Shown here: piece after piece, positions 1 to 39,263 of the stretch
Layout of the letters: every line of letters starts with the position of its first letter
Position numbering within the stretch: position 1 is the stretch's first letter
From: an uncultured Nitrosomonadaceae bacterium
GTDB taxonomy: Bacteria; Pseudomonadota; Gammaproteobacteria; Burkholderiales; Nitrosomonadaceae
Assembly (NCBI GenBank): GCA_905612245.1
Contig: CAJQRL010000055.1
Span: 1-39,263 of the forward strand
Length of the DNA stretch: 39,263 nucleotides
Direction of reading: 5' to 3'
Notes under the pieces: generated by a model
Told to the model about the DNA's origin: nothing
Seen by the model: the letters and a program-made list of their open reading frames with translations, nothing else
The model's database searches: none
Position numbers and translations under genes: made by a program

Positions 1-253
1 ACTGATTCAGAATGGAACCGCGTATACAGTAAGCCGCAAAGGCTTCAAATTGATGGTCATATGAGCCTTTATAACGCTTGATTGCGTCCATTAGGCCAGC
101 TATTCCAGCCTGAATAAGATCATCTATAAGTACGCAGGCAGGTAGTTTTGCCCTTATGTGCTCGGCTATACGTTTTACAAGTGGTGTAAATTGCTTGATA
201 AACTGTTCCTCATCAATATTTTCTATAGAGGTACTTAAAGTAGAAGTATTCAT
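1..253 (-). CDS. fliA: RNA polymerase sigma factor, FliA (sigma-28) type, 3' end outside window
   Basis: The minus-strand reading frame starting at the ATG complementary to 251-253 runs open to the left edge, giving about 84 N-terminal residues. The stretch FTPLVKRIAEHIRAKLPA followed by IDDLIQAGIAGLMDAIKRY matches sigma region 2 of the FliA/WhiG class, which directs transcription of late flagellar genes; the frame continues through FAAYCIRGSIL, equivalent to the FliA segment before region 2.4. The C-terminal regions 3 and 4 lie outside the window, so the gene is truncated only by the edge. No strong Shine-Dalgarno is visible before the ATG. A flagellar cluster probably continues to the left, which is inference. 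A related flagellar or WhiG-like sigma factor is the main alternative. Confidence 0.85.
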   Translation of the reverse strand, partial: MNTSTLSTSIENIDEEQFIKQFTPLVKRIAEHIRAKLPACVLIDDLIQAGIAGLMDAIKRYKGSYDHQFEAFAAYCIRGSILNQ

Positions 254-330
254 AGTTGTAATATTTATTTAAATTATTATGCCAACATGGCTGATTAAAA
301 CTTATGGACCCGTTAACCTTTCATCATCAT

Positions 331-471
331 TTACAAATGCAAACTAATTCCTATATATAAGCCCCAGGCTAAAAAAAGAGCTATGACAGATCCCAAGGCA
401 AGGTTCAGCATGTCTTCACTCTTCTTGTCCCCTAAATTAAGGCTCTGTTGGATGCTTGTAATTTGTGACAT
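331..471 (-). CDS. small single-pass membrane protein, unrecognised
   Basis: A 46-residue frame on the minus strand starts at an ATG (469-471) with a GGAG sequence 8 nt upstream; an in-frame ATG five codons earlier (484-486) lacks a clear ribosome site. The N-terminal half is polar (SITSIQQSLNLGDKKSED-like); the C-terminal half is one hydrophobic segment (LALGSVIALFLAWGLYIGIS). It sits 77 nt upstream of the FliA-type sigma gene on the same strand and could be co-transcribed with it. I recognise no family. Support comes from the start site, the membrane segment and the co-orientation; length alone would not be convincing. Confidence 0.45.
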   Translation of the reverse strand: MSQITSIQQSLNLGDKKSEDMLNLALGSVIALFLAWGLYIGISLHL

Positions 472-715
472 AGCTTGTGGCTCCATTCTTAAATTAAAGT
501 GACAATTGAGCCTAAATTAGGCTTGTTTTTTCTTCTTTAGCGTTTTACAGCTCCTACATATAGTCTGAGTATTATCAGCTTGAGATTGTTCCATCTCATT
601 AGCCATCCTATCTAAAACTCCTGCAATATTTGTATGCTCCTCAACTTGTAGTTGAACTCAACTACATTTTTATTCTGATGAAATTTCAGATATTCTATAT
701 AAAAATGCATTTAAA

Positions 716-738
716 GCATATTATAACGTATAATATGC
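716..738. promoter_or_regulatory. perfect 10-bp inverted repeat overlapping a -10 box (putative XRE operator)
   Basis: Two 10-bp arms, GCATATTATA (716-725) and TATAATATGC (729-738), are exact reverse complements separated by ACG. The right arm contains the sequence TATAAT (729-734), a consensus -10 element for the XRE-type gene starting at 770. A 20-bp dyad over the promoter of a small helix-turn-helix regulator is the classic layout for negative autoregulation. The dyad and the TATAAT match are seen directly; binding by the neighbouring regulator is inferred. Confidence 0.6.
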
Positions 739-769
739 ATTAGGTGTATATATTTATGGGGGTCCTTTA

Positions 770-1087
770 GTGTCAATTACTACAGTGGCTAAATTAATTA
801 GAACTGCCCGAAACGAGCATAGTCAGAAGGAATTTGCTCTAGAATTAGGCGTGAAACAATCATCTATTAGCCGTTATGAAAGCGGGAAGGTGAACCCATC
901 AGTACAGGTAATTGAGCACTGTATGCGCCTGGTGCATTCGGAAGGAACTGAGTTAATACCAACAGCAGATGAATTAGCATTAAAAATAAAGGCAGGACTT
1001 GCCGAAGCAGGTCAGGGCAGATTGAGGCTAGCACTTGAAAGGCTTATTGAAGTTCTTGCTAAGGATCGTACGGTTAACGGACTTTAA
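770..1087 (+). CDS. XRE-family helix-turn-helix transcriptional regulator
   Basis: A 105-residue protein. Residues about 5-57 form a Cro/C1-type HTH: the run FALELGVKQSSISRYESGK is the typical helix 2 / recognition helix 3 pattern followed by the conserved YESGK..PS turn. The C-terminal half is a charged helical region of unknown role, possibly for dimerisation. The start is GTG at 770 with a run of Gs (758-762) as ribosome site; an upstream ATG at 756 is out of frame and stops at once. The perfect palindrome at 716-738 lies just upstream, so it probably controls its own promoter. No toxin or partner gene is adjacent, so an antitoxin role has no support. Confidence 0.85.
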   Translation: MSITTVAKLIRTARNEHSQKEFALELGVKQSSISRYESGKVNPSVQVIEHCMRLVHSEGTELIPTADELALKIKAGLAEAGQGRLRLALERLIEVLAKDRTVNGL

Positions 1088-1174
1088 AAACTAAACGAGA
1101 GCGGACCCTAACCAGTCATTCAGGCCTAATTTATAATCTATTGCCTAACATACACTTACAAGCTAAAAAATAAA

Positions 1175-1468
1175 TTACCGATAGGCAAAGAATAGATTAA
1201 AAGGGAAGGGTAGGTAGTAGCGAAGAGGAGACTCCTCTTCTTTACTCCATCCATACTTCTCATTCATACATTTATCAATCTCGTTTTTAATAAATTCTTT
1301 ATCCTGTAAATTTCCAGATTTTATTGCTGATTGATTAGCGCCTTGCTTGCAATGCAGCAGGTCTAAATAGCTACCTGTTTGTTTTTTTGTTGGGTGTTCC
1401 CAGCGGGTGGTGGTAGCGCAGCTACTCAAGGCAGCAGTAATACAAATAATTATAATAAATTTATACAT
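1175..1468 (-). CDS. small lipoprotein, unrecognised
   Basis: A 97-residue protein with a signal peptide (MYKFIIIICITAALSSCA) ending in a lipobox LSSC, so Cys17 should be lipidated and the protein anchored in the outer or inner membrane. After the lipobox come TTTRWEHPTK and two cysteines (in LLHCKQGAN and DKCMNEKYGW), which could form a disulfide in the periplasm. The C-terminus is aromatic-rich (PFPFNLFFAYR). The gene is convergent with the XRE regulator. No family assignment can be made beyond lipoprotein. Confidence 0.7.
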   Translation of the reverse strand: MYKFIIIICITAALSSCATTTRWEHPTKKQTGSYLDLLHCKQGANQSAIKSGNLQDKEFIKNEIDKCMNEKYGWSKEEESPLRYYLPFPFNLFFAYR

Positions 1469-1606
1469 TTCAAAAATTTAAATAAGGAAGAGCCCTGATA
1501 TAATTGGATGGAGCGTCTGCTTTTAGGGTCTATCGTACAGGATAATAATAATTAATTTATGTGTTATTTATCTAAATTATTACCAATGCTTTATTAGTAA
1601 TAGATG

Positions 1607-1957
1607 TTAATTAACAATAACTGCGCTTGTTAAAGTTCCGAAAACTGATACAGCAACAAGAGGAAAAACAAAATAGACTACCGGAAGAGAGAGGATAATC
1701 AATGATTTTTGTATCTCCCTAAGGCCTGATCTGTCGAGTGCTGATGTTAACTTAGATGACAGAAAATAACCGGACACAATTACTATCCCTGATAAAATCA
1801 TGGTTATTATAGGAATCACAACGTCTTCTGACTGAGTAAAATTTAATGAACGGCTAATGGTCGTAGTTAGCCCACTATTATTTGCAGTAGACATTAAACA
1901 GAATCCTGCTAAAAGATGTAGAAAAATTCTAAAGCGTGGTGATTTGTGCCATTCCAT
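1607..1957 (-). CDS. small multi-pass membrane protein, unrecognised
   Basis: A 116-residue protein with three to four hydrophobic segments (about residues 10-28, 48-68, 86-112), so a likely inner-membrane protein. The ATG is preceded by AGGGA about 8 nt upstream. The basic N-terminus (MEWHKSPRFR) and the short polar loop between segments 2 and 3 (SSKLTSALDRSGLREIQKS) suggest a cytoplasmic N-terminus. No catalytic motif or family signature is apparent. It is co-oriented with the downstream lipoprotein gene (ends 1175), about 140 nt away, with no obvious functional link. Confidence 0.6.
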   Translation of the reverse strand: MEWHKSPRFRIFLHLLAGFCLMSTANNSGLTTTISRSLNFTQSEDVVIPIITMILSGIVIVSGYFLSSKLTSALDRSGLREIQKSLIILSLPVVYFVFPLVAVSVFGTLTSAVIVN

Positions 1958-2137
1958 TTAATTATTCCCTGTCATAATACGACTGATATTCATTTCAATA
2001 TTTTTAGATTAAGTCTATTCTTCTCAAGGGTATAAAATAATTCCCCAAAGCTTGTTGCTCTATTCGGAACTAAAAAATACAGCCCTAGAATCCGAGGAAG
2101 GAATGCTGGATAGGGGCCAATAGGGCGTTAAGATCTA

Positions 2138-3145
2138 TTATTTTTTGTGTTCCAGTTTCATCACATCTTCTATTTTCATGCCCATTTTTGATTCGCCACC
2201 AAAGACAGTTCCTACCTTTTTCTTGTCTAAATTTTCTAAATTCAGGGAATAGACTGCTTTAGGAAGCGGGAAGTATTTAACTTCTTCTACCAGCGCCTGA
2301 CCTTTCGTCATGTAGAAATCAATAAGATCTCTTACTTCTGGTCTTTCTGCTGCCTTTACATTGACGTAAATGAAAATTGGTCGTGATAAAGGTTGATAAG
2401 TTCCATTTGCAACTGTTTCATAGGATGGGAGTACGCCTCCATTACCAGCATCTATGGCCACAGCGTTAAGTTTCTTCCTGTTCTCTACATAATAAGCAAA
2501 ACCAAAAAAAGCAAGACCGTTTTTATCTCTTGATACACCTTGAACCAGAACATTATCATCTTCAGATGCTGTGAAATCCCCTCTACTTGATTTAGATTTA
2601 CCAACAATCGCTTCAGTAAAATAATCGAAAGTGCCTGAATCTGCACCTGCGCCATAGAGCTTGAATTTTGCATTTGGCCATGCCGGGTTTATCTGGTTCC
2701 AGCTATTAATTTTATTTTGGGCAGCAGGCCCCCACATTTTCTTCAACTCTGCTACGGTTATAGTCTTACTCCAATTATTTTTTGGGTGGATTACAACTGT
2801 TAATGCATCAAATGCTACGGGCATTTCAACATACTCAATACCCGCTTTTTTACATTTATCCATTTCTTTCTGCATTATGGGGCGAGAAGCGTTTGTAATA
2901 TCTACCTCTCCTCTGCAGAATTTCTTAAAACCACCGCCTGTTCCGGATATGCCAACTGTTACCCTAGCTTTTCCTCGTTTGGCAATTTGAAAATCTTCTG
3001 CTACTGCTTCGGTAATAGGATAGACAGTGCTGGAACCGTCAATTCTTATTGTTCCAGCATTTCCAATACCGATACCAGCAAAGCTAATAAATAGGGCCCC
3101 TAAGGTTACTAAAGTGCCAGGCATATTAGAATTCAATAATTTCAT
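2138..3145 (-). CDS. pstS: PstS-family phosphate-binding periplasmic protein
   Basis: A 335-residue periplasmic binding protein with an N-terminal signal peptide (hydrophobic residues about 8-30, then NAGTIRIDGSSTVYPI). The family hallmarks are present: IDGSSTVYPITEAVAEDF at the mature N-terminus and the phosphate-binding loop SGTGGGFKKFCRGEVDIT, then NASRPI and the second binding region GADSGTFDYF. These define PstS/SphX-type phosphate binding proteins. No pstC, pstA or pstB is adjacent; instead the gene lies 22 nt after two OprP-type porins, suggesting a co-transcribed outer-membrane-to-periplasm phosphate capture module. An AGGA ribosome site precedes the ATG. A phosphate-scavenging or sensory role is inferred; delivery would need an ABC permease encoded elsewhere. 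Confidence 0.9.
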   Translation of the reverse strand: MKLLNSNMPGTLVTLGALFISFAGIGIGNAGTIRIDGSSTVYPITEAVAEDFQIAKRGKARVTVGISGTGGGFKKFCRGEVDITNASRPIMQKEMDKCKKAGIEYVEMPVAFDALTVVIHPKNNWSKTITVAELKKMWGPAAQNKINSWNQINPAWPNAKFKLYGAGADSGTFDYFTEAIVGKSKSSRGDFTASEDDNVLVQGVSRDKNGLAFFGFAYYVENRKKLNAVAIDAGNGGVLPSYETVANGTYQPLSRPIFIYVNVKAAERPEVRDLIDFYMTKGQALVEEVKYFPLPKAVYSLNLENLDKKKVGTVFGGESKMGMKIEDVMKLEHKK

Positions 3146-3167
3146 TATCCTATTTCCTATTTATAAA

Positions 3168-4865
3168 TTAGATAGCTATTTGAGTTCTAAACATGAATGT
3201 ATTTAGTCCATCCGGTTTTCCACCATTTGAACGCTTAATTAGCGGGGAGTTATCTATTTCAATGATCCTATCAAAACCAAACATTAAGCGGACATTTTCA
3301 TTTGCATACCAGTTCAAAGCAAAACTAAAGTTTTTCATGGAGCCGCCTTTATATGCTCCGTCATTCATGTTTATTCCACCAACACGTGCGGCTACTTCCC
3401 ACGCACCCAGTCCGCCACTAGCCAAACTAAATGCATTTTTTGGTTTTAATCTTCTAAACAACCCATCCCTATAGGTACGTGATTCACCGGTCAGAGTTAC
3501 AGCTGCCTCACCGTACCAGCCATGAAAATCAAGAGTAGTCCCATACGCACTACCAGTTGTACTACTACGCTGCACCCAGGACCGGGTAAACTCACCGCCG
3601 AGACTTAAAGGGCCATATACAGCGTTTGCTTCCAATCCCACCATTTTTATATTTCTAACATGCATGATACTTGTATTAATTGGGTATAAATTACTTAGTT
3701 TATTAGTTTCATATTTATAATTTAGGGAATGAGCTGATGCACCATTTACCTGGTCATTATCACTGCTCCTCCGGTAATTTCCGGCGACCCCTAAATGAAC
3801 TAGCTTTTGTATCCCATCATCATTATTAAGTATAGGGTTAAATGTCGCCCGGCCATTAACACCCCACCCCTCATCGCGGGCATTATTTTCTTGCATTCCG
3901 TCACCATATACACCCGCTTGCGTAGTCCATTTTTTTCCGTGACTAGCTAGATTCAACCCAATTGCACGCCCTACAACCGGCTTATTGAGTACATTCATCA
4001 TGGATCGTCCCATAAACATCAGATCACTGGAGCCTTCAAGTAATTCACGGCTGAAAGCTTGCTTTTGATGACCAACGGTTACTTGAAGTTTTTTATCCTC
4101 AAATATTTTCAGGCCGGTATAAGCAAGTTTCAAGTCTTTTACTCTTATTTGATCACCAGCGAAATCGATGTCCGTCTTAAATTTCCATACTTTATATAAT
4201 GTAGTTGTGAAACCTATACGTGCTTTAGTGATTTGTGTTCCACTATTAGCTTCTGCCAGATCGCCTCCATTTGAGAAGTGATCATTACTGCTAACTGATG
4301 CATCCGCATGCATCTTCCCACCTAATTTAAACTTGAAATTTCCGTCTGCTGACTTAGCCTGAAATCCATATTTACCTAATGTGACTTTTGTACTCTGAGA
4401 ATCTTTGACTTCTTTTTCTAGAGAATCTACCTTACTGACAAGTCGCAAATGACCTTTGCGCCGCGTGACTTTTACATCTCTGAATTTCTGAATTTGTTTT
4501 TCAAGCGAATTTATTTTACGTATAAGCTGCTCATTATCAGCTTCAGCCTTTAATTCTGCGCCTCTATTTCTTAGAGGCAAGACGGCAGCAGTTTTTATCT
4601 GTTCTTTTTTATCTTGATCGCTTCTTACTCTTACTCTTCCTCTTCTTCTGTTTCTTTTAGTCATAGCATCATTTGCTGTTGCTTGTATTTGTTTTGACTT
4701 ATCTTCTACCCGTTCAAATGTTCCAAGTCGTTCTCGACCCGGACCAGCCTCTGTAAATATTTGCTTAGTTGTAGTATCTACATAAAGCTCAATTGCATGG
4801 GCTCCAGATGTAGCACCTATCCATATTAGAAGAATTAGAACTGCTCTAAAGGTGCTTTTAATCAA
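3168..4865 (-). CDS. OprO/OprP-family phosphate-selective porin, long N-terminal extension
   Basis: A 565-residue outer-membrane protein. A signal peptide (1-24, ending ATSGAHA) is followed by a region of about 130 residues that is not barrel-like: an Arg-rich patch (TKRNRRRGRVRVR, near 69-81) and a heptad-like coiled-coil (about 105-155, RKINSLEKQIQKF and KVDSLEKEVKDS). The barrel begins at GNFKFKLGGKMHADASVSSND, the OprP/OprO start, and contains the family-typical GHQKQAFSRELLEG and MRxMNVLNKPVVGRAIG regions. OprP trimers conduct phosphate (or polyphosphate for OprO); selectivity here is unproven. The start is TTG with GGGGAG upstream. The protein ends in Ile rather than the usual aromatic residue. 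It is a tandem paralogue of the next gene, 168 nt apart. Confidence 0.88.
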   Translation of the reverse strand: MIKSTFRAVLILLIWIGATSGAHAIELYVDTTTKQIFTEAGPGRERLGTFERVEDKSKQIQATANDAMTKRNRRRGRVRVRSDQDKKEQIKTAAVLPLRNRGAELKAEADNEQLIRKINSLEKQIQKFRDVKVTRRKGHLRLVSKVDSLEKEVKDSQSTKVTLGKYGFQAKSADGNFKFKLGGKMHADASVSSNDHFSNGGDLAEANSGTQITKARIGFTTTLYKVWKFKTDIDFAGDQIRVKDLKLAYTGLKIFEDKKLQVTVGHQKQAFSRELLEGSSDLMFMGRSMMNVLNKPVVGRAIGLNLASHGKKWTTQAGVYGDGMQENNARDEGWGVNGRATFNPILNNDDGIQKLVHLGVAGNYRRSSDNDQVNGASAHSLNYKYETNKLSNLYPINTSIMHVRNIKMVGLEANAVYGPLSLGGEFTRSWVQRSSTTGSAYGTTLDFHGWYGEAAVTLTGESRTYRDGLFRRLKPKNAFSLASGGLGAWEVAARVGGINMNDGAYKGGSMKNFSFALNWYANENVRLMFGFDRIIEIDNSPLIKRSNGGKPDGLNTFMFRTQIAI

Positions 4866-5033
4866 TTAGTCTCCCCGACTAAGGTGAATATGGATTTGTT
4901 CAAGTGGACGCCGCAGAGATTTTATTACAAAGAGAGACTCTTTACAAAGAAATAGCTTAAATGAAATTCCTTCCGGGCAGGACTAAATATTATCTTGTGT
5001 CTTATTTGCTATTTGCTGTTTTATAATTCTAAA

Positions 5034-6548
5034 TTAGATGGCTATTTGAGTTCTAAACATGAATGTATTCAGGCCGTCCGGTTTTCCGCCATTTGTACGG
5101 CTGATTAGCGGAGAGTTATTAATATCAATGATCCTGTCATAACCAAACATCAGACGGACATTCTCATTTGCATACCAATTCAGCGCAAAACTAAAGTTTT
5201 TCATGGAGCCACCTTTATATGCCCCGTCATTCATGTTTATTCCACCAACTCGTGCCGCTATTTCCCATGCGCCGAATCCACCATTAGCCAGGCTAAATGT
5301 GCTCTTTGGTTTTAATCTCTTAAATACCCCATTCTTATAAGTACGTGATTCGCCCGTTAGAGTTAGGGCTGCCTCTCCATACCAGCCATGAAAAGCAAGA
5401 GAACTCATTCCATTATTTCTATCCATCCAGGACTGGGTAAATTCACCACCTACACTGAAGGGTCCATATACACCATTAGCTTCAAAACCAATCATTTTTA
5501 GATTTTTAGCAGTGGTGATGGTGCCCGTATCAACAGGATACAAGTTACTCATGTGAGAGGTTTCATATTTATACCGAATCCCCCCCCGCGAATTAGTAGC
5601 CGAATTACTAGTCTCTCGGTAATTTCCAGCGAGACCCAAATGAATTAGCTTCTGTATCCCATTATCATTATTTAATATTGGATTAAAGGTTGCTCGCCCA
5701 TTCACACCCCATCCCTCATCCTTACTAGTATTATTTGGAGAAATTGACTCCCCATATACACCAGTCTGTGCAGTCCATTTTCTTCCGTGAGCAGCTATAT
5801 TTACACCAATTGCACGATCTACAACTGGAGCATTGAGTATATTCATCATGGATCTTTCAGTGTACATATTATCATTTGAGCTTTGTTGCAGTTCACGACT
5901 GAAAGCTTGTTTTTGATGACCAACAGTAATCCTGGTCTTTATTTTCTCGAATATTTTTAGGCCCGTATAAGCTAGTTTTAAGTCTTTGATAGCAACCTCG
6001 TTATCAGCGAAATCAATATCCGACTTAAATTTCCATACTTTATGAAATGTACTCATGAAGGTTAAACGTGCTCGACGTATTTCTGTTCCATTATTTGCTT
6101 CAGCAGGTGACCCACTTTCTGAGAAGTTGTCATTACTGCTCAATGAAGCATCCGCATGCATCCGTCCGCCTATTTTAAACTTGAAATTTCCATCTGCTGA
6201 TTCGGCTTGTAATCCCTTTTTATCCAATGTTACTTTTACATTCTTTGATTTTTTTATTTCTTTTTCCAGAGAATCTACTCTGCTGACAAGTCGCGCGGTT
6301 TCAGCTTTAATTTTAAATTTTGAATTTCTATTCCGTGGAGGTAAGACAGGGGAGGGGTCTGCTTGTACTGCTTGTTCTGATTTTTCTTTCACTCTTTCGA
6401 ATGCACCAATTAGTTCCCGATCAGGACCTGATTCAGTAAACACCTGCTTAGTTTTAGTGTTCACATAAAGGTCAATCGCATAAGATCCAGATGTAACACT
6501 CATCCCTAAAAACAGGGCAAGAATAAATTTAAATATAATGGACTTCAA
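5034..6548 (-). CDS. OprO/OprP-family phosphate-selective porin (tandem paralogue)
   Basis: A 504-residue porin closely similar to its downstream neighbour: the last 60 residues are nearly identical (MKNFSFALNWYANENVRLMF block, NNSPLISRTNGGKPDG), and so is the GHQKQAFSREL segment. It has a signal peptide (1-24, GSYA|IDLYV), a shorter coiled-coil linker (RLVSRVDSLEKEIKKSK) and lacks the Arg-rich insert of the paralogue. The barrel starts near GNFKFKIGGRMHADASLSSND. The start is TTG with AGGAGA 6 nt upstream. It is probably first in the porin-porin-pstS operon. A Pho-box-like repeat lies about 100 nt upstream. The duplication is seen directly; distinct substrate preference of the two copies is speculation. 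Confidence 0.88.
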   Translation of the reverse strand: MKSIIFKFILALFLGMSVTSGSYAIDLYVNTKTKQVFTESGPDRELIGAFERVKEKSEQAVQADPSPVLPPRNRNSKFKIKAETARLVSRVDSLEKEIKKSKNVKVTLDKKGLQAESADGNFKFKIGGRMHADASLSSNDNFSESGSPAEANNGTEIRRARLTFMSTFHKVWKFKSDIDFADNEVAIKDLKLAYTGLKIFEKIKTRITVGHQKQAFSRELQQSSNDNMYTERSMMNILNAPVVDRAIGVNIAAHGRKWTAQTGVYGESISPNNTSKDEGWGVNGRATFNPILNNDNGIQKLIHLGLAGNYRETSNSATNSRGGIRYKYETSHMSNLYPVDTGTITTAKNLKMIGFEANGVYGPFSVGGEFTQSWMDRNNGMSSLAFHGWYGEAALTLTGESRTYKNGVFKRLKPKSTFSLANGGFGAWEIAARVGGINMNDGAYKGGSMKNFSFALNWYANENVRLMFGYDRIIDINNSPLISRTNGGKPDGLNTFMFRTQIAI

Positions 6549-6644
6549 ATCTCTCCTAGATAATTAGCAAAAATTATACTAGAGAGATTAGCTTTATTAA
6601 ATGACACTTTCATTTCATGTAAATTACATTTATATGAAAATTTT

Positions 6645-6662
6645 GTTACGGGAATGTTACAA
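6645..6662 (-). promoter_or_regulatory. candidate Pho-box-like direct repeat upstream of the porin operon
   Basis: On the minus strand the sequence reads TTGTAACATTCCCGTAAC: two 7-mers, TTGTAAC and CCGTAAC, with an 11-bp period, the spacing of PhoB half-sites. A further GTGTCAT lies 40-50 nt nearer the gene (6600-6607). The match to the enteric consensus CTGTCAT is partial, so PhoB binding is a suggestion resting mainly on the phosphate-uptake genes downstream. Confidence 0.3.
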
Positions 6663-6755
6663 ATAAAGATTATGCCGTCAAACCTGTAAATTATAAAGCT
6701 GTCATACAAACGGCAAAGAGTCTAAGAAATTATTATACTGCAAAGTAATTAATGT

Positions 6756-6983
6756 CTATTTAGCATGACTACCATCACAGTAGGGACGATTAGTTGATTC
6801 CTGGCACCCGCATGCATAAACAGTTTTAACTTCATCGAATTTAACCACATAGGGTGTTTTGTCTGTTGTTACATGGGAGCCATCACAATAAGGTCCATTC
6901 TTGGATAATCCACAGGCACAAAATGCTTTTGTATCACCTGCTTTTACCTCAATAGCAAATGGTTTGTCTTGCCACCTGGCCAT
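6756..6983 (-). CDS. double CDGSH-type [2Fe-2S] iron-sulfur protein
   Basis: A 75-residue protein with two complete CDGSH motifs (C-x-C-x2-S/T-x3-P-x-C-D-G-S-H): CACGLSKNGPYCDGSH in the first half and CGCQESTNRPYCDGSH near the C-terminus. Each should bind a redox-active, pH-labile [2Fe-2S] cluster through three Cys and one His. This tandem-motif form is common in bacteria; the physiological partner is generally unknown. The start ATG has AAGGAG 8 nt upstream. It lies 207 nt upstream of the first porin on the same strand and is probably an independent unit. The family call is firm; the function as electron carrier or Fe-S donor is inferred. Confidence 0.93.
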   Translation of the reverse strand: MARWQDKPFAIEVKAGDTKAFCACGLSKNGPYCDGSHVTTDKTPYVVKFDEVKTVYACGCQESTNRPYCDGSHAK

Positions 6984-7310
6984 AGCTCTTCTCCTTATAT
7001 TAAGTTGGTTAATTAGAATATTCTTGTGGATTCAAATTTTTTATTCAAAAGATTTTTGTCCTACGCTCTAAAACCTTATTTAATATTAATGAAGTGCTAA
7101 AAAATATGCTTGTTATTGTACTGCAATCTTATCTAAATAAAATACTAATTATCTGTTTTGAATGTAGCAAATCGCCACATAGAATAGCCAAAAATTAATG
7201 CAATGTGTTTAGAAAATTTAGATGGCAGAAAGTTATGGGTGCACGCTGAAAGATTAAATAGAATTAAATGTTGGAGTTAGTTAATGACTGACAATAGACA
7301 ACAATAAAAT

Positions 7311-7364
7311 ATTTCACTTTGATGTGGATTGGTAAAAATTTCACTTTGATCTGGATTGGTAAAA
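7311..7364. repeat. 27-bp direct tandem repeat, two copies with one mismatch
   Basis: Two adjacent 27-bp units (7311-7337 and 7338-7364) beginning ATTTCACTTTGAT and ending TGGATTGGTAAAA differ only at one base (G/C in the centre). They lie in a gene-free stretch. Origin unknown: possibilities are a duplicated regulator-binding site or a scar of a mobile element end; I saw no transposase remnants nearby. Confidence 0.8.
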
Positions 7365-7431
7365 GATAAAGCTATATTTTTGCTTAGAGGGGAGGGGGGA
7401 ATGCTATAACTATAGAGTATGAGAACTCTAG

Positions 7432-7466
7432 ACTTCACAGACAATATTAATTAATGTCTGTGAAGT
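7432..7466. terminator. strong stem-loop, probable (bi-directional) transcription terminator
   Basis: Perfect 12-bp inverted repeat ACTTCACAGACA (7432-7443) / TGTCTGTGAAGT (7455-7466) with an 11-nt AT-rich loop. On the plus strand it is followed by TTTTTAA, giving a canonical rho-independent shape. It lies just beyond the stop codon of the minus-strand gene ending at 7483, where it could also end transcription or protect the 3' end, though the minus-strand T-run is missing. Confidence 0.6.
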
Positions 7467-7482
7467 TTTTAAGTAACATTAC

Positions 7483-7713
7483 TTATGGGCAAGTATGTGT
7501 TGTCCCATCTGTTGAGTCTTTTATTTTTTCACCTTTATCTTTCTCTGCGCAGGCCATTCTATTTAGAATTGCTTGAGCAGTTTCACCCATTAGCGCTCTT
7601 TCTGCGGTAGACATACTATCAAGATCTGTCAAATCATTATCTGATGCGGCCATAGCTGGCGAATTAATCATAAATACTGCTAAGGCAGCAGCGGTGATCA
7701 ATAATTTGTTCAT
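7483..7713 (-). CDS. small secreted protein, unrecognised
   Basis: A 76-residue protein with a clear signal peptide (MNKLLITAAALAVFMINSPAMA, cleavage after AMA). The mature part, about 53 residues, is acidic at first (SDNDLTDLDSM) and has two cysteines (in NRMACAEKDK and the C-terminal THTCP), likely one disulfide. A strong ribosome site (AAGGAG) precedes the ATG. A perfect 8-bp inverted repeat (7754-7770) lies in its promoter region and a stem-loop follows it. No homologous family comes to mind; periplasmic location is the only firm inference. Confidence 0.65.
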   Translation of the reverse strand: MNKLLITAAALAVFMINSPAMAASDNDLTDLDSMSTAERALMGETAQAILNRMACAEKDKGEKIKDSTDGTTHTCP

Positions 7714-7753
7714 CCTTGTTTCTCCTTTTCTGATTTATATTCGGTATATAATT

Positions 7754-7770
7754 TTTGAATCCGATTCAAA
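7754..7770. promoter_or_regulatory. 8-bp perfect dyad in the promoter region of the 7483-7713 gene
   Basis: TTTGAATC (7754-7761) and GATTCAAA (7763-7770) are exact reverse complements about a single central base. The dyad lies 41 nt upstream of the start codon at 7713, close to a TATATA stretch (7745-7750) that could act as a -10 element on the minus strand. It looks like a binding site for a dimeric regulator; the regulator is unknown. Confidence 0.35.
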
Positions 7771-7986
7771 GAAATATTTATAATATTCTCGTGTAACTGG
7801 ACCCGATCCCCTAACAATACCAAGTACGATGATATAAATCAATTTAATTTAAGTCGTAATTCCATGAAAACCCACCGGAAGAGTCGCTCTATATGTAATG
7901 ATATTAAAGGGAGATTACTCTAATACATCAGGCTGCAGCATATATTTAGTTAGGGTTAGCTATCTATTTACGGTAAAATTGAATAC

Positions 7987-8577
7987 ATGAATAAGTTAAA
8001 TATTTCTTTTATTTCAGTTATTTTTCTAGCCTTGACGCTGCCTGGCTGCGGAATGCAAAGCATCCCAACTGCTCTTAACGAGGTGGAGGCTGCATGGTCA
8101 GAAGTGCTCAATCAATATAAGAGGCGTTCTGATTTAATCCCTAATCTTGTCAATATAGTTAAGGGTTATGCTTCGCATGAAAAAGAAACTCTACAGGCGG
8201 TAGTAGAGGCTCGAGCAAAAGCAACACAGACAAATGTAGCTCCTAGTCAATTAACACCGAAATCGATGAATCAATTTTCACAAGCTCAGGCCGGGCTGGG
8301 ATCAGCCCTTTCTCGTCTTATGGTGGTTGTCGAGCGTTATCCGGACTTAAAGGCCAATGAAAATTTTCGTGATCTTCAAGTACAACTTGAGGGAACAGAA
8401 AATAGGATTACCGTTGCCAGGAACCGATATATTCAGTCAATAAAGGGCTTTAATAACCTGGTCACAGTGCCACCCACCTCTTGGTACAATTCAATATTCC
8501 TGAAGCATGATAAAAAGCCTCAGTTTAGTCTTGAAAATGAAGATGAGGTAAAGCAAGCTCCTGAAATAGAGTTTTGA
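7987..8577 (+). CDS. lemA: LemA family lipoprotein
   Basis: A 196-residue LemA-family protein. The N-terminal signal ends in the lipobox LPGC (Cys21), so it is membrane-anchored facing outward. The family signature follows: NEVEAAWSEVLNQYKRRSDLIPNLVNIVKGYASHEKETL, then the helical core with ENFRDLQVQLEGTENRITVARNRYIQSIKGFNNLV. LemA proteins are all-helical and routinely encoded beside TPM-domain proteins, as here; the molecular function is not established. It is first in a three-gene operon, with its stop codon overlapping the next start by one base (TGATG). No strong ribosome site is visible before the ATG. Confidence 0.93.
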   Translation: MNKLNISFISVIFLALTLPGCGMQSIPTALNEVEAAWSEVLNQYKRRSDLIPNLVNIVKGYASHEKETLQAVVEARAKATQTNVAPSQLTPKSMNQFSQAQAGLGSALSRLMVVVERYPDLKANENFRDLQVQLEGTENRITVARNRYIQSIKGFNNLVTVPPTSWYNSIFLKHDKKPQFSLENEDEVKQAPEIEF

Positions 8578-9359
8578 TGAGTTTGAGGTTTCCACTTTTC
8601 CTGAGTTTCCTGAGTCTCCTGTGGGCGAGCCCAGTATTTTCTCTTGATATTCCAACACATACCGGTCCGGTAGTTGATCTTGCGGGTGCGTTCACCCAAT
8701 CTGAAAATGCACAGATTTCAGCAAGCTTGATGCAGTTTAAAAGAAAATACGGACCTCAAATTCAAGTAGTGACGATACCTAAACTTCAAGATGAAACAAT
8801 TGAGGGCCTCTCAATTAAGATTGTAGATAAATGGAAACTTGGTTCAAAAGATAAGGATGATGGGGTTTTGTTACTCATTGCCACACAGGATCGTAAAGTT
8901 CGCATTGAGGTTGGGCAGGGTCTAGAAGGTGATTTGCCTGATGCGCTAGCCGGAAAGATCATTCGAGCGGGTATTATTCCATTTTTCAAAAAAGGACAGA
9001 TTAATGTAGGTGTGTTAACTGGACTAGGAATGATCGCTGAGAGCATTGGTGGGGAATTAGAGAATATTCCGGCTCCCCAGATGCAAAGAAAGAGACGATC
9101 CGGTGGAGCTAATTTAGGGTATTTGTTATTCCTTGCTTTCTTTCTGTTTGGCCCAATGCTTGGCCGAAGAGGCAGAGGCGGTAAAGGTGGGAGAGGGGGC
9201 ATAGGCGCTTCCCTTCTTAGTGGGCTACTTCTGGGCAGTATCCTTAGTGGAGGGCGTGGAGGCTTTGGTGGCGGAGGCTTTGGTGGCGGAGGCTTTGGTG
9301 GCGGTTTTGGCGGAGGCGGTGGTGGATTTTCAGGTGGCGGTGCAAGTGGGGGCTGGTAA
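8577..9359 (+). CDS. TPM-domain (YgcG-type) protein with Gly-rich C-terminus
   Basis: A 260-residue protein. Signal peptide 1-23 (ending SPVFS), TPM domain about 25-150 (IPTHTGPVVDLAGAFTQSE start; DKDDGVLLLIATQDRKVRIEVGQGLEGDLPDALAGKII core), one membrane segment (NLGYLLFLAFFLFGPML), then a Gly/Arg-rich and finally almost pure Gly/Phe/Ser tail. This is the YgcG/BA42 architecture; plant and bacterial TPM proteins have been linked to membrane-protein turnover and phosphatase-like activity, but the bacterial role is unsettled. I place the start at the ATG overlapping the lemA stop rather than the TTG one codon earlier. The tail contains a 15-bp tandem repeat (9258-9302). The stop abuts the next ATG. 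Confidence 0.92.
   Translation: MSLRFPLFLSFLSLLWASPVFSLDIPTHTGPVVDLAGAFTQSENAQISASLMQFKRKYGPQIQVVTIPKLQDETIEGLSIKIVDKWKLGSKDKDDGVLLLIATQDRKVRIEVGQGLEGDLPDALAGKIIRAGIIPFFKKGQINVGVLTGLGMIAESIGGELENIPAPQMQRKRRSGGANLGYLLFLAFFLFGPMLGRRGRGGKGGRGGIGASLLSGLLLGSILSGGRGGFGGGGFGGGGFGGGFGGGGGGFSGGGASGGW
9258..9302 (+). repeat. three perfect 15-bp tandem repeats in the Gly-rich tail
   Basis: The unit GGAGGCTTTGGTGGC occurs three times head to tail, encoding Gly-Gly-Phe-Gly-Gly blocks. Being in frame (15 = 5 codons), copy number could vary without breaking the gene. Confidence 0.9.
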
Positions 9360-9977
9360 ATGATAAAGTTTAGTCAATCCGATCTTGATCAGATTTCAAA
9401 GGCAGTCCTCGAAGCTGAAAGGCACACTACCGGGGAAATTGTGCCAATGATAGTTAAGCAGAGTGATGATTACCCTGGTGCTCGCTGGCGACTCGCTATA
9501 GTAATATCTTTACTATTTGGATTTCTTGTTTATTCCTGCATCGATTATTCTGACTCAGTCTGGATCCTCTGGGCACAAATTCCAGGGCTTTATATCGGAT
9601 ATTGGTTGGGAACATTTGACACAATTTTAAGGCCTTTCCTTTCCAGTTCCAAGATTGAAGAAGAAGTACACCAACGAGCGTTACAAGCTTTCTTTTCTCA
9701 CAACATTCATGCGACAAAAGAACGTACCGGAATACTTATCATGGTTTCACTCCTCGAGCATCGAGTCGAGATACTGGCTGATACTGGAATTAATGCAAAG
9801 GTTTCTAAGGATACATGGCAAAAAATATTAACAGGGATGGTTAGCAAGATTAAATCAAATGAGCTTGCCGATGGTATCTGTATAGCCGTGAAAGAGTGTG
9901 GTGAAATCCTTGAAGAGGATTTTCCAGGTACTCACGAAAATCCAAATGAAATTAAAAATAAGATTATTATTGAATAA
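9360..9977 (+). CDS. second TPM-domain protein (YgcG-like), membrane-associated
   Basis: A 205-residue protein without a signal peptide; N-terminal TPM-like region (SQSDLDQISKAVLEAERHTTGEIVPMIVKQSDDY), two adjacent hydrophobic segments (about 43-63 and 67-85), then the rest of the TPM fold (RTGILIMVSLLEHRVEILADTGINAKV, typical of the ILADxGI motif). The TPM domain is thus interrupted by, or wrapped around, a membrane hairpin, as in the family of shorter TPM proteins encoded next to lemA and ygcG. Its ATG directly follows the upstream stop, so the three genes are probably one transcript. The role is unknown but almost certainly shared with LemA and the first TPM protein. Confidence 0.88.
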   Translation: MIKFSQSDLDQISKAVLEAERHTTGEIVPMIVKQSDDYPGARWRLAIVISLLFGFLVYSCIDYSDSVWILWAQIPGLYIGYWLGTFDTILRPFLSSSKIEEEVHQRALQAFFSHNIHATKERTGILIMVSLLEHRVEILADTGINAKVSKDTWQKILTGMVSKIKSNELADGICIAVKECGEILEEDFPGTHENPNEIKNKIIIE

Positions 9978-10000
9978 TTCCAAAGCAAGAATTTTCTTTC

Positions 10001-10261
10001 TTATTTTAGTAGAGGGTCATCTTTAGCTAGTTGTTTTGAATGCCACATGGCAAGCTTATGTCGTAAAGATTTTTCAGCCACTTGATCTTCAGGTAAAGGC
10101 TGAATAACTTTGTCATGGACTAAAAGCCTGTAGACATACAAAAGTTTTTCACTTGCAGAATCAGTTGCTTCAAATTCGACTACTCCTCTGCCTTCGGCAT
10201 ACTTCACCCCTGCAATTAGCGCTTCTTTAAATATTGCATTTTCATTTTTTAATTTTTTCAT
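10001..10261 (-). CDS. DUF5062-like small cytoplasmic protein
   Basis: An 86-residue protein, no signal or membrane segment. The pattern KNENAIFKEALIAGVKYAEGRG.VEFEATDSASEKLLYVYRLLVHDKVIQPLP followed by RHKLAMW resembles my recollection of the DUF5062 family of gammaproteobacteria; I could not check this. The fold is probably all helical and the function is unknown. It is convergent with the LemA/TPM operon, 23 nt between stops, and stands alone. Confidence 0.7.
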   Translation of the reverse strand: MKKLKNENAIFKEALIAGVKYAEGRGVVEFEATDSASEKLLYVYRLLVHDKVIQPLPEDQVAEKSLRHKLAMWHSKQLAKDDPLLK

Positions 10262-10664
10262 AATTATGAAGAATAAATAATTTTATTGAATTTGAAAACA
10301 ATTATGTCACTGATGTAATTAACCAAATAATCAATAAGCCTACATAGTAACTCATGGTAGAAGTAACCTTATATCAGAAATACAGATCATTTCTCTTAAT
10401 ATATTTAATATTTAGTACTGCTTAAAATTATTATTGTGAACTTTCTGATGATATCGATATCTAAATGATATACCCAATTTATACTAAAAAATAATGTCTT
10501 TTTGAGTTGATATTTACCTTTTTATTAGAACTTATAGAGGTAAGGTGCTGGTTATAACTAATGCTCAGGACAGCTAAAAATATTTAGTTGTTCACGGAAA
10601 TTAATGCAATATATTTTATATAGATAGAAACAAGATAATTTTTAAATTTTCAGGAGAAAATACT
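10262..10664. other. AT-rich intergenic region between divergent genes
   Basis: About 400 nt separating the DUF5062-like gene and the His-rich Spy-like gene, both transcribed away from it. It must hold both promoters. I see no reading frame with a ribosome site, no strong inverted repeat and no RNA gene signature; the sequence is simply very AT-rich. Confidence 0.5.
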
Positions 10665-11288
10665 ATGCTTTACAGAAAACCAATGACTCCCACTTTTATT
10701 GGAATAGCACTTATTTTAACCTTTAGCACAGCATCTGCATCCGAATTAGACAAGTCTGCTAAGGATCAAGAAATTATAGTAGCTCATTCCTCGAAATATC
10801 AAGGGTATACGAGTGCTCATACTAAGCATTTTAAGGAAAAATCTTGTCATCATAACAAAGAAGCGCATAGAAAAAATGGCAGCAGGAAGGCACATAAATC
10901 GAGCAAGCATAGCTACGCAAATTTGATTGCTACACATGCAGATGAATTGAATCTTTCTGATGCTCAACTTGGGAAATTCATCAGATTACACCAGAAGCAT
11001 TCACAGGAGCACAAACAGCTCAAGAAAAAAATGCATCAAGGCATGAAGAGCCTTCATCACGCAGGCATGAAGCCTAGTACTGATGATGCCACTTTACGTA
11101 AGTTGGGAAATGAATATGTAGAGGCTTTCAATGCTACGCTTGAGCAGCATATTAGAAGTCGTAATGTTGTAAATGCAATCTTAACAGCTGAACAAAGAGA
11201 ACAGCTTAAGACTATGGAAATGAATTATGGTAAGCATGGCGGGCACAAAGGTGGTCACAAAGGCAAACATAGCAGTAAATATTACTAA
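10665..11288 (+). CDS. His-rich Spy/CpxP-like periplasmic protein
   Basis: A 207-residue protein with a signal peptide (about 1-26, ending STASA). The mature protein is strongly basic and His-rich (HTKHFKEKSCHHNKEAH; final 20 residues with HGGHKGGHKGKH). The helical core carries LNLSDAQLGKFIRLHQKH and ILTAEQREQLKTME, the two LTxxQ-type motifs of the Spy/CpxP family of periplasmic chaperones and metal-stress sensors. The His clusters suggest transition-metal binding (Cu, Ni or Zn). A ribosome site (AGGAG) precedes the ATG. It is transcribed alone. Family membership is inferred from motifs and size; whether it is a chaperone, a sensor inhibitor or a metal sponge cannot be told. Confidence 0.7.
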   Translation: MLYRKPMTPTFIGIALILTFSTASASELDKSAKDQEIIVAHSSKYQGYTSAHTKHFKEKSCHHNKEAHRKNGSRKAHKSSKHSYANLIATHADELNLSDAQLGKFIRLHQKHSQEHKQLKKKMHQGMKSLHHAGMKPSTDDATLRKLGNEYVEAFNATLEQHIRSRNVVNAILTAEQREQLKTMEMNYGKHGGHKGGHKGKHSSKYY

Positions 11289-11387
11289 CCCACGAAATAT
11301 TGGTTTAACTAGGAGTATCAATAAACTCTTAAACTTTAATGAGAAATTAGAATGAGAAGTGAATTGTAATTGCAGCCAGTGCAGGAG

Positions 11388-12806
11388 CTAATGCTGCACT
11401 GGTTTCACCTGATCATCTGAAGATGCGCCACTAATCTTAGTAGTTTCTTTCTCAATGAGCCTAGAAGAAGTCCTTCTGATTGTTTTAACTTGGTCTCGGC
11501 CGCCTGATTTAGCTAAATAAAGTGCTTCATCAGCACGGTGAAGCCATTGTTCCCAAGTTTCTTCAGATCCACACTCCGCCACACCAAAACTCAGTGTAAT
11601 ATTTCCGACTTCCTGAAATTTTATAGAGGAAATTTCTTTACGAAGCCTTTCTGCCAGATTTGATACAATTTCGGCTGTAGTATTAGGACATAGGATTACA
11701 AACTCTTCTCCTCCCCAGCGAGTAAGAGAATCGGATGCACGCAGGGATGCACGAATTGTATTCGACAAATCAATAAGAACCTGATCACCAATTGAATGAC
11801 CGTAAAGATCGTTTATTTTTTTAAAATGATCAACATCTAGAATCATTAGGCTCAACCGTTGCCCATACCTCCTTAGGCGGTCCATCTCAGTTTCTACAGT
11901 TTCCTCAAAACGTCTCCGGTTCCATGCACCGGTAAGTTCATCAGTTCTCGCTAATTGATCAAGCTCATTGATCATAATCTTAAGTTTTCCCTGCATTGCA
12001 GCAAGTTCGCTCAGTACCTGACCAATTTCATCCTGACTGGAGACCGAAATATTTTCATCCATATTGCCTTCAGAAATGTGTTTGAAGTGACTGACTGCCT
12101 TATTTAAGGGCCGTACAATTGATCTAATCAAAAGTATTGCTGCAATTGAGGCGAACAATATACCTAATAATGTTCCGAATATAAGAATATTACGAATAAA
12201 GGCGAAACGTTCCGTGGCTTCTCTATAATTATTTTTTGCTATCTCGCCTATTTTTTGTAATAAGGTATTTGCTCGAAGATTGGCATTTTTGTAATAAGGG
12301 TTAATTTTATTTAGAAAAATTTCACTTGTTTTTTGGAAATCTTTTTCTTTCAATGCATTTATAGCCAAAACTAGCCCATCATTTGCATATTGCGTATGCG
12401 CAATAGCATACAAATTTGTAATATCCTGCTCTTCGCTCGTTAATTTTCTTTTTTTGTATTCGCCTAGGAGAATAGTAATCTCACCAAGGTTATTAGTTAT
12501 CGCTGCGGTATGTATGCGTACAGAATCCTCACTTCTTTCTTTCTTCGGGTAATGATTTTTTGGGTCATGCTGCAAACCAAGCATGATATGGACACGGTTT
12601 TCATCCATTAACAGCATGATGCGACTAATTATATTGGTGGGCTTAAGACTATCTTTATAGGTTCTATCCAATGCTTCATTTGTCATTGCGATACCATTAA
12701 GCCCGATAGCCCCAACAAATAGTATTAACACGGCCATAGTGAACATAATTATCCAGAGCCGTATTTTTATACTTACATTCTTAAGGAAATCCATTAATGA
12801 CTTCAC
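11388..12806 (-). CDS. membrane diguanylate cyclase: periplasmic helical sensor, HAMP, GGDEF
   Basis: A 472-residue protein. TM1 about 15-37; a periplasmic four-helix-bundle-like sensor about 38-200 of the chemoreceptor type; TM2 about 205-228; a HAMP domain (RPLNKAVSHFKHISEGNMDENISVSSQDEIGQV region); then a GGDEF domain starting at DELTGAWNRRRFEE. The active-site loop is GGEEF (365-369), catalytically competent, and an inhibitory I-site RxxD (R356-A-S-D359) precedes it at the usual spacing, so c-di-GMP product feedback is expected. No EAL domain. It synthesises c-di-GMP from two GTP at the inner membrane in response to a periplasmic signal; the ligand is unknown. A 9-bp stem-loop overlaps the stop codon. 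Confidence 0.93.
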   Translation of the reverse strand: MKSLMDFLKNVSIKIRLWIIMFTMAVLILFVGAIGLNGIAMTNEALDRTYKDSLKPTNIISRIMLLMDENRVHIMLGLQHDPKNHYPKKERSEDSVRIHTAAITNNLGEITILLGEYKKRKLTSEEQDITNLYAIAHTQYANDGLVLAINALKEKDFQKTSEIFLNKINPYYKNANLRANTLLQKIGEIAKNNYREATERFAFIRNILIFGTLLGILFASIAAILLIRSIVRPLNKAVSHFKHISEGNMDENISVSSQDEIGQVLSELAAMQGKLKIMINELDQLARTDELTGAWNRRRFEETVETEMDRLRRYGQRLSLMILDVDHFKKINDLYGHSIGDQVLIDLSNTIRASLRASDSLTRWGGEEFVILCPNTTAEIVSNLAERLRKEISSIKFQEVGNITLSFGVAECGSEETWEQWLHRADEALYLAKSGGRDQVKTIRRTSSRLIEKETTKISGASSDDQVKPVQH

Positions 12807-13082
12807 AGATTATTTCTTTAATGTACGTATTATAATAAAGAAGAAATGAAATCTTTCATTTTAAATACTACCACTGTGCCTGCAAACCTGCACATAATTT
12901 ACCTGTGAGCGCACTGTTAGTAAGGATGAGGGTTAATCTAACGAACTAATCAGATTCACTCAGGAAGTAGAATTTTATTAAAAATTTTATTTTGTACTTA
13001 GGTTCATTTAGAATTAAGTTTTCTGAATAACGGATGTTATGCGCATCTAAATTTTTTTTCATCTAGAGTCTTAGGAGCTGCC

Positions 13083-13856
13083 GTGTTTAAGCTTGTTTGT
13101 GCCTTATTAGGGTTTTACTTTTTTGGATTTTTTGGTTCATTACTTGGTTACTTCTTAGGTGGCATTGTTGATAGATCTAGGGCTTACGGCATTGGAGGGA
13201 TCAACCCTCTTAGTAGTGGTAATCGTCAGAAAATATTTCTTAAGACCGTCTTCACCTTGCTGGGAAAATTAGCTAAAGCAGATGGTCATATATCAAAAGA
13301 AGAGATTGCACATGTTGAACAACTTTTTCAAAAGATGGGTATGTCTGCTGAGCATAAACAAAATGCAATTATTCAGTTTAAACAGGGGTCTGAAACAGAC
13401 TTCGATATTGACCCAACCTTAAAAGAGTTTATGGCGGTATGCGGCAGAACGCATCAATTGAGGCAGATGTTGCTGGTATACCTCATCGTGATGGCGTTAT
13501 CAGACGGCAGTATTGAATCGTCTGAAGAGCGCTTATTAATCGATATTGCTTATCAGCTTGGCTATGATGAAGCTGCATTCAGGCAGCTTTTGGATATGGT
13601 TTTAAATCAGTCTCACTTTGCAGGAGGTCAGGCAGTCTCTGCTACAGCTGTTGAGGACGCATATAAGGCATTAGGTGTAAATAAGGACATGACAGACCAG
13701 GAAATCAAACATGCCTACCGTAAGTTAATGAGCCAATATCATCCTGATAAGCTGATGGGGCAGGGACTCCCAGAAGATATGATCGCCGTAGCTACCGAGC
13801 AGGCAAAAGAAGTACAGGTAGCATATGATTTGATTACAAAGAGCCGAAAAAAATAA
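13083..13856 (+). CDS. djlA: co-chaperone DjlA (membrane-anchored J-domain protein)
   Basis: A 257-residue protein, close to the usual DjlA length. Order: N-terminal glycine-rich membrane segment (LLGFYFFGFFGSLLGYFLGGIVDRS), TerB-like helical domain about 50-180 (KTVFTLLGKLAKADGHISKEEI, LSDGSIESSEERLL), and a C-terminal J domain about 195-257 with the HPD motif in SQYHPDKLMGQGLPEDM, as in classical DjlA. It stimulates the DnaK ATPase at the inner membrane. The start is GTG at 13083 preceded by AGGAG. It is divergent from the diguanylate cyclase, and its 3' side is followed by a highly structured intergenic region. Confidence 0.95.
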   Translation: MFKLVCALLGFYFFGFFGSLLGYFLGGIVDRSRAYGIGGINPLSSGNRQKIFLKTVFTLLGKLAKADGHISKEEIAHVEQLFQKMGMSAEHKQNAIIQFKQGSETDFDIDPTLKEFMAVCGRTHQLRQMLLVYLIVMALSDGSIESSEERLLIDIAYQLGYDEAAFRQLLDMVLNQSHFAGGQAVSATAVEDAYKALGVNKDMTDQEIKHAYRKLMSQYHPDKLMGQGLPEDMIAVATEQAKEVQVAYDLITKSRKK

Positions 13857-13865
13857 GCATTAATA

Positions 13866-13933
13866 TTATATATAAGAGAAAGTAAAAAAATTAGTAAAAA
13901 CGTTTCGTTCTTTCTTTAGTTTATATATAAGAG
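13866..13933. repeat. 13-bp direct repeat downstream of djlA
   Basis: The sequence TTATATATAAGAG occurs at 13866-13878 and again at 13921-13933, 42 nt apart. It contains the palindrome TTATATATAA. Meaning unknown; it opens the inverted-repeat-rich stretch that continues to 14155. Confidence 0.6.
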
Positions 13934-14009
13934 TGACTGCTTTCTCCCTAACTACTTCGGCTTAATAGCCGTCGTAGGAACTTTCCCCGCATTAATTCTA
14001 AGGGCGTGT

Positions 14010-14060
14010 CAAATTGTCGCACCCTTAAGATCATTCTTAAAAAAATTCTGCGACAATTTG
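14010..14060. repeat. nested inverted repeat: 12-bp outer stem with inner 6-bp stem
   Basis: Outer arms CAAATTGTCGCA (14010-14021) and TGCGACAATTTG (14049-14060) are exact reverse complements. Inside lies TTAAGA-TCAT-TCTTAA (14025-14040), a second perfect stem. Such a two-tier hairpin would fold readily in RNA or extruded DNA. No T-run follows on either side, so a simple rho-independent terminator is unlikely. It resembles a small palindromic element (REP- or MITE-like), but no second copy was noticed in this window. Confidence 0.7.
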
Positions 14061-14069
14061 CCACATTCT

Positions 14070-14109
14070 AATTGCTTGACTTAAAGAGTAAAATTCCAGT
14101 CAAGCAATT
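14070..14109. repeat. 12-bp inverted repeat upstream of the 14156 gene
   Basis: AATTGCTTGACT (14070-14081) and AGTCAAGCAATT (14098-14109) are perfect reverse complements with a 16-nt loop. It ends 46 nt upstream of the start codon at 14156 and is followed by three TAATGG repeats (about 14127-14144). If it lies in the 5' leader it may influence translation or mRNA stability; if in the promoter it may be an operator. Confidence 0.65.
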
Positions 14110-14155
14110 GGGATAACTAATAAATAATGGTAATGGTAATGGTAACCAACAAACA

Positions 14156-15289
14156 ATGAATTTAATAAATAAAAGCCTTTGTAGTAGATTCCTATTAATA
14201 GGAACCATCTGTACCTTTTCAGTTTCATCTGTTCATGCGCACGATTATGGAATTGGTAATGCCAAGTCTTATCATGGGGGCGGAGCCTCTAGCCATGCGC
14301 CTATAGGGGTAATGGGTGATCATATGCATAAAAAAGGCGAATATATGCTTTCCTATCGCTTTAGTCATGGGCAAATGAACGGGAGCCGAATTGGAAATAA
14401 TCAAATAGGCACCAATGCTATTGGTGCAGGAAATTATGGCATGCCTGGTTTGATGGGCGGAAAATCAAGAGTAGTTCCTACTAAAATGAGCATGCAGATG
14501 CATATGTTTGGTGCTATGTATGCTCCAACTGACTGGTTAACACTTATGGTTATGGGAAGCTACGTAGAAAAAAGTATGGACCATACAACGTTTAATATGA
14601 TGGGTGGTGGCAAGTCTAGGTTTAATACAAAATCAGAAGGCATTGGTGATACGAAGGTCGGCGGAATGTTCAAATTATTTGAAACAAACCTTCTTAATAT
14701 TAACCACCATGCACACATCAACTTTAATATAAATATTCCGACCGGATCACTCAGTGAAAGATCTGGTGTGAATGCCCCAATGGGTACTGGCTCTCAGAAA
14801 AATATAAGAATGCCTTATCCTATGCAGATTGGTACTGGCACATTTGATGCGCTACCGGGAATAACCTATACCGGTAACTATAAAAAGCTGGCTTGGGGTG
14901 GTCAGTATATGGCTGAAATTCGTATGGAAAGAAACCAAGCCGGCTATTCTCATGGCGATAAGCATCAGCTTACTGCATGGAGTAGCTATGAATGGGCTCG
15001 ATATTTTAGTACTTCCGCACGTGTGATATACAAAACACAAGAAAGAATCAAGGGACAAGATCCTGCAATCTCTGCAATGATTCAAACCGCGAATCCACGC
15101 AACCATGGTGGGCGTCAGTTAGCAATTGCCTTCGGAGTTAATTTGGCTGGCCAGAAGGGAATTTTAAAAGGACACCGGTTATCTACCGAAATAATAATAC
15201 CTATGTACAGGGATTTACACGGGCCACAGCTTGAAACAGACTGGAGAATTGTTGCCGGTTGGCAGTATGCTAGTTCATTCCTGCAATAA
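14156..15289 (+). CDS. outer-membrane beta-barrel 'transporter' (MetA-type barrel family), Met/His-rich
   Basis: A 377-residue protein with a signal peptide (about 1-28, ending SSVHA). The mature sequence begins HDYGIGNAKSYHGGG and has the alternating hydrophobic/polar pattern of a beta-barrel (GEYMLSYRFSHGQMNG, MQMHMFGAMYAPTDWLTLMVMGSYVEKSM, KLAWGGQYMAEIRMER). The pattern DHMHKKGEYMLSYRF is typical of proteins annotated as transporter or in the phenol-degradation MetA barrel group. Methionine and histidine are very frequent (HMHKKG, MSMQMHMFG, FNMMGG), which in outer-membrane proteins often goes with copper handling; this is inference. It is monocistronic, preceded by a highly structured leader. 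No C-terminal aromatic signature is evident (ends SSFLQ). Confidence 0.65.
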   Translation: MNLINKSLCSRFLLIGTICTFSVSSVHAHDYGIGNAKSYHGGGASSHAPIGVMGDHMHKKGEYMLSYRFSHGQMNGSRIGNNQIGTNAIGAGNYGMPGLMGGKSRVVPTKMSMQMHMFGAMYAPTDWLTLMVMGSYVEKSMDHTTFNMMGGGKSRFNTKSEGIGDTKVGGMFKLFETNLLNINHHAHINFNINIPTGSLSERSGVNAPMGTGSQKNIRMPYPMQIGTGTFDALPGITYTGNYKKLAWGGQYMAEIRMERNQAGYSHGDKHQLTAWSSYEWARYFSTSARVIYKTQERIKGQDPAISAMIQTANPRNHGGRQLAIAFGVNLAGQKGILKGHRLSTEIIIPMYRDLHGPQLETDWRIVAGWQYASSFLQ

Positions 15290-15523
15290 TTTAATAAAAA
15301 AGAGCGTTCATCTCAGTCCTTTGTTTTGATTTACTCCCAATATCAAAATAAAGGCCGCCAGGATAGATACTCCTGGTAGTGTTGGAGGCAGGTCATTGCT
15401 AGAGGAAGCACCTGTAATAGCTGGTTTTACTCCTTATTAAATCAACTAATACCTTTGTAAATAATCTTCGCAGTATCTTGATTCTTCGATATAAATTTTA
15501 TCATCGCAGAATCTGGTCTAGAA

Positions 15524-15847
15524 TTATCCACGTATCAACATCTTAACAAATCCAAGGATTCGTTTCTTTATTTCCTTGCCCTTTGATTGAGCTTTTATCA
15601 GATTAAATGGTTCTTTTCCAAAAGAAACTGGCCATATCAACATAAAAAGCAAATAGGCCATAACAGTAAAGAATACTGCAGAAAAAAACTCTGCTGTAGA
15701 TAAATTTTCAAAGGATATAGTCGATGTAGCTATTTCACGGGCACTCGTGGCAAAATAGAAAACCAACATTAAAATAGCAACACCAGCCGCGACTCTCAAG
15801 CTTCGATTTAGAACTCTTTGCAACCAATGGGGTGGGTTATTTTTCAT
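15524..15847 (-). CDS. small two-pass membrane protein, unrecognised
   Basis: A 107-residue protein with two hydrophobic segments (about 17-36 and 50-72) and a basic C-terminal tail (KAQSKGKEIKKRILGFVKMLIRG), so an inner-membrane protein with cytoplasmic ends. The start codon lies 9 nt after the stop of the VOC-fold gene on the same strand, which suggests co-transcription with it and perhaps with the whole arsenosugar/PiT run. No family recognised; role unknown. Confidence 0.6.
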   Translation of the reverse strand: MKNNPPHWLQRVLNRSLRVAAGVAILMLVFYFATSAREIATSTISFENLSTAEFFSAVFFTVMAYLLFMLIWPVSFGKEPFNLIKAQSKGKEIKKRILGFVKMLIRG

Positions 15848-15856
15848 ATAATTTAT

Positions 15857-16240
15857 TTACGATTCCTCAATTTTGTAATCTGTTGTCAATATCTCTAATA
15901 GATGACCATTTGCATCACGAAAATAGATGCCACGGCCTTCATTATCATGATTCATTCTCATATTTTCTGAGGTATATGGACCGCTTCCATATTTGATATT
16001 TTCCATTTTCAAACGTTCAAATATAGTATCAAAATCTTGATCGGTTACCTTGAATGCGTAGTGATGAGGATCGAATTTATCGCTATTGGCAAAATCCAAA
16101 CAAAGTGTTTTATTAACTCTTACCACAATAAAACGCGAAAATTTTCCAATATATTTAAACCCAAATATCCTAGTATAAAATTCAGCAGATTTGACCTTGT
16201 CGTACGCCGGTATAATTGTATGGTTTAGTGTTATTTCCAT
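15857..16240 (-). CDS. VOC-fold (glyoxalase/dioxygenase-like) protein
   Basis: A 127-residue protein with the vicinal-oxygen-chelate fold in two beta-alpha-beta-beta-beta halves. Likely metal ligands are His7 (LNHTII), His59 or His60 (DPHHYAFKV) and Glu116 (GHLLEIL), fitting the His-His-Glu set of metal-dependent members. It lies 54 nt after the PiT gene on the same strand. In arsenic clusters VOC proteins include ArsI, the C-As lyase, but ArsI needs a vicinal cysteine pair for the trivalent arsenical and this protein has a single Cys (Cys47), so it is not a standard ArsI. Glyoxalase-like detoxification or a dioxygenase step on an unknown substrate remains possible. Confidence 0.8.
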   Translation of the reverse strand: MEITLNHTIIPAYDKVKSAEFYTRIFGFKYIGKFSRFIVVRVNKTLCLDFANSDKFDPHHYAFKVTDQDFDTIFERLKMENIKYGSGPYTSENMRMNHDNEGRGIYFRDANGHLLEILTTDYKIEES

Positions 16241-16294
16241 AGACCCTCTCTGAATTATAATCTAGACATGATTTGTGTAGCCATTTTTGATTTT

Positions 16295-17380
16295 TTATAA
16301 GACTGAGCTTAATAGCCATGCGACCCCAGCAGCAAATGGTAATGTCCCTATCCAGGATAATAAAATATTACGCAAAGTGTTCCAATCCAGTGTTCTGGCA
16401 CCTGCGCCAACTCCGACAATTGATCCTACTGAAACATGTGTTGTTGAGACAGGAAAACCAAATTTGCTAGCAACCAGAACCAAAGATGCTGTAATTAAAT
16501 TAGCAGTTAAACCTTGCTTATGATTCATTTTTGTTATGCGCTGGCTCATTGTCCTTGCAACTCGTTTTGCAAATAGCAACCCTCCTGCTGCCATTGCTAG
16601 TCCTATTACTACAGTAGAGGTTGTAGGTTGTAGTATTTGTGCTGCAAGAAGCAGTGCGGTTAATTTTGGCGTATCGTTTACACCGCGCGCAAAACAAATT
16701 GTCATTGCTGAAAATATATGTAGGCGATCCATAGTGCGCGATATATAGACTTTGATTGGAACTTTTATAGGATCGCAGCTGCTATTACTAGCAAGAATAA
16801 TGCTAGGTACAGAAAATTTAGTAACTAAAGAACCATCTGTTCCTGGGATTAATGTTTGTGTTGGTGTTACTAGGCAGGCACAATCTTTATCAGATTTAAT
16901 CGGTTTCATATCAAATAATTTATGAGCTAATACCCCGATAATAATGGCTATTATCGGACTGGCTATGAGCGGCAACATAAAAGTATTAGCCAATTTATCA
17001 AGATGTAAAATTCCCTCATTTTGTGCCATCCCAGCTCCAATAAGCCCGCCAATTAAGGCATGAGTAGTAGAAACTGGCAGTCCCATTTTTGTAGCCAGAG
17101 AGATGGTTACAGCCGCACCCGTTGCAACGCTTAAAATAAATAATGGTGTATTAGCCACTGTATCTGGTACTAGGCCCTTTCCAGAAAAATGTTGTACAAG
17201 CTCCTCAGCTAAAATTAATGAGGCGATACTACCTGCTACTGTTGCGGCAGTTGCCAAAAAAAGTGCCTGGCGATAGCTTAGCGTGTTTGTCCCCCATACT
17301 GTAGCAAAGCCTTTGAAGTTATCATTTGCACCATTACTAAAAGCAATGCACAAAGCAGCTATAATTAATAACCAGTCCAT
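16295..17380 (-). CDS. pit: PiT-family inorganic phosphate transporter
   Basis: A 361-residue polytopic membrane protein, somewhat shorter than E. coli PitA. Both PiT signatures are present: SNGANDNFKGFATVWGT near the N-terminus and FARGVNDTPKLTALL in the second half, plus the repeated GLPVSTTHALIGG / GFPVSTTHVSVGS segments of the inverted-repeat fold. About ten membrane segments. PiT proteins move divalent-metal-phosphate complexes by proton symport and also admit arsenate. Its start lies 46 nt after the arsM-like gene stop, so it is probably the continuation of the arsenosugar operon; the context suggests arsenate/phosphate entry coupled to arsenic conversion, which is inference. A role in plain low-affinity phosphate uptake is the alternative. 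Confidence 0.92.
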   Translation of the reverse strand: MDWLLIIAALCIAFSNGANDNFKGFATVWGTNTLSYRQALFLATAATVAGSIASLILAEELVQHFSGKGLVPDTVANTPLFILSVATGAAVTISLATKMGLPVSTTHALIGGLIGAGMAQNEGILHLDKLANTFMLPLIASPIIAIIIGVLAHKLFDMKPIKSDKDCACLVTPTQTLIPGTDGSLVTKFSVPSIILASNSSCDPIKVPIKVYISRTMDRLHIFSAMTICFARGVNDTPKLTALLLAAQILQPTTSTVVIGLAMAAGGLLFAKRVARTMSQRITKMNHKQGLTANLITASLVLVASKFGFPVSTTHVSVGSIVGVGAGARTLDWNTLRNILLSWIGTLPFAAGVAWLLSSVL

Positions 17381-17426
17381 TTCCTCAATCCTTTCGGTTT
17401 GATCTGGCGTATTTCCTGATAAATAA

Positions 17427-18467
17427 TCAGCAGCATTTTGAGCCTATTTTTGAGTTTTCTGTAGTATCAAATGGCATATTGCTACCATAGCTTGGGAAGA
17501 TTCCTAGATGACCTGAAAAGTCACCTATAAAATTGAAGTTATTTACATAGCGTGTGTCATGTAACATCCGCCAGGTATTACCACTTACAGGAAATTTCTT
17601 TCCTCTTTCTATATTATGATATTTGTCAAATATAAATTGATCGGCATGTTCAGGAATGTTACCAAGATAAATTACTTCCTGAGCATAGTCCTCGGACGAG
17701 GTCTCTAGATTTTTTAATTTAAATAGCCGATAAGTAGCAGAAACAAAATTAAGATCGCTAATACGAAGTGCCAACTCAGGGTTTGTAATTAATATAGGTT
17801 TATCTGTAACTAGCCTTGGATCTACAAATCCATGGCGACGTGCTAGCTGAAGAAAATCGTTCCAATATAGTGCGCCACCAAGACACTCACCATAGAGCAC
17901 CGGATCATTACGCACTGCGGTCGGGACTCGCCGATCTGCATATACATCTGAGAAATAGAACTCTCCACCCTCTTTAAGTAAAAGATTAATTCCATTTAGC
18001 ACCGCATCTTTATCCGGTGACAGGTTTACAACACAATTTGAAACAATCACATCAAAGCTATTTGGTTCTAAATTTAATTTATCTAGATGCTCGATATACC
18101 CTTTCAGAAAACTTACATTTTTATAACCAAAAACATCCGAATGGAAATCCTGATATTTGTTAGCAACTGTGAGCTGCTCATCTGTCATATCAACACCTAT
18201 CACTTCCCCTGATGATCCTACGAGCTGAGATAATAAGTAAACATCTCGTCCTGACCCACAGCCAAGATCCAGCACACGACAGCCTTCAAGGAGAGGAGGG
18301 CAGACCAACCCACAACCATAATAACGTGAAAGAATTTCTGGGTGAATTCGTGAAAGAAGTCGTTTTAGCCATGAAGGAGTAACGTTGGTATCGCAGCATG
18401 CGTTAGTTTTTAGATCATCTGTATGCTTAAGTTGATTACCGTAATAATCCTGAACAATTTCATGCAT
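17427..18467 (-). CDS. arsM: ArsM-like arsenite methyltransferase of the arsenosugar cluster
   Basis: A 346-residue SAM-dependent methyltransferase. The SAM site is LDLGCGSGRDVYLLS (67-81) with GVDMTDEQL as the acidic loop. Cysteines match the ArsM pattern: Cys24-Cys25 near the N-terminus (NACCDTN), Cys145 in the IVSNCVVNLSPDK motif and Cys195 in GECLGGALYWNDF; these correspond to the As(III)-binding cysteines of characterised ArsM. Extra cysteines at 52 and 56 and a terminal Cys-Cys pair are also present. It should methylate As(III), giving dimethylated intermediates for arsenosugars, in the cytoplasm. Its start is 114 nt after the upstream glycosyltransferase stop. The context (ArsS, two arsenosugar glycosyltransferases) supports arsenosugar synthesis rather than volatilisation alone. 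Confidence 0.9.
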   Translation of the reverse strand: MHEIVQDYYGNQLKHTDDLKTNACCDTNVTPSWLKRLLSRIHPEILSRYYGCGLVCPPLLEGCRVLDLGCGSGRDVYLLSQLVGSSGEVIGVDMTDEQLTVANKYQDFHSDVFGYKNVSFLKGYIEHLDKLNLEPNSFDVIVSNCVVNLSPDKDAVLNGINLLLKEGGEFYFSDVYADRRVPTAVRNDPVLYGECLGGALYWNDFLQLARRHGFVDPRLVTDKPILITNPELALRISDLNFVSATYRLFKLKNLETSSEDYAQEVIYLGNIPEHADQFIFDKYHNIERGKKFPVSGNTWRMLHDTRYVNNFNFIGDFSGHLGIFPSYGSNMPFDTTENSKIGSKCC

Positions 18468-18581
18468 AGCTATTCTCCTGATATTTGCAAAATAATGTCA
18501 TCAACTTTTCGTATTATTTAATTATAAGAAACTATGCTCTGTGTTTTTAGGCACAAAGACCATATCAATTAATATTGAAAA

Positions 18582-19202
18582 TTAGTAATCTGCTTCCCTC
18601 CATGTGCTGGGCAAAAACTTCAGATCTTTTGGCTCATCAATATCGTTCATACTAGGAAAAATTTTTATCGTTCGGCCTAATGTTTCCAGTCGTTCAGTTG
18701 TCTCAGCATAAACTGTATCCGTACTCCATTTAATAGATTCAAATAAAGACGCATGAAAAAAATTCAGTCCAAATAATACATAGCCACCATCAGTTGCAGG
18801 TATTAGAATCGAGTCAAAGTTATCCAAGCTTTCTTTAGCTCGTTGCAGATGAGTTGCTGTTAGTTGGGTACAATCTGTACCTATAATTAGGAGCGATTCA
18901 CCTCTATCAATAACACGCTGAGTAACCCGTGACAGCCGCTCTCCCAAATCACCCGTCCCTTGATCTGAGTACTCCAAATCACCTAATACCGCAAACTCCT
19001 GCCAAATCGAGTCTGTTGGTTGCGGGGTAACACACATTTCAACAGGTCCCACGCCAGCTTCCAGAGACTGGCTTAATGTATGAATTAACATTTTTTTTGC
19101 TAGATTAGCCGCTCCTTGTTTCCCAAGAGCAGGTATAAGCCGTGTCTTAGTAAAACCAGCTTGCGCTGCCTTAGTAAAAATTATTATACGAACGGGCTTC
19201 AT
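18582..19202 (-). CDS. arsenosugar-type glycosyltransferase (TIGR04282-like)
   Basis: A 206-residue GT-A-fold enzyme related to nucleotidyl/glycosyl transferases. Visible landmarks: IIFTKAAQAGFTKTRLIPALG (N-terminal nucleotide-binding region with KTRL), GDLGERLSRVT, IIGTDCTQLTATHL (metal-binding Asp region) and LIPATDGGYVLFGL. This is the TIGR04282 type, described from clusters with radical SAM ArsS and TIGR04283. It shares a 4-nt overlap with the upstream glycosyltransferase gene, so the two are translationally coupled. The exact donor and acceptor are unknown; a role in building the arsenic-linked sugar is inferred from context. Confidence 0.88.
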   Translation of the reverse strand: MKPVRIIIFTKAAQAGFTKTRLIPALGKQGAANLAKKMLIHTLSQSLEAGVGPVEMCVTPQPTDSIWQEFAVLGDLEYSDQGTGDLGERLSRVTQRVIDRGESLLIIGTDCTQLTATHLQRAKESLDNFDSILIPATDGGYVLFGLNFFHASLFESIKWSTDTVYAETTERLETLGRTIKIFPSMNDIDEPKDLKFLPSTWREADY

Positions 19203-19876
19203 TTGTATTTCTCCGCTAGCTGGCTAGCCGGAATACCCCGCCAATAATCCCAGCGAAGTCTCCACATAAGAAAAATAGTTTGCCAGACTCCATATAGCTC
19301 CCAGCGACGCCCTGAAGTTACGACGTGGCAATTAATACAACTAGGGGGTGAAAGCCTGCATAGCTTCTTTGATAGCGCAATATCTTCCATTAATAACTGT
19401 TCAGGGAAACAACCCGCTTTTAGGAAAGCTTCTTTTTTTACAAATATAACTTGATCTCCAGTAACAATATTCGTTAAGTATGAACGTAGATTCATCATAA
19501 ATCCGACTATGCAAAGTACCTTTGAATGTCCGTCTATACGAATCCTAAAATACCCCCAACAAGATGATGGGTTGTCAGAAAATATTTGTTTAATCAGTAA
19601 ATCCGCCGTATCCGGAAGTTGTGTATCAGCATGCAGGAATAATAGTGCTGAGCCGCTAGCCTTCTCTACACCAATATTCATTTGGTGGGCACGACCACAG
19701 GTGGTTTTTTCCACCCTAAACCCTTTGTTTTCTGCTATTTCAACTGAATTATCAGTGCTACCTCCGTCAACAATAATTATTTCGCAATTGTTTTTCCGAA
19801 ATTGTTCTAACTCTTTAAATAACTGAGGAATTCTAATGGCCTCATTCAATATAGGTATGATTATAGATAGCCTCAT
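19199..19876 (-). CDS. family 2 glycosyltransferase of arsenosugar clusters (TIGR04283-like)
   Basis: A 225-residue GT2 enzyme: LSIIIPILNEAIRIPQLFKEL at the N-terminus, IIIVDGGSTDNSVEIAE (nucleotide-binding Asp), ALLFLHADTQLP (DxD-like HAD), and TGDQVIFVKKEAF...LLMEDIALSKKL (ED catalytic region), then HVVTSGRRWE. This pattern is TIGR04283, a short GT2 group found beside TIGR04282 and ArsS. It overlaps the next gene by 4 nt. A stem-loop followed by a weak T-run (19921-19943) lies in the 104-nt gap upstream, so expression relative to ArsS may be attenuated. Confidence 0.9.
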   Translation of the reverse strand: MRLSIIIPILNEAIRIPQLFKELEQFRKNNCEIIIVDGGSTDNSVEIAENKGFRVEKTTCGRAHQMNIGVEKASGSALLFLHADTQLPDTADLLIKQIFSDNPSSCWGYFRIRIDGHSKVLCIVGFMMNLRSYLTNIVTGDQVIFVKKEAFLKAGCFPEQLLMEDIALSKKLCRLSPPSCINCHVVTSGRRWELYGVWQTIFLMWRLRWDYWRGIPASQLAEKYK

Positions 19877-19920
19877 AAATAATTAAGACGCAGGGTCTGC
19901 TATCTTTTCCAAGAACAAAA

Positions 19921-19943
19921 TCGAACAATTAATAATTGTTCGA
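19921..19943 (-). terminator. intra-operon stem-loop, possible attenuator
   Basis: Perfect 10-bp inverted repeat TCGAACAATT (19921-19930) / AATTGTTCGA (19934-19943) with a 3-nt loop. Read on the minus strand it is followed by TTTTGTT, a short imperfect U-tract, in the gap between the TVP38-type and GT2 genes. It could partially terminate transcription or form a processing site that separates the ArsS-TVP38 part from the glycosyltransferase part. Confidence 0.5.
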
Positions 19944-19980
19944 TCTACTCTAAATTTTTTACAATTTCCAGCAAGTGAAT

Positions 19981-20661
19981 TCATTTCTGTATACCATCCC
20001 TGCGTTGTAGAAAACGTAAGATCCATCTGGAAAATAATGGAAAGACTCCTAATAAAGTAAATGAAATAAGCAGCCCGGGTGAGATGATACTGCTAAGCCC
20101 TGATATTTTAGCTAGATGTGTGCCAGCATTTACGAAAACAAGCGTGCCAGCAAGCATTCCGACCTGGCTTACCCAATAATAATTAATAGTACGAATTGGA
20201 GTTAATCCCATTAAAAGATTAACGATAAAAAAAGGAAATATCGGTACAAGACGGAGGGTAAATAGATAGAAATTTCCATCTTTTAAAATGCCATTATTAA
20301 TAATATCTAGTCGATCCCCAAAGCGCGCCTGAATAGAGTCTCGAAACAGATAGCGGGAGACTAGAAATGAAAATGTAGCACCGATACTTGAGGCAAAGGA
20401 CACGATTATTGTTCCCCACAGTAGGCCAAACAAGGCGCCAGATGCAAGAGTCATTGCTGCAGCACCTGGTAAAGAAAGTGAAGTAACCGTAATGTAAAGC
20501 AAGAAAAAAATTAGCCCTGTCAGTACTGGTGAGTCTATGCGCCACGTTTCAAACTGCCCCAAACTTGACTTAAGGCTTTGAAAAGAAAGGTAGGAATTAA
20601 GATCGAATACAAAAAATATTGATATGAGGAATATTAAAAGAAAAATTATTAATTTTCTCAT
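19981..20661 (-). CDS. TVP38/TMEM64 (DedA-superfamily-like) membrane protein
   Basis: A 226-residue membrane protein with about five to six hydrophobic segments. The family core SNARE-associated/VTT motif is visible: LSLPGAAAMTLASGALFGLLWGTIIVSFASSIGATFSFLVSRYLFRDSI, followed by RLVPIFPFFIVNLLMGLTPI and the G-rich region MLAGTLVFVNAGTHL. TVP38 proteins are thought to act in lipid or small-molecule transport across the inner membrane. It starts 9 nt after the ArsS stop, so it is co-transcribed with it, which fits the repeated occurrence of TVP38 genes in such clusters. A role in moving arsenosugar or its lipid precursor is speculative. Confidence 0.88.
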   Translation of the reverse strand: MRKLIIFLLIFLISIFFVFDLNSYLSFQSLKSSLGQFETWRIDSPVLTGLIFFLLYITVTSLSLPGAAAMTLASGALFGLLWGTIIVSFASSIGATFSFLVSRYLFRDSIQARFGDRLDIINNGILKDGNFYLFTLRLVPIFPFFIVNLLMGLTPIRTINYYWVSQVGMLAGTLVFVNAGTHLAKISGLSSIISPGLLISFTLLGVFPLFSRWILRFLQRRDGIQK

Positions 20662-20670
20662 TATCTGGTT

Positions 20671-21654
20671 TTATTTCTGTAATGTTCCACTACAGCTACT
20701 ACCCTGACCAGCAGTACAACCGTAGCAGTGATCAGCCACCTGAATTGACCTGCCAAGCGGGTCTTCATTTAATAAATCACGCAAATGAGGTTTTCTCTTT
20801 GATTTTTCTGTTGATAGCCCTCTCATGCCTAACTCTAAGCCTAATTGTTGATTAAAATCACAGTCGGATAGATAACCTTTCCAGTCAACGCTGATAAGAT
20901 TGCGACACATTACGTTTGAATAATTTATATCCGTAAAATTATCTTTTAGTAATTGTATGTAGTCATTAAACTGGCCCTTTGAAATCAACGTAGAACCAAA
21001 ACGCTGTATAGGCATATTAGTTATAGTAAACAGCTCATTAAATATAATCCCAAAATTTTCATAGAGCTCTTTTTTATAAATAGATTGCAGCTTAGTTTGG
21101 TCAGGAGGTAATGAAGGGCCTTGTGGGTTATATGCCAGATTAAGTACCAGCCCTGTATTCTTGCATCCATAGCCGAGCGAATTTAATTCTTGTAAAGCAA
21201 GGATACTTTTATCAAACACACCATCCCCACGTTGTTTATCAACATCAGCCATGGAATAGAAGGGAAGTGAGGCACTGATTTCTACCTTCTGTCTGGCTAG
21301 GAATGTAGCTAAATCACCCTGACCGGGCTCATATAGAATTGTTAAATTACAGCGGTCAATAACTTTGATTCCTAAGGCGCTAGCTTCCTTTACCAGTGAT
21401 CTAAATCCCTCATGTAATTCAGGGGCGCCACCAGTGAGGTCAAGTGTTGTAATGTTCCTAGCTACAAGCACCTCTGGGATAAGCATAAGTGTTTCGTTAT
21501 CCATCATTTCACTACGTGTTGGTCCCGCATTGACATGACAGTGTAGGCAGGACTGATTACAGCGATAACCAAGGTTAACTTGAAGAGTTATAAGCTGCTC
21601 ACGATTTAGGCTCGGAAACTTCGTCGGTTGCAGCAGTGGCAGAGTGGGATGCAT
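20671..21654 (-). CDS. arsS: arsenosugar biosynthesis radical SAM protein ArsS
   Basis: A 327-residue radical SAM enzyme. The cluster motif CNQSCLHC (Cys32, Cys36, Cys39; Cx3Cx2C) lies in LGYRCNQSCLHCHVNAGP, followed by LDLTGGAPELHEGFR. The C-terminus is Cys-rich (Cys310, Cys313, Cys321), as in the family once named radical SAM/Cys-rich and later shown in cyanobacteria to be ArsS, which with ArsM makes arsenosugars by joining the 5'-deoxyadenosyl group to dimethylarsenical. The length is typical. It is the first gene of the minus-strand arsenosugar operon, with about 250 nt of promoter region between it and the divergent zinc-ribbon gene; no ArsR gene is nearby. Confidence 0.93.
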   Translation of the reverse strand: MHPTLPLLQPTKFPSLNREQLITLQVNLGYRCNQSCLHCHVNAGPTRSEMMDNETLMLIPEVLVARNITTLDLTGGAPELHEGFRSLVKEASALGIKVIDRCNLTILYEPGQGDLATFLARQKVEISASLPFYSMADVDKQRGDGVFDKSILALQELNSLGYGCKNTGLVLNLAYNPQGPSLPPDQTKLQSIYKKELYENFGIIFNELFTITNMPIQRFGSTLISKGQFNDYIQLLKDNFTDINYSNVMCRNLISVDWKGYLSDCDFNQQLGLELGMRGLSTEKSKRKPHLRDLLNEDPLGRSIQVADHCYGCTAGQGSSCSGTLQK

Positions 21655-21903
21655 ACCTTATCCTGGATAATTATAAAAATTCTGTTATCGCACACTGGAA
21701 AATAGTAAATACTATTGGTAGTAGTAATAATACATACTATGGACAGACTGGTTACATTTTATTCAAACTTTTAAAGAGTCTTGTCTGAATCAGGCGTAAT
21801 TAGTATGAATCATTGTAAATTTGGATTACAGAACTGATACAATAATTACTATATTATTCCAATATATATCAATATATTGGATGAAAAAATAAAGGAGGTT
21901 TTT

Positions 21904-22161
21904 GTGGAATTGATTAATATAGTATGGATGATATTTTGGCTCGCCTGTGTAGTTGCCTCTACAATTATTGGCTCTCCTAAAGAAATGGGGATTAGCTCCT
22001 TCTTTTATGGATTGATACTTGGTCCACTCGGAGTTGTTCTTGTTTTTATCAGCAAAGGAAAAAAAGTGACATGCCCATTCTGTAAGAAGCTAAATTACAT
22101 AACTTACAAAGTTTGTATACATTGTGATAAACAAATCAATGGCATCAAGAAGACAGAATAA
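21904..22161 (+). CDS. small membrane protein with C-terminal zinc ribbon
   Basis: An 85-residue protein. I start it at GTG 21904, which has a near-perfect AAGGAGG (21892-21898) 5 nt upstream; the in-frame ATG at 21877 lies before that site and would bury it in coding sequence. Two hydrophobic segments (about 2-20 and 30-48, with LGPLGVVLVFI) are followed by a cytoplasmic CPFCKKLNYITYKVCIHC knuckle (CxxC...CxxC), the four cysteines of a zinc ribbon. Such small anchored zinc-ribbon proteins are widespread and mostly uncharacterised. It precedes the YihY gene by 49 nt and could be co-transcribed with it; it is divergent from the arsenosugar operon. Confidence 0.7.
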   Translation: MELINIVWMIFWLACVVASTIIGSPKEMGISSFFYGLILGPLGVVLVFISKGKKVTCPFCKKLNYITYKVCIHCDKQINGIKKTE

Positions 22162-22210
22162 GATGGTCCGATCATATTATTATGCTTTAACTGGAACAAC
22201 TAATTACTGA

Positions 22211-23593
22211 ATGAAAGTTCTCTCAACTGATATGCTGAGTCGCTTCCGAGAATTTGTCTGGGAGGAACAGACAGGGTCGCAGTCAGTTTGGAAGGTATAT
22301 TGGATAAGGACACTACGGACCATATTAATACTTGCACAAGATATTATGCATGGTCAGCTCACATTGCGTGCAATGAGCTTAGTATTCACGACGCTATTAT
22401 CAATCGTACCATTGCTTGCATTATGTTTCTCAGTATTACAAGCGTTTGGTATTCATACTAAGATGCAGCCTATGTTGCTGACATTCCTTGAGCCTCTTGG
22501 GGAAGAGGGCAAAGAAATAGCAGCTAATATTGTGCAATTTATAGAAAATATGAATGTCGGCGTTCTTGGTACAGTTGGGTTGGCACTACTTCTATATACC
22601 GCAATTTCGTTAATGCAAAAAATTGAGCAATCATTAAATTATATCTGGCATATTAAAAATCCAAGACGTATCGGAGAGAGAGTTGTCCGTTACCTTAGTG
22701 TAATCATCATTGGGCCAATTCTGGTGTTTTCTGCACTGGGTATTACTGCAACAGTAATGAATCATGATGCGATGCGTAGCCTGATGGAAATCGGGGTATT
22801 AGACGATACTGTAAAGATAATAAGTAAGCTTGTTCCTTATTTACTTGTAAGCTCATGTTTTACTTTTGTATATATATTTATACCCAATACGCGGGTACGA
22901 TTCAAACCCGCACTAATTGGTGGCCTCGTTAGCGGGATTGCTTGGCAAAGCGCTGGATGGATATTTGCAACTTTTATAGCGTCATCAAATAATTATGCTG
23001 CGGTCTATTCAAGCTTAGCAATTCTGATACTTTTTATGATCTGGCTTTATTTATGCTGGGTTATCCTGTTATTTGGAGCCAGCGTTGCATTCTATATTCA
23101 GCATCAGGAGTATCTATATTTTAGAGATGGAAAACCAAGGCTAAGTGACCGACTAAGTAATCGAATGCGGGAACGAGTTGCACTCTCAATTATGTGTTTA
23201 GTAGCAGGTAAATTTCTTGATGGTGGGGCAATGCCTACAGCAACTGAATTTAAACGCTCACTCGGGGTCCCAGTACACGTTCTTCAGACAGTTCTCGATG
23301 CTCTAGAACGTCAGGAATTTATTGTGCAGAATGCTGATGACCCACCATCCTATCTTCCAGCACGCGACCCTTCATTAGTCACGGTCACACAAGTACTGAA
23401 TACTATGCGTATTGCTGGAGAAGATCGTCTCCTATCACCTGAAAAATTACCGATTCTACAGCCGGTAGAGCAAGCGCTAGATAGGGTACAGCAGGCTGTT
23501 GAATCGTCTGTTGGAGATATATCGCTACGTGATTTAGTAACAGGTAGTATGGAGCCTTTAGAGCATAACCCCAAAGTGCTGGAGGACTGGTAG
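22211..23593 (+). CDS. YihY/BrkB-family inner membrane protein with C-terminal winged-helix-like domain
   Basis: A 460-residue protein. Residues about 40-290 are the YihY/BrkB membrane core with six or so helices: LTLRAMSLVFTTLLSIVPLLAL, NVGVLGTVGLALLLYTAISLMQKIEQSLNYIWHI, YIFIPNTRVRFKPALIGGLVSGIAWQ, and YSSLAILILFMIWLYLCWVILLFGASVAFY. The last 150 residues are soluble with a winged-helix-like pattern (GVPVHVLQTVLDALERQEFIV), a fusion common in beta- and gammaproteobacterial members. Once called RNase BN in error; the actual function is unknown, possibly envelope transport. No strong ribosome site is seen before the ATG. Confidence 0.9.
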   Translation: MKVLSTDMLSRFREFVWEEQTGSQSVWKVYWIRTLRTILILAQDIMHGQLTLRAMSLVFTTLLSIVPLLALCFSVLQAFGIHTKMQPMLLTFLEPLGEEGKEIAANIVQFIENMNVGVLGTVGLALLLYTAISLMQKIEQSLNYIWHIKNPRRIGERVVRYLSVIIIGPILVFSALGITATVMNHDAMRSLMEIGVLDDTVKIISKLVPYLLVSSCFTFVYIFIPNTRVRFKPALIGGLVSGIAWQSAGWIFATFIASSNNYAAVYSSLAILILFMIWLYLCWVILLFGASVAFYIQHQEYLYFRDGKPRLSDRLSNRMRERVALSIMCLVAGKFLDGGAMPTATEFKRSLGVPVHVLQTVLDALERQEFIVQNADDPPSYLPARDPSLVTVTQVLNTMRIAGEDRLLSPEKLPILQPVEQALDRVQQAVESSVGDISLRDLVTGSMEPLEHNPKVLEDW

Positions 23594-23641
23594 AGTCTGT
23601 AGATCCTTAGATTAAGTAAGGAAGCAGCTTATGATGTTCCG

Positions 23642-24991
23642 TTACTCCTTTAGATGATAAGTTCTTGAGCCAGTATTTGTGGAATCATCCTGAGCCGAAT
23701 CAGTGGTTAGGCTCTGAGATATTGACTTACTAGGTTTTATGCCAAGTTCTTTTAGCATTTCTGCCTGGCGTATAACATTTCCTTTCCCTTTCGAAAATTT
23801 ACCATAGGCGTCATCATAAGAAATTTGTGCTTGCTGTAAGCGTTTTCCTAGCATATCAAGATCTTCCACGAAGCCAGCCAATTTATTGTAGAGTTCTGCT
23901 CCACGACTAGCAATCTCCTGTGCGTTACTATTTTGTTGCTCTTGTTTCCAGAGGTGTGCAACAGTACGAACTACAAATAGCAAAGTACTAGGACTAACGA
24001 GCAAAATATTTTTTTTCCATGACTCCAGCCATAAATTATTATCATGTGATATGGCGAGCATAAAGGCTGGTTCAACTGGTATAAACATCAGAACAAAATC
24101 AAAAGACTGTAGCCCATAAAGTTGGTGATAATTTTTTTCAGAAAGCTCCTTAATATGGGAATGAACTGACTCGAGATGTTTCTTTATAGCGGCTATACGC
24201 TCAGGGTCATTGTCTGAATTAGCATGTATCTCATATGCTGTAAGTGATACTTTGGCATCAATAATAAGATGGCGCTGTTCTGGTAGGTGAACAACTACGT
24301 CAGGCTGAACCCGAGTTCCATCCTCCCGGACATGGCTTACCTGTACATTATATTCGTGTCCTTTACGTAATCCAGAAGCTTCTAATACACGTTCTAAGAT
24401 TAATTCACCCCAATTACCTTGTGCCTTAGACTGTCCTGTGAGGGCCTGAGTAAGGTTATGTGCGTCGTCAGATAACTGATTATTAAGCGTCATAAGCTGT
24501 TTTACTTGTTCAGAAAGCGCCGACCGATCTTTACTTTCCTGAATATAAACCTCCTGCACCTTTCCCTGAAACTCAGAAATTTTTATCTTGAGAGGCCCGA
24601 GTATCTGATCAAGATTAATTTTGTTTTGGTCAGTAAATTTTTTTGATTTTTCTTCTAAAATTTCACTGGCTAAAGTTTTAAATTGATTGGATAGCTGTTC
24701 TTTCGAATCTTCCCTGAACTCAATTCTCTCTTTAGCCTGTGACCGTTCCAGCTCTAATATTGTTGTCAATTGTACAATTTCAGTGCTCAACTCTTGCTTT
24801 CTAATAGCTAATTGATTCTGTAAGAGTGTAAGAGCGCCATTCTCAGCTGCCAACCTTTGTAAGTCTTTCTCAGAAGAAAATAATCTCTCAGTAAGACGGG
24901 CAGTAAGGGTACGCTGTCCTAACCAAACAATTCCTGCACCGACAAATAGCCCGACAGCAAGTGCGATAAGAAGATAGATTGGCTGTTCCAT
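23642..24991 (-). CDS. rmuC: DNA recombination protein RmuC
   Basis: A 449-residue protein: one N-terminal membrane segment (PIYLLIALAVGLFVGAGIVWL), a long coiled-coil (about 35-190, charged heptads), then the RmuC nuclease-like domain about 190-390 with the motifs KAQGNWGELILERVLEASGLRKGHEY, VQPDVVVHLPEQRHLIIDAKVSLTAYE (restriction-endonuclease-like DxK) and SFDFVLMFIPVEPAF. RmuC limits recombination at inverted repeats and has been linked to phage defence. It is convergent with the YihY gene with 48 nt between stops. Length and motif order are ordinary. Confidence 0.94.
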   Translation of the reverse strand: MEQPIYLLIALAVGLFVGAGIVWLGQRTLTARLTERLFSSEKDLQRLAAENGALTLLQNQLAIRKQELSTEIVQLTTILELERSQAKERIEFREDSKEQLSNQFKTLASEILEEKSKKFTDQNKINLDQILGPLKIKISEFQGKVQEVYIQESKDRSALSEQVKQLMTLNNQLSDDAHNLTQALTGQSKAQGNWGELILERVLEASGLRKGHEYNVQVSHVREDGTRVQPDVVVHLPEQRHLIIDAKVSLTAYEIHANSDNDPERIAAIKKHLESVHSHIKELSEKNYHQLYGLQSFDFVLMFIPVEPAFMLAISHDNNLWLESWKKNILLVSPSTLLFVVRTVAHLWKQEQQNSNAQEIASRGAELYNKLAGFVEDLDMLGKRLQQAQISYDDAYGKFSKGKGNVIRQAEMLKELGIKPSKSISQSLTTDSAQDDSTNTGSRTYHLKE

Positions 24992-25288
24992 AAATTTTAG
25001 AATAAATTAGTAGGATTTCATTCTTTTAATAGTAAAAAATATATTTATATTGACACATGAAAGCTGGGTATTCAACATATTCCAAGAGCCCATCGTGCCT
25101 TGACCAGTATATGACTACAAGTATTATTATCGTAGTTTATAATACGAAAATCCCGTAAAAAAATTTATTCTAAATAAACTGTATATTTTGATGGGCTATA
25201 TGTAATTGCTGCACCAAATTTGATAAAAATTCCCATTTAAAGAATAATTTATGTATAAATACACTTCTAATATAGCGCTGACATAATT

Positions 25289-26242
25289 ATGTTAAAGCAA
25301 CCATTACATAAGCGCTGGCTGGTATTTTTTTCGATTCTATTGATGTCGTCACTATTCCTTCCATTTGCCTCATCTGCTGCCGAGAGAATACCCGCTTTAA
25401 GTATAGATAAAAAAACTGTTACCTGGAAACACCTGTCATTTAAAGGGAAGGAATTTTTTGCCCAGCTTTCAGCTGAAATTGAATTAATATCACCATTAGA
25501 ATCTGAACTTGATGCTGCATTTATACCTTCTCCTCAGGGCGTTCCTGTAGCCATCACAAAATTCGGAGCATTAGTTATTGATACTAAGATTTCGGTGAAA
25601 TCTATTTTTGGCAAAATAAAATTACGAAAGATAGCCTGGTTTGATCCTGTCACTCTATCAGCCATGCAGTATGTACGCGAGCGAAGAGGATTTAAAGATT
25701 CTGAAAAAACTTATCGATTTACAGACAAGGGTATTTTTAGAGTTGCTAAAAAACCAATTGGTAAGGATGAGATCATGCAACCATCGGAGAGATGGTCAGC
25801 TAGTAATGAAGAGTTCTATCCGTATGATTCTGAGAAGAAGGATTGTGTGAATATAACCGCACCTATACCTGTTATTTATTTAATTTCGGCATTAAAAATT
25901 TCAGACTTTGAAAAGCCTGTGACTATATGTGTTTTTAACAAAAAAAAGACCGTCTACCTTGATATCCAGAAAGAGCCCTCTGAAGCTTTTCAACTTAATC
26001 ATATTGAAGTAAAGGGCGACAAAACTATTCATAAAAACACATCAATTTTAGCTGAGGTACTCTCGCTCAAGGCAAGGTCAATCTCTTCGGGCCAGGCAAT
26101 AGATGACTTTACTTTAGTTGGATTACAAGGAGACCTTAGAATTTATATTGATAGTGAGTCACGAACTCCGGTTCAGCTAAGGGGTGACTACAAGAGTTTT
26201 GGAGAAATAAAATTAAATCTTCGTCAAATGGTATATAAATAA
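25289..26242 (+). CDS. secreted protein of unknown function (periplasmic)
   Basis: A 317-residue protein with a signal peptide (about 1-30, ending PFASSAA). The mature part is rich in beta-prone stretches (VTWKHLSFKGKEFFAQLSAEIEL; RVAKKPIGKDEIMQPSERW; SRTPVQLRGDYKSFGEIKLNLRQMVYK) and has two cysteines (KKDCVNI, VTICVFN). The closing SESRTPVQLRGDYKSFGEIKL pattern, where a residue of the substrate side is compared with an applied modification, loosely recalls DUF3108-type proteins, but I cannot assign it. The Sel1-repeat gene begins 3 nt after its stop, so the two form an operon. The start ATG at 25289 has no obvious ribosome site. Confidence 0.65.
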   Translation: MLKQPLHKRWLVFFSILLMSSLFLPFASSAAERIPALSIDKKTVTWKHLSFKGKEFFAQLSAEIELISPLESELDAAFIPSPQGVPVAITKFGALVIDTKISVKSIFGKIKLRKIAWFDPVTLSAMQYVRERRGFKDSEKTYRFTDKGIFRVAKKPIGKDEIMQPSERWSASNEEFYPYDSEKKDCVNITAPIPVIYLISALKISDFEKPVTICVFNKKKTVYLDIQKEPSEAFQLNHIEVKGDKTIHKNTSILAEVLSLKARSISSGQAIDDFTLVGLQGDLRIYIDSESRTPVQLRGDYKSFGEIKLNLRQMVYK

Positions 26243-26245
26243 AAA

Positions 26246-27172
26246 ATGAAAATATTATATAAATATATATGTACAAGCATTTTTCTCCTAACCGTATCAA
26301 CAGGGCACGTATTTGCTGACCCCATATCTGAGGGACAGCAGTCCTATCTTGAGGGTAATTATGCAGAGGCAGTTCAATTAATTCGCCCGCTGGCAGAAAA
26401 AGGAGATATTCTTGCCCAATATAATCTTGGCGTTATGTATGCTAACGAAAAAAGTGAAATTCATGACGACAAGGAAGCGTTCAAATGGTTTCTTTTGGCT
26501 GCTGATCAGGGCGATTCTGATGCGCAAGTTTGGCTTGGTGAATCATATATAGGCGGGAGAGGTGTCACCTGGGATGTTCAGAAAGCCATAGACTGGTATC
26601 GCCTAGCAGGAGAACAGGGTCATATAGTTGCTCAAGTTAGACTTGGCTTAATGTATGACGAGGGACAAGGCGTTACACAGGATTATCAGGAAGCAGTAAG
26701 GTGGTATCAGTTGGCTGCAAAACAGAATGTCGTAGACGCTCAGTACAGGCTGGGCGCGATGTATGATGAAGGCCAAGGCATTTCTCAGGATCACCAGGAA
26801 GCAGTGAAATGGTACCGCTCTGCTGCTGATCTAGGGTATGTGAGCGCACAGTTTAAGCTTGCTGTCATGTACGACCGGGGTGAAAATATCACTCAGGACT
26901 ATCAGGAGGCTCTTAAGTATTATTATCTTGCTGCTGTACAAGGCCATACTAATGCGCAAGCTAGCCTTGGAATGATGTACGGTCAAGGGCAGGGCACACC
27001 TAAGAACGATATTCGTGCTCATATGTGGTTAGATCTTGCTGCTTCAAATGGGAGTGGTTTAGCTGAGCACGGTAGAAATCTACTTGCCGAGAAAATGTCT
27101 TCCTCAGAAGTAAAAGAATCAAAGGAGCTGGCGCAGGCTTGTAAAGATAGCAACTATAAGGACTGTAGCTAG
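26246..27172 (+). CDS. Sel1-like repeat protein, secreted
   Basis: A 308-residue protein with a signal peptide (about 1-24, ending GHVFA) and six to seven Sel1/TPR-like repeats of about 36 residues (for example AEKGDILAQYNLGVMYANE, AGEQGHIVAQVRLGLMYDEGQGVTQDYQEAVRWYQLAAKQ). These form a superhelical scaffold for protein-protein contacts in the periplasm or outside. The C-terminus (SSSEVKESKELAQACKDSNYKDCS) resembles the usual cap helix of the family and has two cysteines. It is co-transcribed with the secreted gene immediately upstream, so the two may act together. The binding partner is unknown. Confidence 0.9.
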   Translation: MKILYKYICTSIFLLTVSTGHVFADPISEGQQSYLEGNYAEAVQLIRPLAEKGDILAQYNLGVMYANEKSEIHDDKEAFKWFLLAADQGDSDAQVWLGESYIGGRGVTWDVQKAIDWYRLAGEQGHIVAQVRLGLMYDEGQGVTQDYQEAVRWYQLAAKQNVVDAQYRLGAMYDEGQGISQDHQEAVKWYRSAADLGYVSAQFKLAVMYDRGENITQDYQEALKYYYLAAVQGHTNAQASLGMMYGQGQGTPKNDIRAHMWLDLAASNGSGLAEHGRNLLAEKMSSSEVKESKELAQACKDSNYKDCS

Positions 27173-27476
27173 ATAGAGAAAAAAATAATTACCTAGCACT
27201 AATTATTTTAATCGTTTGACAAGCAAAGGACCCTCCGATAGTCTTCCTTTACAGTTTAGATTTTGTTAGTAATTATTTGTCAGATTGTAATTTTATAATT
27301 AATATTCAAATCAAATCTAAACTTCAAAGGAACTTACTAGACTATCTGTTCGTCGAAGTTGATTAACACAATAACTGGAAGAAATATCATTATAGATTAA
27401 GCATCCAGCACAATTACTCTAACTGGCCATAATAGATTTTATCAATATGTTGGTTAAACTTTTTTAGGAGAAAGTT
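27173..27476. other. intergenic region between the Sel1 gene and the rubrerythrin gene
   Basis: Starts with a probable terminator (27182-27209) and ends with the rubrerythrin promoter and ribosome site (AGGAG at 27466-27470). The rest is AT-rich without convincing frames, dyads or RNA gene features. Confidence 0.5.
27182..27209 (+). terminator. AT-rich stem-loop terminator candidate after the Sel1 gene
   Basis: Perfect 10-bp inverted repeat AAAATAATTA (27182-27191) / TAATTATTTT (27200-27209), 8-nt loop, 10 nt past the stop codon. The stem is all A-T so weak, but the 3' arm itself provides the T-run. Confidence 0.4.
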
Positions 27477-27896
27477 ATGCAACTCAAAGGATCTGAAACG
27501 GAAGTAAATTTAAAAGCGGCCTTTGCGGGTGAATCTCAAGCAAATCGCCGGTATCTATATTTTGCAAACAAGGCTGATATAGAAGGCCAAAATGATGTGG
27601 CAGCAGTATTTCGTTCTACTGCTGAAGGGGAAACAGGGCATGCTCACGGTCATCTTGAGCACCTAGAACCTTGCGGTGATCCAGCAACTGGGCTACCTAT
27701 TGGCGCATCACGTGACAACCTTAAGGCTGCCATCGCTGGTGAAACTCATGAATATACTGATATGTATCCTGGAATGGCAAAGTCTGCACGTACCGAAGGC
27801 TTTGATGAAATTGCTGATTGGTTTGAAACCCTAGCGAAAGCAGAGCGTTCACATGCCAATCGTTTTCAGAAAGCTTTAGACGCCTTTACTGATTAA
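27477..27896 (+). CDS. rubrerythrin-family diiron protein without rubredoxin domain
   Basis: A 139-residue ferritin-like four-helix protein: [20 protein letters not shown] (first helix, Glu ligand and NRRY), [14 protein letters not shown] (ExxH), [13 protein letters not shown], and [15 protein letters not shown] (ExxH). These are the diiron ligands of rubrerythrins. The C-terminal rubredoxin FeS4 domain of classical rubrerythrin is missing, so an outside electron donor is needed. It likely reduces hydrogen peroxide in the cytoplasm. AGGAG precedes the ATG. The gene leads a three-gene cassette with an Fe-S oxidoreductase-like protein and a DUF3501 protein; a large stem-loop separates it from the second gene. 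Confidence 0.93.
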
Positions 27897-27918
27897 GTAA
27901 ACAGGTGTAATAAAATCT

Positions 27919-27968
27919 AGTGGATTAACTAAAAGAAGCTTTATAAGCTTAACTTGAGTTGATCCACT
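27919..27968 (+). promoter_or_regulatory. large nested stem-loop between rubrerythrin and Fe-S genes
   Basis: Outer 12-bp stem (27919-27930 with 27957-27968; one G-U pair) encloses a perfect inner hairpin AAGCTT-TAT-AAGCTT (27936-27950). It is followed by CCTATTTTG, a weak T-run. It ends 38 nt before the next start codon. Likely roles are partial termination, setting a high rubrerythrin to low Fe-S protein ratio, or mRNA protection. Confidence 0.55.
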
Positions 27969-28006
27969 CCTATTTTGTAATTTCTTTCTAGTAATTTCTT
28001 ATTCCC

Positions 28007-29338
28007 ATGGCCACCTATGAAGGAAGTTTAGACGCGCCCAAACGCAATCCTATAGATTGGAAGAATCCTGATTTTTACAAAGAAGCAGAGCTATTCGATG
28101 AAATGGATCGCGTTTTTGACATCTGTCATACATGTCGACGTTGTGTCAATCTTTGCACGGCATTTCCAACTTTGTTTGACCTCATCGATGAGGGGACAAC
28201 CGGCGAACTAGATGGGGTAGAAAAAAACAAATTATGGGAAGTAGTAGATCGCTGCTATCTCTGTGATATGTGTTTTATGTCGAAATGCCCATACGTGCCA
28301 CCGCACAAGTGGAACGTAGATTTCCCTCATTTAATGCTACGTGGTAAAGCAATTAAATATAAAAAAGGTGAAACTAATTTCCGAGATAAGATGCTATCCA
28401 GCACCGACATTATGGGTAAAATTGCGAGTATCCCCGTTGTAGTGCAAGTAGTAAATGCCTCAATTAAAGCGCCAACTGCTAGGAAATTAATAGAAAGCGC
28501 GCTAGATATTCATGCGAAACGAGAACTGCCTGAATACACTGCTAAGAAATTCCGTACTAATGCTAAGGTAGACGAATCATTTGCTGTAAAAAATGGTGAA
28601 AAAACATCAGGTAAGGTTGGTATTTATTCAACATGCTACGTAAATTATAATGAGCCCGGCATTGGCCACGATCTTATAGAAATACTTAAATATAATGAGA
28701 TCCCGACACGCTTAGTAGAAAAAGAGGTATGTTGTGGCATGCCTAAGCTGGAACTAGGTGATTTGGAAGCAGTAGAGAAGCTTAAAAATATCAATATTCC
28801 TAATCTCGCAAAGCTAGCAAGAGATGGATACTCTATTATTATGTCGGTACCTTCTTGTGCGCTTATGTTTAAGCAGGAATTACCACTCATGTTCCCGGAT
28901 GATAAGGATGTGAAGCTAGTAGCAGAGGCAACGTTTGATCCTTTTGAATATTTAATGCTACGCAATCGAGATGGATTATTAAAAACTGATTTTAAAGTCC
29001 CTTTAGGTAACGTGTCTTACCATATTCCCTGCCACTTGAGAGTTCAGAATATTGGTAAAAAGACAAAAGACATGCTGGAAATGATTCCAGAAACAACAGT
29101 TAATCTAGTAGAGCGTTGCTCTGGTCATGATGGAACCTGGGGAGTTAAAAGTGAATATTTTGCTGACTCCATGAAGATTGGTAAGCCAGTCTTTAAAAAA
29201 ATGGCAGAATCTGATCCTGATTATATAAGTTCTGATTGTGCCATTGCAGGGCGTCATATATACCAGGGTATGGGGGGGAGTCCTGGAGTAAAGCAACACC
29301 CATTGACACTGCTTCGGATTGCTTACGGGTTAACCTAA
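28007..29338 (+). CDS. GlpC/HdrD-like Fe-S protein: two [4Fe-4S] motifs and two CCG-type domains
   Basis: A 443-residue protein. Near the N-terminus two ferredoxin-like motifs, CHTCRRCVNLC and CYLCDMCFMSKCP, each bind a [4Fe-4S] cluster. Then come two CCG-like domains: the first is complete (CYVNYNEPGIG..., EKEVCCGMPKLE, PSCALMF); in the second (CHLRVQNIGKK..., ERCSGHDGTWG, SSDCAIAGRH) the CC pair is CS, so a cysteine ligand is lost. Related to GlpC and the catalytic subunit of heterodisulfide reductase. No membrane anchor or flavin subunit lies beside it. It is regularly found with rubrerythrin and DUF3501 and may pass electrons to the rubrerythrin; that is inference. The start ATG has only a weak ribosome site. 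Confidence 0.88.
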   Translation: MATYEGSLDAPKRNPIDWKNPDFYKEAELFDEMDRVFDICHTCRRCVNLCTAFPTLFDLIDEGTTGELDGVEKNKLWEVVDRCYLCDMCFMSKCPYVPPHKWNVDFPHLMLRGKAIKYKKGETNFRDKMLSSTDIMGKIASIPVVVQVVNASIKAPTARKLIESALDIHAKRELPEYTAKKFRTNAKVDESFAVKNGEKTSGKVGIYSTCYVNYNEPGIGHDLIEILKYNEIPTRLVEKEVCCGMPKLELGDLEAVEKLKNINIPNLAKLARDGYSIIMSVPSCALMFKQELPLMFPDDKDVKLVAEATFDPFEYLMLRNRDGLLKTDFKVPLGNVSYHIPCHLRVQNIGKKTKDMLEMIPETTVNLVERCSGHDGTWGVKSEYFADSMKIGKPVFKKMAESDPDYISSDCAIAGRHIYQGMGGSPGVKQHPLTLLRIAYGLT

Positions 29339-29383
29339 AAAATAATCACAATTTTTCTACCAACTTTTATATATAAAAATATT

Positions 29384-29971
29384 ATGCCTAAAATTACTCG
29401 TGACAGCATTATGACATTAGAGGACTATGCTAAAACACGTCAGGATTTCCGTACGAAGGTAATGTTGCATAAGAAAAATAGAAGGATTCCTTTAGGTAAA
29501 AATATCACACTTATTTTTGAGGATGAGCTGACCATTCGTTATCAAATTCAGGAGATGCTTCGTATTGAGAAGGTTTTTGAAGAAGAAGGAATAATTGATG
29601 AAATAGAAGCATATAAAGAGCTTATTCCCGATGGTAGGAACTGGAAGGCAACCATGATGATTGAATACCCCGACCCTATAGTACGTGCTGATAAACTGGC
29701 CAAGTTGATTGGTGTTGAAAATAAAGTCTGGGCGAAAATTGAAAACCATGACCCTGTCTTTGCGATTGCTGATGAAGATTTAGATAGATCGACTGAAGAA
29801 AAAACCTCTGCAGTTCATTTTTTACGTTTTGAACTTAATCAGGATATGATCAGGGCCTTACGTAAGGGAGCATCTCTCAGTATGGGCATTGATCATCCTG
29901 CTTATCTGGAACAAATTAAACAAGTAGATGAGTTGGCAAGGGTCTCATTGGTTGCTGACCTAGATATCTAG
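29384..29971 (+). CDS. DUF3501 family protein
   Basis: A 195-residue cytoplasmic protein beginning MPKITRDSIMTLEDYAKTR, with RRIPLGKNITLIFEDELTIRYQIQEMLRIEKVFEE and the conserved ELIPDGRNWKATMMIEYPD. This is the DUF3501 signature as I recall it. The family has no known activity but nearly always stands next to the rubrerythrin and double-CCG Fe-S protein, as here, 45 nt downstream of the latter. No cofactor motif is visible: there is no cysteine at all, so it cannot bind Fe-S on its own; it may be a regulatory or assembly subunit. An AT-rich gap precedes the ATG. Confidence 0.85.
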   Translation: MPKITRDSIMTLEDYAKTRQDFRTKVMLHKKNRRIPLGKNITLIFEDELTIRYQIQEMLRIEKVFEEEGIIDEIEAYKELIPDGRNWKATMMIEYPDPIVRADKLAKLIGVENKVWAKIENHDPVFAIADEDLDRSTEEKTSAVHFLRFELNQDMIRALRKGASLSMGIDHPAYLEQIKQVDELARVSLVADLDI

Positions 29972-29990
29972 TCTGGATTTACGTTTTAAT

Positions 29991-31106
29991 TTATTGGTTC
30001 AGTAACACTAAGTTCTTTCTATTAATGAGCTCCACCTCATCTACATAGCCTAGAATAGGTTTAATCTCACTGCTAGTGCTTCCTAAAATCTTTCTGGTCT
30101 CTGTAGCACTATAATTAATAAGACCGAGAGCAATCTCCTCTCCTTTCAAATTCATACAATGTACTGCTTCTCCACGTTCAAAACTATCCGTTGTGTCTGT
30201 TACACCTATTGGTAGTAGGCTTGTTCCATCAACTAAAAGAGCAGTCACAGCACCATCATCCAATGTAATACTTCCATTTACCTGTAAACCAGCAATCCAT
30301 TGCTTACGGTCTGCAAGTTTTTCTGTATTCGTCAAGATTTCAGTTCCGACCGATTCACCTTGTGCTAGGCGAATTAGTATATTCTCTTCATGGCCTGATG
30401 CAATTATTGTGTTGGCACCACCTTTCGCAGCAAGCTTTGCAGCAGTTATTTTTGTAAGCATGCCTCCACGTCCGATTGAGCCTCCAGTGCCGCCTGCCAT
30501 CTGTTCAATCACAGTGTCTTCAGCCATAACACTATTTAGTAATTTAGCATTTGAGTCTATTCGTGGGTCAGCTGTATATAATCCAGCTTGATCAGTAAGA
30601 ATCACCAGCGCATCTGCATCAATAAGATTAGTCACTAACGCGGCCAGCGTATCATTATCCCCGAAGCAAATTTCATCAGGTACCACCGAATCATTTTCAT
30701 TAATAACTGGAACTACACCTAGATCTAATAATTCTCCAAAGGTAGAACCAATATTTAAATAACGTTTACGGTCAGCTAGATCCTCATGGGTTAGCAGCAG
30801 CTGCGCCGTTTGTAAATTATGCTCCTGAAAACAGGATTCATAAGTCTGAGCTAGCCCCATTTGGCCAACTGCTGCAGCTGCCTGTAGTTTATATAGTTCA
30901 TTAGGGCGCTCACTCCAGTTCAGACGCTGCATCCCCTCTGCTATAGCACCAGATGAAACTAGAACAACTGTTTTCCCCTCACTCTTTAGATATGCAATTT
31001 GTTTGGCAATAGAGGAGAGTCTTTCCTGATCAAGTCCTTTCCCCTGATTAGTAACTAGACTACTACCTATTTTTATAACGACCCGTTCGGCTTGCTTTAA
31101 TATCAT
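29991..31106 (-). CDS. proB: glutamate 5-kinase with C-terminal PUA domain
   Basis: A 371-residue enzyme catalysing the ATP-dependent phosphorylation of glutamate, first step of proline synthesis. The amino-acid-kinase domain (about 1-260) shows [52 protein letters not shown] and [22 protein letters not shown]; the PUA domain follows from about residue 275 ([25 protein letters not shown]). Length matches E. coli ProB. It lies 32 nt after obg on the same strand, the order rplU-rpmA-obg-proB familiar from many beta- and gammaproteobacteria. Feedback inhibition by proline is expected of the family. Confidence 0.96.
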
Positions 31107-31137
31107 TTATATATTTGATTTTAAATTTGAATTTGAA

Positions 31138-32234
<1,097 letters not shown>

Positions 32235-32255
32235 ATTTGAATTAACTAAATAGGT

Positions 32256-32513
32256 TTAAGCGGTAGTTATACTTACTGTTTTTCGTTTTGCTGCTCCCCG
32301 AATACTAAATGTAACTAGTCCATTAATTTTAGCAAATAAGGTATGATCCCTTCCGATTCCGACATTATCACCAGGGTGCACTTGGGTTCCTCGTTGACGA
32401 ATTATAATACTACCTGCAGAAATCAATTCCCCACCAAATCTTTTAACTCCAAGTCGCTTTGAATTCGAGTCGCGGCCATTCCTAGAACTTCCGCCTGCTT
32501 TTTTATGTGCCAT
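32256..32513 (-). CDS. rpmA: 50S ribosomal protein L27
   Basis: An 85-residue protein: [29 protein letters not shown] at the N-terminus and [26 protein letters not shown], the diagnostic L27 sequence. The N-terminus reaches the peptidyl-transferase centre. Normal length. It follows rplU by 15 nt in the same operon. Confidence 0.98.
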
Positions 32514-32528
32514 AGTTTGATACTCCCT

Positions 32529-32840
32529 TTATGCAGAAATGCCGGTGATCTGAATTTCGGTATAATTTTGTCGGTGTCCCTGGTGTTTTTGGTAGTGTTT
32601 CCGTCGTCTCATCTTGAAAATACGAACCTTGTCATGCCGACCTTGTCCTAGTACAGTTGCTTTAACTGTAGCGCCATCTACCAAAGGTTTGCCCATTGAA
32701 GTATTATCGCCATCAGAAACCATCAAAACTTGATCTATTACAAGTTCGCTACCAATTTCTGCTAATATCTGTTCTATTCTGATTTTTTCACCAGCTACAA
32801 CTCGATATTGTTTCCCGCCGGTTTTTATGACCGCATACAT
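32529..32840 (-). CDS. rplU: 50S ribosomal protein L21
   Basis: A 103-residue protein starting [20 protein letters not shown], typical of L21; ends with [14 protein letters not shown] use the ATG at 32840, which has GGAG 7 nt upstream; a TTG two codons earlier is less likely. It heads the rplU-rpmA-obg-proB set and is divergent from ispB. Confidence 0.98.
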
Positions 32841-33007
32841 TGTCAAACTCCATGATTTACTTCAATGAAAGGGCAAATTATACAGATCTGCACTTACTTG
32901 GTCAAAGTTATGTCCTATTTACATTGAATAAATCAATATCTAAGCTATTAAACTTGACACGTCGGTGATGACTTTTTTAACATACCAGTTTTATTGTAGG
33001 GGTTACT

Positions 33008-33979
33008 TTGGCAATTGATCAAATTAAAAAACTTATCGGCCCTGATATGGAGGCTATGGATGAGGTAATCAGGGTGAAACTCCACTCTGATGTAGTGCTG
33101 GTCCGCCAAGTGGGCGAATATATTATTAATAGTGGCGGCAAGCGATTGCGGCCTGCATTAGTAATACTTTCATCAGGTGCATTTAATTACACTGGAAAGC
33201 ATCATCATAATCTTGCTGCAATAATTGAATTTATTCATACTGCTACTCTGCTTCATGACGACGTAGTGGACGCATCTGAACTAAGGAGAAGCAAGGCTAC
33301 AGCCAATGCTCTATTTGGTAATGCCACAAGTGTTTTAGTTGGAGATTTCCTTTATTCTAGGTCGTTTCAGATGATGGTTGAGGTTGATAATATGCGTATC
33401 ATGCAGGTCTTGGCAGATGCGACTAACACAATTGCTGAGGGCGAGGTGTTACAGTTAATAAACTGCCGTGATCCAAATGTAAATGAAGAGAATTATCTGC
33501 AGGTAATTCGTTATAAAACTGCCAAATTATTTGAAGCAGCAACCCGTTTAGGTGCAATTCTTAGTAATGTGTCACCAGAAGAGGAAGAATCAATGGCCTC
33601 TTATGGTATGCATCTTGGTACAGCATTTCAGATAACAGACGATATGTTGGATTATTCCGGAGATTACCATGACACCGGAAAAAATTTAGGTGATGACCTT
33701 GCTGAAGGAAAACCTACTTTACCGCTCATTTATGCCATGGAAAATGGCTCCAAAGAGCAGGCTGAAATCGTAAGCAAAGCTATCCAGAATGGTGGTGGAG
33801 AAGGGGCGCTGGAATCAGTCTTGAAAGTAATTCATGAAACAGGCGCATTGGATTACACTAGAAAAAAAGCAGAAGCTGAATCTTGTATGGCAATTGAAGC
33901 TATTTCATCACTTCCAGATTCTCAATACAAAGAATGTTTACTGCAATTGGCTGATTTCGCAGTATCGAGAAATCATTAG
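33008..33979 (+). CDS. ispB: polyprenyl (octaprenyl) diphosphate synthase
   Basis: A 323-residue trans-prenyltransferase extending isoprenoid chains for ubiquinone side chains. The two Asp-rich motifs are LLHDDVVDAS (first) and QITDDMLDYSGD (second), with GGKRLRPALVIL before and GEVLQLINC between, as in IspB. Chain length cannot be read safely; octaprenyl is the usual product of this locus. The start is TTG at 33008 with AGGGG about 5 nt upstream, no better ATG being available. Its divergence from rplU is conserved in proteobacteria. Confidence 0.93.
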   Translation: MAIDQIKKLIGPDMEAMDEVIRVKLHSDVVLVRQVGEYIINSGGKRLRPALVILSSGAFNYTGKHHHNLAAIIEFIHTATLLHDDVVDASELRRSKATANALFGNATSVLVGDFLYSRSFQMMVEVDNMRIMQVLADATNTIAEGEVLQLINCRDPNVNEENYLQVIRYKTAKLFEAATRLGAILSNVSPEEEESMASYGMHLGTAFQITDDMLDYSGDYHDTGKNLGDDLAEGKPTLPLIYAMENGSKEQAEIVSKAIQNGGGEGALESVLKVIHETGALDYTRKKAEAESCMAIEAISSLPDSQYKECLLQLADFAVSRNH

Positions 33980-34075
33980 CATTCCCTGTATAAATAGGCA
34001 AGAGTAGTATTAAGGAAGTTCTTTTATATTAAAATTAGATTCAACTAACCAACAATAAAAAATTCTTAACAGGCT

Positions 34076-35002
34076 CTATTTCATAGCAGCAGCTGCATTT
34101 AGCATTATCTCAATATGTAATTCTCTAGCAAGTGTCTCGGCTGTTGAGCCACGATTATTCCTAAGCTTTAAATTTGCTCCTGTATCCATCAGAGTCGTAA
34201 CAACCTCAGCATGACCATTCTGAGAAGCTCTCATTAGGGCTGTATAGCCTTCCTTTGTTTGATGATCAATTTTCGCGCCCTTAGTTAATAGGAGCTTAAT
34301 GACCTCAGCATGACCATTTTTAGACGCCAGTACAAGAGCTGTCGCAGCATCTTTTTTGGTTTGATGGTGAATATCCGCACCATTACTAATAAGCGCCTCC
34401 ACCACGGCCGTATGCCCACCTTGAGACGCGTATAACAAGGCTGTCCAGTTATCCCTTGCTTGGTGATCAACTTTTGCTCCATTTATCAGCAGAGCATTTA
34501 CAATTTCTTTATGTCCATGCAAAGAAGAAAAAGTCAGGGCGGTAAAGCCTCCTTTTGCTTCAAAATTTACATCTGCCCCTTTAGCTAGCAGAGCATCTAC
34601 TATTTCTTTATGTCCCTTTAAAGACGACAACATCAAAGAGTTAAGGCCTTTTTTAGGTTGGAAATTGACATCTGCACCCTTGGATAATAAGATTTTTACA
34701 ATATCTAGATGCCCCTGGGTCGAGGAAGCAATGAGAGCAGTTTTCCCCTTACTGTCTGTCTGGTTGATATCGACCTCTTTTGCAACTAGAGAACGAATTT
34801 TTCTTAATTCCCCTTTATAGGCAGCTTGTACCAAACCGTCATCTATATTTACCTGAGCATTTGCAGGTAAAATAATTAAACTTAGTGTCAGAATTATGAG
34901 GGTTAGTAAAAACAACTTGCCGACATTTTTCTTCAACGGGAATACTCCATAAGGATGAAATCTAATGGCTGCTAATCTTCCTGGCTCCGTCCAATTGCTC
35001 AT
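34076..35002 (-). CDS. secreted ankyrin-repeat protein
   Basis: A 308-residue protein with about seven full ankyrin repeats and a cap (33 residues each; for example KTALIASSTQGHLDIVKILLSKGADVNFQP, YTALMRASQNGHAEVVTTLMDTGANLKLRN), from about residue 52 to the end. A signal peptide with NVGKLFLLTLIILTLSLIILPANA precedes them. The ATG at 35002 has AGGGA upstream but leaves 22 odd residues before the signal; an internal TTG at 34936 has GGAG 8 nt upstream and would give the cleaner signal peptide MKKNVGKLF. Either start leaves the ankyrin part unchanged. It is a periplasmic or secreted binding scaffold; a partner is unknown. Confidence 0.85.
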   Translation of the reverse strand: MSNWTEPGRLAAIRFHPYGVFPLKKNVGKLFLLTLIILTLSLIILPANAQVNIDDGLVQAAYKGELRKIRSLVAKEVDINQTDSKGKTALIASSTQGHLDIVKILLSKGADVNFQPKKGLNSLMLSSLKGHKEIVDALLAKGADVNFEAKGGFTALTFSSLHGHKEIVNALLINGAKVDHQARDNWTALLYASQGGHTAVVEALISNGADIHHQTKKDAATALVLASKNGHAEVIKLLLTKGAKIDHQTKEGYTALMRASQNGHAEVVTTLMDTGANLKLRNNRGSTAETLARELHIEIMLNAAAAMK

Positions 35003-35196
35003 AAATGTTTCCCTATTCTAGTTTAGACATAATAAATAGAACTTATCTGTACGATAAGTATCACATACATACCTATATAAAAAACGTTTTAAAAATAAGA
35101 TATATTAAATATTAGGCATTTCTAATTTAAATAAACCATTTGATTTAAAATACAAGACTATTAATATAGACTTGAATCAGAAAAGGAGATATTTTT

Positions 35197-35421
35197 TTGA
35201 GTAAACTACTATTTTTTGCCATTATTGCTGTATTTGTCTTATGGTTACTAAGGAAATTTATCCGAAAGGATATAAACGAGAATAATGATTCACCTTCTGC
35301 TGAGGACGAAGATATGGTTTGCTGTGATTATTGTGACTTACATTTACCAAGAAGCGAGAGTGTAATAAAAGATAATAAGTTCTTCTGTAGTGAAGAGCAT
35401 TACCGATTATCCTCAGTATAG
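35197..35421 (+). CDS. PP0621-family small membrane protein
   Basis: A 74-residue protein: N-terminal membrane segment (LLFFAIIAVFVLWLLRKFI), an acidic linker, then a C-terminal CCDYCDLHLPRSESVI..NKFFCSEEHYRL module. The CxxC plus FCSEEH cysteines fit a small metal-binding knuckle of the PP0621 family type. The start is TTG with AAAAGGAG about 9 nt upstream. It is convergent with the lipoprotein gene at 35432-35953; function unknown. Confidence 0.8.
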   Translation: MSKLLFFAIIAVFVLWLLRKFIRKDINENNDSPSAEDEDMVCCDYCDLHLPRSESVIKDNKFFCSEEHYRLSSV

Positions 35422-35431
35422 AGAATGTTCT

Positions 35432-35953
35432 TTAGCTCCATCCATCAAGGTCCTTGCATAAAACGACACTTTCAATAACCTCTCTTTTATCTTTTAAGAT
35501 AATAGTTTGTCTGATTGTTTTGCACTCCCGAACACCATCTTGTTTTCCTGCCTCCTGAGTAGATAATGTTGTAGATTGAATAACTTCTGCTTTTCCTTTT
35601 ACACCACTTTCGTGATTAATGAATACCTGCGGTTGGCCCGTATTTGCTGCTTCTTGAATTACTCTTACTAAATTCTTTTTATCCTGATCTCCAATGTAGT
35701 CTTTAAGAGAGTTCTTCTCATATAAATTAGTAATTTTTCTGGTTACAGCACTAAATTGAGAAATGGCTATTTTTCCTAGTTGAGGATCAGTATCCGTATC
35801 AGACTCAACATTATTTCCAATATTATTTGTAATATTACTAATATTATTTCGAATATTACTAATAATGTTTGCTGATTGGCATGCTGATAGTAATATAGAT
35901 ATATTTACTAACAGTAGTATCCTCAATATTGAGGAAATAGGTATATTACCCAT
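35432..35953 (-). CDS. lipoprotein with low-complexity Asn/Ile segment, unrecognised
   Basis: A 173-residue protein with a signal peptide and lipobox LLSAC (Cys25 by position), so a lipoprotein. After it an Asn/Ile-rich stretch (about 31-47) is encoded by a 21-bp tandem repeat. The rest (DPQLGKIAISQFSAVTRKITNLYEKNSLKDYIG; FINHESGVKGKAEVIQSTTL; RECKTIRQTIILKDKREVIESVVLCKDLDGW) resembles the surface-antigen-like domain of RT0821/Lpp0805 type with C-x(>20)-C; this is a tentative resemblance. It stands alone upstream of the ovoA promoter region, transcribed away from it. Confidence 0.7.
   Translation of the reverse strand: MGNIPISSILRILLLVNISILLSACQSANIISNIRNNISNITNNIGNNVESDTDTDPQLGKIAISQFSAVTRKITNLYEKNSLKDYIGDQDKKNLVRVIQEAANTGQPQVFINHESGVKGKAEVIQSTTLSTQEAGKQDGVRECKTIRQTIILKDKREVIESVVLCKDLDGWS
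35822..35863 (-). repeat. two-copy 21-bp tandem repeat inside the lipoprotein gene
   Basis: Units 35822-35842 and 35843-35863 differ at two central bases. Each encodes seven residues of the Ile-Ser-Asn-Ile-x-Asn-Asn type. In-frame length means copy number could change without frameshift. Confidence 0.75.
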
Positions 35954-36305
35954 AAAAATTTATTTCCTTTTGTGTGTTAGCTACGCCTGTTTGTAATTTA
36001 TCGTATTAAGTCTTAGGCTGTTAAACTTTTATTCCCTACAAATTTCTAACTAACGATAATTTATTACAAGCACTTAGAGTATTTCTAATAATAATTACAA
36101 ATCAACAATCTGCCATAACTTGAATACGTAATATACGTATCATCTTTTGCCTGCAATATTTTATACGGTATTGGCTAATTTGGATTTAATATTGGATAGG
36201 TATTCGTATCCTACGGCAATGAAATTGAAGCTTAGCCTCGATCGCGTCTAAAAGATATAATAGCTGCTTGTTTACTGCTCCCGAAACTCTTTTAATATAA
36301 ATCAT
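35954..36305. other. intergenic region upstream of ovoA
   Basis: About 350 nt between the lipoprotein gene and ovoA, transcribed away on both sides, so it should hold both promoters. It is AT-rich; I see no open frame with a ribosome site and no strong dyad or RNA motif. No clear Shine-Dalgarno precedes the ovoA ATG. Confidence 0.5.
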
Positions 36306-38417
36306 ATGGCACAACAACTATTCAACAGAACCCCCTTGCTTTCAGGTGACAATGCCGCAGAAAAAAAAGAAGAAATACGTAGCTATTTTCATGCAACTCT
36401 TGACCGCACTGAATTACTTTTTGAGACGTTAATTGGCGATGAGTCCTATTTCAAAAAATCAATTCCATTACGTCACCCACTAATATTTTATCTTGGCCAC
36501 ACCTCAACTTTTTTTATTAACAAACTATTAATTTCAGGCTTAGTCAAAGAACGAATTAATCCCAAGATGGAATCCATGTTTGCAGTTGGGGTAGATGAGA
36601 TGAGCTGGGATGATCTTACTCTATCTGATTATGACTGGCCTAGTATTAACGAGGTATGGTCTTATCGAAAATCCATGCGTAAAGTTGTTGATCAGCTACT
36701 TACTGAAACTGAATTGACTCTACCCATTAATTGGGATAACCCGTGGTGGATTGTTCTGATGGGCATCGAGCATGAACTAATCCATTTGGAAACTTCTTCA
36801 GTTTTGATCAGACAGCATGAAATTAAGCATGTAAAGCCTCATCCTGATTGGGAGCCTTGTCGTAAATCAGGCCAGGCTCCTTCAAATGAACTCATCAATG
36901 TTCCGGCTGGTAAGGTAGAAATTGGTAAAAATGATAAAGATTTAGCTTATGGATGGGATAACGAGTTTGGATATCATGAGGGAGAGGTTCAGCCTTTCCA
37001 GGCTAGTCGTTATTTGGTAAGTAATCAAGAATTTTTAGATTTTATTAAAGCCGATGGCTACAATTCAGAAATATTCTGGGAAGAGGAGGGGCTTGCATGG
37101 CAAAAACATACCAGTACAGAACACCCTACATTCTGGATTAAATCTGGTGCTGAGTGGAAACTACGTTTAATGACTGAAGAAGTCCCTATGCCATGGGACT
37201 GGCCGGTTGAAGTAAATTGCCATGAGGCAAAGGCTTTTTGTAACTGGAAAACGACAACAACTGGTCAGCCAATTAGGCTTCCTACTGAAGATGAGTGGTA
37301 TCACTTATATAATATAGCTGGATTGTCAGAAGTTCCTCATAACAAGCAAGCGAGGGCTAATATTCATCTTGATCATTATGCTTCAAGCTGCCCTGTCACG
37401 GAATTTAAGCATGGTGAATTTTTCGATATAGTTGGGAATGTCTGGCAGTGGACAGAAACACCAATATATCCACTCGAAGGTTTCAAGGTTCATCCTCTTT
37501 ATGATGACTTTACTACTCCAACTTTTGATGGTCGTCATAATCTTATTAAGGGCGGTTCTTGGATCTCATGTGGTGACGAATCATTAAAGAGTGCCCGCTA
37601 CGCTTTCCGTCGTCACTTTTTTCAACATGCCGGATTTAGATATGTGGCTGCTAAGGCACCCGCCATCCAGCAGGGATCTCACTATGAAACCGATAAATTA
37701 CTTACAGAATATGCAGAATTTCATTATGGAGATACGTATTTTGGAGTACCTAGTTTTCCTGTGGAACTCGCTAGAATAGCTATTGCAGCTATGGGTGATA
37801 GGCCCGCACAAAAAGCTCTTGATCTTGGTTGTGCCTCAGGTCGTTCTACTTTCGAATTAGCACAACATTTTGATCATGTTACAGGAATTGATTTTTCTGC
37901 TCGTTTTATAGGGCAGGGTGTTCAATTAGCCGAAACTGGCATACTACGTTATACACTTAAAGATGAAGGTGATCTTGTATCCTATAAGGAAAGTACACTA
38001 ACAAATCTTGGTCTTGATGCTGTTAAGAATAAGGTTGAATTCTATCAGGGTGATGCTTGTAATCTAAAGCCTATTTATACCGGTTATGATTTAATTCTTG
38101 CTGCAAATCTAATAGATCGTCTTTATGAGCCCTCTAAGCTTCTAACAACCATACATGAACGAGTTATCAAAGGCGGATTGCTTATGATTACTTCACCCTA
38201 CACATGGCTAGAAGAACATACCAAGAAAGAGGAATGGGTTGGGGGATTTAAAGAAGACGGTGAAAATGTTAGTACTCTGGATGGCCTTAAGAAAGTCCTC
38301 AGTAGCCATTTCAAGCTAATTCAGGGCCCACAAGCACTACCTTTCGTCATTAGAGAAACTCGTCGTAAATTTCAGCATACTTTATCAGAGGTTACAATTT
38401 GGGAGAAAATTGATTGA
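36306..38417 (+). CDS. ovoA: 5-histidylcysteine sulfoxide synthase/ovothiol methyltransferase OvoA
   Basis: A 703-residue three-part enzyme for ovothiol A. Residues about 20-175 are the DinB-like iron-binding part, with candidate iron ligands His65 (LGHTSTFF), His156 and His160 in the HxxxHxE motif of GIEHELIHLET. About 190-460 is the FGE-sulfatase-like domain (VPAGKVEIGKND, IVGNVWQWTETPIYP, IKGGSWISCGDESLKSARYAFRRHF). About 470-703 is a SAM methyltransferase (ALDLGCASGRSTFELAQ near 502), which N-methylates the imidazole. The first parts join the cysteine sulfur to the histidine ring using oxygen and Fe(II). The full fused form is normal length. It is translationally coupled to ovoB by a TTGA overlap. 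Confidence 0.96.
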   Translation: MAQQLFNRTPLLSGDNAAEKKEEIRSYFHATLDRTELLFETLIGDESYFKKSIPLRHPLIFYLGHTSTFFINKLLISGLVKERINPKMESMFAVGVDEMSWDDLTLSDYDWPSINEVWSYRKSMRKVVDQLLTETELTLPINWDNPWWIVLMGIEHELIHLETSSVLIRQHEIKHVKPHPDWEPCRKSGQAPSNELINVPAGKVEIGKNDKDLAYGWDNEFGYHEGEVQPFQASRYLVSNQEFLDFIKADGYNSEIFWEEEGLAWQKHTSTEHPTFWIKSGAEWKLRLMTEEVPMPWDWPVEVNCHEAKAFCNWKTTTTGQPIRLPTEDEWYHLYNIAGLSEVPHNKQARANIHLDHYASSCPVTEFKHGEFFDIVGNVWQWTETPIYPLEGFKVHPLYDDFTTPTFDGRHNLIKGGSWISCGDESLKSARYAFRRHFFQHAGFRYVAAKAPAIQQGSHYETDKLLTEYAEFHYGDTYFGVPSFPVELARIAIAAMGDRPAQKALDLGCASGRSTFELAQHFDHVTGIDFSARFIGQGVQLAETGILRYTLKDEGDLVSYKESTLTNLGLDAVKNKVEFYQGDACNLKPIYTGYDLILAANLIDRLYEPSKLLTTIHERVIKGGLLMITSPYTWLEEHTKKEEWVGGFKEDGENVSTLDGLKKVLSSHFKLIQGPQALPFVIRETRRKFQHTLSEVTIWEKID

Positions 38418-39263
38418 ATAATAATAAAGTATTCCCAGATGAACATGGTTGTAATTTTGATCTAGAAATTAATCGTGCCGAGTCCTCTAGTCTAAAATAC
38501 GATGGAAGACAGGGCATGTTTGGAAATACTGAGGTTATTCCATTATGGGTCGCAGATATGGATTTTGCTGCCCCTCTAGCTGTCACTAAGGCTCTTTCTG
38601 AACGTGCAATGCATCCAGTATATGGTTACACCTTATACCCGGATAGCCTATATGAATCATTAATAGAGTGGCTAGCACAACATCATGACTGGCATAATGT
38701 TCATCGAGATTGGATTGTAATGTGCCCTGGTGTAGTGCCTTCATTACACGCAGCAGCTATGGCATTCTCAGAGCCGGGTGAGTCGATAATAGTTCAACCA
38801 CCAGTATATTTCCCTTTTTTTTCTGCCGTCACAAGTACTGCTAGGAATCTGACTCTAAACCCATTAGTTATTGAAAATAATAGATATTCGATAGATTTCG
38901 ATCAGCTAGAGAAATGTGCAGAGAAAGCAAAAATATTATTCCTGTGTTCTCCACACAACCCTGTTGGAAGGGTCTGGAATAAAGAAGAATTAGAAAAAAT
39001 CATCAGAATTTCGAAAGAACATGATTTGGTTATATTCTCAGATGAAATCCATGCCGACCTAGTTTTTTCTGAAAATAAACACCAGATGCTTGCAGCATTA
39101 GCTGAAGACTCTGAAAATATAATTACTGCTGTGGCACCTAGCAAGACATTTAATATCCCAGGTTTAAACCTTTCTGCATTAATTATACCTAACAAAAAAC
39201 GTCGCGACTTAGTTATACAAGCATTTGAGACCCTGCATATAAGCGCATCTAATCCTTTCAGTA
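38414..39263 (+). CDS. ovoB: PLP-dependent lyase OvoB (MalY/PatB type), 3' end outside window
   Basis: An open frame from TTG 38414 (overlapping the ovoA stop by 4 nt, GGGAG about 8 nt upstream) to the right edge, 283 codons. It is a fold-type I aminotransferase-like enzyme of the MalY/PatB group: IPLWVADMDFAAP, HPVYGYTLYPDSL, PGVVPSLHAAAMAF, CSPHNPVGRVW, FSDEIHADLVF and SKTFNIPGLNLSA, the Lys of SKTFN being the probable Schiff-base residue. After OvoA forms histidylcysteine sulfoxide, OvoB cleaves the C-S bond to release the 5-thiohistidine. Position and coupling with ovoA make this role more likely than a general cystathionine lyase. Truncated by the window edge only. Confidence 0.92.
   Translation, partial: MNNNKVFPDEHGCNFDLEINRAESSSLKYDGRQGMFGNTEVIPLWVADMDFAAPLAVTKALSERAMHPVYGYTLYPDSLYESLIEWLAQHHDWHNVHRDWIVMCPGVVPSLHAAAMAFSEPGESIIVQPPVYFPFFSAVTSTARNLTLNPLVIENNRYSIDFDQLEKCAEKAKILFLCSPHNPVGRVWNKEELEKIIRISKEHDLVIFSDEIHADLVFSENKHQMLAALAEDSENIITAVAPSKTFNIPGLNLSALIIPNKKRRDLVIQAFETLHISASNPFS

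Follow-up and report, generated by a model that had tools for sequence, protein, structure and literature searches.

Background

Why should an operon that appears to build arsenosugars end in a phosphate transporter? The question is raised by a run of genes in the window, the whole 39,263-nucleotide stretch analysed here, which comes from an uncultured Nitrosomonadaceae bacterium. An earlier note had carried the operon on from its arsenic genes into a PiT-type transporter, a VOC-fold protein and a small membrane protein of 107 residues. We will argue that the place of the transporter is well supported by gene neighbourhoods and by co-occurrence within the family, that the case for the VOC protein is weak, and that the 107-residue protein is no part of the operon. 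In the order of reading the features are:

21655..21876, no strand: spacer from arsS to the small gene at 21877, matching the empty-site spacer on its end towards that gene
20671..21654, minus: arsS, arsenosugar radical SAM enzyme (TIGR04167, 431 bits, cut-off 300)
19981..20661, minus: TVP38/VTT membrane protein without the FAD oxidoreductase half (VTT domain PF09335)
19918..19946, minus: perfect inverted repeat with 12-bp arms, 1-nt loop and T-rich tail, a possible terminator in the TVP38-glycosyltransferase gap
19199..19876, minus: TIGR04283 glycosyltransferase (256 bits, cut-off 182)
18582..19202, minus: TIGR04282 glycosyltransferase (195 bits, cut-off 134)
17427..18467, minus: arsM, arsenite methyltransferase (C52, C145, C195 kept; C258, C295, C327 replaced)
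16295..17380, minus: PiT-family transporter with a CxC...C loop at C167, C169, C202 (PF01384, 233 bits, cut-off 33.7)
15857..16240, minus: VOC-fold protein, stop codon at the junction (PF00903)
15524..15847, minus: 107-residue membrane protein, a flanking chromosomal gene (empty site)

The putative arsenosugar core

All 8 of 8 open reading frames have the coordinates described earlier and are read from the minus strand, and the seven gaps from arsS to the 107-residue gene came out exactly as before when recomputed (9, 104, -4, 114, 46, 54 and 9 nt). The family assignments are likewise borne out, by profile scores or by cysteines: ArsS is an equivalog above its curated cut-off, and TIGR04282, TIGR04283 and ArsM all occur in the same cluster. 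Judging from these families, the betaproteobacterial cluster probably builds arsenic-containing sugars. ArsM would methylate arsenite, ArsS would transfer the 5'-deoxyadenosyl group and the glycosyltransferases would finish the sugar, as the known families do.

The As(III)-site cysteines C52, C145 and C195, which mark ArsM/AS3MT and which we take to be C72, C174 and C224 in CmArsM numbering, are present in 82/82 alignment rows. When a structure model of the homologue in G003, a genome of the same genus, is run through Foldseek, the first 13 matches are all ArsM/AS3MT chains. The homologue shares the fold of the canonical ArsMs 5EVJ, 4FR0 and 6CX6 (TM 0.80-0.82 by query length), and has its three As-site cysteines aligned with those of the solved ArsMs. 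Among the best 25 of 44 curated NCBIfam models none reached its cut-off, the best being NF008823 (165 of 263 bits). The subfamily differs from the solved structures at three further cysteines, 258, 295 and 327, where 5EVJ has A, A and S; in 4FR0 and 4KW7 the first two positions are R and D, and the third lies beyond the alignment shown. All 81 other rows have these cysteines, but in the ArsM of the window they are replaced.

The window has lost other parts as well. The FAD oxidoreductase half is fused to TVP38 in G003 and G007, where residues 2-224 of the 715-residue G007 fusion alone match our TVP38, and, across two contigs, in G002 as well. DUF3047 is also missing from the window's copy. Such natural losses point to parts that may be dispensable, and they suggest that some of the oxidoreductase half, DUF3047 and the ArsM cysteines may work together. 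We reject the idea that losing the oxidoreductase forces the loss of the cysteines, because L075 and L121, with TVP38 and no oxidoreductase in view, keep all three. The inverted repeat stands in the very gap left by the missing oxidoreductase half and, save for copies of the window's own, its pattern is in no other compared locus. Perfect and followed by a T-rich tail, it leaves a single transcript for the block in doubt. A promoter scan gave 28 matches against 28.2 in shuffled sequence, which is no excess.

The ends of the block

The 107-residue gene was read as an operon member. However, in three relatives without the block it adjoins the gene that lies beyond arsS, in the same chromosomal place, and this empty site refutes the idea; it is a chromosomal neighbour. 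The VOC protein was put forward as a possible new accessory step. It is found in 5/7 family genomes with ArsS and 16/30 without (p = 0.67, 37 genomes searched), so we reject it as a general arsenosugar step. Within the window's genus just two genomes have it, both of which carry the block, and we regard it as a passenger that sits last in the block. It was correctly said to lack the vicinal cysteine pair of the C-As lyase ArsI, having a single Cys, and against the Fos fosfomycin resistance models it reaches at best 41 bits (cut-off 180).

A recent horizontal arrival of the block was also considered. The flanking DnaJ gene is 90-95% identical to the window in G001, G004 and G005 and 77% in G003. 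However, the operon has diverged from G003 as far as its flanks have (62-77% identity in both; 57% for the small gene at 21877), and the G+C of the block (0.389) is that of its flanks (0.383 and 0.390). We therefore reject recent arrival and prefer loss of the block in G001, G004 and G005, despite their closer DnaJ. Decay of the whole operon is also rejected: the reading frames are unbroken and pN/pS stays low, 0.17-0.38 in the operon genes and 0.18-0.31 in the flanks, with synonymous sites near saturation.

The transporter behind arsM

We gathered 80 loci by similarity to the window's ArsM, and they share ancestry; 77 have DNA visible downstream. PiT stands behind arsM in 24/77 and PstS in 12/77; none has both, 36/77 have either, and 40/77 have neither. 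The unrelated phosphate transporter takes the same place in some of these related clusters, and because of this the pairing of arsM with PiT looks functional. In the family PiT occurs in 4/7 genomes with ArsS and 0/30 without (p = 5e-4, kinship ignored), and the four that bear it are the genus genomes with ArsS (37 family genomes searched). Among 72,556 plasmid records the sole PiT match at E <= 1e-30 sits in the same operon order.

The earlier note proposed comparing the neighbourhoods of ArsS homologues. In such a set of 22 loci, some ended by contig ends, PiT is found in 2/22, both in the window's genus, and Pst in 3/22. The association holds for loci with this type of ArsM, where 4/5 have a transporter (PiT in 2, Pst in 2), and is rare elsewhere: the 17 loci with another or no detected ArsM, some of them also cut off by contig ends, have Pst once and PiT not at all. 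Where this ArsM occurs and no arsS is in view, PiT or Pst is still present in 12/34 loci; the transporters thus go with this ArsM type, not with ArsS at large. The pit gene is the last with a conserved link to arsM. Among cultured bacteria, Herminiimonas fonticola S-94 (L059) is one carrier of this operon. The link does not run the other way in every case, since 3/5 other members of the window's PiT type in a class survey are without arsM within about 8 kb.

What the transporter may do

Our favoured reading, which we hold to be somewhat better than an even bet, is an arsenosugar operon of arsS, tvp38, two glycosyltransferases and arsM that ends in a dedicated PiT-type transporter as its last working gene. 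PiT likely supplies phosphate while arsenate becomes arsenosugar. It would sustain phosphate uptake when the cell is exposed to arsenate, and some arsenate would enter alongside and be drained into arsenosugar. What the data show is that this ArsM type recurs with PiT or Pst, that the frames are intact and constrained, and that an empty site exists; the substrate, direction and regulation of the system are what we infer here. PiT transporters admit arsenate, and one stands behind arsM, so the transporter might instead, along the lines of the earlier note, import arsenate deliberately, as raw material or for detoxification, for the operon to convert at once. We consider this unlikely. PstSCAB in the place of PiT in some relatives points to phosphate supply rather than arsenate entry, and the block is without an arsenate reductase. 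An ArsC-superfamily match occurs in 7/8 genus genomes, with or without ArsS. The reported lack of arsR and acr3 holds: there is no HTH_5 (ArsR) match in the bacterium's own genome, which at 72% complete makes absences weak, and no Acr3 match in the 8 genus genomes. Two papers refer to Pst proteins with a preference for phosphate over arsenate (PMC3954881, PMC3834237), which also speaks against deliberate import, though the former mentions one that binds both.

It is also conceivable, if rather improbable, that this PiT branch moves something else, such as a methylated arsenical, an arsenosugar precursor or sulfate. The arsM-linked PiTs form a separate branch in which the signature motifs are altered and which has a CxC...C loop absent from 13 ordinary PiTs, and the best NCBIfam match is the CysP sulfate permease NF053884 (98 bits, cut-off 400). 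Yet the window's protein has the PHO4 domain with two repeats, aligns to 6L85 and retains both PVSTTH motifs and the ND pairs, and Pst alternates with PiT at the same place. The loop does not mark linkage to arsM, as it is also in three unlinked branch members. One may speculate, with little confidence, that these PiTs are arsenic-responsive phosphate transporters in which the loop, on binding trivalent arsenic or some other soft ligand inside the cell, gates transport. If true, phosphate and arsenate entry would be matched to arsenosugar synthesis. The structure model of this PiT (mean pLDDT 44) is too low in confidence for use.

We give little credence to PiT as passive cargo, held in place by the shared descent of the operon. 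The loci are related, many are without a transporter, and the slot is somewhat inherited on the ArsM tree, with 28 changes against 34.3 in shuffles and 3/200 shuffles as low. However, as drawn the tree needs at least 28 changes in the slot and at least 9 between PiT and Pst, and its well-supported branches alone force 9 changes for PiT and 4 for Pst. That the slot changes so often, with a phosphate transporter of an unrelated family filling it anew, speaks against passive cargo, and in Cupriavidus L226 a PiT also stands upstream of a different arsM-like gene. We return to phosphate supply as the preferred reading.

Comparison with known systems

In the open-licence literature searched, PiT or Pst in arsenosugar operons was not recognised. 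Because the operon includes a transporter of the phosphate type, taken from either of two unrelated families, it offers a concrete genetic handle on how arsenosugar makers coordinate arsenic and phosphate. A published likeness is found in the arsenic islands of PMC3834237, which combine aioBA, ars and pst genes and where Pst beside arsenite-oxidase genes is interpreted as phosphate use under high arsenic. Those islands serve arsenite oxidation rather than arsenosugars and their transporters are Pst or Phn; a count of the terms pit, arsM and arsenosugar in the text gives 0 for each.

Plasmid pJNE5-X3 of Acinetobacter portensis (NZ_CP096121.1) comes closer, with arsS, TVP38, TIGR04283, TIGR04282, a methyltransferase and an inorganic phosphate transporter, all ordered and oriented as in the window. 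It differs in having a TVP38-FAD oxidoreductase fusion and DUF547, both missing from the window, and in having mtnP adjoining the operon on the other strand and no VOC annotated. The arsS operon of G003 (SMXG01000032.1, L055/L044) has the fusion and DUF3047, and some 800 nt between VOC and the 107-residue gene, but it shares with the window the same site, the same order, the PiT and the VOC.

The operon and its genes

The window carries an arsenosugar operon whose phosphate-type transporter is linked to the type of ArsM it encodes. The earlier note's eight minus-strand ORFs and seven gaps were reproduced exactly, and, as it said, the block (arsS, TVP38, TIGR04283, TIGR04282, arsM, PiT and VOC) holds no arsenate reductase or regulator. 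Profile searches give the identities of ArsS, TVP38/VTT, TIGR04283, TIGR04282, PiT and the VOC protein. ArsM reached no cut-off against the NCBIfam models listed. The ArsM of G003, a relative in the genus with the same operon, is 75% identical to the window's, and the top 13 Foldseek matches of its predicted structure (mean pLDDT 84) are solved ArsM and AS3MT chains (TM 0.77-0.82, query length). The nearest named records are betaproteobacterial, including the MAG Nitrosospira sp. SZUA-177 (L054).

The transporter follows ArsM

From 386 relatives of ArsM in named genomes we took the 80 best and drew their gene maps; loci L054 and L055 belong to the window's genus and L101 duplicates L100. ArsS is present in 46 of the 80, a TVP38-oxidoreductase fusion in 36, DUF3047 in 19, PiT in 25 and PstS in 12. 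The two transporters never occur together (0/80; p = 0.007 if independent). Three loci stop soon after arsM, leaving 77 usable downstream. In 24 of these, PiT lies 3' of arsM on the same strand and begins no more than about 0.5 kb away (23 by the counting rule, and L096 with an overlong ORF call). Another 12 have PstS after arsM (11 at up to 0.55 kb, L109 at 1.9 kb), one locus (L126) has PiT upstream, and 40 have neither. L076 and L130 have divergent PiTs. In Polaromonas sp. P2-4 the PiT downstream of arsM is split into several frames (L129:11069-12467). On the ArsM tree of 82 rows the three slot states require at least 28 changes, against a shuffled mean of 34.3 and with values as low in 3 of 200 shuffles. 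PiT versus Pst requires at least 9 changes; the tree is only partly resolved, and counting its well-supported branches by themselves still leaves 9 forced changes for PiT and 4 for Pst.

Of 101 relatives, 23 have an ArsS above the cut-off, as do 4 of the 8 genomes of the genus. We mapped 22 ArsS loci besides the window's, some of which end at contig ends, including L035 from the genus. Five carry this ArsM type: two with PiT (L044 and L051, both from the genus), two with Pst (L032, L036) and one with neither (L049). The other 17, some of them contig-cut, have a different ArsM or none detected; Pst occurs in one (L045) and PiT in none. The 34 ArsM-anchored loci without arsS in view include 8 with PiT and 4 with Pst. 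By these counts the transporter is tied to this ArsM type, not to ArsS as such. The earlier extension of the operon into PiT is supported as linkage.

The PiT search covered 37 of the 61 family genomes searched for ArsS, and found the gene only in the four ArsS-bearing genus genomes (the window's own, G000, with G002, G003 and G007). This is 4/7 with ArsS and 0/30 without (p = 5e-4), and 4/4 versus 0/4 within the genus (p = 0.029), kinship being ignored in both. At E <= 1e-30, only one of 72,556 plasmid records matches this PiT (55% identity); it comes from Acinetobacter portensis and has the same operon order. On that plasmid, pJNE5-X3_NDM-1 (L225:2680-10971), mtnP adjoins the arsenosugar operon and its PiT, and TniQ, TniB and TnsA-like transposition genes lie close by. 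A class survey of 369 genomes gave five others with such a PiT: one inside an arsenosugar operon (L229), one adjoining an arsM-like gene (L232) and three with no arsM within about 8 kb (L228, L230, L231). At L228:4634-9836 two Tes/TrsS-like radical SAM proteins, both scoring below cut-off, and an SDR precede a PiT that is 55% identical and falls in the same branch; this may be another cluster using the same PiT type.

A PiT tree of 44 rows places 28 arsM-linked and three unlinked sequences in a single branch (support 99), separate from the 13 ordinary PiTs; some branches are long, and linked and ordinary rows were gathered by different routes. Linked PiTs of the window's kind read GANDNFK and NDTPK where ordinary ones mostly read GFHDxAN and NDxQK. 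Between the repeats their branch has a longer stretch that contains CxC, followed 20-60 residues later by a third Cys. This loop is found in 27 of 28 linked PiTs (the exception is L226), in all three unlinked members and in none of the 13 ordinary ones.

The empty site and the ends of the block

Three ArsS-free relatives, G004, G005 and G001 (L188-L190), are syntenic with the window on both sides of the site and lack the block. There the 107-aa membrane protein gene (window 15524-15847, minus strand) and the small gene beyond arsS (window 21877-22161) are 268, 268 and 180 nt apart, respectively. In the window, the far side of this spacer can still be made out upstream of arsS. At the other end homology resumes about 13 nt 5' of the 107-aa start codon. 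This places the stop codon of VOC at the junction, and the 9-nt gap after it is that junction, not operon design. The 107-aa gene had been counted as the operon's last member; since it sits beside the small gene in all three empty sites, it is not one, though read-through into it is possible. It is also present in G003, whose block sits at the same site, and was not found in G002, G006 or G007. G006 has a different arrangement at the DnaJ gene; in G002 and G007 the small gene adjoins arsS and the contigs break in or before pit. A 377-aa gene (window 14156-15289) between the TerB/DnaJ gene and the 107-aa gene, with a weak Phenol_MetA_deg match below cut-off, is absent from all three empty-site genomes.

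The VOC gene stands behind pit in the window and G003, whose contigs extend that far; searches of G002, G007 and the four genus genomes without ArsS did not find it. Only one of the 80 ArsM-anchored loci, that of G003, has it, and the same holds for the 107-aa gene. Elsewhere in the family VOC is common without ArsS, in different surroundings in the maps examined. It lacks the ArsI cysteines, as had been noted, and retains His7, His59/60 and Glu116, the usual positions of a VOC metal site. We regard it as a passenger whose function is unrelated: it is in the block as proposed, and probably outside the system. In four family loci (L193, L194, L200, L201) VOC adjoins a gene that looks like SelO.

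Losses in the window's copy

G003 and G007 have TVP38 fused to an oxidoreductase resembling MerA, Lpd and glutathione reductase; in G002 the two parts are spread over two contigs. The window keeps TVP38 alone, and its own genome gave no match to the missing half above 31%. TVP38 is likewise without the oxidoreductase in view in L075 and L121. DUF3047 (PF11249), present in G002, G003 and G007, was not found in the window's genome, which is 1.0 Mb and 72% complete and of which the window is contig 55. Where the oxidoreductase half is missing, the TVP38-GT gap (19877-19980) holds a perfect inverted repeat of 12 bp followed by a T-rich tail, which may stop or dampen transcription; 11 sites in the region look like terminators, against 6.3 +/- 2.1 in shuffles.

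The window's ArsM (17427-18467) has Ser, Ser and Tyr at C258, C295 and C327, all Cys in the 81 other aligned rows. Sequencing error is unlikely because turning the relatives' Cys codons into these takes one or two base changes. Canonical ArsM 5EVJ has none of the three, and 4FR0 and 4KW7 lack the first two.

Mechanism and comparison with known systems

Linkage, alternation, constraint and site are established here; the chemistry of ArsM and ArsS is taken from known families, with the ArsS work of Cheng et al. (2021) cited in PMC12159101. Other genes recur in the ArsM-anchored loci (L054-L133): an ECF-like sigma factor (19/80), its zf-HC2-like zinc-finger partner (14/80), an MTA-phosphorylase-like gene (20/80) and DUF547 (11/80), labels that come from homologues, partly by resemblance. 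The window has none of the four. The ArsS product is a possible substrate of the MTA-phosphorylase-like enzyme, which would remove its adenine. PiT would supply phosphate during arsenate conversion. PMC3834237 and PMC3954881 report pst adjoining aio genes, which the former interprets as a way to use phosphate when arsenic is high. Both cite Pst proteins that prefer phosphate over arsenate, and PMC3954881 also mentions one that binds both.
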